NCBI GenBank assembly: GCA_902552015.1
Contig: CACDFH010000001.1
Span: 1-64,000 of the forward strand
Reading direction: 5' to 3'
Origin: an uncultured marine group I thaumarchaeote
Lineage (GTDB): Archaea > Thermoproteota > Nitrososphaeria > Nitrososphaerales > Nitrosopumilaceae
Length of the DNA stretch: 64,000 bases
Part shown: positions 1 to 64,000 of the stretch, piece after piece
Layout: every line of letters begins with the position of its first letter
Numbering within the stretch: the stretch's first letter is position 1
Notes under the pieces: model-generated
Told to the model about the DNA's origin: nothing
Seen by the model: only the letters and a program-made list of their open reading frames with translations
Databases searched by the model: none
Made by a program: the position numbers and the translations under genes

Positions 1-292
1 AAGTGGCCATTTCTTTCAGCAAATGTAGTTCATTTTTCAATTTCGTTATTTCATTACCAATCTCTGTTCTCTTTTTTTGTTCATCTTCCGACTGATTTTT
101 TGCAGCTGATGAAGCTTGAACTTCAGCTGCAGCATCAGCTTGTACTTTTTCAGCTTCTTCTACTGTCATCTCATTTCTAACTTCTTCACTTTTTTTAACA
201 TCATCAGCTTTTAGTTTTCCCTCATTGACTAATCTTTGGAGATAATCTTTCTCATATTCTAAAAGTAATTCATCTCTTGATTTGTCACTCAT
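1..292 (-). CDS. Partial coiled-coil/charged hypothetical protein (N-terminus MSDKSRDELLLEYEKDYLQRLVNEGKLKADDVKKSEEVRNEMTVEEAEK...), runs off the left edge
   Basis: Open frame from ATG at 292 (reverse) to the window edge; not in ORF track; Ala/Glu/Lys-rich. Confidence 0.7.
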   Translation of the reverse strand, partial: MSDKSRDELLLEYEKDYLQRLVNEGKLKADDVKKSEEVRNEMTVEEAEKVQADAAAEVQASSAAKNQSEDEQKKRTEIGNEITKLKNELHLLKEMAT

Positions 293-357
293 AATTGTCT
301 CTTAGATTGCTATGATTTAAATAATTTTTAAATTTATTTATAGAAATTTCTTATTCT

Positions 358-1584
358 CTAACTATCGTCAGTTTTCACTGCAACTTCTTTTCTGTAATCC
401 ATCTTGAGCCAAATTGGTGTGATAATTGTGGTGACAGCTACCATGAGAACAATTGTTGTGTACACATCTCCTGTTAATACTCCTGATGATAATCCTACTC
501 CTGCAACAATTAATCCTACCTCTCCTCTTGAGATCATTCCTATTCCTACTCGCATTCCTGCTGTTTTATTTTTCAAAAATAGCATTGATGGTAATCCGCA
601 TCCAAGTAATTTAGTTGCAACTGCAATTGCTATTACAACTCCACTTAGCATTAGTATGTCTAAATTCACGGTTCTGAAATCTACTTGTGCTCCAATAATT
701 GCGAAAAACAACGGCGCAAAAATTAACCCTATCCTACTAATGAAATTCTCTATCTTTTCAAAGACTTTTGTCGCTGATAGTGCCATTCCTACTGCAAATG
801 CTCCTACAATTGGAGATAATCCCAATGTTCCTGCAATTGCTGCTGCTCCAAAGAATGATGCAGTCGCTATACCTTCAACACTACCTGATGCTTTCCAAAT
901 TCTTGGTGTAATGACTTTTGGAAGTATGAAAATGGCTGCAATTAATATTGCTGCAAAGAATCCTAATACCTTAAGAATTGTAAATGTCACATCCATTAAA
1001 TCAACATTATCTAATGCTTCTGCACCACCAAATGATGTAACTACAGATAATACTGCTATTGCCAAAATATCGTCCACTACTGCTGCTGCAATAATTAACC
1101 TAGCTTCTGGAGATTTAATTTTATTGAACTCCTTTAGCACCTGAATTGAAATTGCTATACTTGTTGCAGTAAGAGCTGTAGCAATCATCATTGCCTGTAA
1201 TGCATCAAATCCAAATGCCTGAAAGACTAATAGTCCTGCAAAGAATGGAACTACTACTCCTAAGGTTCCTACCGTAAATGATGCCTTTCCGCCACGCAGA
1301 AATTCTTTTGGTGTCATCTCTAATCCTGCCATAAACAAAATTACAATTGCACCAATTTCTCCAAGTGTTCTAAGTTCTGGCCCAATTTTTAAAATTGATT
1401 CTCCTGTTTCTGGATGTAACAAAAATGCACCTAATGCAAATGGCCCAATAATCATTCCTGCAAGTAATTCTCCTAGTACAATTGGCAGCTTAATTCTACT
1501 GAATAATTCACCCATTAACTTTGCAGCTGCTAGTAAGATTCCTACTGCAATGATAACTTCAATGAAGCCTGCTTCTGCTGCCAT
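358..1584 (-). CDS. Kef/CPA2-type cation:proton antiporter membrane protein
   Basis: 408 aa ORF, about 12 hydrophobic segments, GELLAGMIIGP and GAFAVGMALS-type motifs. Confidence 0.88.
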   Translation of the reverse strand: MAAEAGFIEVIIAVGILLAAAKLMGELFSRIKLPIVLGELLAGMIIGPFALGAFLLHPETGESILKIGPELRTLGEIGAIVILFMAGLEMTPKEFLRGGKASFTVGTLGVVVPFFAGLLVFQAFGFDALQAMMIATALTATSIAISIQVLKEFNKIKSPEARLIIAAAVVDDILAIAVLSVVTSFGGAEALDNVDLMDVTFTILKVLGFFAAILIAAIFILPKVITPRIWKASGSVEGIATASFFGAAAIAGTLGLSPIVGAFAVGMALSATKVFEKIENFISRIGLIFAPLFFAIIGAQVDFRTVNLDILMLSGVVIAIAVATKLLGCGLPSMLFLKNKTAGMRVGIGMISRGEVGLIVAGVGLSSGVLTGDVYTTIVLMVAVTTIITPIWLKMDYRKEVAVKTDDS

Positions 1585-1647
1585 TATCTAAGATTTTTAG
1601 GATTACGTCATATAAGCCAAATCTAGTAAAATTTTTTGTATTGATTT

Positions 1648-2670
1648 CTATGCAATTTTCAATTTATTAATAAAAACGCCCTTGTTTTTACTGATTCTGC
1701 CGATTTCATAAGATTTTGTCTTATGTTTCTTGAAAATTTTGTGAATATTTTTGGCTTGATTCTCTGGAGCGATAACACAAAATCCTATTCCCATGTTGAA
1801 TGTCTTGTACATTTCCTCATTTTTTACTCCTGAATCTTCAATTAATTGCATCAATGCTGGAGTTTTAGGCATACTGTCCAAGTTATATCCGATTTGTTTC
1901 AGTCTCAATAATTTTGTAAATGATCCTCCCGTAATGTGTGCCAATCCGTGAATTTTACATTTTTTCACTGCTTCTAACACTGGTTTTACATAAATCTCAG
2001 TTGGACGTAAAAGTGCATTTCCTAAATTTCCGATTCCTTTGATATTGTCTTTAACTGAATATTTTGTTAAAAGTGCTTTACGTGCTAATGAATATCCGTT
2101 AGAATGTAATCCCGAACTTTTAATTCCTATAATTACATCGTTTGGTTTTATTTTATCTCCTAATACCATGTCTTTTTTTGAAAGCATTCCCACTACCATT
2201 CCTGCAAGATCAAATCCAAAACCTTTGCCTGCAATCAAATCTGACATAATTGCAGTTTCTCCCCCTACAATTGGCATTGAGGATTTTTTTGCGCCTTTAA
2301 CTAATCCTGATACTATTTGTTTGAAAATTCTTTGATCATTTTTGTTTGCAGCAATGTAATCTACAAATGAAATTGGTGTTGCACCAATACAAATAATATC
2401 ATTCACATTCATTGCAATACAATCTATTCCAATTGTATCATATTTTTTCATTAAATTTGCAATCATAACTTTGGTTCCTACTCCGTCAGTATGTGTTGCT
2501 AATAATTTTCCACCTGGAATCTCAACAATCCCTGCATAATGTCCAAATCCATGTGTCATCTTTGCCATTTTTTGTAAATTATGAGTTGAGCCAATTAGTT
2601 TACCAATTGCACGTTGACTTTTTTTTATTTCAGTTATGTCAACTCCGGCTTTCTTGTAACTTATTGTCAT
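1648..2670 (-). CDS. purM: Phosphoribosylformylglycinamidine cyclo-ligase
   Basis: 340 aa; DGVGTKVMIA, AMNVNDIICIGATPISFVDYIA, GGETAIMSDLI, HITGGSFTKLLR motifs. Confidence 0.95.
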   Translation of the reverse strand: MTISYKKAGVDITEIKKSQRAIGKLIGSTHNLQKMAKMTHGFGHYAGIVEIPGGKLLATHTDGVGTKVMIANLMKKYDTIGIDCIAMNVNDIICIGATPISFVDYIAANKNDQRIFKQIVSGLVKGAKKSSMPIVGGETAIMSDLIAGKGFGFDLAGMVVGMLSKKDMVLGDKIKPNDVIIGIKSSGLHSNGYSLARKALLTKYSVKDNIKGIGNLGNALLRPTEIYVKPVLEAVKKCKIHGLAHITGGSFTKLLRLKQIGYNLDSMPKTPALMQLIEDSGVKNEEMYKTFNMGIGFCVIAPENQAKNIHKIFKKHKTKSYEIGRISKNKGVFINKLKIA

Positions 2671-2680
2671 ATCTAATCAC

Positions 2681-3409
2681 CTACATGTACATATTTGAAT
2701 CAATTTTTTTATGTTCCGAATATTTATCAGATAATTCTTTCAAATCTGTGCTCATTTGCTCTTTTTGTTTCTTTAAATTTTTTGTATTAATTTCTGTATC
2801 GTAAACTCTGTTAATTGCATCAATAATTGTGGCTGCTGCGATAGGATCTGGTGTTAATTCGTCCGCTTTTACAAGTAATGTAATTCCACGAATTTTCCTA
2901 ATTAGACATTCATTTAGTATTCCTCCTGAAATTCCAGTAATGAATCCTTGAGGGACCATTTGGATATCATTTTCCTCCATAACTCTACACAGGTCAACTT
3001 CTGCTGCAAAAAATGCATTTCCATCGTGTTTTTTATCGGCAACACCGTCCAACACTATAATCTCGGTTGAACCTTTTTTCTCAGCCCAATCTAGAATCGC
3101 CATGGCGATGTTGTAAATTCCATCCTGACTGATTACTATTTCACAAATTATTGCACAGATACTTCCATCACTGTTTGAATAAATCCGAAATGGATGTCTT
3201 AGTCTACCTTGCATGAATACTGTTGATGGTGGCAAATGTTTTGAGCGGAGAAAACCTATCTCTTTCATATCCAATTCATTTATCATATGATCTACTGCTA
3301 TAGTTCCAACTAATCCTGCTCCTACAAAACCAACAAAAATTGTAGGATTTTTCAGCTCATTTTTTCCTACTTCATAGATCTCTGCTTCAGGTATGTTTTG
3401 TTGCAACAC
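2681..3409 (-). CDS. PAC2-family (proteasome assembly chaperone-like) protein
   Basis: 242 aa; FVGFVGAGLVGTIAVDHMI and GISGGILNECL typical of archaeal PAC2 proteins. Confidence 0.8.
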   Translation of the reverse strand: MLQQNIPEAEIYEVGKNELKNPTIFVGFVGAGLVGTIAVDHMINELDMKEIGFLRSKHLPPSTVFMQGRLRHPFRIYSNSDGSICAIICEIVISQDGIYNIAMAILDWAEKKGSTEIIVLDGVADKKHDGNAFFAAEVDLCRVMEENDIQMVPQGFITGISGGILNECLIRKIRGITLLVKADELTPDPIAAATIIDAINRVYDTEINTKNLKKQKEQMSTDLKELSDKYSEHKKIDSNMYM

Positions 3410-3456
3410 TCTGTTGTCTATGTTTTGTTTAATTACTTGTTCGCTTCATCAAAAAT

Positions 3457-3549
3457 ATGGCTCGTATGTCTCGTGGCATGATACGGATACTAATTTTTGG
3501 AATTGGTTCAATTCTTTTTGTACTTCTATATGCATCTAGAATATTTTGA
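3457..3549 (+). CDS. Putative 30-aa single-pass membrane microprotein (MARMSRGMIRILIFGIGSILFVLLYASRIF)
   Basis: Short ORF read by hand in the 3410-3550 gap; basic N-terminus plus hydrophobic segment. Confidence 0.45.
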   Translation: MARMSRGMIRILIFGIGSILFVLLYASRIF

Positions 3550-3550
3550 T

Positions 3551-3898
3551 CTAATTTTTCTCATTTATTGTAAATAATTCTAACATTACTCTTCCTTTGT
3601 CTGTAATGGTATAGATCACATTTGATCCAACCCTTTCTTTTTCTATGAATTTGTATTCTACACAAAAATGTAGATAGTTTAGAAACGACTTTTTCATTCT
3701 AATCTTTGATTTTGAATACAGATCTGAAAACGTCATTGGGTTTGAGTTTAGTTGATACAGTAATTTCAATAAAGATAGTGTGCTGAAGTCCTTTGTTTTT
3801 GCTCTCACTGCGTCTAGTACTTGTTCGTCTCGTTGAATTATGAATCCTTCAAAACGTTCTGCAACTTCTAATGGCACATATGTCAATCTTGCTCTCAT
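3551..3898 (-). CDS. Winged-helix-like small regulatory protein
   Basis: 115 aa; LLKLLYQLNSNPMTFSDLYSKSKIRMKKSFLNYLHFCVEYKFIEKE...YTITDKGRVML pattern. Confidence 0.65.
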   Translation of the reverse strand: MRARLTYVPLEVAERFEGFIIQRDEQVLDAVRAKTKDFSTLSLLKLLYQLNSNPMTFSDLYSKSKIRMKKSFLNYLHFCVEYKFIEKERVGSNVIYTITDKGRVMLELFTINEKN

Positions 3899-4063
3899 AC
3901 AGTATAGTACCGTACTTTACCATATTAAGGTTAAGTCATGGTTTGTTGAGCTATTTGATCAGTTTTCCTAAACTTGGGTAAACATCATATCTATTTTCCT
4001 TGTTAGAATTGTGAAATATACGGAAGGAATGTGATTTAAACAAGATATCTTGGCATAGTTGTT

Positions 4064-5026
4064 GTGGACGTACTTCATATTGGAAGTGTACTTGCAGGAT
4101 TAATTCTTCTATGTATTGGAGGTTATGCAATAGTTTCTGGTGGTGTTTCTCTTGCAAAGAAACTTCAAATTAGTAGTATGATTATTGGTTTAACCGTAGT
4201 GGCATATGGTACCTCTACACCTGAGCTAGCAGCTTCATTACTTGCTGCTTTTAACTCTCATACTGAATTAATTCTTGGAAATATTGTTGGAAGTAATATT
4301 AGCAATGTTGGAATGGTGATTGGAATTTCTGCCATTTTTGCACCTCTTCTAATTAGCAAAATTACTGTTAGTAGGTGGATTCCGATAATGATTGGTGTAT
4401 CATTATTAGTTGTAGCAATGTCATATGATGGGGAAATCTCACAGATTGATGGTATCATACTGATTGCTGCACTCATTGGATTTACAGCTTATACTATCAA
4501 AACTGTCAAAAAACAAAAGATTCAACAAAATGAGACCGTCGAAAATGATGAGATTGAAGGGGAATATTTCTTATCACGATACAAAATTGAAACTTATTCT
4601 CAATCGATTGGTCTGATATTAGCTGGGGTGATCTTGTTGTTTATTGGTGGCCATCTTACAGTTGATGGTGCTGTAAATATTGCTGAAACTTTAGGATTAT
4701 CTCAACTGGTTATAGGAGTTGTAATTGTTGCAATTGGTACGTCACTTCCAGAATTAATTACATCTATTATTGCAATAGCAAAAAAACAAACCGATATTGG
4801 TGTCGGTAATATTGTTGGAAGTAACATATACAATATTTTATTGATATTAGGAGTATCTTCGGCTTTAGTTGGAATACCTGTTGTACCTGATGTCTTTTCG
4901 AATTATTACATAATGATTGCATTTAGCCTTGTTTTATTCATAGGATTTAGAAAATACATTCCAAGATTTGTAGGTGTTGGACTCACAATAGCATTTATTG
5001 CATATTTGATTAGTCTTTTACTTTAA
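4064..5026 (+). CDS. CaCA-family sodium/calcium exchanger
   Basis: 320 aa; repeated GTSTPELAAS...GNIVGSNISNVG and GTSLPELITS...GNIVGSNIYNILLILG. Confidence 0.92.
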   Translation: MDVLHIGSVLAGLILLCIGGYAIVSGGVSLAKKLQISSMIIGLTVVAYGTSTPELAASLLAAFNSHTELILGNIVGSNISNVGMVIGISAIFAPLLISKITVSRWIPIMIGVSLLVVAMSYDGEISQIDGIILIAALIGFTAYTIKTVKKQKIQQNETVENDEIEGEYFLSRYKIETYSQSIGLILAGVILLFIGGHLTVDGAVNIAETLGLSQLVIGVVIVAIGTSLPELITSIIAIAKKQTDIGVGNIVGSNIYNILLILGVSSALVGIPVVPDVFSNYYIMIAFSLVLFIGFRKYIPRFVGVGLTIAFIAYLISLLL

Positions 5027-6297
5027 TTTTTTCTAGGATTTTGATACTGATATTTTTTAATTTTAATTAATTCAAAGTATGAGCCGAACTTTTTTGTATC
5101 GCTGACATCATCTAATCCCTCAGAATCTGTAGGTTCTACTTGGAATTCTTTAATTTTCTTATATGTTGTATTTCGCTCTGCAGGAATTCTTCCTATACTT
5201 CTGATCAAATGTCGTATCTCTTTTGGTCTTAACAGTTGACCAAATTCTGCACCTGCTGCAGTTGAAATGCTCTCATTGACTAGTGTTCCTCCGAAATCAT
5301 TTGCACCCCAATTGAGAAGTAATTGTGAGAATTTTGGTCCTTCTTTTACCCATGACATTTGAATATTATCTATTACATTATTCAACATAATTCGTGAGAT
5401 TGCATGAACAAGAAGTGCATCATTTGAATTAGCACCTTTTCTGATATCTTCGTGAAGTTGGTGCTTGTACATTGGTGCTTCTGAAAATACAAAATTGAGT
5501 GGAACAAATTCTGTAAAGCCTCCTGTTTCTTTTTGAATTTCTCTAATTGTATCTAAATGATTCACCCTGTGTTCGTTTGTTTCTAAATGTCCGAACATCA
5601 TTGTTGATGTAGATTTTATTCCCATCTTGTGTGCAGTTTTTATCACACTTGTCCAGTCTTTTACTGTAATTCTTCCCGGAGAGATTTTATCTCTAAGTTT
5701 TTGATTTAGTATCTCTGCCGCAGTTCCAGGGATTGTGTCTACTCCTGCATCTTTTAATCTGCTTAGGTATTCTTTTGTTGAAATCTTAGATCTAGTTGCA
5801 CCATAAAGAATCTCTTCTGGAGAAAATCCGTGTATGTGTATGTCTGGAATCTGAGTCTTAATTTCTCTACAAATATTTTCATACAACCCTGCATCCATGT
5901 CTGGTGGAAGTCCTGCTTGAACACATACTTCTGTGGCTCCATATGTGTATGCTTCTTTTGCTCTTCTTGTAATCTCTTCAATAGGAAGTGTATACCCTTC
6001 TTCTTCTCTAAAGTCTCTACTGAATGCACAAAAGCCACATTGTTTTATACATACATTTGTGAAATTGATATTTCTATTAACAACATATGTTACTGTGTCT
6101 CCTACCTTTTCCTTACGTAAATAATCTGCAACTTTACCTACAAGTTGAAAATCAATTCCTTTTGCATCAAATAGAACCAATGCTTCTCTTGAAGTGATAT
6201 CTTTTCCAGAAATTGCCTTATTTAGAATTGCAGCAATTACTGGATCAGCGTAATGTAAAATCCCATCTACGTCTTTATTTTCTAAATTCATTTCCAA
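5023..6297 (-). CDS. cofH: FO synthase subunit 2 (5-amino-6-(D-ribitylamino)uracil--L-tyrosine 4-hydroxyphenyl transferase)
   Basis: Radical SAM CIKQCGFCAF motif; adjacent to cofG. Confidence 0.93.
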   Translation of the reverse strand: MEMNLENKDVDGILHYADPVIAAILNKAISGKDITSREALVLFDAKGIDFQLVGKVADYLRKEKVGDTVTYVVNRNINFTNVCIKQCGFCAFSRDFREEEGYTLPIEEITRRAKEAYTYGATEVCVQAGLPPDMDAGLYENICREIKTQIPDIHIHGFSPEEILYGATRSKISTKEYLSRLKDAGVDTIPGTAAEILNQKLRDKISPGRITVKDWTSVIKTAHKMGIKSTSTMMFGHLETNEHRVNHLDTIREIQKETGGFTEFVPLNFVFSEAPMYKHQLHEDIRKGANSNDALLVHAISRIMLNNVIDNIQMSWVKEGPKFSQLLLNWGANDFGGTLVNESISTAAGAEFGQLLRPKEIRHLIRSIGRIPAERNTTYKKIKEFQVEPTDSEGLDDVSDTKKFGSYFELIKIKKYQYQNPRKN

Positions 6298-7451
6298 TAA
6301 CTCTCTTTTACATAATTTTCTTCATCGGCAATTAAAGATATTCTTTGTTTCAGGTCGTTATTCACTAATGGAATAAATTCTGGATATACTGGAAATCTAG
6401 CTTTGAAGGAAAAACCTAAATCATTACATTTCTTCTCAACATTTTGAATATTTGGCCATGAAAATTCTGGATTTACATAATCTGATGTTATTGGAGAAAT
6501 TCCTCCCCAATCGTTAATTCCTGTTGTTAAGAATTCATGATAATTGTTAGGTGACAAGTTTGGCGGAATCTGGATATTTGCATCTGGCATTAAAATTCTA
6601 CATAATGTAACAACCATTTTGAAATAATCTTCTTCTGGTGTGTTGTGATTAGACATCTTCGTTTGTGGTTTTGGATGGAAATTTTGTAAAATTATTTCTT
6701 GAATGTTACCATATTTTTCCTGAATCTGTTTAATGTCTAAAATTGATTGAATACATTCTTCCATGTTTTCTCCAATTCCTACTAAAATTCCAGTTGTCAT
6801 TGGAATTTTTAATTCCCCTGCATTTTTCAAAACATTTAATCGCACTTTAGGTTCTTTACTTGGTGCATATTCATGCGGTAATCCTTTTTCTCTCAATCTT
6901 GGACTAGAATTCTCAAGCATTATTCCCATACTTACATTACTTTTTTGAAGTTCTTTCATCTCATTTTTGGTGAGGTTTCCTGCATTAGTGTGAGGGAAAA
7001 CACCTTCGTTAAGTACTGTCTCAGAACAATGAATCAAATATTCTGCTGTAGATGTAAAGCCTTCATTCTTTAACCATTTTTTTGCTTCTGAATATTTTTG
7101 TTCAGGTTTTTCACCTGTAACAAATAACGCTTCAGTACAATTGTATCTCTTTGCAAGTTTTGATAATTCTTTAACTGTCTCTAAATTCATCATTGATAAT
7201 TTTGTATCGCCAGGTTCGGCCTTGTATGTACAGTATGAACATGTGTCTCTACACAAGTTAATTATGTTGAAAAATGCCTTTTTTGAAAAGCTGATTCTTT
7301 TACCTTTTCTTTCATTTCTCAAATTTGCTGCAGTGTCAAAAATAGTCTCTTTTGGAACCTCTTTTAACATTTGAAGGATTTCTTCTTTTCTGATCTCCTT
7401 TAATTCGTTAATTTTATGAATAATTTCAAAATCAAATTGTAATTCACTCAT
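6288..7451 (-). CDS. cofG: FO synthase subunit 1 (7,8-didemethyl-8-hydroxy-5-deazariboflavin synthase)
   Basis: Radical SAM CRDTCSYCTYKAEPG motif; overlaps cofH start by 10 nt. Confidence 0.93.
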   Translation of the reverse strand: MSELQFDFEIIHKINELKEIRKEEILQMLKEVPKETIFDTAANLRNERKGKRISFSKKAFFNIINLCRDTCSYCTYKAEPGDTKLSMMNLETVKELSKLAKRYNCTEALFVTGEKPEQKYSEAKKWLKNEGFTSTAEYLIHCSETVLNEGVFPHTNAGNLTKNEMKELQKSNVSMGIMLENSSPRLREKGLPHEYAPSKEPKVRLNVLKNAGELKIPMTTGILVGIGENMEECIQSILDIKQIQEKYGNIQEIILQNFHPKPQTKMSNHNTPEEDYFKMVVTLCRILMPDANIQIPPNLSPNNYHEFLTTGINDWGGISPITSDYVNPEFSWPNIQNVEKKCNDLGFSFKARFPVYPEFIPLVNNDLKQRISLIADEENYVKESYWK

Positions 7452-7493
7452 TGCTTAAAAATTCAGTACGGTCTATTTAATTTTGTAGAAACT

Positions 7494-8624
7494 CTATTGA
7501 GGTCTTTCTTCAAGAATCATAGTTAATTCTAAAATCTCTCCATTTCTGTTTACAGAAAGTACCATTTCATCTCCAACCGATTTCTCTCTTTGCAAGTGAA
7601 CAAGTATGTCTGAGATCTTTCTCACAGTTTCTCCATCTATTGATAATATGATATCTCCATCTAGGGCAAATTCTCTACCATCCATCTCTTTTGTTTCAGT
7701 AACTCCTAGCAATCCTGCTGTTTCTGCAGGACTTCCTTCAATTACTGATACCACCAAGAATCCTTTTGAACTGTTTAATTCTCTAACTTCTGCTAACTCT
7801 GGATCAACATCCGTTCCTGAAATTCCCATCCATGGGTGTTTAAACTCTCCATCTTGAATTAGAACTGGGACCACTTTTTTGACAGTGTTTGATGGAACGG
7901 CAAATCCAATTCCTGAAAATTCTCCTGTTGCTGATTGTATTGCTGTATTGATTCCCACAACTTCGCCTTTCATATTGATTAAAGGTCCTCCTGAGTTTCC
8001 TGGATTTATTGCAGCATCGGTCTGTATAACGTCTGGAATCGAATATCCTGTTTCTTGTGGTAACAATCGTCCCATTTGACTTACAATTCCTGATGTCATG
8101 GAGCCGGATAATCCAAATGGATTTCCAATGGCTGCAATTTTTTCGCCAACTTTTAGTTCGGATGAATCTCCGATTTTAATTGGTTGTAGGTATGTATTGG
8201 TTGGTTCAACTTTTACAACTGCAATATCTAAATCTCTATCACTGCCTACAACATTGCCTATGTATGCTTCACCATCAAGAAATGTAATCATCACTTTTTC
8301 TGCATCTTGTACAACGTGTTGATTAGTTATCACATATCCTTCATCTGAATAAACAAATCCCGAACCCATTCCTCCATCTGATTCTCCTCTTAGAACACTT
8401 ACCTGTACAATACTTTCCTCAGATTTTTCAAAAATATCAATTAGCGAATATTCATAACTCCTTTCTATTCCTGTTACTTCTCCTACAGTTTCACCATAAT
8501 TTCCATTTGTAACAATTAGTTCACTTGTATCATTATCTGCAATTGAATTGAATGACACAAAAACTGCAAATATTATTGCTGCAGTTGCAATTACTCCTCC
8601 AACAACAATTCCATTATTTGCCAT
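7494..8624 (-). CDS. HtrA/DegP-type trypsin-like serine protease with PDZ domain
   Basis: TNQHVV, D-I-A-VVKV and GNSGGPL triad; N-terminal TM; C-terminal PDZ-like region. Confidence 0.92.
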   Translation of the reverse strand: MANNGIVVGGVIATAAIIFAVFVSFNSIADNDTSELIVTNGNYGETVGEVTGIERSYEYSLIDIFEKSEESIVQVSVLRGESDGGMGSGFVYSDEGYVITNQHVVQDAEKVMITFLDGEAYIGNVVGSDRDLDIAVVKVEPTNTYLQPIKIGDSSELKVGEKIAAIGNPFGLSGSMTSGIVSQMGRLLPQETGYSIPDVIQTDAAINPGNSGGPLINMKGEVVGINTAIQSATGEFSGIGFAVPSNTVKKVVPVLIQDGEFKHPWMGISGTDVDPELAEVRELNSSKGFLVVSVIEGSPAETAGLLGVTETKEMDGREFALDGDIILSIDGETVRKISDILVHLQREKSVGDEMVLSVNRNGEILELTMILEERPQ

Positions 8625-8678
8625 AATGAAAATGTGTTTGATTAAACTATAACCCTTACTGATTTTTGATATAAAATA

Positions 8679-9890
8679 TCACACTTTCAGATAGTTTTGA
8701 GAAAATTCCTTGACTGAATATTTTCTTCCTCTCCATGATACTGCAGAAGATTTGTTTGCATGTAAAATACCTGAAAGAAAACCAAGTACCACAATTATTC
8801 CTCCAATTGGCGCACCTATTGAATTTACTATGCTTAGGTTTAATCCCATTTTAGCTTCCATTATAGATGCTGAAAAAATTGTTATCGTTGAAATAATTGC
8901 AGAAATCAACAAAGTCGTGAATGATATATTTGATTCAAATGCAATAACTGAATATCCCAATAATGGAATCGGCATAAATAAAATGAATAGTACGGCGAAA
9001 AATACGCCTATTGCTGTTGAAGAACTCTGATGATATAGTGGAACCATTAGACGTTTTAATCCATTCCACATTTCCTTTGCACTTCGTGAATACAATGCTT
9101 CAATCAGGTGTTCTCCTCTGACCATCTTTAATGCATACCCTGATTCTTTTGTAATTTTGCCCAATGCCCCATCTTCAATTATTTCCTGTTTGACTTTTTC
9201 ATGGGTTCCAATTTCTTCATACACTTTTCGTTTAATCACAAAAAAACTTCCAAAAAAATATCCTACCTTCTTTTTTGGATTATTCACGTTTAGGGCAGAA
9301 TATCTTGAATGCAGAAATGTAGATAGCATTGGTAGAGTTATTTTTGTAATTGTATCAATACAACGAAGTCTTGGAATTACTGTTAATGCATCAAGGTTCT
9401 CTGATTGCAGATGTGATACTGCTAGTGTAATTACATTTTTTTTAAATTTTGTATCTGCATCTGTAAATAATAATATCTCTCCAGTAGCTTTCTTGAATCC
9501 CTCTATACACGCCCAATTTTTGCCCATCCATTTTTCAGGTTTCTCTTTTGCACTTACATGAATAATCTTTGAATTTTCTTTTGAAAATTTCTCAATTATC
9601 TCTCCAGTTTTATCCTCTGAAGAGTCATCAATTGCTATGATTTCAAAATTTTCATAATCTTGTGAACCTAAAGTTTCTAAACATTTTGAAATAAATTCTT
9701 CTTCATTTCTTGCAGGTAAAATTACTGATACTTTTGGTGTTGTTGTACTTTTATTTTCAAATTTATCTAAAAATGGTGTTTTTGTAAATGATTGATACAT
9801 TGAATTCAATAATGAAAGCCATGCCAAAAAAACTCCTACCAGAATAACTGTAAAAATGAAATTAAAAACATCAACGAAAACATCTGCCAT
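8679..9890 (-). CDS. Family 2 glycosyltransferase, membrane-associated
   Basis: VSVILPARNEEEFISKCLETLGSQDYENFEIIAIDDSS..DADT; C-terminal TM helices. Confidence 0.88.
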   Translation of the reverse strand: MADVFVDVFNFIFTVILVGVFLAWLSLLNSMYQSFTKTPFLDKFENKSTTTPKVSVILPARNEEEFISKCLETLGSQDYENFEIIAIDDSSEDKTGEIIEKFSKENSKIIHVSAKEKPEKWMGKNWACIEGFKKATGEILLFTDADTKFKKNVITLAVSHLQSENLDALTVIPRLRCIDTITKITLPMLSTFLHSRYSALNVNNPKKKVGYFFGSFFVIKRKVYEEIGTHEKVKQEIIEDGALGKITKESGYALKMVRGEHLIEALYSRSAKEMWNGLKRLMVPLYHQSSSTAIGVFFAVLFILFMPIPLLGYSVIAFESNISFTTLLISAIISTITIFSASIMEAKMGLNLSIVNSIGAPIGGIIVVLGFLSGILHANKSSAVSWRGRKYSVKEFSQNYLKV

Positions 9891-10318
9891 TAATTTTCAA
9901 CTTCTTTCTTAATTGCTTGCAATGCCTGTTCTGTCCCACTTTTGATATGTTTTTTTATTATGCCTGTGAACAGTCCCATTTTTCCAGAAAGTTTCACATC
10001 CCATATTGCTTCTAATTCACACGAATTTTCCATATCTTTCAATGTTAGAATTTTTTCTCCAACAATGACGCCCTTTGTGAAAACTGCTTTGATTGTCTCT
10101 TTTGGAACAATTGTTACATCCTGTAAACATTTTTGATCACGAAATGCAATAGTAATTTCCCTTGATATCTGGTTCCCGTCTTTTGAAATGTTTCTAACTT
10201 CTTTCGTTCCTTTCCAAAACTTTGGTTCATTATCAATATCTGATATCACCTCCCATATTTTTTCTTGAGTTGCGTTAATTGTTACAGATGTTTTAATTTC
10301 TGCCATATTTTCACCCAA
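9890..10318 (-). CDS. SRPBCC/START-like domain protein
   Basis: 142 aa; VTINATQEKIWEVISDIDNEPKFWKGTKEVR typical N-terminus. Confidence 0.8.
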   Translation of the reverse strand: MGENMAEIKTSVTINATQEKIWEVISDIDNEPKFWKGTKEVRNISKDGNQISREITIAFRDQKCLQDVTIVPKETIKAVFTKGVIVGEKILTLKDMENSCELEAIWDVKLSGKMGLFTGIIKKHIKSGTEQALQAIKKEVEN

Positions 10319-10411
10319 TTACTGGAAAATATTAGGTTTATCAAATTCTTCCTGCTAATCATAGTACGAAAATTTAGAAATTAATTTTAAACCGTCAATA
10401 ATTGATGCATT

Positions 10412-10738
10412 ATGGATGATATCTCGTATGATGATTTCTCAAAGTTAGATCTAAGAGTAGCAAAAATTGTATCTACTGAAAAAATTCCTGAAAAATCAAG
10501 AATTATCAAAGGCACAATTTCTCTTGGAGATGAAGAACGTGATGTAATTATTGGAGGCGCTCAATTCTATGAACCTGAAGATCTAATTGGCAAAACAGTA
10601 ATTGTTGTTGCAAATCTAGAACCTAAAAAAATGGCTGGAGTTGAATCAAATGCAATGTTATTGGCAGCTGATATTGATGATAAACCATTTTGGCTAACTG
10701 TAAGTGATGACGTTCCTGCAGGAACAAAAATCAAATAA
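10412..10738 (+). CDS. tRNA-binding OB-fold domain protein (MetRS C-terminal/CsaA-like)
   Basis: DDFSKLDLRVAKIVSTEKIP...LSLGDEER-like and VIVVANLEPKKMAGVESNAMLLAA. Confidence 0.9.
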   Translation: MDDISYDDFSKLDLRVAKIVSTEKIPEKSRIIKGTISLGDEERDVIIGGAQFYEPEDLIGKTVIVVANLEPKKMAGVESNAMLLAADIDDKPFWLTVSDDVPAGTKIK

Positions 10739-11299
10739 TTAATCGTAAACCATTAATTTTTTTTCTTCTAAAAGTGCATGTAAATTATTCACTGAACGAT
10801 ATACGTCCTCTTCTTTTTTTGCACCTGTACATACAAGCTTGCCTGAAGAAAATAACAAAATGACAGTTTTCGGATCAAGCATTCTGTGAATCAAACCTGG
10901 AAATTGTTCTGGTTCGTACATACTTCTTGGCAGTGTTCTTGCAGCCTGCTCAAGATGAATTCTTCCTCCTAAGTTAATTGAAGCGACAATATTTTGAATT
11001 GTTACTACGGCATTTTTCTTAACCTTGATTTTTCCTTTTCTTAATTTTTCAACAACTGTTTTTACAGCATTTTTTGACATCTGTTCTGATTTTGCACCTG
11101 TGCAAACCATCTTTCCTGAAGTGAAGATTAGTGTAGCCGTCTTTGGACTTTTTAATCTGAAAACTAGTCCTGGAAACTGATCTGGATGATATTCTACATC
11201 TGGAAATTTTTTTGTAATGTCATTAAGATCCATCTTTTGGTCTACTGTAGCTGATGCCACCACATTCTCAATACTGATGATAGGTTTTGTCTGTGGCAT
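10739..11299 (-). CDS. tbp: TATA-box-binding protein
   Basis: Two-fold repeat: IENVVASATVDQ..FPGLVFRLKSPKTATLIFTSGKMVCTGAKS / IQNIVASINLGG..FPGLIHRMLDPKTVILLFSSGKLVCTGAK. Confidence 0.97.
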   Translation of the reverse strand: MPQTKPIISIENVVASATVDQKMDLNDITKKFPDVEYHPDQFPGLVFRLKSPKTATLIFTSGKMVCTGAKSEQMSKNAVKTVVEKLRKGKIKVKKNAVVTIQNIVASINLGGRIHLEQAARTLPRSMYEPEQFPGLIHRMLDPKTVILLFSSGKLVCTGAKKEEDVYRSVNNLHALLEEKKLMVYD

Positions 11300-11402
11300 A
11301 TCTCAATTTATAAAAATATCATTAATAAAAATACTCGTGAAATCATGTATTTTCACTCTTAATTGTATGGATATGATTAAATTAGAAAATTAAAGTACTT
11401 GA

Positions 11403-12530
11403 TTGTTGGGAATTTTGGATTACAATTTTGATGAATTTTTGGCATGGGTTGGTGAAGATACAGACACACTAATGATGCTCATATGGATTCTCCCTGTCAT
11501 AATCTTTGTTTTTTATGGACAACGAATACAGCTAATGATTTCATCAAATGAAATTAAAAAAGATATTGGAAAATTAGAAGAATATACAATATCCACAAAA
11601 AAAGACTTTTTGAATTATGTAAAAAATAATCTTACCTCGAAATCTGATCCGTCAAAAAAGTTGGATAGTTTTTTTGATTATTTCACAATCATGCCTGTGG
11701 ACATGGATCCTAATGGAATTATTACAAAAATCAATCATTTAGTTCGTTCAAGAGAAGACTTTATTCGATTACAAATTAATGGAATGTTCTCTAATTTATC
11801 ACCTGTAGAATTATCCAAGCTCCAAAATTTATTAGAAATAGTTACTACCTTACAATTGTTCCATAAGCATACTCGTCATCTATATCTCACGGCAAAAAAA
11901 CAAAAAAACTTTCCATTAATTTTACCGTTACAAATGATGATTCCATTTATCATGGAAGAAGCTGTTGCTTTGAAAGATGCAATGCCTGCAATCAAAAACG
12001 GTCAACCAATTGGTGATGGTATTGGACCTATGATTGTTGGTCAAATGATGTTAGATACTACTAAAGAATCTGCTGCATTTGAGACTGTTTGGTCAAAAAC
12101 AACTTTTGAAGATAGAGAATTATTCTTATTAAAAGCCGAAGGTCCAAATGCGACTGTTGGACGTCCAGGAGATGGACTTGAAAAAATAATTTCAATCAAA
12201 AAACCTGATCTTGTTGTTATGATTGATGCATCATTAAAACTTGAAGGCGAGGATTCTGCATCTATTGCAAAAGGTTTTGGTGCTGCAATTGGTGGTATTG
12301 GCACAGAGAGATTCAAAATAGAAGAAATTGCCACCAAGAATAATATTCCAATTCTTGCTCTTGTTGTAAAACAATCAATTCATGAAGCAATTACCCTAAT
12401 GACTGAGGATATTGCAAATAGTGCAAAAACTGTAAAAGAAGAACTTTATCAAATGATACGAGAAAATACCACTTCTGGTCAAACTGTTCTTGTTATCGGT
12501 GTAGGCAATACAATTGGTGTATCTCAATGA
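11403..12530 (+). CDS. DUF1512-like archaeal membrane protein
   Basis: 375 aa, TTG start; N-terminal TM and long conserved-looking soluble domain. Confidence 0.65.
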   Translation: MLGILDYNFDEFLAWVGEDTDTLMMLIWILPVIIFVFYGQRIQLMISSNEIKKDIGKLEEYTISTKKDFLNYVKNNLTSKSDPSKKLDSFFDYFTIMPVDMDPNGIITKINHLVRSREDFIRLQINGMFSNLSPVELSKLQNLLEIVTTLQLFHKHTRHLYLTAKKQKNFPLILPLQMMIPFIMEEAVALKDAMPAIKNGQPIGDGIGPMIVGQMMLDTTKESAAFETVWSKTTFEDRELFLLKAEGPNATVGRPGDGLEKIISIKKPDLVVMIDASLKLEGEDSASIAKGFGAAIGGIGTERFKIEEIATKNNIPILALVVKQSIHEAITLMTEDIANSAKTVKEELYQMIRENTTSGQTVLVIGVGNTIGVSQ

Positions 12531-12706
12531 GTAAATCAAAAAATAAACTGTCTACATGTTACACCTCTATGGAATGTAATTCATGTAAAACCATAAAGAA
12601 AAGAAAATTCACTGAAGGTGATGTTGTCTTTTCAACTGCTGAAAATTGTTCTGATTGTGATGGAAAAATGTTAATCACGAAAATTTTTGGCGAAACTATG
12701 GATTAG
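12527..12706 (+). CDS. 59-aa Cys-rich putative zinc-binding protein
   Basis: Hand translation MSKSKNKLSTCYTSMECNSCKTIKKRKFTEGDVVFSTAENCSDCDGKMLITKIFGETMD; ATGA overlap with upstream stop; below ORF-track length cutoff. Confidence 0.75.
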   Translation: MSKSKNKLSTCYTSMECNSCKTIKKRKFTEGDVVFSTAENCSDCDGKMLITKIFGETMD

Positions 12707-13595
12707 TAGTTATTGTTACTCCATTCTCATTTGGAATGAATGTATGTTCTGCTTGAGCAACTCTTTGACCGTTGCCCTCTACAAGTACTGGATATGCATG
12801 AACTGCCTTTTTCTTAACTAAAATCTCTAAAATTCTTCTGGCATCTTTTTCTTCCCATTTTTCAAGTAACCATCTTAATGCAAATGGCAATAAATTGAAA
12901 TTATTCCATATGTAATTCAGCATTTCATCTGCTTCCTTATCTTTGGTTTTCTTTCTTGATGCTAAAGCAAAAATATTTTTCACTTTTCCTTCATGAACAA
13001 ATCCTAATCCGTCCCCTGTTGTCACAAATGGCTCACATGCAAATGCTTGTTCATTTGGAAAATTAAATGAGCCAATTGACCAAATGTTTGGAACTGTTTT
13101 TCCTGCATGTATTGTGTATTGTTCTAATGAATGTCCACTAAGATTTGCAATTGGAATTAATCCTAAATCTTTGATAGTTTTTTCTATTGTTCTTCCAACA
13201 TCACTTGATTTGACTCCAACTTTCATCATTGACATTGCATTATTCAATGCAGATTCTGCACCTTGAACAAGTGTATCAAATTCTGGATTATAACATACTG
13301 TAACTGCAGTATCTGCAATGTACCCGTCAATCTGTGCACCCAGATCAATTTTTACAAGATCATCCTCTGTAATCGTAATCTCATCATTTGGTTCAGCTGT
13401 ATAATGTGCTGCAACTTCATTGATACTGGTGTTTACTGGAAATGCACATTTGGCTCCTCGTTTTTTGATCTCTCCTTCAACATATTCACAAATTTCGTAT
13501 ACTGTTTTTCCTACCCAGTTTGTGTTCCGGACATTTTCTCTAACTTCGCCAGCAATTTTTCCTGCTTTAATATAATCATCAAGTCCCATATGCAA
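12696..13595 (-). CDS. map: Methionine aminopeptidase type 2
   Basis: DLVKIDLGAQIDGYIADTAVTV, GHSLEQYTIHAGKTVPN, EPFVTTGDG, VAQAEHTFI. Confidence 0.95.
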   Translation of the reverse strand: MHMGLDDYIKAGKIAGEVRENVRNTNWVGKTVYEICEYVEGEIKKRGAKCAFPVNTSINEVAAHYTAEPNDEITITEDDLVKIDLGAQIDGYIADTAVTVCYNPEFDTLVQGAESALNNAMSMMKVGVKSSDVGRTIEKTIKDLGLIPIANLSGHSLEQYTIHAGKTVPNIWSIGSFNFPNEQAFACEPFVTTGDGLGFVHEGKVKNIFALASRKKTKDKEADEMLNYIWNNFNLLPFALRWLLEKWEEKDARRILEILVKKKAVHAYPVLVEGNGQRVAQAEHTFIPNENGVTITTNP

Positions 13596-13654
13596 CCGTT
13601 GTTTTACTCAGTTAAGATTCTATTGTTTAAATTGGGCAATTGTTTTTGTTCGCT

Positions 13655-13728
13655 GGGAGCGTGGTCTAGCTTGGTATGATTCTGCGTTTGGGACGCAGAG
13701 GTCGCGCGTTCAAATCTCGCCGCTCCCA
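13655..13728 (+). tRNA. tRNA-Pro (anticodon TGG)
   Basis: Acceptor GGGAGCG/CGCTCCC, anticodon stem CTGCG-TTTGGGA-CGCAG, T-arm GCGCGTTCAAATCTCGC-like; no CCA encoded. Confidence 0.93.
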
Positions 13729-13815
13729 TTTTACATATTTATACAAAGAATTATGATATTATTCGCTGAACGATGAAGAAGAGTTAGAGTATGGACATTT
13801 GAATGAAATAATCTA

Positions 13816-14127
13816 TTGGCTCTGAGTTTGGCATTAACTTTTTATCAATATGTAGGATTGAAAAATTACTTGGCATTCAAAAGAAAAGATTTTCTATTAA
13901 TTGTTGGAATATTGTTTTTTTTAATTGGTTTGATGGGTGTTGGACTTCCTCCCATTTATGCAATAATAATCTCATTGGCAATTTATTTTGGAATCCGTGT
14001 TTTTGTTGGACGTAGGAAAAAGATGATTGAAGAATCAGTTGGTGAAGGAATTTGTGTAAAATGTGGTTCAAAAATTGAGAATGCAAAATGTCCAATATGT
14101 GATAGAAAAAAATTCAAAAATGTATGA
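13816..14127 (+). CDS. Small membrane protein with C-terminal zinc ribbon
   Basis: 103 aa; two TM segments then CVKCGSKIENAKCPICDRKK. Confidence 0.7.
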   Translation: MALSLALTFYQYVGLKNYLAFKRKDFLLIVGILFFLIGLMGVGLPPIYAIIISLAIYFGIRVFVGRRKKMIEESVGEGICVKCGSKIENAKCPICDRKKFKNV

Positions 14128-14262
14128 TTTCTACGAGCGGTTTATACTGATTCACGCCTAATTTGTCATATTGCTCTCAAAAAGATATAAGACTTTGACA
14201 AACGGATCAACTTTTTCTCAATTTGATTCTATTATTGCTAAAAAAAGGAATATGATTAGTAA

Positions 14263-17200
14263 ATGCATTTGAAAAACCCTCTATTATTTGGCCTAATGGC
14301 GATTTTATTGTTAGGTGGTACTATAACCCCTGGAATGTCCCAAAGCTCCTTTGATTCAGACATTATAATTAATGAAGTTGAAACCAATCCTGCCGGTTCA
14401 GACACATCTGAATTTGTAGAACTTTACAATCCTTCTGCAATCGCAATTGATGTTAGTGGATGGTCTATCTCTCCTTCTGCAAGTTGGAAAACATTAGAAA
14501 TTCCAGATGGCACAATAATTGAACCAAATTCATTTTTAGCTTTTTCACATGTGAATTTTTGGTTTAAAGACTTTGGCGAAACTGTTACACTTCGTGATAC
14601 AACTGGAACTCTAATTGATGAAACCCCGCTAATAGAAGATTTAGAAAATAATAATTTTTCCTGGCAAAGAACTACTGATGGATTTGACACTGACTCTGTA
14701 TCTGATTGGGAATTAAAACGAATGACCCCAAAATCATCAAATGGTAAACTTACTGTCACACAGGAAACTGAATTTTCCTTATTTACAACTCTTGGAGATG
14801 ATACTGAATACACTCTTAATGAAAAAGTAACTATCTCTGGAACTGTATCTGAAGAATTGTTTAGTGTTATGTCTACTCCTGAGATGATTAAGATCAATAT
14901 ACAAGGTCCAAATTATTTCAAAAATCTTGCTTTGTTCCCTGATCGTGATCTAGGTTTTTCAACAACATTAAACCTTCAAAAAGTTTTAGGATTTAACTTA
15001 GGTAATTATGATGTAAAAGTTTCTTATGGTGAACATTCATCTGAACTAAATTTTACTATAATTTCTGAAGATGATTCTTCTGTTTCTGAATCTAAAAAAG
15101 ATAATTTAGAAATTTTTACTGATAGGGAATCATACATTCCTGGTGAAATTGTAATATTGTCTGCAGACACTAACTCTGAAATTCAATATGGTGGACTAGA
15201 TTACACAGTAACCAATCCAAATCAAGAAATTATTTTTCAAGGAACAATTTTCCCAAATGAAAGCTTCTCAAAAGTATTTCAACAAGGGGCAGGGGAATTA
15301 TTTGCATTTTCAACTCAATTATTCATGGGAACTGTAAATCCTGTTTATGGTACTTATACAATTGAAGGAATATACAAATCTCAAAACCCTCGTTATTATT
15401 CATCTGATGATGTGATATCTGCAAGTGCTAGTTTCATCTTGTCTGAAGATGTGAAAGAAGATGTTCTAATTTCAATATCGACCGATAAAGAAGTCTATTC
15501 TGTTGGAGATATCATAAAAGTTACTGGAAGGAGTAATGACATTTGGGTTGAAGATCTAGAATTACGAGTAATGCAAACTGGTGTTTTATCATCTGCTGCA
15601 ATAGGTTCTGATGCAAGATATTTTGCACCAGACCCATTTGATTTACAAGATAGGGTAAGATTGAATGGAGATGGAACATTTGAATATGAATTTAAAATTG
15701 TTGAGGATGCATCTGCAGATGAAAATTATGCAAGCTCATTTGGTGATTACAAAATAGTTGTTTCTGAATATTTTGGAGATGGTGTCACGTCTTTCAAAGT
15801 TGTTGAGGATCCTGAATCATTTGTTGATGTAAGAACTCCACTTGGATTAAAACTTGACAAATCTAGTTATGTGCTTGGTTCTAGTATAACCCTGACCGGA
15901 AAAGTTTTGGATTACCATCGTGCCGAACTTGGAAATAACATGCGTAATTCTGTAGAAGTAACTTTTACCGATTCTTCTGGCGCTACTGTAAATTATGTTT
16001 TTGATAAAAATAATGTAAGTAATGATGTAGCAAAAGGAACTACTGGAGCCAAATCAGAACCTATAGTATTTAATGCATATCCTGACTCTGTAGGAGGTTA
16101 TCAAGTGAATGTTATATTACATCCAATACAATTTGATTATGGAATTTATACAGCACATGCTGTACATCCACTTTCTGGTACGTCAGAATCAATTACATTT
16201 GAAATTAAGTCTGCACAATCTGATATTATTCCTGAAGTTGAATTTCAAGAGCCACTTACGATGGAAATTTGTAAAAGTAATCGTGCACATGTTGATGAAA
16301 TTCTAAAAGATTTGAGAAGTATAGGTAAAGGTGAAATTCCACCTTCAATGGAATCTGTAGTATGTGGTGAAAATTTAAAATTTGAAGTAGGCGATAAATT
16401 AGTAGTAACCGGAAAAGTAGTTCCAAAAACTGGTGTTGAATTAGATCAATCATCTACTCGAACTAGCGGACAAACACAAGGTGGTTCCTCTTATGCAACT
16501 AATTATGCACAAGCAATGATGAATTATGTAGAAGTCTCAATACCATATCCTCGTTCAATGACTGTATCTGGCGTTGCAAGTGTACAAACTGTGCCTGATG
16601 CAGGTGAAAATTATACTGGTGGTGGTGGTACTGGTGAAGGTGGTAATTATTATGAAGATGCTGATGGAAATATTATTCGTGGAGATGAAGACAAAAAAAC
16701 ATCTAGAGGTTCTGATACAAAATCCACCGGATATGATGGAACTGTAATAATGAAAAATCAAAAACTTCTTCTAACTGATATGCGGTACAAGGCATATCCT
16801 GATGCGGATGGAAACTATGCAACTGTCTTTGAATTACGTGCTGGAGTTTTCAAAGACGGTGTTTATGCAGTAAAAGCTGACTACTTTGGTTATCATGAAG
16901 AAACATCTGTGAAAATAACTGATTCATCACTAAAAGGTGGATTAGAACCTTCAATTTCTGTAAACTTGGAAAAAGATGAATTTGTATCTGGCGACACAGT
17001 TCGTATATCTGGAAAAATAAATAATATCTATTATTATGACAGTGTATCTGTAAGAGTAGATCTTCCTAATGTATCACAAATTAACTGCTTTGAAGGTCAA
17101 CAATGCGGATTTGGAAATTCTGAAAAGAAGATAAGAGTTCAAGAAGGTGTTGGCGGTCCGGGATTCTTCTGGAATTACAAACTACCTAAAGATGCTCCTT

Positions 17201-17748
17201 TGGGATTATACACAATAGTTGTCGATACTCATTTTGGTGAATTTGAAAAATCATTCTTTGTAGTAGATGGTTCTGAAGTAATTGGAAAACCTGCTCCAGA
17301 AGCAACTATCTCGAAAAAAATTATTGAAAAATTCAATAGAATTTCTGATGATAAAATACCAATTGTATTATCTGAAAAATCTACTGATGATTCAACTCTA
17401 TCCCCTCGTGTAATGCAAGGCTCACTATTTACTTCTGCTAGAGGTGAAGAATCTGATGTGAATCTCAGAATTACTACTTCTGATGGTCAATGTGTAATCG
17501 GTCAAAGTTCTGATTGTTTAGTAACCGAGTCAACTAGAAAACCAGGTGCAATTTTCTCAATTGTCACAATTGATGATATTAATTATAAAATTAGATACAG
17601 CGGAAATGATGTACGATTAGAAAAATTCTCAATTGTTCCTGAAGATTCTTCTTCAAAAATTGATATTGATAACTGGAATGTTGAAATCATCAAAGATGAC
17701 CAACCATCTAGATTCTATTACAAAGTATCATACGTAGCATTAGAGTAA
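14263..17748 (+). CDS. Large secreted multi-domain protein with N-terminal lamin-tail-like domain
   Basis: 1161 aa, signal peptide; IIINEVETNPAGSDTSEFVELYNPSAIAIDVSGWSIS; repeated D(K/R)xxYxxGDxIxxTGxV beta-sandwich motifs. Confidence 0.82.
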   Translation: MHLKNPLLFGLMAILLLGGTITPGMSQSSFDSDIIINEVETNPAGSDTSEFVELYNPSAIAIDVSGWSISPSASWKTLEIPDGTIIEPNSFLAFSHVNFWFKDFGETVTLRDTTGTLIDETPLIEDLENNNFSWQRTTDGFDTDSVSDWELKRMTPKSSNGKLTVTQETEFSLFTTLGDDTEYTLNEKVTISGTVSEELFSVMSTPEMIKINIQGPNYFKNLALFPDRDLGFSTTLNLQKVLGFNLGNYDVKVSYGEHSSELNFTIISEDDSSVSESKKDNLEIFTDRESYIPGEIVILSADTNSEIQYGGLDYTVTNPNQEIIFQGTIFPNESFSKVFQQGAGELFAFSTQLFMGTVNPVYGTYTIEGIYKSQNPRYYSSDDVISASASFILSEDVKEDVLISISTDKEVYSVGDIIKVTGRSNDIWVEDLELRVMQTGVLSSAAIGSDARYFAPDPFDLQDRVRLNGDGTFEYEFKIVEDASADENYASSFGDYKIVVSEYFGDGVTSFKVVEDPESFVDVRTPLGLKLDKSSYVLGSSITLTGKVLDYHRAELGNNMRNSVEVTFTDSSGATVNYVFDKNNVSNDVAKGTTGAKSEPIVFNAYPDSVGGYQVNVILHPIQFDYGIYTAHAVHPLSGTSESITFEIKSAQSDIIPEVEFQEPLTMEICKSNRAHVDEILKDLRSIGKGEIPPSMESVVCGENLKFEVGDKLVVTGKVVPKTGVELDQSSTRTSGQTQGGSSYATNYAQAMMNYVEVSIPYPRSMTVSGVASVQTVPDAGENYTGGGGTGEGGNYYEDADGNIIRGDEDKKTSRGSDTKSTGYDGTVIMKNQKLLLTDMRYKAYPDADGNYATVFELRAGVFKDGVYAVKADYFGYHEETSVKITDSSLKGGLEPSISVNLEKDEFVSGDTVRISGKINNIYYYDSVSVRVDLPNVSQINCFEGQQCGFGNSEKKIRVQEGVGGPGFFWNYKLPKDAPLGLYTIVVDTHFGEFEKSFFVVDGSEVIGKPAPEATISKKIIEKFNRISDDKIPIVLSEKSTDDSTLSPRVMQGSLFTSARGEESDVNLRITTSDGQCVIGQSSDCLVTESTRKPGAIFSIVTIDDINYKIRYSGNDVRLEKFSIVPEDSSSKIDIDNWNVEIIKDDQPSRFYYKVSYVALE

Positions 17749-17779
17749 AACACAAAACCTTCTCTAAAATTCTCATAAT

Positions 17780-18274
17780 ATGAAAATTAATCTCTTAATG
17801 TTTTATCAAGATGATCCAAAAAAATGCACAGCTGCTAAATTAATAAAATTTGGATTAGGAAAAAAAATTACAAAATCTCAACCAAAAACTGCCCTTTTAC
17901 ATCCATTTGCTCAAAAAACTCTATTCAATCATGAGAAATCATCTTTCAACTCTATCACCGGAATTGATTGTTCATGGGCTCTTGCAGAAGAAGTTTTCCA
18001 AAAAAACTTCGTTGGTGTAGCTAGAAAATTACCTCCTCTTTTAGCCGGAAATCCTGTAAATTATTCAAAAATAAACAAACTGACCACTGTTGAGGCGATA
18101 GCAGGAGCTGCATTCATCTTAGGTGAGGAAGAATTATCTCAAAAACTGCTTGAAAAATTCAACTGGGGTCACACATTTCTGGAATTAAATGAAAATCTCT
18201 TACATGATTATCAAAAAATAAAATCTGAAGATCAGGTGAATGAGATTATTCGCGAATATGGCTATGCTATATAA
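17780..18274 (+). CDS. tsr3: Tsr3/DUF367-family rRNA aminocarboxypropyltransferase-like protein
   Basis: DDPKKCTAAKLIKFGL, GIDCSWALAEEVF, RKLPPLLAGNPVNYSK, VEAIAGAAFILG, FNWGHTFLELN. Confidence 0.88.
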   Translation: MKINLLMFYQDDPKKCTAAKLIKFGLGKKITKSQPKTALLHPFAQKTLFNHEKSSFNSITGIDCSWALAEEVFQKNFVGVARKLPPLLAGNPVNYSKINKLTTVEAIAGAAFILGEEELSQKLLEKFNWGHTFLELNENLLHDYQKIKSEDQVNEIIREYGYAI

Positions 18275-18297
18275 TTAAGAAAAAACTAAGTTATTCA

Positions 18298-18921
18298 ATG
18301 GATAAAACTTCAAAATTATTTGATGTGTGGGCAAAGACTGGTCGCTCTGAAGAAATGGAAAAGGGTCACGGTACCACAGTAAATCAATTCTTAGACAAAC
18401 TATCCTTGAAAGAAAAATTCAGATTTCTGGATATTGGATGCGGTAATGGCTGGGTCGTAAGAAAAATGTCACAAAAACCTTCTTGTGTTAAAGCAATTGG
18501 AATTGATAAAAGTAAAATGATGATTAAAAATGCAAAATCAAAAATCTCATCTGAAAAAGAATCTTACTTTGTAACTGATCTTGAATCATGGGATACAAAA
18601 GAAAAATTTGATATTATTTTTTCCATGGAATCATTGTATTATTCAGTGCCAATGGAACCTGCATTAGAAAAAGTATTCAAATTACTCAAAAAAGGTGGTA
18701 CCTTTTACTGTGGAACTGATTTTTACAGCGATAATACTCTGACAACTAGATGGGTAAAAGACATGAACATTCCAATGGATTTACGTTCTGAAAAAGAGTG
18801 GAAAAAAATGTTCAAAGAAGTTGGATTTATTACTCGTTCAAAACATGTTACAGATTCAAAAAATAAATCCAAATGGAAACGTGAATTTGGAACACTATTT
18901 ATTATTGGCAGAAAGTCTTGA
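18298..18921 (+). CDS. Class I SAM-dependent methyltransferase
   Basis: FLDIGCGNGWVVRKMS, GIDKSKMMIKNAK, FDIIFSMESLYY. Confidence 0.88.
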   Translation: MDKTSKLFDVWAKTGRSEEMEKGHGTTVNQFLDKLSLKEKFRFLDIGCGNGWVVRKMSQKPSCVKAIGIDKSKMMIKNAKSKISSEKESYFVTDLESWDTKEKFDIIFSMESLYYSVPMEPALEKVFKLLKKGGTFYCGTDFYSDNTLTTRWVKDMNIPMDLRSEKEWKKMFKEVGFITRSKHVTDSKNKSKWKREFGTLFIIGRKS

Positions 18922-21363
18922 TCTTCTAATTACCAATATTGCAATAATGCTGAAAATAGGAATAATCAATAACACATACCAATAATTTGCTTCTGATTCT
19001 CTTATCTCAGTCATCATTTCTGTTTTTGGAATTTCTTTTTCATTTGAAACAATTATGAAGCTTTTTGAATATTCATATGGTTTCAATACTGTTTCTGATG
19101 CTGCAAAAATCTTGATTGTATGAACTCCTTCAATTATCTCTGAATTTCTATCTAGACTGATACTTGCTCCATCATTTACTACCTCTTTAATCCCATTTAG
19201 AATAATTTCGCCTTTAGAATCTACAATAAAGTAGTGAATCTCAGATGCATTTTCTACTGAAACAAGGATTTCTTCATCTGAGTCTATCACATATGGTTCT
19301 GAAAACTCAACTGAGTTAATCAATGGAAATTTAACATTTTCAAATTCTTCCCATTTTCCCTGCTCAAAAACATAATTTCCATAATCAAATGATTTGATAA
19401 CTATCGTTCTTGAATCTGGTGAATATCTATCTAGATAAAATGGACCGTTACTAATCACAGCATGATTGTTCTCATCAATCCATTTTTGACTTGAATCGTA
19501 TCTAATATTTTGAAATCCACTTTGTGAATTAAACTGAATTAATGAATCAGGTATGTGTTCATTTTTCTTAAAAACATCTAACTGTATTTTTACCTGATTT
19601 GCATCATTTGGGATTATCAGTGAAAGCCAGTTGATGTTTTTTGTAATTGATTCTGTTCTTGAAAATGAGCTTTTTCCATCTATTACTATTTGTTCCATTG
19701 ATGCCATAATTTCCCAAGGCATACTACTCCAAACACTTCCCCATGATGCAATTTCTCCTGAATCAAAATGCCAAAAATCGGTATACACTTCAATTGTATT
19801 TTCATCAATTACACGTATTCCTTTCAACGTATTCAAAATCTGAGATGCTTGTGGGGAAAAATCAGTATCATATGTTCTATCATCTTCTGTTCTTTCTGAA
19901 CCCCATTCTGATAAGAAGTATACCGAATAGATGATGTCATTCATATTCATTTCAGGACCATGATGCCATTGGTTGAATTTCAAATCATAAGTAATCTTAC
20001 TTTTTGCTAAAATTTCGTCTCCTACTTTATCCCACATTTTTGAATCAGGATTCCACATTATTGCGTCATTTGGAACTTGTACAGACGAATTAATTCCATT
20101 TGTTTCTACTTGCCATGAGCTTCTAATCGGAATCATTTCTCCTGAAAATGGATGGCCTGTTAAAATTGGGTCTGAAATTGAAAGCCAAATTTGATTACTG
20201 TATGTATCTCCTAATCCTCCAATAGGATTCCATGCTGCTTGGTAAATCTGTTTTACACCGACATCTAGTGTACCTGAATCTGTTCTAACATTAATTGGCG
20301 TAAATCTACTTGGAACTCCTGCTCCTAATGCATTGATTATTCCATCTACATTTTCATTTACGACATATTGATCTATTTTACTTGCAAGAAATATTCGAAC
20401 TGATTCGTTTACTCCTTCTTTCATTGCATCTTTGATTATGCTTGTTCTTTCATCTTTATCATTAAATTCTCCCGAGTAAATTCTCTGAGTTAACTCATCT
20501 AATTTCTGATTTTCATAGTTCCAGTTTGCTGGATTGTTATTTCCAGGCATACTTGAAAACCATGGGGAATACATCTGAGCAAGAGTTACTGAATCATATC
20601 TGGTAAACCCTGAACTTCCCCATCCTTCAGTGTATAAGCTCCATTTTTGTTCTGCAGGATTTGAGCCGTAAACTACAACGTATGCCTTGTTCAAATCTCC
20701 AAATTCTTTATTCACTTTAAAGCCAATCTCTTCTAACTCTGATGATAGAATCTCTCCTATCGCCTTTCTAACCGGATCATCACTTCTAATGAAAAATGTA
20801 ATCTCTATTGGTTCATTTTCATAATTCCATACTCCATCAATTTTTTCTGCTCCTTTTGCACTCAATTCATTTGAAATTACGTTTTCAGCAAACGATGGGT
20901 TGTATCTAAATTGAAAAGTCTCAATAACATCCAAGACTCTCAAATACTCTGCTGAAAAACTCCCATAGTTTGAAAACATTGGCGTACCATATCCTCCTAA
21001 CAATTCATTTACAATCAAATTTCTATCAACCAAAAAATTCACAGCATATCTCACTTCTTGAATTGAAAATGGATTGAAGGGGCCTTCATCTGTTGGATTT
21101 AATAAAATACTATAGTATCCTCCAGTTGATTCGTACACTTTCAATTTGTCTCTTGATTCAGACTCTCCTAGTCTGTCTGAAGAAATTCTGTAATAGTACA
21201 TATCCAAATTTCCATTTTTCACTTCTTCTAATGCTGTATTTTCATCAAGGTACTGAATGAATTTTATTTCATCCACATACGTTCCTTTTTGAGCAAATGC
21301 TGTTGGGATTATTGATATTAAACAAATAATGAGAATTATTTTGAAAATTTTCAACTGATTCAA
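18895..21363 (-). CDS. ABC transporter substrate-binding protein, family 5 (peptide/solute), C-terminal membrane anchor
   Basis: 822 aa; signal peptide, SBP_bac_5-like (EVRYAVNFLVDRNLIVNELLGGYG), C-terminal TM. Confidence 0.85.
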   Translation of the reverse strand: MNQLKIFKIILIICLISIIPTAFAQKGTYVDEIKFIQYLDENTALEEVKNGNLDMYYYRISSDRLGESESRDKLKVYESTGGYYSILLNPTDEGPFNPFSIQEVRYAVNFLVDRNLIVNELLGGYGTPMFSNYGSFSAEYLRVLDVIETFQFRYNPSFAENVISNELSAKGAEKIDGVWNYENEPIEITFFIRSDDPVRKAIGEILSSELEEIGFKVNKEFGDLNKAYVVVYGSNPAEQKWSLYTEGWGSSGFTRYDSVTLAQMYSPWFSSMPGNNNPANWNYENQKLDELTQRIYSGEFNDKDERTSIIKDAMKEGVNESVRIFLASKIDQYVVNENVDGIINALGAGVPSRFTPINVRTDSGTLDVGVKQIYQAAWNPIGGLGDTYSNQIWLSISDPILTGHPFSGEMIPIRSSWQVETNGINSSVQVPNDAIMWNPDSKMWDKVGDEILAKSKITYDLKFNQWHHGPEMNMNDIIYSVYFLSEWGSERTEDDRTYDTDFSPQASQILNTLKGIRVIDENTIEVYTDFWHFDSGEIASWGSVWSSMPWEIMASMEQIVIDGKSSFSRTESITKNINWLSLIIPNDANQVKIQLDVFKKNEHIPDSLIQFNSQSGFQNIRYDSSQKWIDENNHAVISNGPFYLDRYSPDSRTIVIKSFDYGNYVFEQGKWEEFENVKFPLINSVEFSEPYVIDSDEEILVSVENASEIHYFIVDSKGEIILNGIKEVVNDGASISLDRNSEIIEGVHTIKIFAASETVLKPYEYSKSFIIVSNEKEIPKTEMMTEIRESEANYWYVLLIIPIFSIIAILVIRRSRLSANNK

Positions 21364-21426
21364 CTAATGCTTCACCTTGGATAAATTTTAGCATTTTAAT
21401 ACAATTGCAATTGATCTGAATCAGAC

Positions 21427-22056
21427 ATGAATCCAAAATTGGCTGTAAAGGGAATTAATGGCATAATTGAAGGAGGTGTGAGTATTACTGATTTCTCTGT
21501 TGTTACGGAATTAGATGAAATTAGTGCAAAAGAGTTGTTGTATACGCTAGTCCAAAATGGAATTGGTACATGGAATGATGATTTAGTCGATTTTGATATT
21601 CCTCATGATAGACTTCAAACCGCATTATTTGCAATCACTCTTGGTGCAACAATTGAAGATGTTTCTGAATATCTTACTTGGAGAGATTTTGAAGCCATCA
21701 CCGGAATCATTCTTGAAGAAAATGGTTTTGACGTAACAAAAAATCTGGTCTTAACAAAACCTAGAATGGAAATTGATGTTATTGGAAAAAAAATGAATAT
21801 TGCATTACTGATAGATTGCAAACATTGGAAAAATATGAGTAAATCTGCATTAGATGAAATTGTAAAAAAACAGATTGAACGTGTCAAACGGTATGTTGCT
21901 GATGAAGGTATTACTGCATTGCCTGTAATAGTTACACTCCATCAAGAAGGAACTCGACTCGTTGAAAACGTACCAATCGTACCTATAATGAAATTGCCAT
22001 CATTTCTAGATGAATTTGTAGGAAATCTTGGTTCTCTAAAATCTATAGAAAAATAG
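21427..22056 (+). CDS. Restriction endonuclease-like (Mrr-like/PD-(D/E)xK) domain protein
   Basis: EAITGIILEENGFDV...MEIDVIGKKMNIALLIDCKHW. Confidence 0.7.
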   Translation: MNPKLAVKGINGIIEGGVSITDFSVVTELDEISAKELLYTLVQNGIGTWNDDLVDFDIPHDRLQTALFAITLGATIEDVSEYLTWRDFEAITGIILEENGFDVTKNLVLTKPRMEIDVIGKKMNIALLIDCKHWKNMSKSALDEIVKKQIERVKRYVADEGITALPVIVTLHQEGTRLVENVPIVPIMKLPSFLDEFVGNLGSLKSIEK

Positions 22057-23785
22057 ATACTGCAAATAGACCTGCGTCTGCCAACAAACACCACTTTGTG
22101 ATATTCATTGTTTTATCCATTATCTTTGAATAATCTGAAAATATTGTCGGTCCCATCACTTTGACATTTGTCTGATGTTCTAAGACCTCAAATATTCCTT
22201 CTTTGATTTTTGACTCTGCATCTTGTGCCAATTCCAAATACCAGTTTGCTAGATCATTTGGTTTTGATAACATTCCTAGTTGGAAGTAACCGTTTCTATT
22301 TCTCGCACCACTTGCTGTATAGTGTGTATCTGATGTACAAATTTCAATTAACTCATATCCGTTATTTGCAAAGTGTGTTACAATCTGTTCTCTGACGCCA
22401 TTTTCCATATTGTTGGCATCAGCCCATCCTAAGAAGTATTTTTTACTGTTAATTTCTAAACATAAAGTTGCAATTCTTCCTTCTGCAATATCATTTTGAT
22501 TCAAATTCATTTTTTCAGAATTTGCAAAACCAAACTTGAAGGAATGACTCTCTTTCGTCTTTAGTGTATCAAGTGTAGATTTTGCTGCCAAAAGTAAATC
22601 TTCTGAATCTTCTTTTGAAATTTCTTTTCCCATTGCATTATGTGTGTCAACTATCAAAACCTGTTCAAAATTTCTATTTTCGGCAAATTGCTCAATTTCA
22701 CTTCTAACATTAGGTGGTAAATCTTCCATTCCGTGAGGTGATAATGACAAAAACAATAATGCGGTTCTATCAAAGAGTAATCCTGAAGCACGTGCTTTGT
22801 TCATTGTTACTGATACAGGCTCTGTACATACTGCCCCATTTTGTTTAGATTTACTTTCTTGCAAACTTTGCAAATAATTTTGAACCTCTTTTTGTGTAGG
22901 TAAATTTAGATCATGATTTGAAATACTATGCATGACCATTGCAGTAGAATCCATTTCTTTGTAAATCAGTCCTGTAATGTTGCTTCCTCCTATTGGATGA
23001 AATGGTCCTGGATGAATATCTGGCAGAACTATTCTAAAGTCATTATCTTTGTCTGATGATTGAAATTTTAATTGAGATGTTGACACTGTGGATTCTGTTG
23101 AACTTTTTTCAATAATTTCTTCTAAAGGGATAGGATCCTTTCTCGACATTGATGTTACATATGCTTGAATTAATTCATGTGTACTTCTTAATCCTGGTCT
23201 ACCTGCTTTGTCTGTAAGATAAGACCAAGCTGTTGCTAATCCCAAAAATGCACCGCCAAATAATATAATCCATGGATTTGTAAGTGAACTAATCCACATG
23301 TCTGATGGAATTAAAACAAGATACATTGCCATTGGTTGAATGAATGCAACTGCCCATGCTTTTTTTAAACTTGCACCTAAAATTGTTGTAAAAATTCCAA
23401 TTCTAAAACTAGCAAAAACTACCATTCCCATAGTTACATAAAACAAATCTAAACCATCTTTTTCAAATAATCCCATTGCTCCAAATCCTATCAGTGTACT
23501 TACAAAGAATAATGAATTACCAAACAATGAGACATGAAGTGACTTTGAATATTCCCTATGTTTTGCAAATAGAATATCTAAAAATTGAGTTCCAACTAGT
23601 GCTGCAATGACTGCTAATGTTGGAAAAATTAATTCTGTTGAACCCAAATATGTTGAGGCAGTAAATGCTCCAATTAATCCTGCAATTGCAATTGATGCAG
23701 CTAATGAAATGTAATGTGATGATGGATTAATTAGTGATAATGTGTATTTGTCATGTATCTTACTGACGTCGTCTTTTTCAGGCAT
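22043..23785 (-). CDS. DUF2070-family archaeal membrane protein
   Basis: 580 aa, N-terminal TMs, DIHPGPFHPIGGSN and VDTHNAMGKEI motifs. Confidence 0.8.
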   Translation of the reverse strand: MPEKDDVSKIHDKYTLSLINPSSHYISLAASIAIAGLIGAFTASTYLGSTELIFPTLAVIAALVGTQFLDILFAKHREYSKSLHVSLFGNSLFFVSTLIGFGAMGLFEKDGLDLFYVTMGMVVFASFRIGIFTTILGASLKKAWAVAFIQPMAMYLVLIPSDMWISSLTNPWIILFGGAFLGLATAWSYLTDKAGRPGLRSTHELIQAYVTSMSRKDPIPLEEIIEKSSTESTVSTSQLKFQSSDKDNDFRIVLPDIHPGPFHPIGGSNITGLIYKEMDSTAMVMHSISNHDLNLPTQKEVQNYLQSLQESKSKQNGAVCTEPVSVTMNKARASGLLFDRTALLFLSLSPHGMEDLPPNVRSEIEQFAENRNFEQVLIVDTHNAMGKEISKEDSEDLLLAAKSTLDTLKTKESHSFKFGFANSEKMNLNQNDIAEGRIATLCLEINSKKYFLGWADANNMENGVREQIVTHFANNGYELIEICTSDTHYTASGARNRNGYFQLGMLSKPNDLANWYLELAQDAESKIKEGIFEVLEHQTNVKVMGPTIFSDYSKIMDKTMNITKWCLLADAGLFAVSIFL

Positions 23786-23792
23786 CTTTTGA

Positions 23793-23960
23793 TCAAGGAA
23801 TTAACAGTATATCAAGTAACCATGATACTATGATTAGACTAATTGGAACAGAGACCACAATTTTTGGATCTACTTTAACACCTTTCGTCTCATCCTCAAA
23901 AAATCTTAAAAGACCTGCTCCGGATGCTGGAAGTGATGCACTGGTTTTCTTATCTGCCAT
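23793..23960 (-). CDS. Preprotein translocase Sec61beta subunit (55 aa)
   Basis: Hand translation MADKKTSASLPASGAGLLRFFEDETKGVKVDPKIVVSVPISLIIVSWLLDILLIP; hallmark GLLRFFEDET..KVDPKIVV + C-terminal TM; missing from ORF track. Confidence 0.93.
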   Translation of the reverse strand: MADKKTSASLPASGAGLLRFFEDETKGVKVDPKIVVSVPISLIIVSWLLDILLIP

Positions 23961-23997
23961 GTCTCAAACCAAAAAATTACGCATAAAAAGTTTTTGA

Positions 23998-24318
23998 CTA
24001 CTTTTTCAGTTTTGATATCGTATCAATCAGTAAATTGATCGATTTTAAGATATTTTGTTGTTTTTCTGTATCCTTTTCCTTTGATAACTCGTCAGTCAAA
24101 ACCTGTAATTTTTCTTCTAATTTCTTCACAGGTGATTCGTCTTGAGACTCTTCCTTTTTCTTTTCAAGTTCCTTGTCAGGTGATTTTCCACAACTGACAC
24201 ATAATGCATCTCCGTCTTTCATCACTCTCACTCCTTTGCAGTATGGACATGGTTCACTAAGTAATGTGGCACCACTCAAAAGCATCTCGATTGCCTTTTT
24301 TCTAACCTCTTCGGACAT
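23998..24318 (-). CDS. Autoantigen p27/SSSCA1-like zinc-ribbon protein
   Basis: KKAIEMLLSGATLLSEPCPYCKGVRVMKDGDALCVSCGK. Confidence 0.85.
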   Translation of the reverse strand: MSEEVRKKAIEMLLSGATLLSEPCPYCKGVRVMKDGDALCVSCGKSPDKELEKKKEESQDESPVKKLEEKLQVLTDELSKEKDTEKQQNILKSINLLIDTISKLKK

Positions 24319-24403
24319 GCTTATGCTTGGTATTCGACCTAAAAAAATTGTATTTTCTTCTACTAAGGCTTAATAATATGATAATTCAAAATATTTCGAA
24401 CTA

Positions 24404-24712
24404 ATGGCGGTAATTTGTAATACTTGTGGTCTTCCTGATGATTTATGCGCTTGTGGTGATTTAGACAAAGACAGTTCTCAAATAATTATTCGTTTAGAGA
24501 CTAGAAGATTCAAGAAAAAAGGAACAATGATTGAAGGACTAGATCCTAAAATAAACAACTTGGAAAGTGTCGCAAAAGAACTAAAAGGAAAATATGCTTG
24601 CGGTGGAACTGCAAAAGAAGGATACATTTTCTTGCAAGGTGACCATCGTGATACAATCAAAGAGGCACTTGTTAAACTAGGATTCTCTGAAGAAAAAATA
24701 GAACTTCATTAG
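24404..24712 (+). CDS. Translation initiation factor SUI1/eIF1-like
   Basis: CNTCGLPDDLCACGDLDKDSSQIIIRLETRRFKKKGTMIEGLD...GGTAKEGYIFLQGDHRD. Confidence 0.94.
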   Translation: MAVICNTCGLPDDLCACGDLDKDSSQIIIRLETRRFKKKGTMIEGLDPKINNLESVAKELKGKYACGGTAKEGYIFLQGDHRDTIKEALVKLGFSEEKIELH

Positions 24713-24719
24713 AATTATC

Positions 24720-25712
24720 GTGTCTCTCTTACAAAACATCTTACATGGATTTGGAATACCTTTTTCAGCATTAATGTCTGTAATTTTTGGTTTGATGATT
24801 GTATCCTTTCCATTAGGTGCTTATGCAATTTTTAATTCAAATATTGGAGATGACATTGATTATACTTACCCGCTAGAAAAATTTGATGTCTTTATTGCAG
24901 GTGTAAATCTTCAGATACCATTAGAATATCAGATTGGTGATCTGTTCATAGTTTTTTGGTCCATTTTTGTTATTTTGTTTGTTATTTCATTTTTAGGTCC
25001 GAAAAAAAATTTTATGAAAATAATTGGAAACATTTTATCAAATGAAAAAACTTCTTTTTCTGATAATTACATGCTCAATATTATCAAATGGTTTTCAATA
25101 CTTGTTTTAGTCTCTGCAGTAATAACAATAATTCAAGAAAGCTTTGGAATTGTAACTGAACCTCCTGACACTGCCAATGATCTTATATTATTCTTGCAAA
25201 TATCCTTGGCTCCTATTACTGAAGAAATCGGTTTTCGTCTAATTCTGATTGGAATTCCATTATTCTTGATTTATTCTCATAAATCATCGATAAAATTTTT
25301 CATAAAATCATTATGGAGTCCATATGCAAACTTACATGTTTACGATAGCAAAAAAGCCATTGCATTAATTGTAATAGTTGGAATATTCTTTGGTGTGGCA
25401 CATGTAATTTCCGGTGAACCATGGACTACTGGAAAAATTTTACAAGCATCTGTAGGTGGAATAATTCTTGGTTGGGTTTATTTCAGATATGGTTTAGCTG
25501 CTGCAATAATCTTACACTGGGCTACTAACTATTTCATTTATTCTTACTTGTTTTTGATATCTGAACTAAACGGAATTTCTGTACAAAATGCATCTAACCA
25601 TTCTATGATTGGCACATTTGAAGTAATTCTAATTGTATCTGGAATTATCTCCGCAGCAATGTTATTCCTGAACTACAAAAACTCACTTAACTCTAAGATA
25701 TCTTCAGTGTGA
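24720..25712 (+). CDS. CPBP-family intramembrane metalloprotease
   Basis: GTG start; TEEIGFRLILIGIPLF, FGVAHVISGEPW, LHWATNYFIYS. Confidence 0.85.
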   Translation: MSLLQNILHGFGIPFSALMSVIFGLMIVSFPLGAYAIFNSNIGDDIDYTYPLEKFDVFIAGVNLQIPLEYQIGDLFIVFWSIFVILFVISFLGPKKNFMKIIGNILSNEKTSFSDNYMLNIIKWFSILVLVSAVITIIQESFGIVTEPPDTANDLILFLQISLAPITEEIGFRLILIGIPLFLIYSHKSSIKFFIKSLWSPYANLHVYDSKKAIALIVIVGIFFGVAHVISGEPWTTGKILQASVGGIILGWVYFRYGLAAAIILHWATNYFIYSYLFLISELNGISVQNASNHSMIGTFEVILIVSGIISAAMLFLNYKNSLNSKISSV

Positions 25713-26345
25713 TTATTTCTCAATAATTTCTTTAATTTTGTTGCATAACTCAGGCTTGATGTTTTGTTTTATGACAAATTCCAAATCTTCTGTATTGTCA
25801 ATGTCTAACATTAGTCTGTATATCAAGCCAATTGAAATTTTTACATCATCTTTTTGTGCAGATTCAATCTGAAAACTGTAACTTCCCTCATCATATCTGG
25901 GTGTCATGGAATTGATGGGACTTCTAAGCAATGCATTTGTTCCATCAAAATGTCTTGAAGGTACCACTATTACTGAATTATCTACTGAAAATTTTAACAA
26001 TCTTTCAAGATCTTCAGAATCAAAAAATGGAACATCTAATGGTAGTACAATGGAATGTGTGAATTGATTATCTATCAAATATTGCTCTGCTAGTTTTACT
26101 GCATCATTTACACTTGTTTCATGTTCATCCTGAATTTTTTCACAATCATATTTTTCTATAATATCTGAAACTTGTTCTTCATTTGTAACAACAATTGTCT
26201 TATCAATTAACTTTGAATCATAAATTGTTCTGATTACTTCTTCTAATAGTAATCTGCATAGTGAATTTGTCTTTTCTTCAGATAAATGCAATCTTGTTTT
26301 AGATTTTTGGAATGTCTTGACGGGAATTATTACTGATGTTTTCAA
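25713..26345 (-). CDS. cofC: 2-phospho-L-lactate guanylyltransferase
   Basis: VIIPVKTFQKSKTRL; adjacent to cofD. Confidence 0.9.
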   Translation of the reverse strand: MKTSVIIPVKTFQKSKTRLHLSEEKTNSLCRLLLEEVIRTIYDSKLIDKTIVVTNEEQVSDIIEKYDCEKIQDEHETSVNDAVKLAEQYLIDNQFTHSIVLPLDVPFFDSEDLERLLKFSVDNSVIVVPSRHFDGTNALLRSPINSMTPRYDEGSYSFQIESAQKDDVKISIGLIYRLMLDIDNTEDLEFVIKQNIKPELCNKIKEIIEK

Positions 26346-27266
26346 TTATAATTTCAATTGTTTTAAAATGAATCCTGCAAGTGCCTCTTCAGCCATTTTA
26401 TTTTGCATTTTTATTTTTGTATCTAATACACGTATATCCAATCCTTCAATTTTTGATTTAAGTGCTTTATCTTTTGTATCTATAATCATTTTTGAACAAA
26501 CATCTGCATAAAATTGCGCTAAACCAAATGCTGAAACCTCAATTCCTGCAGCCTCCATGTATTTGTCGGCAGGTCCACTAAATGATTTGTTTCCAACTAG
26601 CGGTGAAACTGCAACTACTTTCTTTTTATTTTTGGTTAATTCTTTTCTTACTCCTTTGATTCCCATCATTGGTCCAATACTTGTTAGTGGGTTTCCTGGT
26701 GCAATTACTACTAGTTCTGCATCCTGTATTGCACTAATTGCATCTGGGTTTGGTCTTGCTTTGTCTGCTCCAACATATTGAATTCCTTCAATAGTTCCTC
26801 TACCTCTATGTTTTACCCAAAATTCTTGCAAATGCAAATCTTCACCGTTTGCTGTAATTCTTGTTTCAACTGTGTTGTCTGTAATTGGAATAACTTTGGA
26901 TTCAACTGCAAATTTTTCGCACATCCATTGTGTAATGTCTGAAAGATTTTTTCCATTCTTTAACATGTTAGTTCTAATAAGATGTGTTGCAGCATCTCTA
27001 TCTCCAACTCTAAACCATGTCTCTTCTCCAAAAACTTCCATCTGTCTTAGGAAATTGTTGGTATCTTTTTTCACACCCCATCCTTTTTCTTCATCTAAAA
27101 TTCCTGATAATCCGTAAATTATTGTGTCAATGTCAGGACACACATACATTCCGTATAGCCAGTAATTATCGCCGACATTGCTAATCACTGTAACTTCTTG
27201 ATCATGAGCTGCAAAGCCTCTGACCATTTTGATTGAACCTGTACCGCCTGCCAATATTGTAATCAT
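26346..27266 (-). CDS. cofD: 2-phospho-L-lactate transferase
   Basis: ILAGGTGSIKMVRG, SNVGDNYWLYGMYVCPDIDTIIYGL, APGNPLTSIGPM. Confidence 0.95.
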   Translation of the reverse strand: MITILAGGTGSIKMVRGFAAHDQEVTVISNVGDNYWLYGMYVCPDIDTIIYGLSGILDEEKGWGVKKDTNNFLRQMEVFGEETWFRVGDRDAATHLIRTNMLKNGKNLSDITQWMCEKFAVESKVIPITDNTVETRITANGEDLHLQEFWVKHRGRGTIEGIQYVGADKARPNPDAISAIQDAELVVIAPGNPLTSIGPMMGIKGVRKELTKNKKKVVAVSPLVGNKSFSGPADKYMEAAGIEVSAFGLAQFYADVCSKMIIDTKDKALKSKIEGLDIRVLDTKIKMQNKMAEEALAGFILKQLKL

Positions 27267-27375
27267 AATTGTTAACGAAAGTCCCCAAACAATGACTACA
27301 TATTACTTCTTCCAAATGATCGCAGAAAATCGTACTCTAAGTTAGATTTATTATTAAGAGTAAAAAAATCGCTAC

Positions 27376-28701
27376 GTGTCTCGTACAGGAATCTTAGTAG
27401 CATCTTTGGCAGTAATTATGCTAGCATCTACTGTAGGTCCTGCTTTTGCAGCACAAATGGAATTTAGAACATGGGTTGATCCTAACTCAACCGATGAAGT
27501 TGAGATAAAATTCCAAAGAACTGTGATTATCAATTATGACCAGGGTGGAATGCTTGCAGATGAACTTAGAGGCCAAAAATTTGCTAAAACCTTCACTGTA
27601 ACCTCTGCTGATCCTGGAGTAAACGAGTTACGTGATAGAATTAATTACCAAATATCTGAATTAGGAAGTTCAGCTGCTGCAACTGATATTCAAATTGATT
27701 ATGATACTAAATTAACCGGTCGTGGCTTAAACACCTCTATTGATTACAAAATCATTCTAACCATGACAATTACAAATCACGTACTTCGTGAATCTTCTGG
27801 CGGAAACTCTGGTTTAGTTGATATGAACTGGAGAGGATTAGCAGTTCCTGATGACGTTATCGTTAATGCAAAAGGAATTCCTCATGAAATTAACTTACCA
27901 ATCTCATTTATCGCTGATGTTGCTCCAGGATTACATTCTGCAATCTTGGGTAGTGAAGCTGAAACATTATTGAATACCCCAATCATGGATGCAAGTGGAA
28001 TTAAAGCACAACCATTAGGCAACTGGCACTTCTTATTTGACCCAACTGGAATCAATGTAGATGCCTCACAATACGGAATGTCTGATGAATTAGCAGGAGT
28101 TGTTTGGTCATCTTACACAATGGGAGAGAGTAGTCTTAGAGAAGGAATTCAAACAGAAAAAGAATTTGCAGCATCATTTACTACTGATACAACTTATGAT
28201 TTACGAACTATTGAATCTGCAGATGCAGCAAACATTTTCTTTGCAGGATTTTCAAACATTGACGTTTTAGATAATACTGAAGTTGTAGGTGTTTATCCTG
28301 AAGCTCCTGAAGGCTTTGCAACAACATCTACTGGTCAATTCCCTGTTATGATCATTTACGGAATGGCTGGAATGGCCGGTGTTGCCGGAATTGCAGTCTT
28401 TATTGTAAGTGAAAAGAAACGTAAAGGTGATATCAAAGCCGGAAATGTACAAACAGGTATTGACCCAACACAATTAGTTGGTGCAGATACAAGTACCGGC
28501 TCTGGTGGTTACAAAACTAACAGAGGTGAAGCACATCTCAAATCTGACGAATACGCACAACACAGAAGTGTTTACGACGAAAAACCACAAGTTGAACAAA
28601 AAACTGAACCAGCCCCAGCACCAGCAGAAGAAACAAAAACTGATGACACAAGTGCATCAAGTTCTAGAGGTTCCCTACCAAAAGGTTGGAAACCAGAATA
28701 A
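27376..28701 (+). CDS. Secreted/membrane-anchored protein with cytoplasmic-type Pro/Glu/Lys-rich tail
   Basis: 441 aa; signal peptide ending AFAA; TM near 330-350; acidic/proline tail. Confidence 0.7.
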   Translation: MSRTGILVASLAVIMLASTVGPAFAAQMEFRTWVDPNSTDEVEIKFQRTVIINYDQGGMLADELRGQKFAKTFTVTSADPGVNELRDRINYQISELGSSAAATDIQIDYDTKLTGRGLNTSIDYKIILTMTITNHVLRESSGGNSGLVDMNWRGLAVPDDVIVNAKGIPHEINLPISFIADVAPGLHSAILGSEAETLLNTPIMDASGIKAQPLGNWHFLFDPTGINVDASQYGMSDELAGVVWSSYTMGESSLREGIQTEKEFAASFTTDTTYDLRTIESADAANIFFAGFSNIDVLDNTEVVGVYPEAPEGFATTSTGQFPVMIIYGMAGMAGVAGIAVFIVSEKKRKGDIKAGNVQTGIDPTQLVGADTSTGSGGYKTNRGEAHLKSDEYAQHRSVYDEKPQVEQKTEPAPAPAEETKTDDTSASSSRGSLPKGWKPE

Positions 28702-28703
28702 TA

Positions 28704-28989
28704 GTGCGTGCTGGCCGTAACCCTCTTTCTGTTTTACACATTATTCCGCTTTGCAGCCTACCTGAACCAGATGCAGAATTCTATAGTTCTGTTTGGCTTT
28801 GCTCCTTGTGGGTCAGATTTCTCATTCTCTTTTCTCGGAAATCTCAGATTTTGTCCTCATCGTACACTCCAAGAGAGATTTTTTTCTGCTCTGTTGCCAA
28901 CCATCTCTGATTGCCCATCTCCGGACCACAATTTCTGCAAGGAGAGAGGAGTTTCCTCTGTCGTAACAGCACTGTGCACCAGCTCGCAC
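28704..28989 (-). ncRNA. rnpB: RNase P RNA
   Basis: Reverse strand begins GTGCGAGCTGG and ends CCAGCACGCAC (P1 helix with one A-A mismatch); contains CAGAGGAAACTCC (CR I-like), GGCAACAGAGCAGAAA (CR II/III-like) and ACAGAAAGAGGGTTACGGCC (CR V-like). Confidence 0.85.
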
Positions 28990-29037
28990 TTGTAATTTTC
29001 CTAAAAGCTAATCAGTGATTTTAAGATATCTCAGAAA

Positions 29038-31383
29038 TTAGGCGTTAAAATAATCATCATCATGGCGTTCTCTGTGAGATTTTGCTCTCATGGAGTAAAT
29101 TCTCTGCATAATGTTGACATAAATTTGATAGATGAATTTCACTTGAATAATTCTTGGCATAATGAAATTTGCAAATGATCTTGCATGAACTTCTGAGAAT
29201 CTGTGATTTCTAACTATTATTGCAGATTTTCCGCTCTTATCTAAAATACTCAAAGTCTTTGGGCTAAATGCAGTATCTGTCTGATTTCCTGCACCTAAAA
29301 CCAACAAGGCGTTCTTTTCTTTTTTGAAATTCTTTAGTAATTCTGTTATGATGTTTGAATCTGAATAAACTTTCTCAAACTGTATTTTTGGTAATTCTAA
29401 CTCAAACATTTTTTCATTAATTCTGTTTACAATTTCTGTTTCTTGTTTTGGATCTTCAATAACTCCTCGAATAATGCGAATTTTTGACTCCTCTGTTTTT
29501 TGAATTGAGTTTGCAACCTCTAATCCCAAATCACTATGTCTTCCTTTATCGTATGCCACAACAATATTTTTCATATCTTCATCGAATGTTTTTCTTAATC
29601 TAACTCCGATAATATCGCATGTTGTAAGTGAAAGTAATTTTCTATTATTTTTCAAAAAATCAAAGTCAATCAATAATGTATTGATATCTTGTTCTTCTGT
29701 AGTTTGTAAAATTGCTTCAGTTGGGTCATGTGCTAATCTCACTAGGTATCTGTTTCTTAGTGATCCTGTAATTTCTCTTTTGAACTCTTCTATTGCCTTT
29801 AATCCTTTTTCTCCAAATCCATGTGTTAATGATAATGGTGTTTGTCGTGGAACATTTACCACATCCAATATGGTAACTTCTCCATCTTTGTCTTTTGCAA
29901 TTGAACTTGCCATCTTGTACATTTTTGCTGCAGATCGTTTATCAAAAACCATCAGTACTCTGTATTCTTTTCGTAACTTTGGTCCTTGTGTGAAAACTAG
30001 CGGTGCATTATGTTCTAACTCTTTTTTTGATGTGTAAAATTTGTAAATTACAAAACCAATTGCTATCCAAATTATAGCTATTAACCAACTTTCTGGATGT
30101 GTAAACAGCAAGTATATGGAAAGACCCATTGCTGTCAAAATTCCTATTATCGGAATTAGCGGAAATAGAGGCGTTTTGAATCCATATTCTACAGTTGATG
30201 CGTATAATCTTCTAATTGTAATTGATGCCAGATTTACCTGTGTGAATAAAAATAGGAACATCACACTTGCTGCAAATGCAATTGCAGTCAAATCCATAGA
30301 TAATGCAAGAACTAACATGATTATTCCTGAAACAATTGTTGCAACAAACGGTGTACGATATTTTCCATGAATTTTACTAAATACAAACGGAAGATTATAC
30401 TGCGTACCCATTGCAAAACTAACACGGCTTGCAGCAAATGTTGTGGCGTTTAATGCAGAAAGTGTAGAGACTAGGCCTCCTGCTAGCACAATTAATGCTC
30501 CATATGGCAAAAACTGATCTGCAGCTTCAATAATTCCTAATTCGCCAAAGCCTCCGATAAACTCCCACGCGGGCATTCCTATCACTGACTCGTTTAATCC
30601 TCCGATGAAAACAAATGTGAATAAAATGTAAACTGAAACTACGATTCCAAGTGAAATTAAAATTGCACGTGGAATATTCTTCTTTGGATTTCTTATCTCA
30701 TCTCCTGCTTGTGAAATTATTTCATAGCCCTCAAATGCAATGAATGTTAATCCCATTGCAAGTGCTAATCCTGCTACACCGCTAGGAAGAAAATCTGTAT
30801 AATTGTCAGACCAATTTGGATTTGCAAACATCATTGCACCAATTGCAGCTACAATCAGTATTCCAATAATTGCTAATTGTGTAAATGTAATTGCGTTACC
30901 AACTTTTCCTGTATCTGATGAACCTCTCACATTAACAAACGTGAAAATTATAATTGCAATTGCAGCTAAAATTTTGTCTATTGGAATTCCTGTATCATCT
31001 CCGATAACTCCTGATGTTCTTAGAAGATGTGCAAAAAATGAACCAAATGCAACTGCGTAAAGGCTGCCTGCAATAGTATGTCCAAACCATGCCATCCATC
31101 CACTAAGATATGCATTTGGTCTTGGCAAACCTTCTCTTACCCATTTGTAACCTCCTCCTGTTGCAGGAAATGCAGAGCCTAATTCTGCATATGTCAAGGC
31201 AGTAAATACTGTGATAATTCCATTAAGCAAAAATGCAATCATCAATGCAGCACCGGCTTGTGCCATGCCTGGTCCTACTAGGACAAAAATGGCGCCTCCA
31301 ATCATGGATGCCACTCCAATCATAACTGAATCCTTTAGAGATAAGCTACGAACTAGTCCTGATTCGGATTTTTCAAATGTCAT
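29038..31383 (-). CDS. APC-superfamily amino acid permease with C-terminal universal-stress-like domains
   Basis: 781 aa; MIGVASMIGGAIFVLVGPGMAQAGAA, LSALNATTFAASRV; soluble C-terminal half. Confidence 0.88.
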   Translation of the reverse strand: MTFEKSESGLVRSLSLKDSVMIGVASMIGGAIFVLVGPGMAQAGAALMIAFLLNGIITVFTALTYAELGSAFPATGGGYKWVREGLPRPNAYLSGWMAWFGHTIAGSLYAVAFGSFFAHLLRTSGVIGDDTGIPIDKILAAIAIIIFTFVNVRGSSDTGKVGNAITFTQLAIIGILIVAAIGAMMFANPNWSDNYTDFLPSGVAGLALAMGLTFIAFEGYEIISQAGDEIRNPKKNIPRAILISLGIVVSVYILFTFVFIGGLNESVIGMPAWEFIGGFGELGIIEAADQFLPYGALIVLAGGLVSTLSALNATTFAASRVSFAMGTQYNLPFVFSKIHGKYRTPFVATIVSGIIMLVLALSMDLTAIAFAASVMFLFLFTQVNLASITIRRLYASTVEYGFKTPLFPLIPIIGILTAMGLSIYLLFTHPESWLIAIIWIAIGFVIYKFYTSKKELEHNAPLVFTQGPKLRKEYRVLMVFDKRSAAKMYKMASSIAKDKDGEVTILDVVNVPRQTPLSLTHGFGEKGLKAIEEFKREITGSLRNRYLVRLAHDPTEAILQTTEEQDINTLLIDFDFLKNNRKLLSLTTCDIIGVRLRKTFDEDMKNIVVAYDKGRHSDLGLEVANSIQKTEESKIRIIRGVIEDPKQETEIVNRINEKMFELELPKIQFEKVYSDSNIITELLKNFKKEKNALLVLGAGNQTDTAFSPKTLSILDKSGKSAIIVRNHRFSEVHARSFANFIMPRIIQVKFIYQIYVNIMQRIYSMRAKSHRERHDDDYFNA

Positions 31384-31437
31384 ACAGTTTCGACAAAATG
31401 TGGATGAATAAAGCCTTGCCTCTTGTGTGATTATACA

Positions 31438-32649
31438 CTATGCGCCTTTGACCATATTGAATAGCTGCCTAACAATCATCTTTGGATGATGTGTTGCAAG
31501 CTTTACCATCTTTGATACTCCAAAATCAGCACGAATGAAATCTAGGAATTCATCTGCTGTTAACTCTTCAATTATGCTTAATTCTTTATCCCATTCGTCG
31601 TCTGTTAATCCTACCCATCTGTTCTGTACTTTTCCAGCAGAATTAATTTTTGATTCAATTGCTCTTTTCCATTCTTTTTCATATGGAACTAATGATGCCT
31701 CTGATGTATCTCCATTTTTTATGGCATCTGCTGCAACTTGACCTGCAACTTCTCCGAATCTAATTGCATATCTTATTCCTTCTAGGACAAGTGGATTTGC
31801 TTGACCTGCAGAATCTCCTACGAGAATTAAATTATCATAAACTGTTTTTCTTGATAATCCATCATTTGGAATCAAGCCATAATGGAACTCTATTTTTTCA
31901 ATACTTCCCAAATCTTTGATAGGTCCCAATTTCTTTTCTAACAACTCGTTTAATCTTACAGTTGGATCTACATCTGAATCAGGTTTTCCAATTCCTACTC
32001 CAATTCTTGCAGTATTTTTTGATGTTGGAAAAATCCATGCATATCCTGCAGGTGAATATTCTTGTCCTACCATTAGCCACCAATTATCATATTCTAATTT
32101 CTCTGTCTTTACCTCAAACTCTGCTCCTGCACCAAACTTTTTCCATTGATTGACATATCCCAATCCTTTGGCAATGACTGAAACAAAACCACTTGCATCT
32201 ATTACCACTTTGGAATTAAACTGAATCTGTTTTCCTTCTGATTTTGCAACAACTCCTACACACTTGCCTGTAGCGTCTTTCAAAACATCTGTGACATTTG
32301 TAGCTGTAAATAACTCACTTCCTGATGTTTTTGCTCTATTTGCTAGAAATCTGTATGTTTTTCTTACATCTAATACTGCAGCCTTTGCAATTTCATCTGA
32401 AATTTTAACAGAATTTTTTGGCGAACAAAACGAAAATTTCCTTATTGGATTATAGCATTCTTCAGGTATTCCAAATTTTTTTATGTCTGAAATCCATGTT
32501 ACGCCGCTGGTCCTGACAGTTTCTGCAATCTCTTTTTCTTTTTCAATTAATGCAACTGTACATCCATTTTTTGCAGCCATATGTGCTGCAGATGAACCTG
32601 CAGGACCTCCTCCAACTACTATTACGTCAAAATTTAATTCTTCCAACAA
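31438..32649 (-). CDS. Geranylgeranyl reductase-family FAD-dependent oxidoreductase
   Basis: DVIVVGGGPAGSSAAHMAAKNG, GVGIGKPD, LVGDSAGQANPLVLEGIRYAIRFG. Confidence 0.88.
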   Translation of the reverse strand: MLEELNFDVIVVGGGPAGSSAAHMAAKNGCTVALIEKEKEIAETVRTSGVTWISDIKKFGIPEECYNPIRKFSFCSPKNSVKISDEIAKAAVLDVRKTYRFLANRAKTSGSELFTATNVTDVLKDATGKCVGVVAKSEGKQIQFNSKVVIDASGFVSVIAKGLGYVNQWKKFGAGAEFEVKTEKLEYDNWWLMVGQEYSPAGYAWIFPTSKNTARIGVGIGKPDSDVDPTVRLNELLEKKLGPIKDLGSIEKIEFHYGLIPNDGLSRKTVYDNLILVGDSAGQANPLVLEGIRYAIRFGEVAGQVAADAIKNGDTSEASLVPYEKEWKRAIESKINSAGKVQNRWVGLTDDEWDKELSIIEELTADEFLDFIRADFGVSKMVKLATHHPKMIVRQLFNMVKGA

Positions 32650-32733
32650 AATTTATTACATTTCTGAATATTATAATCTACACAATCAATTGTTTTCTTA
32701 ACATGTTTATCTTGGTGCAAATTAAGACTAATT

Positions 32734-32865
32734 ATGGCTGATACCGAAGTTATTCCTTTTGTTTTATGGTCTGGGCTTACTGCTGCACTGATGGTGATAA
32801 CCGGATTAGTTTACAAGGCATATCAAAAACGAAAGCCAAGATTGACATCGTCAAATACTGATTGA
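32734..32865 (+). CDS. 43-aa single-pass membrane protein
   Basis: Hand translation MADTEVIPFVLWSGLTAALMVITGLVYKAYQKRKPRLTSSNTD. Confidence 0.6.
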   Translation: MADTEVIPFVLWSGLTAALMVITGLVYKAYQKRKPRLTSSNTD

Positions 32866-32878
32866 AATTTTTAATAAA

Positions 32879-33709
32879 CTATTCAAATAGGATTTTCTTT
32901 TCTTTGTAAAGATTTTTTGGGTCTGGTTCTGATACTGCGGCAATTAGTGCTTTTGTGTATGAATTTTCTGGGCTTGACAGTACTTTTTCAATTGTTCCAA
33001 CCTCCATCACCTTCCCGGAATTTAAAATTAAGATATTATCTGCAAAATGTTTTGCCGTAGCTAGATCATGTGTAATGTATATCATGGAAATGTTATTCTC
33101 TTTTTGAATCTCTTTCATCAATTCTAAAATTTCTGCACGAATTGAAACATCTAACATGGAAACAGGTTCATCGGCAATGATAATTTCTGGCTCAACTACT
33201 ATTGCTCTTGCAATTACTACTCTTTGTCTCTGACCTCCTGACAACATATGTGGATGTTTTTTTGCAATTTCTTCTGCGGGTTCCAGCTTTACTCTTCGTA
33301 ATGTTTCAATTACTCTTTGCCTGCGTTCATCTTTCGTACCTAGATTGTGAATCTCTAATGGCTCGCTAACTATATCTGAAATTGTCATTCTTGGATTTAT
33401 CGAATCATACGGATCTTGGTAAATCATCTGACATTTCATTCTAAATTTTTTTAATTCATCTGAATTATCTTTAATCTCTTTTTCATTATGAAAAATTTTT
33501 CCCGAGTCTGGTTCTATGGCTCTTAAAATTAATTTTGCAATAGTTGATTTTCCAGAGCCTGACTGTCCAGCAATAGCTAAAATTTCTCCATTCTTTAGAG
33601 AGAAATTCACTGCATCTGCTGCAACGACTTCTTTTGAATCTGATGAAAAAAAGTTCTTCTTCTGAAATTTTTTGGTTAGATTTTCAACTTTGAGTATTTC
33701 ATTCATCAT
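32879..33709 (-). CDS. ABC transporter ATP-binding protein, OppF/DppF type
   Basis: AGQSGSGKSTIAKLI, LSGGQRQRVVIARAIVVEPEIIIADEPVSMLDVS; start placed at MMNEIL instead of ORF-track 33751. Confidence 0.92.
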   Translation of the reverse strand: MMNEILKVENLTKKFQKKNFFSSDSKEVVAADAVNFSLKNGEILAIAGQSGSGKSTIAKLILRAIEPDSGKIFHNEKEIKDNSDELKKFRMKCQMIYQDPYDSINPRMTISDIVSEPLEIHNLGTKDERRQRVIETLRRVKLEPAEEIAKKHPHMLSGGQRQRVVIARAIVVEPEIIIADEPVSMLDVSIRAEILELMKEIQKENNISMIYITHDLATAKHFADNILILNSGKVMEVGTIEKVLSSPENSYTKALIAAVSEPDPKNLYKEKKILFE

Positions 33710-33740
33710 TGGTATTATATTCAACTGGGATAAGAAATTT

Positions 33741-34790
33741 ATGCAAAACAAAAATCGGCAAAATATGACGAATAAATCAAAGCAGGAATTACTAGGATAT
33801 CAATCTCATTTAATTCAGGACAACTTGACGTATTTCAAACCAACCAGGACCAGTACTACTGTAACTTTTGCCGAAGAAATTCGCAATACACTTCAAGAAC
33901 CAAATAAATCAATCAGTCCAAAATTTTTCTACGATGAAAACGGTTCAAAAATATTCGATGAAATATGTTCTCTTCCAGAATACTATCCATACAATTCTGA
34001 AACTGAAATTTTGCAAACCATTGAGGAAAAATTACTGCCATACCTTTCAAATGAATATCATTTGGTAGAGCTAGGAAGCGGTTCCTCTGTGAAGACTCGA
34101 CTATTAATTGATGTTTTATTCAAATCACAAAAACATCTCCAATACTTCCCAATAGATATTTCAGAAATTTTAGATCAAAGTGCAAAAAACCTCTGCATGG
34201 ATTACGAGAATCTCACAGTAACTGGAGTTGTTGATACTTATGAAAAAGGTCTTGATTTCATTGAGCATTATGATGACAAACCTAATTTGATTACATTTCT
34301 TGGTTCAAGTTTTGGTAATCTTGATTATGTTGAAGGCATAAAATTTCTTCAAAAGATAAACACACTGATGAAGTCTGACGATTTGTTTTTGATTGGATTG
34401 GATCTAAAAAAGGATCACGAAATACTACACAATGCATATAATGATTCTCAAAATACAACTGCAAAATTCAATCTGAATGTTTTAAAAAGAATTAACAAAG
34501 AACTTGGTGCAGATTTTGATTTGGAAAACTTTGAGCACCATGCCGTTTATGACGAGCAAAAGGGTAGAATCGAAATGTATCTTCGTTCCCTATCAGAACA
34601 ATCCGTCACAATACCAAAATCTGACTTATCCATCACTTTTTCAAAAGATGAGCTAATTCATACTGAAAATTCACACAAATTCTCTACTCTGGAGATAGAA
34701 TCACTCCTAAAGGAATCTAATTTTGAAAAATTAGAAATGTGGTTTGATTCACGAAAATACTTTGCTCTTGTTTTGGCAAAAAAAATCTAG
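33741..34790 (+). CDS. egtD: L-histidine N(alpha)-methyltransferase
   Basis: SPKFFYDENGSKIFDEICSLPEYYPYNSETEIL, ELGSGSSVKTRLLID, FLGSSFGNL; start likely M at 33741 or 33765. Confidence 0.93.
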   Translation: MQNKNRQNMTNKSKQELLGYQSHLIQDNLTYFKPTRTSTTVTFAEEIRNTLQEPNKSISPKFFYDENGSKIFDEICSLPEYYPYNSETEILQTIEEKLLPYLSNEYHLVELGSGSSVKTRLLIDVLFKSQKHLQYFPIDISEILDQSAKNLCMDYENLTVTGVVDTYEKGLDFIEHYDDKPNLITFLGSSFGNLDYVEGIKFLQKINTLMKSDDLFLIGLDLKKDHEILHNAYNDSQNTTAKFNLNVLKRINKELGADFDLENFEHHAVYDEQKGRIEMYLRSLSEQSVTIPKSDLSITFSKDELIHTENSHKFSTLEIESLLKESNFEKLEMWFDSRKYFALVLAKKI

Positions 34791-36088
34791 ATGTTCTCAA
34801 CACATCTGAATCCTGAAATTAACCATCTCTCATCTAATCTGAAAAAATTTCTATAAGATCCTCTGATTGATTTTGATGGTGTTCCAAATGATCCTCCGCG
34901 TAGCACTTTCTGATTTGTAAACCACTTGTCATTGTATTCGTCAAATCCACTTTTGAAACCTGGATATCCCATAAACTCTGAGGATGTCCATTCCCAAACA
35001 TCTCCTATCATTTGATAACATCCGTAACTACTTTTTCCATCTTCGTATGCTCCCACATTACTGCAATTCCAAATATTTGACTCTAACAGATTTGCATGTG
35101 ACTCTGTTGGTTTTTCATTTCCCCATGGAAAAATTGTTTTAATCTCTTTTTCATCATTCCAAAGCGCAGCTTTTTCCCATTCTGCCTCTGTTGGCAATCT
35201 TTTGTTTGCCCATTTACAGTATGCTGCTGCTTCATAGTAGCTAACATGGCAAACAGGCTCGTCGGGATTGATTTTCCTCTTTCCTGCAAAGTCTCTTGTA
35301 ATCCATTCGTCTGCTTCTTTTTCCCAATACATTGGGGCATTCCATTCGTTTTTCTTGACTGCATCCCAGCCATCTGAAAGCCAAAATGAATAATCGTCAT
35401 ATCCGCCGTCTTGCATGAATTCTAAATATTCGCCGTTACTTGTCAAAACGTTATCAATTTGAAAATCGTTTAGGTATGTTTTGTGTTCTGGAAGTTCTAT
35501 ATCATAACAGTAGTCCTTTCCGGAATATCCTAGATTGTATAATCCTCCGTTTATCTTGATGCTTTTCTTTTCTTTGTGTGATGAAACTGGTGATTGATTA
35601 ATTTTTGTTGGTCTGTATTGATCTCCTAACAAATGTTGTAAATCATAAACTAAAAGTTCCTGATGCTGACATTCGTGATGTATTGCCATTGTGAAAAGAT
35701 ATGCAGTTTCTTTTTCTAGCGGTCTGCTAATCACTTCTCTTACTCTGTTAGTTATGACATCAAAATATTGTAAAATTTCATCTACTGTTGGTCTTGACAT
35801 TACTCCGCGTTTTGATTTATCGTGTGGCTTTCCAAACTGATTGTAGTATGAATTCAGATATTCAGAAAGCTCATCTGAATAAAACTGATAATTCTTTTGT
35901 GTTTTACTTAGAACTATTTCATTTAGCCAACTTACATGTCCTATGTGCCATTTAGGCGGACTCATAAAAACTGCAGTTTGTACTCCAAAATCGTCTCTTT
36001 CTAAATTTTTTACTAACTGTAATGTGGTATTTCTTGTCTCATTAAATGAGTCCAAAAGAAGATTTGGAGATGGCTCTTCAAGCGTCAT
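34787..36088 (-). CDS. egtB: Ergothioneine biosynthesis sulfoxide synthase EgtB-like
   Basis: DinB-like HIGHVSW..HHECQHQELL plus FGE-sulfatase domain (CHVSYYEAAAYCKWANKRLPTEAEWEKA, GDVWEWTSSEF, VLRGGSF). Confidence 0.93.
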   Translation of the reverse strand: MTLEEPSPNLLLDSFNETRNTTLQLVKNLERDDFGVQTAVFMSPPKWHIGHVSWLNEIVLSKTQKNYQFYSDELSEYLNSYYNQFGKPHDKSKRGVMSRPTVDEILQYFDVITNRVREVISRPLEKETAYLFTMAIHHECQHQELLVYDLQHLLGDQYRPTKINQSPVSSHKEKKSIKINGGLYNLGYSGKDYCYDIELPEHKTYLNDFQIDNVLTSNGEYLEFMQDGGYDDYSFWLSDGWDAVKKNEWNAPMYWEKEADEWITRDFAGKRKINPDEPVCHVSYYEAAAYCKWANKRLPTEAEWEKAALWNDEKEIKTIFPWGNEKPTESHANLLESNIWNCSNVGAYEDGKSSYGCYQMIGDVWEWTSSEFMGYPGFKSGFDEYNDKWFTNQKVLRGGSFGTPSKSIRGSYRNFFRLDERWLISGFRCVENI

Positions 36089-36127
36089 GTAATTGTTAAA
36101 ATTTTTTGAATATATTTGGTTTTATGA

Positions 36128-36616
36128 TTATTCTTTCATTACGCAACACGAAGCTTTGTTGATGTTACGCATTGCCCACCAAATTGAAAATGTCAACGCT
36201 CCTATTGATATGAATTTTAATTCCAATCCTTGCAATGGAAATATTGCTAATCCTCCAACTATTCCTAGTACTGCAGTTAGTGATGTTGTACAAGCAGGGC
36301 ATCCTGGTGTAAATGCTGTTAGTGCTCCGCCAAATATTGCACCTGCGCCACTCTTTACGTTTTTGTCTCTTTGTGTTTTGATGTTGTACGCTACTAATGC
36401 AATGTTAATTCCTGCTAGAATTGCAACAACTGCTGTTAATGTGATGGATGCTGCCATGTACATAGGCAATAATTCAATTTCTGTTGCCATGTGTTCTAAT
36501 CCCATTTCTAATGTTAAGAAATAATATAATGTTCCAAGACTTATTCCTGAAATAACGCCAATCATGCCAAACTTTCTTTGTCTCAAAATATCCTTGATTG
36601 TTAATTTTAGCATCAT
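36128..36616 (-). CDS. Hypothetical membrane protein
   Basis: 162 aa; several TM segments; GGALTAFTPGCPACTTSLTAVLG. Confidence 0.7.
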   Translation of the reverse strand: MMLKLTIKDILRQRKFGMIGVISGISLGTLYYFLTLEMGLEHMATEIELLPMYMAASITLTAVVAILAGINIALVAYNIKTQRDKNVKSGAGAIFGGALTAFTPGCPACTTSLTAVLGIVGGLAIFPLQGLELKFISIGALTFSIWWAMRNINKASCCVMKE

Positions 36617-36735
36617 ATGTTATTGTCATAATTTATGACTAAATAATATTGATATTGTTTTCTTTCATAAAATTGAATTTTCAAAATAGTACAACGATAG
36701 ATCCATTGTGATCATTATTATATTCAAAACTCAGA

Positions 36736-37764
36736 ATGAGAGTGAAACTTATGACTGTAGAATCATCATATCACTCTGCAAATCCTGAAATTCAAACATT
36801 AACTGAACAATCAAAAACATACGCTAAACAAATAATGACAATTGTAGATGAAGTTCAGAAAGTTATTGTCGGCCAAGAAGAAGTAATTAAAAAATTAGTA
36901 ATTGCAATGATGGCAGACGGACACGTTCTCTTAGAAGGTGTTCCTGGCTTGGCTAAAACCAAAATGGTTGATACATTATCAAAAACTCTTGGTGCAAACT
37001 TTTGTAGAATACAGTTTACTCCTGATTTACTTCCTGCCGATATTACCGGAACAAAAATTTATGACAACAAAAATGAAAAATTTGTTACAGAAAAAGGACC
37101 TGTATTTAGTAATCTCATATTAGCTGATGAAATTAATCGTGCACCACCTAAAGTCCAATCTGCATTACTTGAAGCAATGCAAGAAAGACAAGTAAGTATT
37201 CACGGCGATACATTTGAAATTGAAAAACCATTTCTAGTTCTTGCAACACAAAACCCAATTGAAAGTGAAGGTACCTATAGACTACCTGAAGCTCAAATTG
37301 ATAGATTTGCATTAAAACTGATAATTAACTATCCATCAAAAGACCATGAAAAATTAATCATACAAAGAAATACTCAGGAAAACAAACCTACTGCTAAAAA
37401 CATAGTATCAAAAGATGTAGTTCTCGAAATACAAAAATTTGTTCAAAAAATTTATGCTGATGAAAAAATTGAGGAATATGTTTCTGCAATAGTTGATGCA
37501 ACTAGAAATCCAAAAAATTATGACCTTGAACTAGAAGATATGATAGAATTTGGCGCCTCACCTCGTGCATCTATCTGGTTAATTCTTGCAGCAAAAGCAC
37601 ATGCATTACTTGCAGGACGGGGTTTTGTTATTCCTGATGACATTAAATCTGTAGCACATGACGTTTTGCGACACAGAATAATACTTACATTTGAAGCAGA
37701 AGCCGAAGGCAACACCTCTGATGCTATAATTGATAAAATATTAGAAAAAGTTCGAGCGCCGTAG
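36736..37764 (+). CDS. MoxR-family AAA+ ATPase
   Basis: LLEGVPGLAKTKMVDTLSKTLG, ADEINRAPPKVQSALLEAMQERQV, LATQNPIESEGTYRLPEAQIDRF. Confidence 0.96.
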   Translation: MRVKLMTVESSYHSANPEIQTLTEQSKTYAKQIMTIVDEVQKVIVGQEEVIKKLVIAMMADGHVLLEGVPGLAKTKMVDTLSKTLGANFCRIQFTPDLLPADITGTKIYDNKNEKFVTEKGPVFSNLILADEINRAPPKVQSALLEAMQERQVSIHGDTFEIEKPFLVLATQNPIESEGTYRLPEAQIDRFALKLIINYPSKDHEKLIIQRNTQENKPTAKNIVSKDVVLEIQKFVQKIYADEKIEEYVSAIVDATRNPKNYDLELEDMIEFGASPRASIWLILAAKAHALLAGRGFVIPDDIKSVAHDVLRHRIILTFEAEAEGNTSDAIIDKILEKVRAP

Positions 37765-37771
37765 AAATCAA

Positions 37772-38644
37772 TTGTCTGAAATTAAAGATCTTCTAAAACG
37801 CATTCGGGAATTAGAAATCAAAACTAAGGGATTAGTGGATGGTATGATGGCAGGTAGCTACAAATCAAAAATACGTGGACGAGGAATTGAATTTTCTGAG
37901 GTAAGAGAGTACGTTTTAGGAGATGATGTGCGCCATATTGACTGGAATGTTACTGCACGCACTAACAAATTACACGTAAAAGAGTTCGTTGAAGAGCGTG
38001 ACTTGCGTGTATACGTGATGTTTGATTATTCTGCAAGTAATGAATTTGGATTCATGAAAAGTAAAAAATCAATAGGTCATGAAGTTGCAGCATCAATTAT
38101 TTTTTCAGCAATGAAAAATAATGATAATGTTGGACTAGGAATATTTACTGACAAACTTGAACACTTTGTTCCCGCAAGAAAAGGAAGAAAACACAGCTTA
38201 TCTTTACTTCGAACATTGTTAGCATACAAACCAAAAAGTGCAAAAACTGATATCGAATCTTCACTTTTACAGTTACATCACATTTTAGGCCAACATAGTG
38301 TAGTGTTCATAATATCTGATTACATATCTCCAAACTTTTTACGTCCATTAAAATTTCTCAAAAATCGTCATGATGTAATTCTGGTAAATCTTTCTGACAT
38401 ACGTGAATCTGAACTCCCTGATATTGGGTATACTATGTTAGAAGATATTGAATCTGGAGAACAATTAATGGTTAACACTTCTGATGAGTCATTTAGAAAT
38501 GCATTTACAAAAAACTCCCTTGAAAACCATGAAAAAATCAAAAATGACATTACAAAATTAAAAGTAGAGATGGTGAATGTTTCAGAACAAGTTCCTTTTG
38601 ACACTGCACTAAGACAATTCTTCAACCAACGTACGAGGCGCTAA
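37772..38644 (+). CDS. DUF58-domain protein
   Basis: TTG start; GRGIEFSEVREYVLGDDVRHIDWNVTART. Confidence 0.94.
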   Translation: MSEIKDLLKRIRELEIKTKGLVDGMMAGSYKSKIRGRGIEFSEVREYVLGDDVRHIDWNVTARTNKLHVKEFVEERDLRVYVMFDYSASNEFGFMKSKKSIGHEVAASIIFSAMKNNDNVGLGIFTDKLEHFVPARKGRKHSLSLLRTLLAYKPKSAKTDIESSLLQLHHILGQHSVVFIISDYISPNFLRPLKFLKNRHDVILVNLSDIRESELPDIGYTMLEDIESGEQLMVNTSDESFRNAFTKNSLENHEKIKNDITKLKVEMVNVSEQVPFDTALRQFFNQRTRR

Positions 38645-38647
38645 ATC

Positions 38648-39598
38648 ATGGAATATGAATTTGGATATTGGTATGTTTTACTTGCACTTTTTGTATTGCC
38701 TGGATTTTATTTCTTGTATAGATTTTATACCAAAACAAAAAAATCTAATTCATTAAAGTTCAGCAATCTAGAACTTGTAAAAAAATCCGCTTCATCACAA
38801 TCTCAATTAAGAAAACATCTTCCATTCATTTTGATATTGGTAGCTGTAAGTTTGATAATTATTGGACTTGCAGACCCCAGAATTCCTCTTGAAAACATCA
38901 AAGAAGGCGTAAATGTGGTCCTAGTTCTTGATGGATCTGGAAGTATGGCTGCGACAGATTATCCGCCAACAAGACTGGAATCTGCAAAAGATGCTGCTGA
39001 AATATTGATAGAAAATCTTGAACCAAATGATCATACTGGCATTATTTTGTTTGAATCTGGCGCCACAACCGTCTCATATCTTACTCCCTTCAAAGACAAA
39101 ACAATTGATGATTTGAATGCAATAAAACAAAGAGATGGCGCAACCGCAATTGGAGACGGTCTTGTATTAGGCGTGGATATGGCAAATTCCATTCCTAACA
39201 AGAAAAAGGTTGTAATTTTGTTAAGTGATGGTGATCATAACGCAGGTGTTGTAACACCAAATGAGGCGGTTCAGTATGCAATTCAGAAAAAAATTCAAAT
39301 TCATACAATTGGTATGGGCTCTGAAGAACCAGTACTTTTAGGAACTAACATTTATGGAAATCCCTTGTATGCAGAATTAAACGAAAAGGAATTAATCGCT
39401 ATAGCAACTGCAGCAAATGGAAAATATTACAAATCAGTTGACAACAATAGTCTGAATGAAATTTTTGAACAAATAACTGACGATATTGACAGAGAACTTG
39501 AACAAGTAAGTATCAAAGATTGGTTCTTTATTGCAGCTGTAGTCGTATTAGCTGCCAATCTTTACATTGTATACGGCAAATATAGAATAGTGATCTAA
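38648..39598 (+). CDS. VWA-domain (BatA-like) membrane protein
   Basis: MIDAS-like VVLVLDGSGSMAATDYPPTRL, flanking TMs. Confidence 0.93.
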   Translation: MEYEFGYWYVLLALFVLPGFYFLYRFYTKTKKSNSLKFSNLELVKKSASSQSQLRKHLPFILILVAVSLIIIGLADPRIPLENIKEGVNVVLVLDGSGSMAATDYPPTRLESAKDAAEILIENLEPNDHTGIILFESGATTVSYLTPFKDKTIDDLNAIKQRDGATAIGDGLVLGVDMANSIPNKKKVVILLSDGDHNAGVVTPNEAVQYAIQKKIQIHTIGMGSEEPVLLGTNIYGNPLYAELNEKELIAIATAANGKYYKSVDNNSLNEIFEQITDDIDRELEQVSIKDWFFIAAVVVLAANLYIVYGKYRIVI

Positions 39599-41113
39599 CT
39601 GAAAACGATTTTCTTTATTTTCTTATTCCTAGGGGTAATTCCATTATTTGGAATATCTGCATTTGGAGGTGGAGGGTTTGGGGCTCCTCAACCCTCGCAG
39701 ATACTATCCATCAATTCAGGTTTTATCATTCAAGAGATGGATGAAAATGGAAATACAGTTTTCATGCAACATATCCTGGCAAATGATTATGGAATTCCTA
39801 TGGATATCACAGTATCCAGTTACCAAAGTGCAGATTTTCAAAAAATTGATCAAGTATGTGAGCCACAAAAATTATTCACAAATCATATTCTTGTCATTCC
39901 ATACCAACCTGTTCCACTTTCAGAATTAGGAAGATATGTAATGCTTCCTGCATTGGCAGAGTTTCAACACCCTGATACTTCTGAAGAATTAGAAATCTAT
40001 CTGAAAAAGTATAATCTCTTACTTGATGATGGAGTAAATGCTGGTTTTACACAATCAGTTGATTTCTCATGTGATGATGTTTACGTTACAATGAATCCTA
40101 GATATGAACACGCATTTGATGATTCACTTGGAATGCAGAGTCAATCCGACTCATCTTCTCAACAATCTGGTGGTCAACAAGGCGGACAACAAGGAGGCCA
40201 GCAAGGAGGACAACAAGGAACCCAGCAGGGAGCCCAACAGAATGGACAACAGGGAGGCCCGCAATCAGGCACAAATTTGACTCCACAAGAGCAAGAACTT
40301 TTGCAACAAGCCGATGAATTACTTCGAGAATACCAAATGGCAGCTGAATTGCAAAACGCTCCTCTAAATCCCGCTGAGCGTCCTTATTTGGTAGAGCAAA
40401 ATACTGAACAGTTTAGAGATGAAATTATAGAGCAAATGCAGCTTCAAGAACAATTAATGCAGCAACTGCAACAAAATCCTGAATTTCAAAACTTTGATGA
40501 ACAATTATCTAATGAAGGTTTGATACAACAACCATCTTCTCTTGATGTATCTGATGATGAAACATCATTATCTGTTCCATATGAAAACGAAGAACTGTCT
40601 GCAACAATATCTGCTAACTTTCAAAATGGTCAAATAACAAACGTATCTCTTGAACGTCCATCTGGAGAAATGGAAACTACACTATTATGGATAATTCCTC
40701 TAGTTATCGGAATCATTGCAGCTGCAATACTGATATCTAAAAGATTTACAACAAAGGAAAGAATTGTACAAACTCCAATTATAGTGAAAAATGATAGTTA
40801 CACTATAAGCTATGTTGATTTGACACACGAAATGTTACGTGAAGCACAGCACTTGTATGATGAGGATCTTTTCAAAGATGCACACGAAAAACTATCGCAA
40901 GCAATAAGATTCTATTACTCAAATCGCTTTTCTACAGGAACAGAACTTACAAACATGGATGCATTACAATTACTAAGAAAAGAAAACATTCCTGAATTTG
41001 ATTCCATATTGGATTCTCTTGGAATGTGTGAAATGATTGAATTTGCAAAAAATCCTACAGAAAGGAAAAAATTCATTTCCGCAATAGAAAATTTTTCACA
41101 AATAATTAAATAA
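39599..41113 (+). CDS. Signal-peptide protein with Gln/Gly-rich linker, TM and DUF4129-like C-terminus
   Basis: ORF track starts at 39737 but the frame is open from CTG at 39599 giving LKTIFFIFLFLGVIPLFGISAFGGGG (signal peptide). Confidence 0.75.
   Translation: MKTIFFIFLFLGVIPLFGISAFGGGGFGAPQPSQILSINSGFIIQEMDENGNTVFMQHILANDYGIPMDITVSSYQSADFQKIDQVCEPQKLFTNHILVIPYQPVPLSELGRYVMLPALAEFQHPDTSEELEIYLKKYNLLLDDGVNAGFTQSVDFSCDDVYVTMNPRYEHAFDDSLGMQSQSDSSSQQSGGQQGGQQGGQQGGQQGTQQGAQQNGQQGGPQSGTNLTPQEQELLQQADELLREYQMAAELQNAPLNPAERPYLVEQNTEQFRDEIIEQMQLQEQLMQQLQQNPEFQNFDEQLSNEGLIQQPSSLDVSDDETSLSVPYENEELSATISANFQNGQITNVSLERPSGEMETTLLWIIPLVIGIIAAAILISKRFTTKERIVQTPIIVKNDSYTISYVDLTHEMLREAQHLYDEDLFKDAHEKLSQAIRFYYSNRFSTGTELTNMDALQLLRKENIPEFDSILDSLGMCEMIEFAKNPTERKKFISAIENFSQIIK
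40171..40264 (+). repeat. Low-complexity GGQQ-encoding repeat
   Basis: Tandem GGxCAACAAGG units encoding GGQQGGQQGGQQGGQQGTQQGAQQNGQQGG. Confidence 0.85.
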
Positions 41114-41128
41114 TTTCAAAACCTGTGA

Positions 41129-41305
41129 TTAGATTTCTTTTATGAGCGTCTTGATGTTTGCCACATTTTCAGGTGTAAGTTCGATTTCTTTGTGTTCTGC
41201 TTTTACATGTTCTTCAATTTTCACCATCAATTCATCTTCTGTTGGTGCGTTAGCAGACCATCCGCAATCTTTTCCTGCATCATGACAGCTGATACTTTTT
41301 GCCAT
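41129..41305 (-). CDS. DUF1059-like small protein (58 aa)
   Basis: Hand translation MAKSISCHDAGKDCGWSANAPTEDELMVKIEEHVKAEHKEIELTPENVANIKTLIKEI; absent from ORF track. Confidence 0.88.
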   Translation of the reverse strand: MAKSISCHDAGKDCGWSANAPTEDELMVKIEEHVKAEHKEIELTPENVANIKTLIKEI

Positions 41306-41380
41306 GTTTGCTGATTCTTATTAAGAAACATAAAAATTTTAATCCAAAGTTATTAACTTTTTACACATTTATTAATAATA

Positions 41381-41396
41381 TTCTATGATCATAGAA
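41381..41396. promoter_or_regulatory. Perfect 16-bp palindrome directly before start codon
   Basis: TTCTATGATCATAGAA, one base upstream of ATG at 41398. Confidence 0.6.
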
Positions 41397-41397
41397 C

Positions 41398-41643
41398 ATG
41401 ACGACAATGATTCAAGTAAATCTTGAAACTGAAAATGTTGACAACGTCGACGCATGGGTAAATGAAATTGCCAATGTCTATGCAGATATGGAAATATCTG
41501 ACGTAAACATATCTGGAAATAAAATTTCATTTAAAGCTGGTCTTTCTGGAATGGATGATACCACATCTGATGATATCAAACTAAAGATTGACGAGTATGC
41601 TACCATGTCTGATACACAACTCAAAAACATTTCATTCGGATAA
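41398..41643 (+). CDS. Hypothetical 81-aa protein
   Basis: ORF with AT-rich promoter-like upstream region. Confidence 0.7.
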   Translation: MTTMIQVNLETENVDNVDAWVNEIANVYADMEISDVNISGNKISFKAGLSGMDDTTSDDIKLKIDEYATMSDTQLKNISFG

Positions 41644-41698
41644 CCCAAAATTTTCATTTTTTTTATTTGATATAGTGAATTTGTATTTTTAATGAAAT

Positions 41699-43333
41699 CT
41701 AAAGAAACAGATTGAATAATTTATCTGAATGTGCAAGCAGTAACGTAAATGCAACAACTGCGATGATCTGCTTTCCTACCATTTTAATTGCAAACATCCA
41801 TGACATTTCACGAATAACTGTTAAGAATGTCACAATGCATGGAAGTAATGTTCCTGCTAGGTAAACTCCTGTCAAAATTTGTATTGCTGAAAGAGAGCTT
41901 ACTAAGTTAGGTTCAGCAAGAAGTAATAATCCATCTTTTCTAATAGATCCAAATATTATTGCAAGTGATGCATCCTCTGGGAGATTGAAAAATTTCATTA
42001 GGAAACCAATCTCGACTGCAAAATAATCAATAATGCCTGTCCAGCTTATAATGGATGCAACAAATGTAATTCCCAAAAAGATTGGCAATGCCATCTTAAA
42101 GAACTGACTAATGTTTGACTTTGATTCTCTCCAAATTGCACTGGCTCTAGGTTTTTCGAAGAATACTTGTCCCTCGATTACTGGCATGTTTAACTTGATG
42201 CGATTTTTCTTTCTGCTAACTATTCTGGTGTAAAGAATAGTTGTTGCTGTCAAAAAAAGCAAAAATGGAATTACCAGCCAAGGCATGCCAGATGCTGAAA
42301 AAACAGCAATTGATGCACTAAATTGGTATGAACATGCAGAACCAAAACTTATTGCAGAAACGGTTGTTCCTCTTGTGCAACTTGAACAGGATCTACTGCT
42401 AATTACCGCAGGAACGTTACATCCAAATCCCATTACTATTCGAGTTACATCTCTTCCACTTACTCCGATTTTCTTTACTAGTGGATGAATCGCTAATGAT
42501 GTTCTATCCAATAATCCAGTTGATTTGTAAATGCCAAGTACTAATGCGTATATTACGACTACCGGAGTTGCCCAAACAAAAAGAAATGGACCCATGGATA
42601 AGAATCCATAATCTCCAACAACAATGTCCATTAATGGCGATGGTAACGTGCTAAGACTTTCTATCGGTCCTTTCAAAAGTTCTGATATTATTGGATGAAT
42701 TAACTCTCCAAAATAATTGGCTCCAATAACCGATAATATGGCCGGAGCAAGCAATAACACTAGCCCAATTAAGACTCCTGCGTGTTCTTTCTCAAGAATT
42801 GTTGATTTTGGCTTGATTGAGATTCCCGTATGAACTGTTTTGTTTGAGAATGCTCGTGGATTATTCAATGTCTCAAAAATTCTACTTTTTTGAGACTCGG
42901 TAATTCTTCGTGCATCTACTGCTGTAATGGGAATCTTAAGATCCTGTTGTAATTTTTCAAGCATGTCATCATTATTTGCATTAAATCTGTCCCAATTTGT
43001 TACTATTATCATTCCTTTCTTGTTTTTGATCAATGGGAGAAAATATTCAATATCGTCATCTATGTTTGCGGCACTAACAACAAGCAATATGGAATCGTTT
43101 CCATGTATAGATGAAATTGCAATCTTTGTTGTTTCACTGTCGGAATCAAAAACAATTCCAGGTGTATCAATAAAAGAAAATTTATCGTTGTTGTAAGATT
43201 CCTTTGAAACAGTTGAACCTTTAAAATTACTACTCTCTGCATACTTTCCAGTAAGTGATGAGATTAATTGTGATTTCCCAACCCCTTCTTTACCGATTAC
43301 AATAATTTTTGGAGTTGAAGAATTTTTTAGCAT
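41699..43333 (-). CDS. feoB: Ferrous iron transport protein B
   Basis: G1 GKEGVGKSQLISSL, DTPG; GFGCNVPAVISSRSC gate motif; start re-placed to MLKNSS. Confidence 0.92.
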   Translation of the reverse strand: MLKNSSTPKIIVIGKEGVGKSQLISSLTGKYAESSNFKGSTVSKESYNNDKFSFIDTPGIVFDSDSETTKIAISSIHGNDSILLVVSAANIDDDIEYFLPLIKNKKGMIIVTNWDRFNANNDDMLEKLQQDLKIPITAVDARRITESQKSRIFETLNNPRAFSNKTVHTGISIKPKSTILEKEHAGVLIGLVLLLAPAILSVIGANYFGELIHPIISELLKGPIESLSTLPSPLMDIVVGDYGFLSMGPFLFVWATPVVVIYALVLGIYKSTGLLDRTSLAIHPLVKKIGVSGRDVTRIVMGFGCNVPAVISSRSCSSCTRGTTVSAISFGSACSYQFSASIAVFSASGMPWLVIPFLLFLTATTILYTRIVSRKKNRIKLNMPVIEGQVFFEKPRASAIWRESKSNISQFFKMALPIFLGITFVASIISWTGIIDYFAVEIGFLMKFFNLPEDASLAIIFGSIRKDGLLLLAEPNLVSSLSAIQILTGVYLAGTLLPCIVTFLTVIREMSWMFAIKMVGKQIIAVVAFTLLLAHSDKLFNLFL

Positions 43334-44130
43334 GGTAAACCCTCCCATCCACACGATGGACAGAAACTTACTTCTTCTTTCCATGAATCTCCACATGCGC
43401 CACAAACTTTCTTTGTTCCTTGAGACTCTTGTGTAAGATTACTTTCTAATGGTTCTAATGCTCCTGCATTATAGTCTTGTTCTGGTGGTTCAAAAGTCTG
43501 TAAAATTTTTGGAAATTTTTGAGATATCTCAGACCATTTTTTATCTAAACGAATAGGAGATGGCAAATACTGACTCTTTAATGATTTATCACGGTATGCT
43601 TGTCCACATGTTTCTAAAACCCATCCTTCGTATCTTTCTAACCACTTCATAGATTTAAGAAGTAGTTTTAACATCAAACGTTTTTCATCATCTGTTTTTG
43701 GTATTGTACACTGTGGAATCTGATCAGGGTCCCATATCTGAGATGGAAGTGAATTAACATAAAGTAATTTTGGTATAAATTCATGACGCCACAAAAACAC
43801 TGCATCATTTTTTGTAGCAAATAGCATTCCAAAACCCCAAAGAATTATTTTATCATCTTGTTCAGTTAGTGAGTATTGGCTAGTTCCTGGTGCGTTGTTT
43901 GGTGGTTTCTGTTTGGTAAAGCCATATTCTAGTAAAAGATTTCTCTCGTACAGTATGTCTTTGCCAAAGGCGTAGATTTGTTTTGTAAAAAATCTCTGCC
44001 AATCCTTTTGAATATATTTTGGAACATATTCTGAATAACTCTGGCTATTTTCTTCTTCTGCAGAATCTTGTTTAGGTGCTTTTAGTTTTTCAACAAATTT
44101 GCCTGTTATGCTATAAGGTCGGGGTTTCAT
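43327..44130 (-). CDS. Uncharacterised protein with C-terminal zinc ribbon, co-oriented with feoB
   Basis: 267 aa; CGACGDSWKEEVSFCPSCGWEGLPC; overlaps feoB start by 7 nt. Confidence 0.75.
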   Translation of the reverse strand: MKPRPYSITGKFVEKLKAPKQDSAEEENSQSYSEYVPKYIQKDWQRFFTKQIYAFGKDILYERNLLLEYGFTKQKPPNNAPGTSQYSLTEQDDKIILWGFGMLFATKNDAVFLWRHEFIPKLLYVNSLPSQIWDPDQIPQCTIPKTDDEKRLMLKLLLKSMKWLERYEGWVLETCGQAYRDKSLKSQYLPSPIRLDKKWSEISQKFPKILQTFEPPEQDYNAGALEPLESNLTQESQGTKKVCGACGDSWKEEVSFCPSCGWEGLPC

Positions 44131-44235
44131 ATTTCGTAATCTATAGATCTTTTGAGGAATTTTTGTATATTAAGATTCTTACCCATTATTAATAATAATT
44201 AGCATAAAAATGTAAAAACTTTAATATTCTTAGGC

Positions 44236-45339
44236 GTGAAGTATGATGTGTTAGAAGCAGTTGTTGTAGGAGCAGGACCATCGGGAATTGGTGTATCCAT
44301 TATACTCCAAAAGATGGGAGTCAAGTTTACAGTTTTAGACCGTAATAATGTAGGAAGTTCTTTTCTTAAATGGCCAAAGCAGATGAAATTGCTAACTCCT
44401 TCGTTTTTCAGCAACACATTCAAAATGATAGACCTTAATGCAATCACCTACGATACTTCTCCTGCATTGACATTGCAGACAGAACATCCAAGTGGACAAG
44501 AGTATGCTGCATATCTGAAAAAACTTGCAGATCATTTCAAACTGCCAATTCAGGGTAACACCAATGTAGATTCAGTAACAAAAAATGGAGATGTATTTAC
44601 CATAAAAACCAACAAAGGAGAAATAAAAACTAAATATGTAGTCTGGGCTGCAGGCGAATTTCAATATCCAAAAATCCATTCATTTCCAGGTTCCAAACAT
44701 TGTACACACAACAGTTTGATTTCTAATTGGGAAAATGTTGAAGGTGAGGAATTTTTCGTTGTTGGTGGTTATGAAAGCGGTATGGATACTGCAATTAATT
44801 TAGCAGCAAGAAAAAAACGTGTCCTAATAATTGACAAAGATAACTTGTTGGACAGTGAAGACATAGATCCTAGTAGAACAATATCTCCATATACAAAAGA
44901 TAGATTGAGAAAAGTCAACACTGACGACCTAATAGAGTTTCATACTGGAAAAGTGATTAGAGTAGAAAAAGAAAATGATGAATATGTAATTTTTACAGAA
45001 AAAAAGAAACTTCGTTCAAAAACAAAACCAATTCTTGCTACCGGTTTCAAAGGAAGTCTTTCATTAATTAAAGGACTGTTTGACTGGGAGGATGGAAAAG
45101 CACAATTAAACTCCTATGATGAATCTACAAAAACACCTGGACTCTACGTAACAGGTCCAATGCTACAATCTCATAATATGATTTTCTGTTTCATTTACAA
45201 ATTCCAACAGAGATTTGCAGTTGTTGCAAATAATATCGGCATAAAATTAAGCAAAGATGTTACTGTGATTGAACAGTACAAAAAAGAAGGAATGTATCTT
45301 GACAATCTAGAAGATGCCAAAGACGAATGTGCATGCTAA
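44236..45339 (+). CDS. FAD/NAD(P)-binding oxidoreductase (flavin monooxygenase/YpdA-like)
   Basis: AVVVGAGPSGIGVSIIL, FFVVGGYESGMDTAINLA. Confidence 0.85.
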   Translation: MKYDVLEAVVVGAGPSGIGVSIILQKMGVKFTVLDRNNVGSSFLKWPKQMKLLTPSFFSNTFKMIDLNAITYDTSPALTLQTEHPSGQEYAAYLKKLADHFKLPIQGNTNVDSVTKNGDVFTIKTNKGEIKTKYVVWAAGEFQYPKIHSFPGSKHCTHNSLISNWENVEGEEFFVVGGYESGMDTAINLAARKKRVLIIDKDNLLDSEDIDPSRTISPYTKDRLRKVNTDDLIEFHTGKVIRVEKENDEYVIFTEKKKLRSKTKPILATGFKGSLSLIKGLFDWEDGKAQLNSYDESTKTPGLYVTGPMLQSHNMIFCFIYKFQQRFAVVANNIGIKLSKDVTVIEQYKKEGMYLDNLEDAKDECAC

Positions 45340-45523
45340 AAAAATGAAAAGTTTAGAAGAAAATCTGCAAGAGTGTATAAACGAGGTTGTCTGGGCCGAA
45401 AACAAGGAAGATACTATCTATTGGTTAGGCAGAATACACGCATTCATGAAAATGGCCGATGAGCACGATTATGAATTATCTCTTTCAGTAAAGCTTGAAA
45501 AATGTGCTATTGAAGAAAAGTAA
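45314..45523 (+). CDS. Hypothetical small protein
   Basis: 69 aa; overlaps end of upstream gene. Confidence 0.55.
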   Translation: MPKTNVHAKKMKSLEENLQECINEVVWAENKEDTIYWLGRIHAFMKMADEHDYELSLSVKLEKCAIEEK

Positions 45524-45527
45524 TTTT

Positions 45528-46214
45528 TCAGGATTTTGCTTCTCTTTCTCTTTGAGCTTTGAATTTTCCACGAAATGCAAATGCTGCAATTATAGTTCCT
45601 ACAAATGGGGCTGTCCAATAAAGCCACAAATTTTCTACTACTCCTGATAATAATGCTGGGGCAAGTGCCCGGGCTGGATTCATTGATGCACCTGAAATAA
45701 ATGCCAAAAACAAAATATCTAATCCTACAATTCCTCCAATGGCTACGCCGCTAAATCCTCTCAAGCCTTTTGTGTACACAACATAAAAGATGACTCCCAT
45801 GAGCATTGCAGATGCCAAAACTTCTACTGGAAATATCAAAAGCATAGAAAAATCAAAGTTTGGTGCATTTGCACCCAAATCTGCCTTGTCTCCAATTATT
45901 GTTAAAACAAACAATGACCCTAGTATGGCGCCAATTATCTCTGCTGCAAAATAATACAAAATTTGAATTTTTGATATATGTCCTGTGATATAATACCCGA
46001 TTGTAACTGCTGGATTGAAATGTGCAAGTGATACTTTTCCAAATGAATAAACTCCAATTAGTAGTGCTACAAATGGTGCCACCGCTGCAAATGGAATTCC
46101 CAGTTCTCCGTTAAACATCTCTGCATCTAAAACAATTGAACCTGTGGCAAAAATTACAAGAATGAATGTTCCAATTAATTCAACTGTAAAAATTTGTAAA
46201 TTTGAATATGTCAT
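45528..46214 (-). CDS. MIP-family aquaporin/aquaglyceroporin
   Basis: Two NPA boxes: AHFNPAVTIG and GASMNPARAL; six TM segments. Confidence 0.93.
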   Translation of the reverse strand: MTYSNLQIFTVELIGTFILVIFATGSIVLDAEMFNGELGIPFAAVAPFVALLIGVYSFGKVSLAHFNPAVTIGYYITGHISKIQILYYFAAEIIGAILGSLFVLTIIGDKADLGANAPNFDFSMLLIFPVEVLASAMLMGVIFYVVYTKGLRGFSGVAIGGIVGLDILFLAFISGASMNPARALAPALLSGVVENLWLYWTAPFVGTIIAAFAFRGKFKAQREREAKS

Positions 46215-46621
46215 TATTTTTCATCATCTATTGATTTGATCAAATTCAAAACTTCAGATTTAATTTGATCGCGAATCTCTCTTACCTGTTCTATTGTTTT
46301 TTCTTTAGGATCTGGTATATTCCAGTCAATTACATCTTTTACAAAAAGTGCTGGACATGATTCTTTATCCATACATCCCATGTTAACGGTCTTAAAAGAA
46401 TTAGAAATCATTGAATTAGATATTGTCTTTGGAGATTGCTTTGCCATATCAATTCCAATTTCTTTCATAACTTGTACCACAATTGGATTTAGATTTCCAG
46501 ATGGAACAGTACCTGCACTATTTACATTGAACTTACCTTCTGTAAATTTTCTAAAAAATGCTTCAGCCATTTGGCTTCTACCGGCATTTTCTACGCACAC
46601 AAATAGAATATCCCTAGTCAT
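46214..46621 (-). CDS. arsC: Arsenate reductase/low-molecular-weight protein tyrosine phosphatase family
   Basis: ILFVCVENAGRSQMAEAFF P-loop; start placed at MTRDILF rather than ORF-track 46678. Confidence 0.88.
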   Translation of the reverse strand: MTRDILFVCVENAGRSQMAEAFFRKFTEGKFNVNSAGTVPSGNLNPIVVQVMKEIGIDMAKQSPKTISNSMISNSFKTVNMGCMDKESCPALFVKDVIDWNIPDPKEKTIEQVREIRDQIKSEVLNLIKSIDDEK

Positions 46622-46662
46622 AATTCTTATATAAATATGGGTTGATATAAACATTGATTGAT

Positions 46663-46962
46663 ATGAATGGTCCTGCACTTTTGAAGTGTATTTGTGATGA
46701 AACTAGATTTGAAATTTTAGAATTATTACAAAAAGACGATGAATTATGTGTCAATGATTTTGTTGAGGAATTAAAAAAAGATCAACCACTTGTTTCACAT
46801 CATCTCAAGACTCTAAAACAATGTGGAATTGTAAAATCCCGAAATGAAGGAAAAAAGACAATGTATTCGATTTCTAATCCTCAACTATCTACTTTGATAT
46901 CAGCTGTAACTAAAACAAGTAATAAAATACCAACTCTATGTACTGATGAAAACTCTTCCTAG
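46663..46962 (+). CDS. ArsR-family HTH regulator
   Basis: ICDETRFEILELLQKDDELCVNDFVEELKKDQPLVSHHLKTLKQCGIVKSRNEGKKTMYSI; divergent from arsC. Confidence 0.92.
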   Translation: MNGPALLKCICDETRFEILELLQKDDELCVNDFVEELKKDQPLVSHHLKTLKQCGIVKSRNEGKKTMYSISNPQLSTLISAVTKTSNKIPTLCTDENSS

Positions 46963-47261
46963 AATTTTTCTGTTCTAACTACGCCTACATCGCTGACATA
47001 CAGAATTATGGCAAAATCTGGAAATAATGTTCTAGAGATATCTTCTACCACTCCTGATAATTTCTCTTCTCTCATAACTACCTCCACTTTGACGTTTTTT
47101 TCATTTTTGAACCCTTGACCACGCAAGCCTTTTGCACCATTTCCTTCAACCTCGTATGTAGTATATCCTGTAATGTCATGATTCTTCAAAATTTCAATGA
47201 CATTTTTCTGGGCCAAAATTTCGCATGTGATTGTGAGTAATTTCACATCATAGAGTTTCAT
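46959..47261 (-). CDS. sbtB: PII-like protein, SbtB-type
   Basis: LKNHDITGYTTYEVEGNGAKGLRGQG; C-terminus VGVVRTEKF; ATGA overlap with sbtA. Confidence 0.82.
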   Translation of the reverse strand: MKLYDVKLLTITCEILAQKNVIEILKNHDITGYTTYEVEGNGAKGLRGQGFKNEKNVKVEVVMREEKLSGVVEDISRTLFPDFAIILYVSDVGVVRTEKF

Positions 47262-48334
47262 ATGAACACCTTTGCTACATAATTGAATAAGTCTATTGCT
47301 TCTTCACCATGAACCCATGTTGATATTGTAAACATGATTGGAAGTAATACAATAATGTTGTATGGGAATGTAATTCCTAATGCAGATGTAATGTACAAAC
47401 TTGGGTTCGCTTGTGGAATGGCATGACGTAGTACTGCAGGTGCTGCGATAAATGATGCACTAGCTAAAAGCAATCCAAACATGACTGCTCCACCTAAACT
47501 TAATCCTAGTGCTGTTGAAACTAGCACTCCAATTATTCCATTTATGGTTGGTATTATTATAGAAAATGATGTCAGGAAGATTCCTACCTTTTTGATATCT
47601 TCCAATCTTTGTCCTGCAATTATTCCCATTTCAATCATGAAAATTACAATTGCACCTGTGAATAGTTCATCAAAGACTATGCTAATTGGCTCAAAGCCTT
47701 CTTTTCCTATGATGTATCCAATTACAATACTTCCTAGCAGAATAACTATTGCCTTTCCTGTAATTGATTCTTTTAACACCTGAGAAAGTTTTGTTTTTGT
47801 CTGCTTCATTCCAATATCTAATTCCTCATCATCTGAAATGGACTGTTTTTTTGTACGAATTTGTTTTGAGACTGCCATGTTTGTAAGAAATATTGCCAAG
47901 ATGAATGCAACCGGCTCTAAAACTGCAAGAATTGCAGCAAGATATCCTTCTGAAGTGACCCCTTGATTTTTGAGAAATGATAATCCTACCGAGAATGTTA
48001 CAGCTCCTACTGCGCCATAAGTTGATGCTAATGCATATGAATCAAAGATGTTGAATTTTCCTAGTCTTCTTAGAATCTGATAATGATTTAATGTAAATAA
48101 CAATGAAAGACCTATTGCAACTAGCATTGGGACTAACATTTCTTCAAAGCCCGTCTTTCTCATCTCTATTCCGCCATGAAGTCCAATAGCGGCTAGAAGA
48201 TATATCGGCAAAAACTCTGAAATTGCCTCTGGCATCTTCAAGTCAGATTTTATTCGTGCTGCAATAATTCCAAACAGGAAGAAAAGGACTATTGGAGTTA
48301 ACAGATTCGATTGGATTAGTTGTAAAATATCCAT
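47258..48334 (-). CDS. sbtA: SbtA-type sodium-dependent bicarbonate transporter family protein
   Basis: NLLTPIVLFFLFGIIAARIKSDLKMPEAISEFLPIYLLAAIGLHGG; about 10 TM segments; coupled to PII-like gene. Confidence 0.85.
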   Translation of the reverse strand: MDILQLIQSNLLTPIVLFFLFGIIAARIKSDLKMPEAISEFLPIYLLAAIGLHGGIEMRKTGFEEMLVPMLVAIGLSLLFTLNHYQILRRLGKFNIFDSYALASTYGAVGAVTFSVGLSFLKNQGVTSEGYLAAILAVLEPVAFILAIFLTNMAVSKQIRTKKQSISDDEELDIGMKQTKTKLSQVLKESITGKAIVILLGSIVIGYIIGKEGFEPISIVFDELFTGAIVIFMIEMGIIAGQRLEDIKKVGIFLTSFSIIIPTINGIIGVLVSTALGLSLGGAVMFGLLLASASFIAAPAVLRHAIPQANPSLYITSALGITFPYNIIVLLPIMFTISTWVHGEEAIDLFNYVAKVFI

Positions 48335-48371
48335 TACTTATGTTTGAAAAAATTTTCAGCTGAAATAAAAA

Positions 48372-49007
48372 TCAACCACTAGGTTCTATCTTATGTTTTC
48401 CTGTGACAATATAGTTTACTGCATCGCTCATGAAAACAGCGTGGTCTGCAATTCTTTCCAAATATCTCAAAATCAATGTCTCCATTAATGCACATTTTGT
48501 GTTATCTGAGTTAACTAATTGAGGAATTCTTTCACGATAAATTTTATCAACTTTTTCCTCTCTTGTTTCAATCTCGATTGCTTTTCTAATATCTAGTTCC
48601 TTAAACGAAACTACTGCATCACGAATCATCTTTTTTACTCTAGTTGATGTTTCGGTTAATCCTTCATTGACACATTCTGTTACTCCACCATAGGTTTCTC
48701 TAACAAGTGACATATCGTATGCATACCTTCCAAATCTTGAATATGCGTAAGCAATTTCTGTTGATGATCTAATAAATCGAAAGTCTTCTGCAATTGGTTG
48801 ATATTTTAACATGATATCAAAAATCTGGTCTTCTACACTGTAGTAATTTTTTCGAATTTTTTCTGATAAATCATGAACTTGTGGCGCTGTTTGTCTATCT
48901 TCTAGGTATGAATCTACGGCTAAGGAAAAACATGTAATTGCATCTTGACCCATCTCATAAATAGTATTAGACAATTTTTCAATTGCAGGATCAATAAGTC
49001 GTGCCAA
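48372..49007 (-). CDS. phoU: PhoU-domain phosphate regulatory protein
   Basis: LILRYLERIADHAVFMSDAVNYIVTG; next to pstBAC. Confidence 0.93.
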   Translation of the reverse strand: MARLIDPAIEKLSNTIYEMGQDAITCFSLAVDSYLEDRQTAPQVHDLSEKIRKNYYSVEDQIFDIMLKYQPIAEDFRFIRSSTEIAYAYSRFGRYAYDMSLVRETYGGVTECVNEGLTETSTRVKKMIRDAVVSFKELDIRKAIEIETREEKVDKIYRERIPQLVNSDNTKCALMETLILRYLERIADHAVFMSDAVNYIVTGKHKIEPSG

Positions 49008-49874
49008 CTATCCAAATCTCCCTTGTACGTAATTTGCAGTCAGTTCCTTTTCTGGATTCTTGAAAATCTTTTCAGTTTTGTCATATTCGACCAAATCTCC
49101 CAAATACATGAAGCCTGTTCTATCTGAAACCCTAAGTGCTTGTTGCATGTTATGTGTTACAATAATTATTGTATAATGTTTCTTTAATTCGATAATTGTT
49201 TGTTCAATTTTCTGTGTAGCAATTGGGTCTAGTGCAGATGCTGGCTCATCCATAAGTAATACCTCTGGTTGTATAGCAAGCGCTCTTGCAATACACAGTC
49301 TTTGCTGTTGTCCTCCTGATAATGCAACTGCAGGTTTTTTCAATTCATCTTTCACCTCGTCCCATAGATATGCCATCTTTAATGAATCTTCTATAATCTC
49401 GTTTAGGATGCTCTTGTCTTTTACACCGTTGAGCTTCAATCCTGCTGCAACATTGTCCCAAATTGACATTGTTGGAAATGGATTTGGTTTCTGGAACACC
49501 ATTCCAATTTTTCTTCTTTGTAAAATTGGATTGATGTAGGAATCGTACACATTTTCTCCATCAATGATGATTTTGCCTGTAACTTCTGCACCTTTTGTTA
49601 AATCATGCATTCTGTTAATGGTTCGTAGAAGTGTGGTCTTTCCACATCCTGATGGGCCGATTAATGCAGTAACTGCCTTGTCTGGAATTTTCATGTTAAT
49701 GTCTTTGATTGCTGTTTTTCCACTGTATGATACAGCCAAATTTTCAATCAAAACTTTGTATTCCTTGTTACTTGCTATGTCATTTGTCATCTTTTTTCCT
49801 GGTTCGTTTCTTTTTGTTGGTGGCTGTTCGTCTTTTTTCATTGCGTTTAAGACATCCAAGGCATTAATTTCCAT
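49008..49874 (-). CDS. pstB: Phosphate ABC transporter ATP-binding protein
   Basis: [57 protein letters not shown]. Confidence 0.97.
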
Positions 49875-50800
49875 TATTTTTTACCTCCTGTTATGCGCAT
49901 AAACATTCCAAGCGATCCTGAACCACCTTTTCTGTGAAGAACAATGTATCTGACACCCATATTCAATACAAGAAGTATTGTTATTAGTACTAATGCAGCT
50001 CCCCATCCAAACATCACTGCATCATCGTATGGTAAAAGTGACAATCTCCAAATTGTTAATGGAAGTGCATCCATTGCAGTTTCTGTACCTCTAAACCATC
50101 CCTTACTTCCTAAAATTGTCATGATTAGTGGTGCAGTTTCTCCAGCAATTCTTGCAACTGACAGCATAACTCCTGTAACTATCCCACCTTTTGCTGCTGT
50201 AAGTAAAATTTTTACAGTGACAACTGCTTTTGGAATTCCTAACGCATGTCCTGCTTCTCTGTATGTATCTGGAATTAATTTTAATGCCTCTTCTGTAGTT
50301 CTTGCAATTATTGGGAACATAATTAGTGAAAGTGCAACTGCTCCTGCCCATAAATTGAATTTTCCTAAGACTAGGACAATAAACAAGAATGCAAAAATTC
50401 CAAAGACGATTGATGGGAACTGCATCATGACATCATTGAAAAATCTAATCATTTTTCCAACTCTTGAATTTGCATATTCTGCAACATAAATTCCAGATAA
50501 TACTCCAATTGGAATTCCTATAGTAGATGTCATTCCAATCATTATGAAAGTACCTTGAATTGAGTTTGCAATACCTCCTTCGCCAGAACCTGCAGCACCT
50601 GGCAATGCCGTAAGAAACTCAAATGAAATTATCTCTACTCCCATTCTTACAACATCCGCTAAGATGCTTCCAAGTGGAATAATTGCAATTGCAACACATG
50701 CTATGACAATTATCTTGATAACCTTGTCTGTAACCATTCTTTTTCCTAGATTATCTTGGAAATAATTTCTAAATTCTAATCTGCGTTCTGAACTACTCAA
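49874..50800 (-). CDS. pstA: Phosphate ABC transporter permease
   Basis: Permease TMs; [45 protein letters not shown]. Confidence 0.95.
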
Positions 50801-51771
50801 AATCCTTTGATACCTCCTTCGTGTGCATTTGTTACTCTACGAATAATCAGATGCGCGCATACATTGATTCCTAGTGATACAAACAAGAGAATTAATCCTA
50901 ATCCAATGAGTGCAGGAAAGTACAATGAAACTGGTGATGCTTCATTGAATTCGTTTGCAATAATACTTGCAAGTGAATTTCCCTGTTGGAAAAATCCAAA
51001 CGGAAATGCCTTTGGTCCAACTGCATTTCCAATTAACATTGTAACAGCCATAGTTTCTCCAACTGCTCTACCTAATCCTAGAATTGATGCGCCAATCAAA
51101 CCTGATTTTGCATATGGCAATACTGACATTCTAAATACTTCCCATTTTGTGGCACCTAGCATGTATGCTGCTTCTCTTTGAATTGCAGGAACTGCCAGTA
51201 AAATTTCACGTGATACTGCAGAAATTGTAGGAATAATCATTATTGCTAAAACAACACTTGCAGTTAGAATGTCCAGTCCAAATGGTGCATCTCTGAACAA
51301 AAAGATATGTTCACCTAGCGCTTCATGTGTGGGACTTTCAAACCAATCCTTGAAAACTATTCTGAATGTAAACAAACCCCATAATCCATAGATGATACTT
51401 GGAACTGCGGCTAACAATTCTACTACAAAAGAAATTGGCTCTCGAATTCTTGTAGGTGCAATTTCTGAAAGAAACATTGCAATTCCAATACTGAGAGGCA
51501 CTGCAATGCATAATGCAATTAATGATGTCACTAACGTTCCTGCTATGTATGGTAATGCGCCAAAGGATTCACGGCCTTCTACAGGATTCCATCTATCTCC
51601 TGTTACAAATGCCAATCCTTCTTTTTCCCAGATTAACCAAGAATCTGATAACAATTGACCAAAAATTAATACAATGATTAGTAAAACAAACGCACCTGCA
51701 CAAGTAGCTGCAATTTTGAAGATGCTATCCCAATGAAAATTTCTTTTCTTTGCTAATAGATCTCTTGACAA
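50797..51771 (-). CDS. pstC: Phosphate ABC transporter permease
   Basis: EAAYMLGATKWEVFRMSVLPYAKSGLIGASILGLGRAVGETMAVTMLIG. Confidence 0.95.
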   Translation of the reverse strand: MSRDLLAKKRNFHWDSIFKIAATCAGAFVLLIIVLIFGQLLSDSWLIWEKEGLAFVTGDRWNPVEGRESFGALPYIAGTLVTSLIALCIAVPLSIGIAMFLSEIAPTRIREPISFVVELLAAVPSIIYGLWGLFTFRIVFKDWFESPTHEALGEHIFLFRDAPFGLDILTASVVLAIMIIPTISAVSREILLAVPAIQREAAYMLGATKWEVFRMSVLPYAKSGLIGASILGLGRAVGETMAVTMLIGNAVGPKAFPFGFFQQGNSLASIIANEFNEASPVSLYFPALIGLGLILLFVSLGINVCAHLIIRRVTNAHEGGIKGF

Positions 51772-51841
51772 TGCTTACACATTTTTTTCATTTCTGAAGT
51801 TATTACCTTGGATCTACGTTGTCTATATAGTACCATATACC

Positions 51842-51862
51842 ATCTATTGATCATCAGTATAT
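51842..51862. promoter_or_regulatory. Shared pst motif copy 1
   Basis: ATCTATTGATCATCAGTATAT in the pstC/pstS divergent intergenic region; 19/21 match to 53388-53408. Confidence 0.6.
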
Positions 51863-51884
51863 GCAAAATTTATTACAATAAGTT

Positions 51885-53270
51885 ATGACTAAGCGGATCG
51901 TGGCAATCACTACGTCTTTACTAATGACGATTCTCTTGATACCCGCATCTGCATTTGCATCATCACCTGTTGAGCCAGATCCAGGTGTAGATGTGCAAAT
52001 TGATGCAGCCGGTGCATCTTTTCCATTTCCATTAATTGATCTATGGAGAGTTGAATATGGAAAATTATATCCAAATGTTCAACTGAATTATCAATCAATA
52101 GGTAGTGGTGGCGGTGTCAAAAATCACATATCTGAAACTATAGTATTTGCTGCATCTGACGCTCCACTAAAACCAACAGAGAGTGAAGCTGCACCAAACA
52201 CACTACACATACCTGAAGCAATCGGTGCAGTAACTATTGCATATAATTTGCCTGGCATGTCCGAATCAGGACTAAAACTTACCGGCGAGGTTATTGCAGA
52301 TATCTTCTTAGGAAAAATTACAAAATTCAATGATCCTGCAATTCAGAATTTGAATCCAGAAGTTTCATTACCTGATGAGGATATTGTAGTTGCACATCGT
52401 TCTGATGGTGCTGGCACAACCTTCGTCTTTGTCTCATACTTGGCAAAAGTTAGTCAGGAATGGGATGAAAAAGTGGGTGTAGGGAAAAGTGTAGAATGGC
52501 CAGCAGGTATTGGTGGAAAAGGCAACGAAGGCGTTGCAAATGTTGTAAAGACTACGCCATATTCAATTGGATATATTGAACTTGCATATGCATTCCAAAA
52601 TAATATTCCTTATGCTGCAGTAGAAAATGCTGATGGAACCAACTTTGTTCTACCATCAATGCAAAGCATTGCTGCTGCTTCAGCAGGCGCTGCACCAGCT
52701 CTTCCACAGGCACATGAAAGTTGGTATGGAATAAGCATAATCAATGCACCTGGAGATGACTCGTATCCTATATCGACATTTACTTACTTGCTAGTATATG
52801 AGAATCTGAATAATGTAACAAATGATCCTGATACTGCACAAGCCCTCGTGCACATGATTTACTGGATGATAACTGATGGTCAAAAATTCAATGAAAGTTT
52901 ACACTATGTTCCAATTGCACCTGAAGTACAAAAAATAGGAATTGATGGTCTAAAAAGAGTTCAATTCAATGGAGAATCTGCATGGATTGAATCTGATATT
53001 CCTACAGCTGTTACTGAACAAGCAAGTACTCCATCATACGCACAACCAACTGCTACTCCACAACCAACTGCTACTCCACAACCAACTGCTACTCCACAAC
53101 CAACTGCTACTCCACAACCAACTCAATCCATTAGTTCAGAAATGGAATTGTTATCTTTCTACATAACTGCATTAATTGCTTTGATAGCTATCGCAGTAAT
53201 TCTAGTTATAATTCTGATAATAGTTAACATGTCATTAGTTGCATCAATCAAGAAACAAATCAAAAATTAA
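51885..53270 (+). CDS. pstS: Phosphate-binding protein PstS with Thr/Pro linker and C-terminal TM
   Basis: DAAGASFPFPLIDLWRVEYGKLYPNVQLNYQSIGSGGGVKN, VAHRSDGAGTTFVFVSYL; (PTATPQ)n then TM. Confidence 0.95.
   Translation: MTKRIVAITTSLLMTILLIPASAFASSPVEPDPGVDVQIDAAGASFPFPLIDLWRVEYGKLYPNVQLNYQSIGSGGGVKNHISETIVFAASDAPLKPTESEAAPNTLHIPEAIGAVTIAYNLPGMSESGLKLTGEVIADIFLGKITKFNDPAIQNLNPEVSLPDEDIVVAHRSDGAGTTFVFVSYLAKVSQEWDEKVGVGKSVEWPAGIGGKGNEGVANVVKTTPYSIGYIELAYAFQNNIPYAAVENADGTNFVLPSMQSIAAASAGAAPALPQAHESWYGISIINAPGDDSYPISTFTYLLVYENLNNVTNDPDTAQALVHMIYWMITDGQKFNESLHYVPIAPEVQKIGIDGLKRVQFNGESAWIESDIPTAVTEQASTPSYAQPTATPQPTATPQPTATPQPTATPQPTQSISSEMELLSFYITALIALIAIAVILVIILIIVNMSLVASIKKQIKN
53043..53114 (+). 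repeat. Four tandem 18-bp repeats encoding PTATPQ-type linker
   Basis: CAACCAACTGCTACTCCA x4, followed by partial CAACCAACT. Confidence 0.9.
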
Positions 53271-53387
53271 TTTTAATTCTAAACTACACAAATCTTGAAA
53301 AATGTAATGTATCATTTAATTTTGAAGTGTAATAAAATAATTATAAAAAATATATGTTCTAAATTGACTATATATTTACAATATATT

Positions 53388-53408
53388 ATCTATTGATCAT
53401 TGGTATAT
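53388..53408. promoter_or_regulatory. Shared pst motif copy 2
   Basis: ATCTATTGATCATTGGTATAT upstream of second pstS. Confidence 0.6.
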
Positions 53409-53430
53409 CTAAATACACTTACGTAAAGTA

Positions 53431-56124
53431 ATGACGAAACGAACGACTTCAATTATAACACTTCTAACAATGGCGCTTCTATTAGTTCCTGGCGCAGCAC
53501 TGCTACCACAAGCTGATGCTATGGGTCATGAAAACACATGTCCTGCAGTTCCAAATCCTAATGCTGATCTTCAGCTAGATGGTGCAGGTGCATCGTTCTC
53601 TTTCCCACTAATTGATTTGTGGAGAGTTGAATATGGAAAAGAATTTCCAAATGTTCAGCTAAACTATCAATCAATAGGTAGTGGCGGTGGTGTAAAGAAT
53701 CATATCGCAAAGACAATTGTCTTTGCAGGTTCTGATGCACCTCTAAAACCAGCAGAACGTGAAGCTGCACCAAACACACTACACATTCCTGAAGCAATCG
53801 GTGGTGTAACCGTAGCATACAATATTCCAGAAGTTCCTGAATCAGGACTAAAACTAACTGGTACTGTTATTGCTGATATCTTCTTAGGGAAAATCACAAA
53901 ATTCAATGATCCTGCTATTCAGGATTTGAATCCAGAGATTTCATTACCTGATAAAGATATTGTAGTTGCACACCGCTCTGATGGATCTGGCACCACATTC
54001 GTGTTCACATCTTACTTAAACCAAGTAAGTGCAGAATGGGATGAAAAAGTTGGTGCAGGTAAAAGTGTAGAATGGCCAGCAGGTATTGGTGGAAAAGGTA
54101 ACGAAGGTGTTGCTAATGTTGTAAAGACTACTCCATATTCAATTGGTTATATCGAGCTAGCATATGCATTCCAAAATAATATCAAATATGCATATGTTGA
54201 AAATGCTGATGGAACCGCTTTTGTTGAGCCATCTATGTCAAGCTTCTCTGATGCTTCTGCAGGTGCAGCTCCAATTTTACCAAAGGCAGATGAAAGTTGG
54301 TATGGTGTGAGCTTACTAAATGCACCCGGTGATAATTCCTATCCAATTGCAACCTTTACGTACATACTTGTTTATGATGAATTAAACCAAGTAACAAACG
54401 ATAAAGATACTGCACAAGCAATTGTTCATGCGATATGCTGGATGGTAACCGATGGTCAACAATACAACAAAGAATTGTTGTATGTGCCAATATCTCCGGA
54501 GGTTGTTGATCTTGCTATGACTGGATTAAAGAAAATCACATTCAATGGTGAAAATGTATTCAATATGGGTCAAAATACTGCTCCAGAATTTGAAGTAGTA
54601 ATACCTGACATGGGCGCATCTCCAGCTGGACCAAAATCTGGAGTTGAACTTCAGATTGACGGTGCAGGTGCATCATTTCCATTTCCCCTAATTGATTTGT
54701 GGAGAGTTGAATATGGCAAAGAATATCCAAATGTTCAGCTAAACTATCAATCAATAGGTAGTGGCGGTGGTGTAAAGAATCATATCGCAAAGACAATTGT
54801 CTTTGGCGCATCTGATGCACCTCTAAAACCAGCAGAACGTGATGCCGCACCAAACACACTACACATTCCTGAAGCAATCGGAGCAGTAACTATCGCATTT
54901 AATATTCCAGAATTTGTTGATGATGAGGGACGTCCAGTCTCTACATTACAATTGTCTGGCGATACTATTGCTGATATCTTCTTGGGCAAGATTACACAAT
55001 GGGACGATCAAGCAATAATTGACGATAACCCAACACTGTACAAAAAATTACCAAAATTATCCCAAAAAGATATTATAGTTGCACACCGCTCTGATGGATC
55101 TGGCACCACATTCGTGTTCACATCTTACTTAAACCAAGTAAGTGCAGAATGGGATGAAAAAGTTGGTGCAGGTAAAAGTGTAGAATGGCCAGCAGGTATT
55201 GGTGGAAAAGGTAACGAAGGTGTTGCTAATGTTGTAAAGACTACTCCATATTCAATTGGATATATTGAACTTGCATATGCATTCCAAAATAATATTCCTT
55301 ATGCACATGTAATGAATGCAGATGGTACCAGCTATGTTAAACCATCAATGAAGACAATTGCAGCCGCATCAGCCGGTGCAGCTCCAACTCTTCCAGCAGC
55401 TCATGAAAGTTGGTATGGTGTAAGCTTACTAAATGCACCAGGTTATGACTCGTATCCAATTGCAACATTCACATACTTGTTGCTTTATGAAAATTTGAAC
55501 GAAGTAACTGATGATCCTGCAACTGCACAAGCTTTGATGCATATGATTCACTGGATCATTACAAAAGGTCAAAACTACAATGATGACCTACTATACGTTC
55601 CAATTGCTCCTGAAGTAATGAAGATAGGAATAGACGGACTAAAGAGAGTTCAATTTGACGGTGAACCAGCATGGACTGCTTCTGGAATTGGAAGTGGACC
55701 TGCTCCGGCAGCAGCTGCACAAACAGCATCATCAGAATCATCTGAGGGTGGTGGTTGTCTAATTGCAACTGCAGCATTTGGTTCTGAAATGGCTCCACAG
55801 GTTCAGTTCTTGAGAGAGATTCGAGATGGTAAGGTCATGGCAACACAATCCGGCACTGCCTTTATGACAGGATTCAACCAATTCTATTACTCCTTCTCAC
55901 CAGCAGTAGCTGATTATGAAAGAGAGAATCCAGTCTTCAAAGAGACAGTAAAGGTCGCATTGACTCCTATGCTATCATCATTGGCATTGCTAAACTTTGT
56001 TAATGTTGACACCGAAGAACAAATGTTAGGATGGGGCATCTCGTTGATACTACTCAACATCGGAATGTACTTTGTTGCACCAGCTGTTATAATTGCAAAA
56101 ATCAAAAAACGATTGAGGAAATAA
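53431..56124 (+). CDS. pstS: Double-domain PstS phosphate-binding protein with CFI-box-like C-terminal anchor
   Basis: 897 aa; two complete PstS modules (each DGAGASF.FPLIDLWRVEYGKE.PNVQLNYQSIGSGGGVKNHIAKTIVF), then GGGCLIATAAFGSEMAPQVQFLREIRD and TM. Confidence 0.95.
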   Translation: MTKRTTSIITLLTMALLLVPGAALLPQADAMGHENTCPAVPNPNADLQLDGAGASFSFPLIDLWRVEYGKEFPNVQLNYQSIGSGGGVKNHIAKTIVFAGSDAPLKPAEREAAPNTLHIPEAIGGVTVAYNIPEVPESGLKLTGTVIADIFLGKITKFNDPAIQDLNPEISLPDKDIVVAHRSDGSGTTFVFTSYLNQVSAEWDEKVGAGKSVEWPAGIGGKGNEGVANVVKTTPYSIGYIELAYAFQNNIKYAYVENADGTAFVEPSMSSFSDASAGAAPILPKADESWYGVSLLNAPGDNSYPIATFTYILVYDELNQVTNDKDTAQAIVHAICWMVTDGQQYNKELLYVPISPEVVDLAMTGLKKITFNGENVFNMGQNTAPEFEVVIPDMGASPAGPKSGVELQIDGAGASFPFPLIDLWRVEYGKEYPNVQLNYQSIGSGGGVKNHIAKTIVFGASDAPLKPAERDAAPNTLHIPEAIGAVTIAFNIPEFVDDEGRPVSTLQLSGDTIADIFLGKITQWDDQAIIDDNPTLYKKLPKLSQKDIIVAHRSDGSGTTFVFTSYLNQVSAEWDEKVGAGKSVEWPAGIGGKGNEGVANVVKTTPYSIGYIELAYAFQNNIPYAHVMNADGTSYVKPSMKTIAAASAGAAPTLPAAHESWYGVSLLNAPGYDSYPIATFTYLLLYENLNEVTDDPATAQALMHMIHWIITKGQNYNDDLLYVPIAPEVMKIGIDGLKRVQFDGEPAWTASGIGSGPAPAAAAQTASSESSEGGGCLIATAAFGSEMAPQVQFLREIRDGKVMATQSGTAFMTGFNQFYYSFSPAVADYERENPVFKETVKVALTPMLSSLALLNFVNVDTEEQMLGWGISLILLNIGMYFVAPAVIIAKIKKRLRK

Positions 56125-56174
56125 CCTCATGACTCCCTTTCTTTCTTATTTTCAATTTTCAAAAAATGTTTTTA

Positions 56175-56191
56175 CAAATGATTATCATTTG
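56175..56191. promoter_or_regulatory. Perfect 8-1-8 inverted repeat
   Basis: CAAATGAT-T-ATCATTTG upstream of the AbrB-PhoU gene. Confidence 0.55.
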
Positions 56192-56289
56192 CTAAGCAAC
56201 ATAACACTATGTAGCATATTCTATAACTCTGTTATCGTAACATGGAACTATGTTGCCCCCTTATATCCTCTGTATTTCGGAGAAAAGTT

Positions 56290-57351
56290 ATGATGTCTAC
56301 AAAGACTAAAAACATTGAACGTAGAAATATTCAGATTAGCGGAGGCTCTACCTATGTAATTTCACTTCCAAAAAAATGGATTGAAAAACTAAATCTAAAA
56401 AACGGAGATTCCATGCAAATTGTAAACAACGCAAACAATTCTATCACACTTTCTGCTGATTCTATTCAAGAAGAATCAACAACCTATCCTGAAATTAAAA
56501 TTAAAAAAACAGACTCTGTAGAGTCAATAAAGCGAAAAATCATCTCATTATACATTTCTGGGCACAGTTTCATGGTGTTAAACTCCCCAAGAGCAAAAAT
56601 TGAAACTGATGTACGCTCTATGGTTATGAAATTAATCCGAACTAAATTTGTAGGAACGGAAATCATAGAATCTGATTCAGAATCAATAACAATCAAGGTG
56701 CTTTCTACAATACCTGAGATGAAACTAGAGTTGGCATTCAACAGAATGTTCAAATCAACATCCAACATGTTCTCTGAGACAATACATGCAATTGAAAAAG
56801 GTGATTCTGAGTATGCCCAAGAAATAGTTCACATGGACGATGAGATTAACCGCTTTTCGTATTATCTTACCAGAAATCTGGTTATGGCCTTAGATGATGC
56901 CAACATCTTATCTGCATTAGGATTAGAAAAAACATCTCAAGCAATTGGTTACAAACGAATTATCACATGCGTTGAAAGAATTGCAGACCACATTTCTACA
57001 ATTGCAAAAGTAGTTGTTGACATGAATAAAAACATCTCAAAAACCCCAAAAGACATCATCAATACATATCAAAAAACAATCGAACTTTTCGATAAAACTA
57101 TGGCTCTCATTTCTGAGAGAAACTACTCACAGGCAGAAAAACATGCTGAAGAAATAGAGGCACTCATTGATGAAACAAACGCCTTGGTCAAATCAACTAA
57201 AACCAACTCTGAAGCATCTATTGTATATCAAAATTTGATATATCAAAATAGAAGAATTTTAGATTACATTCTAGACATATCTGAAGTTGTCATGAATGAT
57301 ACAGTAGATTCTATTGTTTCTATGAAAACAATTGAAAATACTGAGGCTTAA
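56290..57351 (+). CDS. AbrB/SpoVT-like DNA-binding domain fused to PhoU-like domains
   Basis: RRNIQISGGSTYVISLPKKWIEKLNLKNGDSMQI + ITCVERIADHISTIAKVVVD; start placed at MMSTKTK. Confidence 0.88.
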   Translation: MMSTKTKNIERRNIQISGGSTYVISLPKKWIEKLNLKNGDSMQIVNNANNSITLSADSIQEESTTYPEIKIKKTDSVESIKRKIISLYISGHSFMVLNSPRAKIETDVRSMVMKLIRTKFVGTEIIESDSESITIKVLSTIPEMKLELAFNRMFKSTSNMFSETIHAIEKGDSEYAQEIVHMDDEINRFSYYLTRNLVMALDDANILSALGLEKTSQAIGYKRIITCVERIADHISTIAKVVVDMNKNISKTPKDIINTYQKTIELFDKTMALISERNYSQAEKHAEEIEALIDETNALVKSTKTNSEASIVYQNLIYQNRRILDYILDISEVVMNDTVDSIVSMKTIENTEA

Positions 57352-57414
57352 GATCCTATATTCTATAGAAATCTCTTAGACTAGCAATAACTATCACTTT
57401 GCCCATCATAATTT

Positions 57415-57525
57415 ATGGAAACAAAATTCCTTCCTCAAATAAGATTCCCAAAGGATAGAGTTTTGGAATTGGCTCGTTTAAACAAAATGAGCTTTAATTC
57501 TGAACTTGGAAAACTCGAATCCTAA
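57415..57525 (+). CDS. Possible 36-aa small protein
   Basis: Hand translation METKFLPQIRFPKDRVLELARLNKMSFNSELGKLES. Confidence 0.35.
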   Translation: METKFLPQIRFPKDRVLELARLNKMSFNSELGKLES

Positions 57526-57541
57526 GAATATTTTTTTTATT

Positions 57542-58057
57542 CTATAGTGAAGACATGATGTCTGCAAGGTTGTCTGATGCAGTTTCCACAACGTCTGGGT
57601 GATATTCGGTAATTAGATTTGCAATTCTTTGTTTTTCTACTACAAAGTATCTCTTTTTCAAGTTAGATTTCTTGAAATCAACAATTCCATCGTTTACTAA
57701 TTTTGATAAATAAAATGATACTGTGGCGCTTGCCTTTCCAACACTTGATACAATTTCTTGAAACTCCATCTTGTCATTTTCTAATAATGATACGAGAATT
57801 GCTTTTGGTGTTGTTTGTCTTAGACGTGATGCTACTTTGGATTCTTCTTCTGTCATGTCATTAATGAAAAATCTTGAAACTCGTGTTGTTCTTTGAGTTT
57901 TGATTACTCCATTATTTTCTAATTTTCTGACATAGTAACTTAAAACGCCATTTGAGAGGTTTATTTTTTCCATGACTTCTCTAAATCTGATTCCAGGATT
58001 TCTTTTGATCTCTGAAACGATTAATTCCTCTCTAGATTCCATGTTTGCCAATTTCAA
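57542..58057 (-). CDS. Transcriptional regulator with two winged-helix domains
   Basis: IKRNPGIRFREVMEKINLSNGVLSYYVRKLENNGVIKTQ and FQEIVSSVGKASATVSFYLSKLVNDGIVDFKKSN. Confidence 0.85.
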   Translation of the reverse strand: MKLANMESREELIVSEIKRNPGIRFREVMEKINLSNGVLSYYVRKLENNGVIKTQRTTRVSRFFINDMTEEESKVASRLRQTTPKAILVSLLENDKMEFQEIVSSVGKASATVSFYLSKLVNDGIVDFKKSNLKKRYFVVEKQRIANLITEYHPDVVETASDNLADIMSSL

Positions 58058-58443
58058 TCCCTCCTAAATATAGCTAATGCTAGTAATCCAATCATTGCAA
58101 GCATCATTAGATGTGCTATTTCTGATGGTGATTCTAAAATATTGTAAACATGAGTTTTAGTTGCGTCTAAAAGTTGAACAATCTCTGCTGCTGTAAACAC
58201 CATAAATGCGATTGTAGTTATGATCATCTTTTTTGTTCTCATCTTATAGTATGCATTTACACTGAGTATTGCAAGAAATACCGACAAAATAATTCCAGAT
58301 GTGTGCAAAAGCAGATGCCAAATGTGTGCGCCATGGTAAATGTGAGGCATCAATACAGGAACTGATAATGCTCCGACAGTTGTCAAAATGACTGCGATGA
58401 GTAATTTTGGTTTGCTTTCAGCAAATTTCTGGTAACTGAACAT
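58054..58443 (-). CDS. Four-helix membrane protein
   Basis: 129 aa hydrophobic ORF, ATGA overlap with regulator. Confidence 0.75.
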   Translation of the reverse strand: MFSYQKFAESKPKLLIAVILTTVGALSVPVLMPHIYHGAHIWHLLLHTSGIILSVFLAILSVNAYYKMRTKKMIITTIAFMVFTAAEIVQLLDATKTHVYNILESPSEIAHLMMLAMIGLLALAIFRRD

Positions 58444-58512
58444 ATTTTCCAGTTATGCCATTTCTAATTTAAAACGATATAGTACAACTATCGAAAATTT
58501 ATGAATAGAAAA

Positions 58513-58974
58513 TCATCTGATGTTGATGACACCCTCCATCCAGGGATGAAGCGTGCAATGGTATTGATATTCTCCCATCTCATAAAATTTGTAAACAAAG
58601 TATTCATTTTGTCTTATGACATCTGTTGGAAAATGCAGATAGTCTGAATCACCTCTAAGTCTAACGTTGTGTTCAAACTCGTCTTCATTTACAAACAATA
58701 CAGTTTCTCCTGCATTGATTGTCTTTTCGTATGGCAAAAAGCACAAATCATCTACTTCACATCCTGGTTTCCATGAATCTTTTGCTATTATGATCAAATG
58801 TTGTGCCTTTTCATCTGTATTTCCGCTGTATGGTGCCTCTGAAAAAATTTCTGTCTCAGAATAAATTGAATTTAGTCGTTCAGCATCTGTTTCAAAATTT
58901 GTTACATCTGATATGACAATGTATGCTGTAAGAACTAACAAACCTGTGATTAACCCTATTGTGATTATTTTCAT
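58513..58974 (-). CDS. Membrane-anchored cupredoxin (plastocyanin-like)
   Basis: N-terminal TM; FEHNVRL...YHCTLHPWMEG type-1 copper ligand pattern. Confidence 0.88.
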   Translation of the reverse strand: MKIITIGLITGLLVLTAYIVISDVTNFETDAERLNSIYSETEIFSEAPYSGNTDEKAQHLIIIAKDSWKPGCEVDDLCFLPYEKTINAGETVLFVNEDEFEHNVRLRGDSDYLHFPTDVIRQNEYFVYKFYEMGEYQYHCTLHPWMEGVINIR

Positions 58975-60036
58975 TTACTTTATTTGCACAATATCTGTTC
59001 TAAGCTGACCGCATGCGGCAGATATTTCAGTTCCTTTCTCAATGCGAATTGTACAATTCACGCCTGCTTCATTTAAAATTCGTTTAAACTCAAACACTCT
59101 GCTTTTTGATGGGCGTTTAAAGTCGCCTGCAGTTGGATTTATTGGAATTAAATTCACATGTGATCCGTTTCCTCGTAATAGTTCTGCTAGTTCTTGTGCA
59201 GTATCTCGTGAATCATTTACCCCTTCCATTAACGCATACTCAAATGTCACTCTTCTGCCTGTTTTTTTGAAATAATAATGCCCTGCATCAATTATCTCTT
59301 TAACTGAATCCCTTGTAGCGGTAGGAACTAATTTTTTTCGTAATTCATTATTTGGTGCATGTAGAGATATTGCAAGACCAATCTGCAAATCCTCATCAGC
59401 TAATTTTTCAATTCCTTCTTTGATTCCTATTGTTGAAATTGTAATATGTCGTTGTCCCAAGCCAAAACCTCTTGGGTCTGTTAAAATTTTCACAGCCCTG
59501 ATCATTTCATCATAGTTTGCCATCGGTTCACCCATTCCCATAAAAACTAAATTTGTAATGTGCTCCTTTCTTTGCTCAATCATCTCTTCAAAATGAACTA
59601 CCTGTGCTACAATGTGTTCAGCCTTTAGATTTGTCTCAAAGCCCATCTGCCCTGTTGCACAAAATGTGCATCCCATTGCACATCCAATCTGAGTAGAAAC
59701 ACATACTGTTGATCTTGGAAGTCCGTTTTCTTTTTCAGACTCGTACTGCATGAGAACCGTTTCAACTGATTTGTCATTTGTAAGGTTAAGCAATAATTTT
59801 GTAGTATCTCCATCTTCGCTTGTAACTCTGTGAATCTCTTTTGCAGAACCAATCGTATATCCTGCCTCGACCAACTCTGCAATCATTTTTTTTGGTAGCT
59901 GTTTGATATCTGCGATACTTTTGGGAAATTTGAAATAAAGTGGCATTAGGATTTGATCTGCTCTATACCTTTGATATCCCATGTCAATTACCAGCTTTTC
60001 CATTTCTTCTGGAAGTAGCCTATACAGGTCAGTCAT
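58975..60036 (-). CDS. rlmN: 23S rRNA (adenine-C2)-methyltransferase RlmN-like
   Basis: CVSTQIGCAMGCTFCATGQMGFETNL, NLVFMGMGEPMANYDEM. Confidence 0.94.
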   Translation of the reverse strand: MTDLYRLLPEEMEKLVIDMGYQRYRADQILMPLYFKFPKSIADIKQLPKKMIAELVEAGYTIGSAKEIHRVTSEDGDTTKLLLNLTNDKSVETVLMQYESEKENGLPRSTVCVSTQIGCAMGCTFCATGQMGFETNLKAEHIVAQVVHFEEMIEQRKEHITNLVFMGMGEPMANYDEMIRAVKILTDPRGFGLGQRHITISTIGIKEGIEKLADEDLQIGLAISLHAPNNELRKKLVPTATRDSVKEIIDAGHYYFKKTGRRVTFEYALMEGVNDSRDTAQELAELLRGNGSHVNLIPINPTAGDFKRPSKSRVFEFKRILNEAGVNCTIRIEKGTEISAACGQLRTDIVQIK

Positions 60037-60133
60037 ATCACATCTTTACCCTTGAATTGATATTATAATCTAACTTCTAATGTTCTAAAATAATTGTGAA
60101 ATTTTTTATAATCACCTAATCAGAATTTCATAT

Positions 60134-60505
60134 ATGATAACAGTTGACTGTCATGAAGTTGAATCAATTCAAAATGAATTGCTAATTTATGTCGCAGATA
60201 ATGTTGCAGCGATTCCTAACATAAAATATCACGAGTTTGTATTATCTCCTATAGAAGAAGAAGGTATTATTGATACAAATGAAGTTGTTGCATCAATCAA
60301 GGAATTCTTAGAATCAATTGGAGAACAACGTAACTTTGCTGTAATTTCCAGAGGTGAAATAATTTCAATAGAATCTATTGCTGGTAAAACAATCGAACGT
60401 GATTCAAAACAATCTGCAGAAGGATTATTTTCTTGTCCTCATTGTGGTCATATTACGCCATATGAGACGGTACATCAAACACATATGAAAATTCATTATT
60501 TTTAA
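60134..60505 (+). CDS. Conserved-looking protein with C-terminal C2H2-like zinc finger
   Basis: 123 aa; FSCPHCGHITPYETVHQTHMKIH. Confidence 0.75.
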   Translation: MITVDCHEVESIQNELLIYVADNVAAIPNIKYHEFVLSPIEEEGIIDTNEVVASIKEFLESIGEQRNFAVISRGEIISIESIAGKTIERDSKQSAEGLFSCPHCGHITPYETVHQTHMKIHYF

Positions 60506-60512
60506 AGTAAAA

Positions 60513-60587
60513 AGCCAATAGAGAGATTTGAACTCTCGACCTATTGATTACAAATCAATTGCTCTAACCAGGCTGAGCTACATTGGC
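60513..60587 (-). tRNA. tRNA-Thr (anticodon TGT)
   Basis: Reverse strand GCCAATGTAGCTCAGCCTGGTTAGAGCAATTGATTTGTAATCAATAGGTCGAGAGTTCAAATCTCTCTATTGGCT; acceptor GCCAATG/TATTGGC. Confidence 0.93.
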
Positions 60588-60634
60588 ACTGTATTTTTTA
60601 TGAAATTGCTGTTTTAAAATGTTAAGATATCAAA

Positions 60635-60718
60635 TTATGATGATTTTGGTGGATCATGGTTTCCACATGGATGGATGTTGTTTCCTTCATCTTCACATGT
60701 TTCAATATGACATTTCAT
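60635..60718 (-). CDS. Possible 27-aa Cys/His-rich microprotein
   Basis: Hand translation MKCHIETCEDEGNNIHPCGNHDPPKSS. Confidence 0.4.
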   Translation of the reverse strand: MKCHIETCEDEGNNIHPCGNHDPPKSS

Positions 60719-60796
60719 AATTCTGATCTTTTGAACTAATTAAAAAACAATTTCCTCTGATGATAAAATTTTAACTAATGATTAATCTATCAAAAA

Positions 60797-61174
60797 TTGA
60801 TGTTAAAGGAGATTCTTGCTGATATTATCAAAGTTGATGATGTACTAATGGTAGTCAAAAGTAATGGTGCCACAATAGAAATGAGAAGTAATTCGCTTTC
60901 CATAAGACAAAAGGAAAAATGGATAACTATTGGAGAAAATGATGGCCCTTGTCATATGCATGTCAATGATGAAATGATAAAAAATGCGGAATTTGTTATA
61001 GAACAAAAACCTGAAAGAACTAGTTTCAGTGTTAGATTTTTTGATGAAAAAAATGAGCGTGTTCTTGGATGTTTTTTTACAAAAATGTACGATGAAAACA
61101 AAATGATAAAGTCAGAACGAAAAAAACTCTACGATGATCTACATGCAAAATATGGGCAGAAAATCAAGTTCTAA
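60797..61174 (+). CDS. Hypothetical protein
   Basis: 125 aa ORF in an otherwise empty interval. Confidence 0.65.
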   Translation: MMLKEILADIIKVDDVLMVVKSNGATIEMRSNSLSIRQKEKWITIGENDGPCHMHVNDEMIKNAEFVIEQKPERTSFSVRFFDEKNERVLGCFFTKMYDENKMIKSERKKLYDDLHAKYGQKIKF

Positions 61175-61265
61175 CCATATTCTCTCAGTTAATTATATGG
61201 AATCATTTGAGCCTTTAACAAAAATATACTCATAATTTAATAACTTCTAACCTCTGGTTTGTTTA

Positions 61266-61514
61266 TTGAAACTCAAATATGTCCAACCAAAGAAGCTCAA
61301 AGTTCTCATAGCTGTATTTACTGTGGTTGGTGTTTGGGGCATTGGATTTGGTTTGTGGAGAGGTAGCCTTGATCCAGGTTCAATGAATAATTTCATGATT
61401 GTAGTCTTAGGTGTAGTTAATCTATTCTTAGGTGCCTTCATGGCCTACTTGTATCTAACACAGGTAAGGAACATTGATCCAAGAAAAGACTCAAAGTACA
61501 AACGAAAGAAATAA
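61266..61514 (+). CDS. Small two-TM membrane protein
   Basis: 82 aa; hydrophobic segments and basic C-terminus. Confidence 0.7.
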   Translation: MKLKYVQPKKLKVLIAVFTVVGVWGIGFGLWRGSLDPGSMNNFMIVVLGVVNLFLGAFMAYLYLTQVRNIDPRKDSKYKRKK

Positions 61515-62057
61515 CATTCCTACAACCAGAATATTTGTTGCAAAATGCATTGCATACGAATGCTTTATTCCTTTTTTGTCATAAATATACTTGAATACAA
61601 AACCAATTGGTATCAAGACTAGTGCCATGTGTATCTTTATTCCCATACCAATATGGATTAGCGCCCATACCAAAACCATCTTTTTTGACTTTCTAAAATA
61701 AAATTCTTCAAAATAGTTGATATGTAAAAACATGTAAAGTAACAATGGCACAAATGGAATGATTCCAAGCATTCCTTGCTCTGCAAATGGTCCAAATGCA
61801 ATGTTGTAGCCAAGCCAACTCCAGTTTAGTATGGGTATCTGATCAACATACTCAAACACAAACAAAACGTATACTGCTAAAATACCAAAAGCTATTGGCG
61901 CATACTTGATAGAACCTATTCCTGCTTTCAGATCTAAAACGCGTTTTTTTGTATCCTTGATTAAAAGAAGACTTGCTCCTACTGTCAGTACATAGTATCC
62001 GATAAGAAATGCATCTGAATCAAAAAATGAAATGTCCACTTTACACAAAGTGCACAC
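61491..62057 (-). CDS. Multi-pass membrane protein, possible CPBP-like
   Basis: 188 aa; EEFYFRKSKKMVLVWALIHIGMG and H..TN pattern near C-terminus. Confidence 0.65.
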   Translation of the reverse strand: MCTLCKVDISFFDSDAFLIGYYVLTVGASLLLIKDTKKRVLDLKAGIGSIKYAPIAFGILAVYVLFVFEYVDQIPILNWSWLGYNIAFGPFAEQGMLGIIPFVPLLLYMFLHINYFEEFYFRKSKKMVLVWALIHIGMGIKIHMALVLIPIGFVFKYIYDKKGIKHSYAMHFATNILVVGMLFLSFVL

Positions 62058-62086
62058 TTCATAAATAACCTATTCTAATACTATTC

Positions 62087-62554
62087 ATGACTCTTCAACA
62101 AGGAGATACAGCAGAAGATTTTGAATTACTGGCACACGATGGAACGCCTATCAAACTAAGTTCGTACAAAAACTCAAAAAATGTGGTATTGTGTTTTTAT
62201 CCAAAAAATCATCTCTTTGCATGTCCTTCAAAAAAAGTCTTTGAGATGGCAAAAAGTGTAATTTCAGTTTACCCTGAAATTACTGCAACTGACACTGTAG
62301 TTTTTGCCATATCTGTAGATTCTGTTGATTCTCAAGCTGATTTTGTCAAGGAATATGAAATTCCATATGTGCATCTTAGTGATAAAAAGAAAACTGCTTG
62401 TAAGAAATATGCTGGAACAAACATTGCTGGTCTTGCAAAACGGAGTACATTTGTAATTGATAAAAACGGCATGATTCAAGATGTCATGAGAGATATCAAT
62501 GTAGCATCTCATGGACAAGAAATTCTTGATTCGTTAAAGAGAATCAAAGTATAA
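62087..62554 (+). CDS. Peroxiredoxin (Bcp/AhpC-TSA family)
   Basis: GDTAEDFELLAHDGTPIKLSSYKNSKNVVLCFYPKNHLFACPSKK; thioredoxin-like fold. Confidence 0.88.
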   Translation: MTLQQGDTAEDFELLAHDGTPIKLSSYKNSKNVVLCFYPKNHLFACPSKKVFEMAKSVISVYPEITATDTVVFAISVDSVDSQADFVKEYEIPYVHLSDKKKTACKKYAGTNIAGLAKRSTFVIDKNGMIQDVMRDINVASHGQEILDSLKRIKV

Positions 62555-62579
62555 ATCACACAATAAAATTATTCGAAGA

Positions 62580-63131
62580 ATGCTTGATCTAGTAGCCAAG
62601 GAATTATTTCTCACTAGAGGAATTGGCGTTCATGAAGACAAACTTACAAGTTTTGAATATGCCCTTCGAGATGCAGGCATTGCTGGAACAAACATTGTCT
62701 TAATCTCTAGCATATTTCCGCCAAAAGCCAAGTTAATTCCTAAAAAGGAAGGTTTGAAAAAAATCAAACCTGGACAAATTCTATTTACAATTTATTCCAG
62801 AAATCAGACAAACGAGCCTCACAGAATGATTTCTGCATCTGTTGGTCTGGCGTTACCAAAGGATCGCACTAGATATGGATACTTGTCTGAATATGATGCA
62901 TTTGGACAAAATGAGAAACAAGCAGGCGATTATGCTGAAGATATTGCAGCACAAATGCTTGCATCATCTCTTGGTATACCTTTTGATATTGACAAGAGCT
63001 GGGATGAAAAAAGACAACAGTGGTCAATTTCTGGAAAAATATACAAATCTCAAAACATTACAATGACTGCTAAAGGTGACAAGTCTGGTAAATGGACTAC
63101 AGTTTTTTCTGCAGCGTGCTTAATTCTCTAG
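62580..63131 (+). CDS. pdaD: Pyruvoyl-dependent arginine decarboxylase
   Basis: FLTRGIGVHEDKLTSFEYALRDAGIAGTNIVLISSIFPP...ISASVGLALPKD. Confidence 0.9.
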   Translation: MLDLVAKELFLTRGIGVHEDKLTSFEYALRDAGIAGTNIVLISSIFPPKAKLIPKKEGLKKIKPGQILFTIYSRNQTNEPHRMISASVGLALPKDRTRYGYLSEYDAFGQNEKQAGDYAEDIAAQMLASSLGIPFDIDKSWDEKRQQWSISGKIYKSQNITMTAKGDKSGKWTTVFSAACLIL

Positions 63132-63985
63132 CGTTTAGGTTTGTATCCTTTTAGATAAAATATTGCAGCACCTATGCCTATTACAATTATGATTGCAAGT
63201 ACTGCATATTGAGATTGGTCTTCGCTAGAATCTTCCTTTCCAAAATCTTCTATTGATTCGTACTCTTTCTCATCTTGTGGAATATCTTCTACTGAGTAAA
63301 ATGACAATTCGGATTTTCCATCCCATGGTCCAATTTCAACTCTTAATTCATCTTGGGGAATGACTTTGCTTTGACCAAATAGGAATTTGGCATCAATTGA
63401 GTTTCCTGCAGGTGAGCTAAAGAACCATCCTCTTTTTGAAATGTTCTCTAATGTGGTTAAATCAGTTATTGCATGTGTTGCTATTGTATCTATTTTTGCC
63501 GGTTCATTTGGAATGACCACCAATTGAATAACTGAATTTAACGGAACATTTCTTCCATCAAACACATCTGAGCGTGAAATCTCATTTACTCCAAAGTTTT
63601 CTAGTACGTTGATTCTTGAAATTTCATCAGCGACATCTTTTATCTCATTTGTCACTTTAAACATGAATAGATTTTCATCTCCTGTCTTGATAATGCTGAC
63701 AGAAATTATTGCACCATCATTTTTTGATAATTTCTTTGAAATGTCGTAGAAACCTTGTCCTTCTCTAATCTCTTTAGCAATCAAAGTTCCTCCTAAATCT
63801 GTAAACAAGAAATCAGTTGACTGTTTTGGCATCGTAAATGTCGCTGAAACTGCACCTCTGCCCGAAATTACACCTGATGTTTCAAGTAATAGATTTGCAT
63901 CATCTACTGTGTGTATGAATGTCGAATGAAATTCCCCTTCTACTCCTAATTCTTCATTTAATTGATCAATTATCTCATTTCCCAT
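63128..63985 (-). CDS. Membrane-anchored hypothetical protein (may extend beyond window)
   Basis: 285 aa; C-terminal TM AVLAIIIVIGIGAAIFYLKGYKPKR. Confidence 0.65.
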   Translation of the reverse strand: MGNEIIDQLNEELGVEGEFHSTFIHTVDDANLLLETSGVISGRGAVSATFTMPKQSTDFLFTDLGGTLIAKEIREGQGFYDISKKLSKNDGAIISVSIIKTGDENLFMFKVTNEIKDVADEISRINVLENFGVNEISRSDVFDGRNVPLNSVIQLVVIPNEPAKIDTIATHAITDLTTLENISKRGWFFSSPAGNSIDAKFLFGQSKVIPQDELRVEIGPWDGKSELSFYSVEDIPQDEKEYESIEDFGKEDSSEDQSQYAVLAIIIVIGIGAAIFYLKGYKPKR

Positions 63986-64000
63986 TTCTCTTGCAGAATC

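Follow-up and report, generated by a model that had tools for sequence, protein, structure and literature searches.

A conserved Sbt_1 transporter and PII-like protein pair of Nitrosopumilaceae, related to cyanobacterial SbtA–SbtB and with a divergent binding pocket

Among the closest described systems is the cyanobacterial pair SbtA–SbtB. The Na+ site of Synechocystis SbtA is formed by backbone atoms of F110, G111, A112, A320 and S322, and bicarbonate, which was docked and not directly seen, has side-chain contacts to S114, Y140, S324 and S327; alanine mutants at these contacts lose 60–90% of the activity, and the T-loop of Synechocystis SbtB enters the SbtA cleft (Liu et al., PMC8352866). 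SbtA in Nitrososphaerota including Nitrosopelagicus brevis has already been reported by Scott and co-workers in 2024, and archaea using the 3-hydroxypropionate/4-hydroxybutyrate (HP/HB) cycle that possess SbtA tend to lack a cytoplasmic carbonic anhydrase, N. brevis being the exception with both (PMC10880623). Moreover, Na+-dependent bicarbonate transporters have been called ubiquitous and are present in Nitrosopumilus genomes (PMC7265257), and the published gene list of N. brevis contains both PII and SBT (PMC9239043). The presence of the transporter in this lineage is thus known and what seems to be new are its obligate pairing with a PII-like gene and its altered pocket, as no paper on either was found in the literature searched, subscription journals being outside its scope.

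We analyzed such a pair in a stretch of 64,000 nucleotides of Nitrosopumilaceae DNA (the window), in which the following features are relevant:

47258..48334, minus strand: sbtA-like gene, 358 aa, membrane transporter of the Sbt_1 family (PF05982, TC 2.A.83 kind)
46959..47261, minus strand: PII-like (sbtB-like) gene, 100 aa, with a short T-loop and without R-loop; the overlap of its start with the stop of sbtA is ATGA
48359..48375, minus strand: conserved box TTGATTTTTATTTCAGC, probably the TATA-type promoter for sbtAB, beginning at the phoU stop
46654..46962, plus strand: ArsR-family regulator, convergent with the PII-like gene and probably a separate unit
46214..46621, minus strand: arsenate-reductase-like low-molecular-weight phosphatase (ArsC-like), neighbour gene
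45528..46214, minus strand: MIP/aquaporin-family channel, neighbour gene
48372..48977, minus strand: phoU, the gene that closes pstCAB-phoU; in this genome it precedes sbtA by 37 bp

The four letters ATGA at 47258-47261 contain both the stop of sbtA and the start of the PII-like gene. Searched against PF05982 (Sbt_1), the transporter reaches 348 bits (cut-off 27, E 5e-104) and covers profile positions 1-306 of 308, and its only good relative in the PDB is SbtA from Synechocystis (7cye, E 1e-36), with homology along almost its whole length. NCBIfam yielded neither an SbtA nor an SbtB model. The closest named genome is a Candidatus Nitrosopelagicus MAG, whose SbtA is 98% identical.

The PII-like protein matches PF00543 with 59.7 bits (cut-off 25, E 4e-16), and its best relatives in the PDB are TTHA0516 (2cz4, 3.5e-14) followed by SbtB, both well ahead of GlnB/GlnK. 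An AlphaFold2 (AF2) model of the protein (pLDDT 83) led in a Foldseek search to 2cz4 (2e-8) and to the SbtB chain of the SbtA–SbtB complex (7egk_B, 4e-7). A nitrogen PII of the GlnB/GlnK type was rejected, as PRK10665 gave only 15.7 bits against an equivalog cut-off of 181 and the GlnK matches in the PDB were weak. The protein ends with VGVVRTEKF, an ending shared by all 26 aligned relatives, and neither in it nor in these relatives is a Cys pair or CGPxGC R-loop found at the C-terminus. Since about half of the cyanobacterial SbtBs are also without R-loop (PMC10991534), its absence is not distinctive; sensing of AMP, ADP and ATP is the default expectation for SbtBs of this kind (PMC10991534). 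Class III nucleotide cyclase genes were detected in 9/10 genomes checked and cAMP is therefore a possible ligand or signal. Up to seven class III cyclase domains per genome were counted in G123, G227, G171 and the other genomes checked, a number above our expectation for archaea.

Common to 26/26 aligned archaeal PII-like sequences are G40, G42, G45, R47, G50, the run E54-K55-N56 and the R96/EKF end, and the start of the T-loop is kept as G-x-G-x-[RK]-G-x-R including an invariant Arg. The T-loop is 4 residues shorter than in cyanobacterial SbtB, with GNGAKGLRG in the window sequence versus GKGSRNVRS. The partner proteins from Arthrobacter and Pseudomonas show the same 4-residue shortening, and the T-loop of TTHA0516 is 5 residues shorter. 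As it is the T-loop that enters the SbtA cleft in Synechocystis, docking in the archaea may differ in detail, and the shorter loop may not reach into the cleft in the cyanobacterial manner.

In order to see how strictly the two genes belong together we collected 115 distinct archaeal sbtA loci, the downstream side being assessable in 114. All 114 have a PII-like gene directly downstream of sbtA on the same strand, showing that the arrangement is not due to chance. In a selection of 51 genomes, 50 of which have a completeness of 90% or more, the PII-like protein is present in 28/28 Sbt-positive and in 0/23 Sbt-negative genomes, although both this and the 114-locus count come from related genomes and are not independent. 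The two-copy genomes G102, G171 and G227 carry two PII-like copies, each adjoining an sbtA. Taken together this is strong evidence for the PII-like protein being a dedicated partner of SbtA. Within the genus of the window a PF00543 protein of any type occurs in 14/14 Sbt-positive relatives and is absent in 11/12 Sbt-negative ones. Nitrosopelagicus genomes without both Sbt and any PF00543 are G260, G265, G290, G320, G345, G352, G374, G380, G388, G394 and G398, and G371 has no Sbt yet one PF00543 match.

Some loci deviate from the main type. A second, divergent Sbt–PII pair was found in L133, L135, L136 and L137, which is 62–65% identical to the window copy and in which the pocket glycine is followed by TS and not by VT/VH, and some of these pairs are located in genomes also carrying the main type. 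At L070:4001-5074 there is a stop inside the sbtA reading frame, and at L014:2601-3787 the end of sbtA and the start of the PII-like gene are altered; both cases might reflect an assembly error or decay.

The first-pass annotation had described an SbtA-like transporter coupled to an SbtB-like PII protein without the C-terminal Cys-containing R-loop in a probable ammonia-oxidising archaeon. Its coordinates, minus strand and ATGA overlap are correct, and we could confirm the family placement, the PII-like identity of the SbtB/TTHA0516 kind, the missing R-loop and the coupling of both genes; the match of the predicted structure to the SbtB chain points in the same direction. The assignment to an ammonia oxidiser is also right because of the 98% identity to the Nitrosopelagicus MAG. 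For the name SbtB only a part can be kept, namely the gene coupled to sbtA and the PII-like fold, but not the cyanobacterial T-loop length and the GKGSRNVRS motif.

The distribution of the transporter is patchy. In a sample of 400 genomes of the order, 119 had PF05982 above the cut-off; almost all of these belong to Nitrosopumilaceae and one genome each to the families f3 and f8, and the phylum sample gave no match above the cut-off outside the order. Sbt is present in 14/26 other genomes of the window's genus, two of the Sbt-lacking ones being more than 90% complete, and many other near-complete Nitrosopumilaceae genomes are also without it. As it is missing in about half of the sampled Nitrosopelagicus and in many near-complete relatives, it is not essential for autotrophy.

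To take a closer look at the binding pocket we aligned 123 distinct Sbt sequences, a comparison at the sequence level, as an AF2 model of SbtA based on 25 aligned close homologues (pLDDT 49) gave no support for the pocket. The positions S114, Y140, S324 and S327 correspond to G110, L136, S294 and A297 in the window protein, leaving only S324 unchanged. All aligned archaeal sequences share this Gly, Leu and Ala and the retained S324, and within the aligned set the exchange of S114 for Gly is unique to them. Two cyanobacterial plasmid copies retain all four contacts, and ten non-cyanobacterial bacterial copies have only S114 and S324 of the four. The Na+-site positions are Y-G-A, L290 and S292 in the window SbtA and show YG[AS] in place of FGA with S322 kept in the archaeal homologues, but a site made from backbone contacts is beyond a judgement at this level. 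In a maximum-likelihood tree the cyanobacterial SbtA are split from the bacterial and archaeal sequences with a support of 100/100, and the archaeal sequences hold together (98/99), even if long branches make their finer placement unsure. The nearest relatives found are Sbt homologues of heterotrophic bacteria, which are closer than cyanobacterial SbtA.

These data also bear on the possibility that the pair is a regulated Sbt_1 transporter for another small anion such as formate, another carboxylate or an oxyanion, and that the name bicarbonate transporter was simply inherited from cyanobacteria. Every archaeal sequence departs from three of the four side-chain contacts, the S114G exchange being archaeal-only in the aligned set, the closest relatives found belong to heterotrophs, and the SbtA-like protein from Labrenzia alexandrii, the only non-cyanobacterial one in an E. 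coli uptake screen, was inactive (PMC4275256). Furthermore, expression of SO_3758 from Shewanella, an Sbt homologue in which serines corresponding to S322 and S324 are present, raises formate tolerance in Zymomonas. Nevertheless, we regard a different anion as rather unlikely, as the archaeal proteins retain S322, S324 and the backbone region of the Na+ site, the list of contacts is derived from docked bicarbonate (PMC8352866) so that the backbone contacts alone may matter, an HP/HB autotroph requires bicarbonate, and marine cyanobacterial SbtA2 proteins carry bicarbonate though they are divergent in behaviour. Placement in the family is thus firm, but not the substrate. For bicarbonate speak the nearly full-length homology to 7cye, the kept S322/S324 and Na+ region and the same call in the published DIC-toolkit survey; against it stand the changed S114, Y140 and S327, the inactive Labrenzia protein and the heterotroph relatives, and the patchy occurrence and the short T-loop speak against the model favoured below. 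On balance bicarbonate is quite probably the cargo. The changed pocket residues are also a warning that an automatic label as bicarbonate transporter may not hold. The first-pass annotation can therefore be followed for the Sbt_1 family, the PII-like partner, the tight coupling, the autotrophic archaeon and the missing R-loop, but neither for bicarbonate as an established substrate nor for SbtB in the cyanobacterial sense, and a cyanobacterial-type SbtA is contradicted by the three changed contacts and the grouping on the heterotroph side. The pair is real, conserved and probably regulated, and it is a variant of SbtA–SbtB and not a member of the cyanobacterial type.

Most Nitrosopumilaceae have ArsR, ArsC-like and aquaporin genes beside sbtAB (45528-46962 in the window; L002-L150), which in divergent genera are rearranged and still close. 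An ArsR-family gene is a conserved neighbour in 63/89 loci and the ArsC-like phosphatase is located within 3 kb downstream in 74/89, and in L033, L050 and L074 the PII-like and the ArsC-like gene are separated by about 1.2 kb of additional DNA. This set resembles the ArsC–AqpS arsenate module of Sinorhizobium, the AqpS of which has been described (PMC9454679). On the other side, pstCAB-phoU with a divergent pstS lies immediately upstream of sbtA in the window (48372-53270), and the PstS-like protein (51885-53270) contains a TATPQP-type repeat linker before its C-terminal membrane segment. Other loci hold different genes upstream of sbtA, and this variability fits the swapping of pst/pit cassettes beside phoU described for N. 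brevis (PMC9239043). In the same work Atlantic and Pacific N. brevis were compared, and the genes with the strongest differentiation include a colocalised group of phoU, MIP, PII, SBT and a winged-helix protein (PMC9239043), a gene set that we infer to be the present locus.

From these neighbours one could argue that sbtAB is part of a phosphate/arsenic island and serves phosphate or arsenate stress, for example through oxyanion or charge balance, and not carbon supply. It would explain the ArsC-like and aquaporin genes near sbtAB in most loci and, rearranged, in the divergent lineages L132, L134, L140-L144 and L146, the position of sbtAB after pstCAB-phoU on the same strand in the window, and the high differentiation of phoU, MIP, PII and SBT, and Sinorhizobium is known for an arsenic module of ArsR–AqpS–ArsC. 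We consider it improbable, as the phosphatase–aquaporin pair occurs also in Sbt-lacking genomes and apart from sbt in G034, G080 and G227 and is therefore a separate module, which weakens an arsenic reading of sbtAB, and neither arsC-like gene nor aquaporin is nearby in 10/74 well-flanked loci. According to its authors the FST signal at phoU-MIP-PII-SBT may be due to hitch-hiking (PMC9239043), and phoU is immediately upstream of sbtA in only 17/110 loci. In addition, a conserved box belongs to sbtA itself: TTGRTTTTTATTTCAGC or a variant close to it lies about 25-40 bp ahead of the gene in most Nitrosopumilaceae loci, no matter whether the preceding gene is phoU, pstS or another one. The exact box occurs once in the window, and in eight genomes 5/7 near-exact copies are located at sbtA, compared to 0 for the reversed control; no recognisable carbon gene follows the other two near-copies (L164, L170). 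The box is probably the TATA-type promoter of the sbtAB unit itself. Co-transcription with pst-phoU was set aside for the rarity of phoU at this position and the independence of the box from it. That the PII-like protein is merely co-transcribed and signals to other targets like metabolic enzymes or Amt without gating SbtA is very improbable, since, even though cyanobacterial SbtB has further targets (e.g., GlgB, BicA and CmpC) and a longer T-loop, the archaeal protein never occurs without SbtA in the 51 genomes and is always adjacent with one copy per transporter.

We thus favour, with moderate confidence, a Na+-coupled importer of an anion, most likely bicarbonate, that is gated by an adenylate-sensing PII-like trimer. 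In this model sbtA and the overlapping PII-like gene make up an operon of two genes, which probably has a promoter to itself, and SbtA would be a trimeric, Na+-driven importer of the elevator type for a small anion, most likely bicarbonate, feeding the bicarbonate-using carboxylases of the HP/HB cycle. In the clefts between its subunits the PII-like trimer might sense the adenylate state (AMP/ADP versus ATP, possibly cAMP), its T-loops would dock on the cytoplasmic side of SbtA, and at low energy or carbon demand it would close or plug the transporter. Such plugging might prevent futile Na+ cycling or bicarbonate leak. No beta-carbonic anhydrase above the cut-off was found in these genomes, consistent with an imported bicarbonate pool that is not dissipated. 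An obligate PII-like partner would extend the adenylate-controlled gating of transporters in the cyanobacterial CCM to autotrophic archaea without carboxysomes. More speculatively, it is possible that the ammonia oxidisers of the Nitrosopumilaceae possess a distinct Sbt class with a pocket remodelled to Gly/Leu/Ala and its own PII-like gate with a short T-loop, importing an anion outside the cyanobacterial CCM with an altered substrate chemistry or selectivity, the possession of which splits otherwise similar Nitrosopelagicus populations.

Compared to known systems, the locus agrees with cyanobacterial SbtA–SbtB (Slr1512–Slr1513; PDB 7cyf, 7egk) in transporter family, PII-like fold, gene order and the residues S322 and S324, and the R-loop is absent as in SbtB from Cyanobium. 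It differs in the transporter, which shows 27-30% identity to plasmid-borne cyanobacterial copies, G/L/A at S114/Y140/S327 and a separate clade (100/100), and in the regulator, whose T-loop is shortened by the 4 residues and starts with GxGx[RK]GxR instead of GxGSRNVRS. The Sbt_1 and PII-like pairs of heterotrophs (Arthrobacter and Pseudomonas plasmids) share 35-38% transporter identity, adjacency, the short T-loop and L/A at Y140/S327 with the archaeal ones, and the order of transporter followed by PII gene is common to Arthrobacter, Pseudomonas and cyanobacteria; at S114 these bacterial copies have Ser, in contrast to the Gly of all archaeal ones, which group in a clade of their own (98/99). 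SbtA of Nitrososphaerota in the survey by Scott and co-workers (PMC10880623) is the same kind of transporter from the same lineage, Nitrosopelagicus brevis included, but the main text is without mention of PII and the check applied was for transmembrane helices and not for binding-site residues. CPII from Thiomonas intermedia (5d4o, solved with bicarbonate) has the PII-like fold and a carbon-linked ligand in common and is a weaker match. The best match of the PII-like protein in sequence and fold is TTHA0516 from Thermus thermophilus (2cz4, function unknown) with about 34% identity and a similarly short T-loop, and as a control Thermus composti was seen to have an Sbt_1 gene as well.
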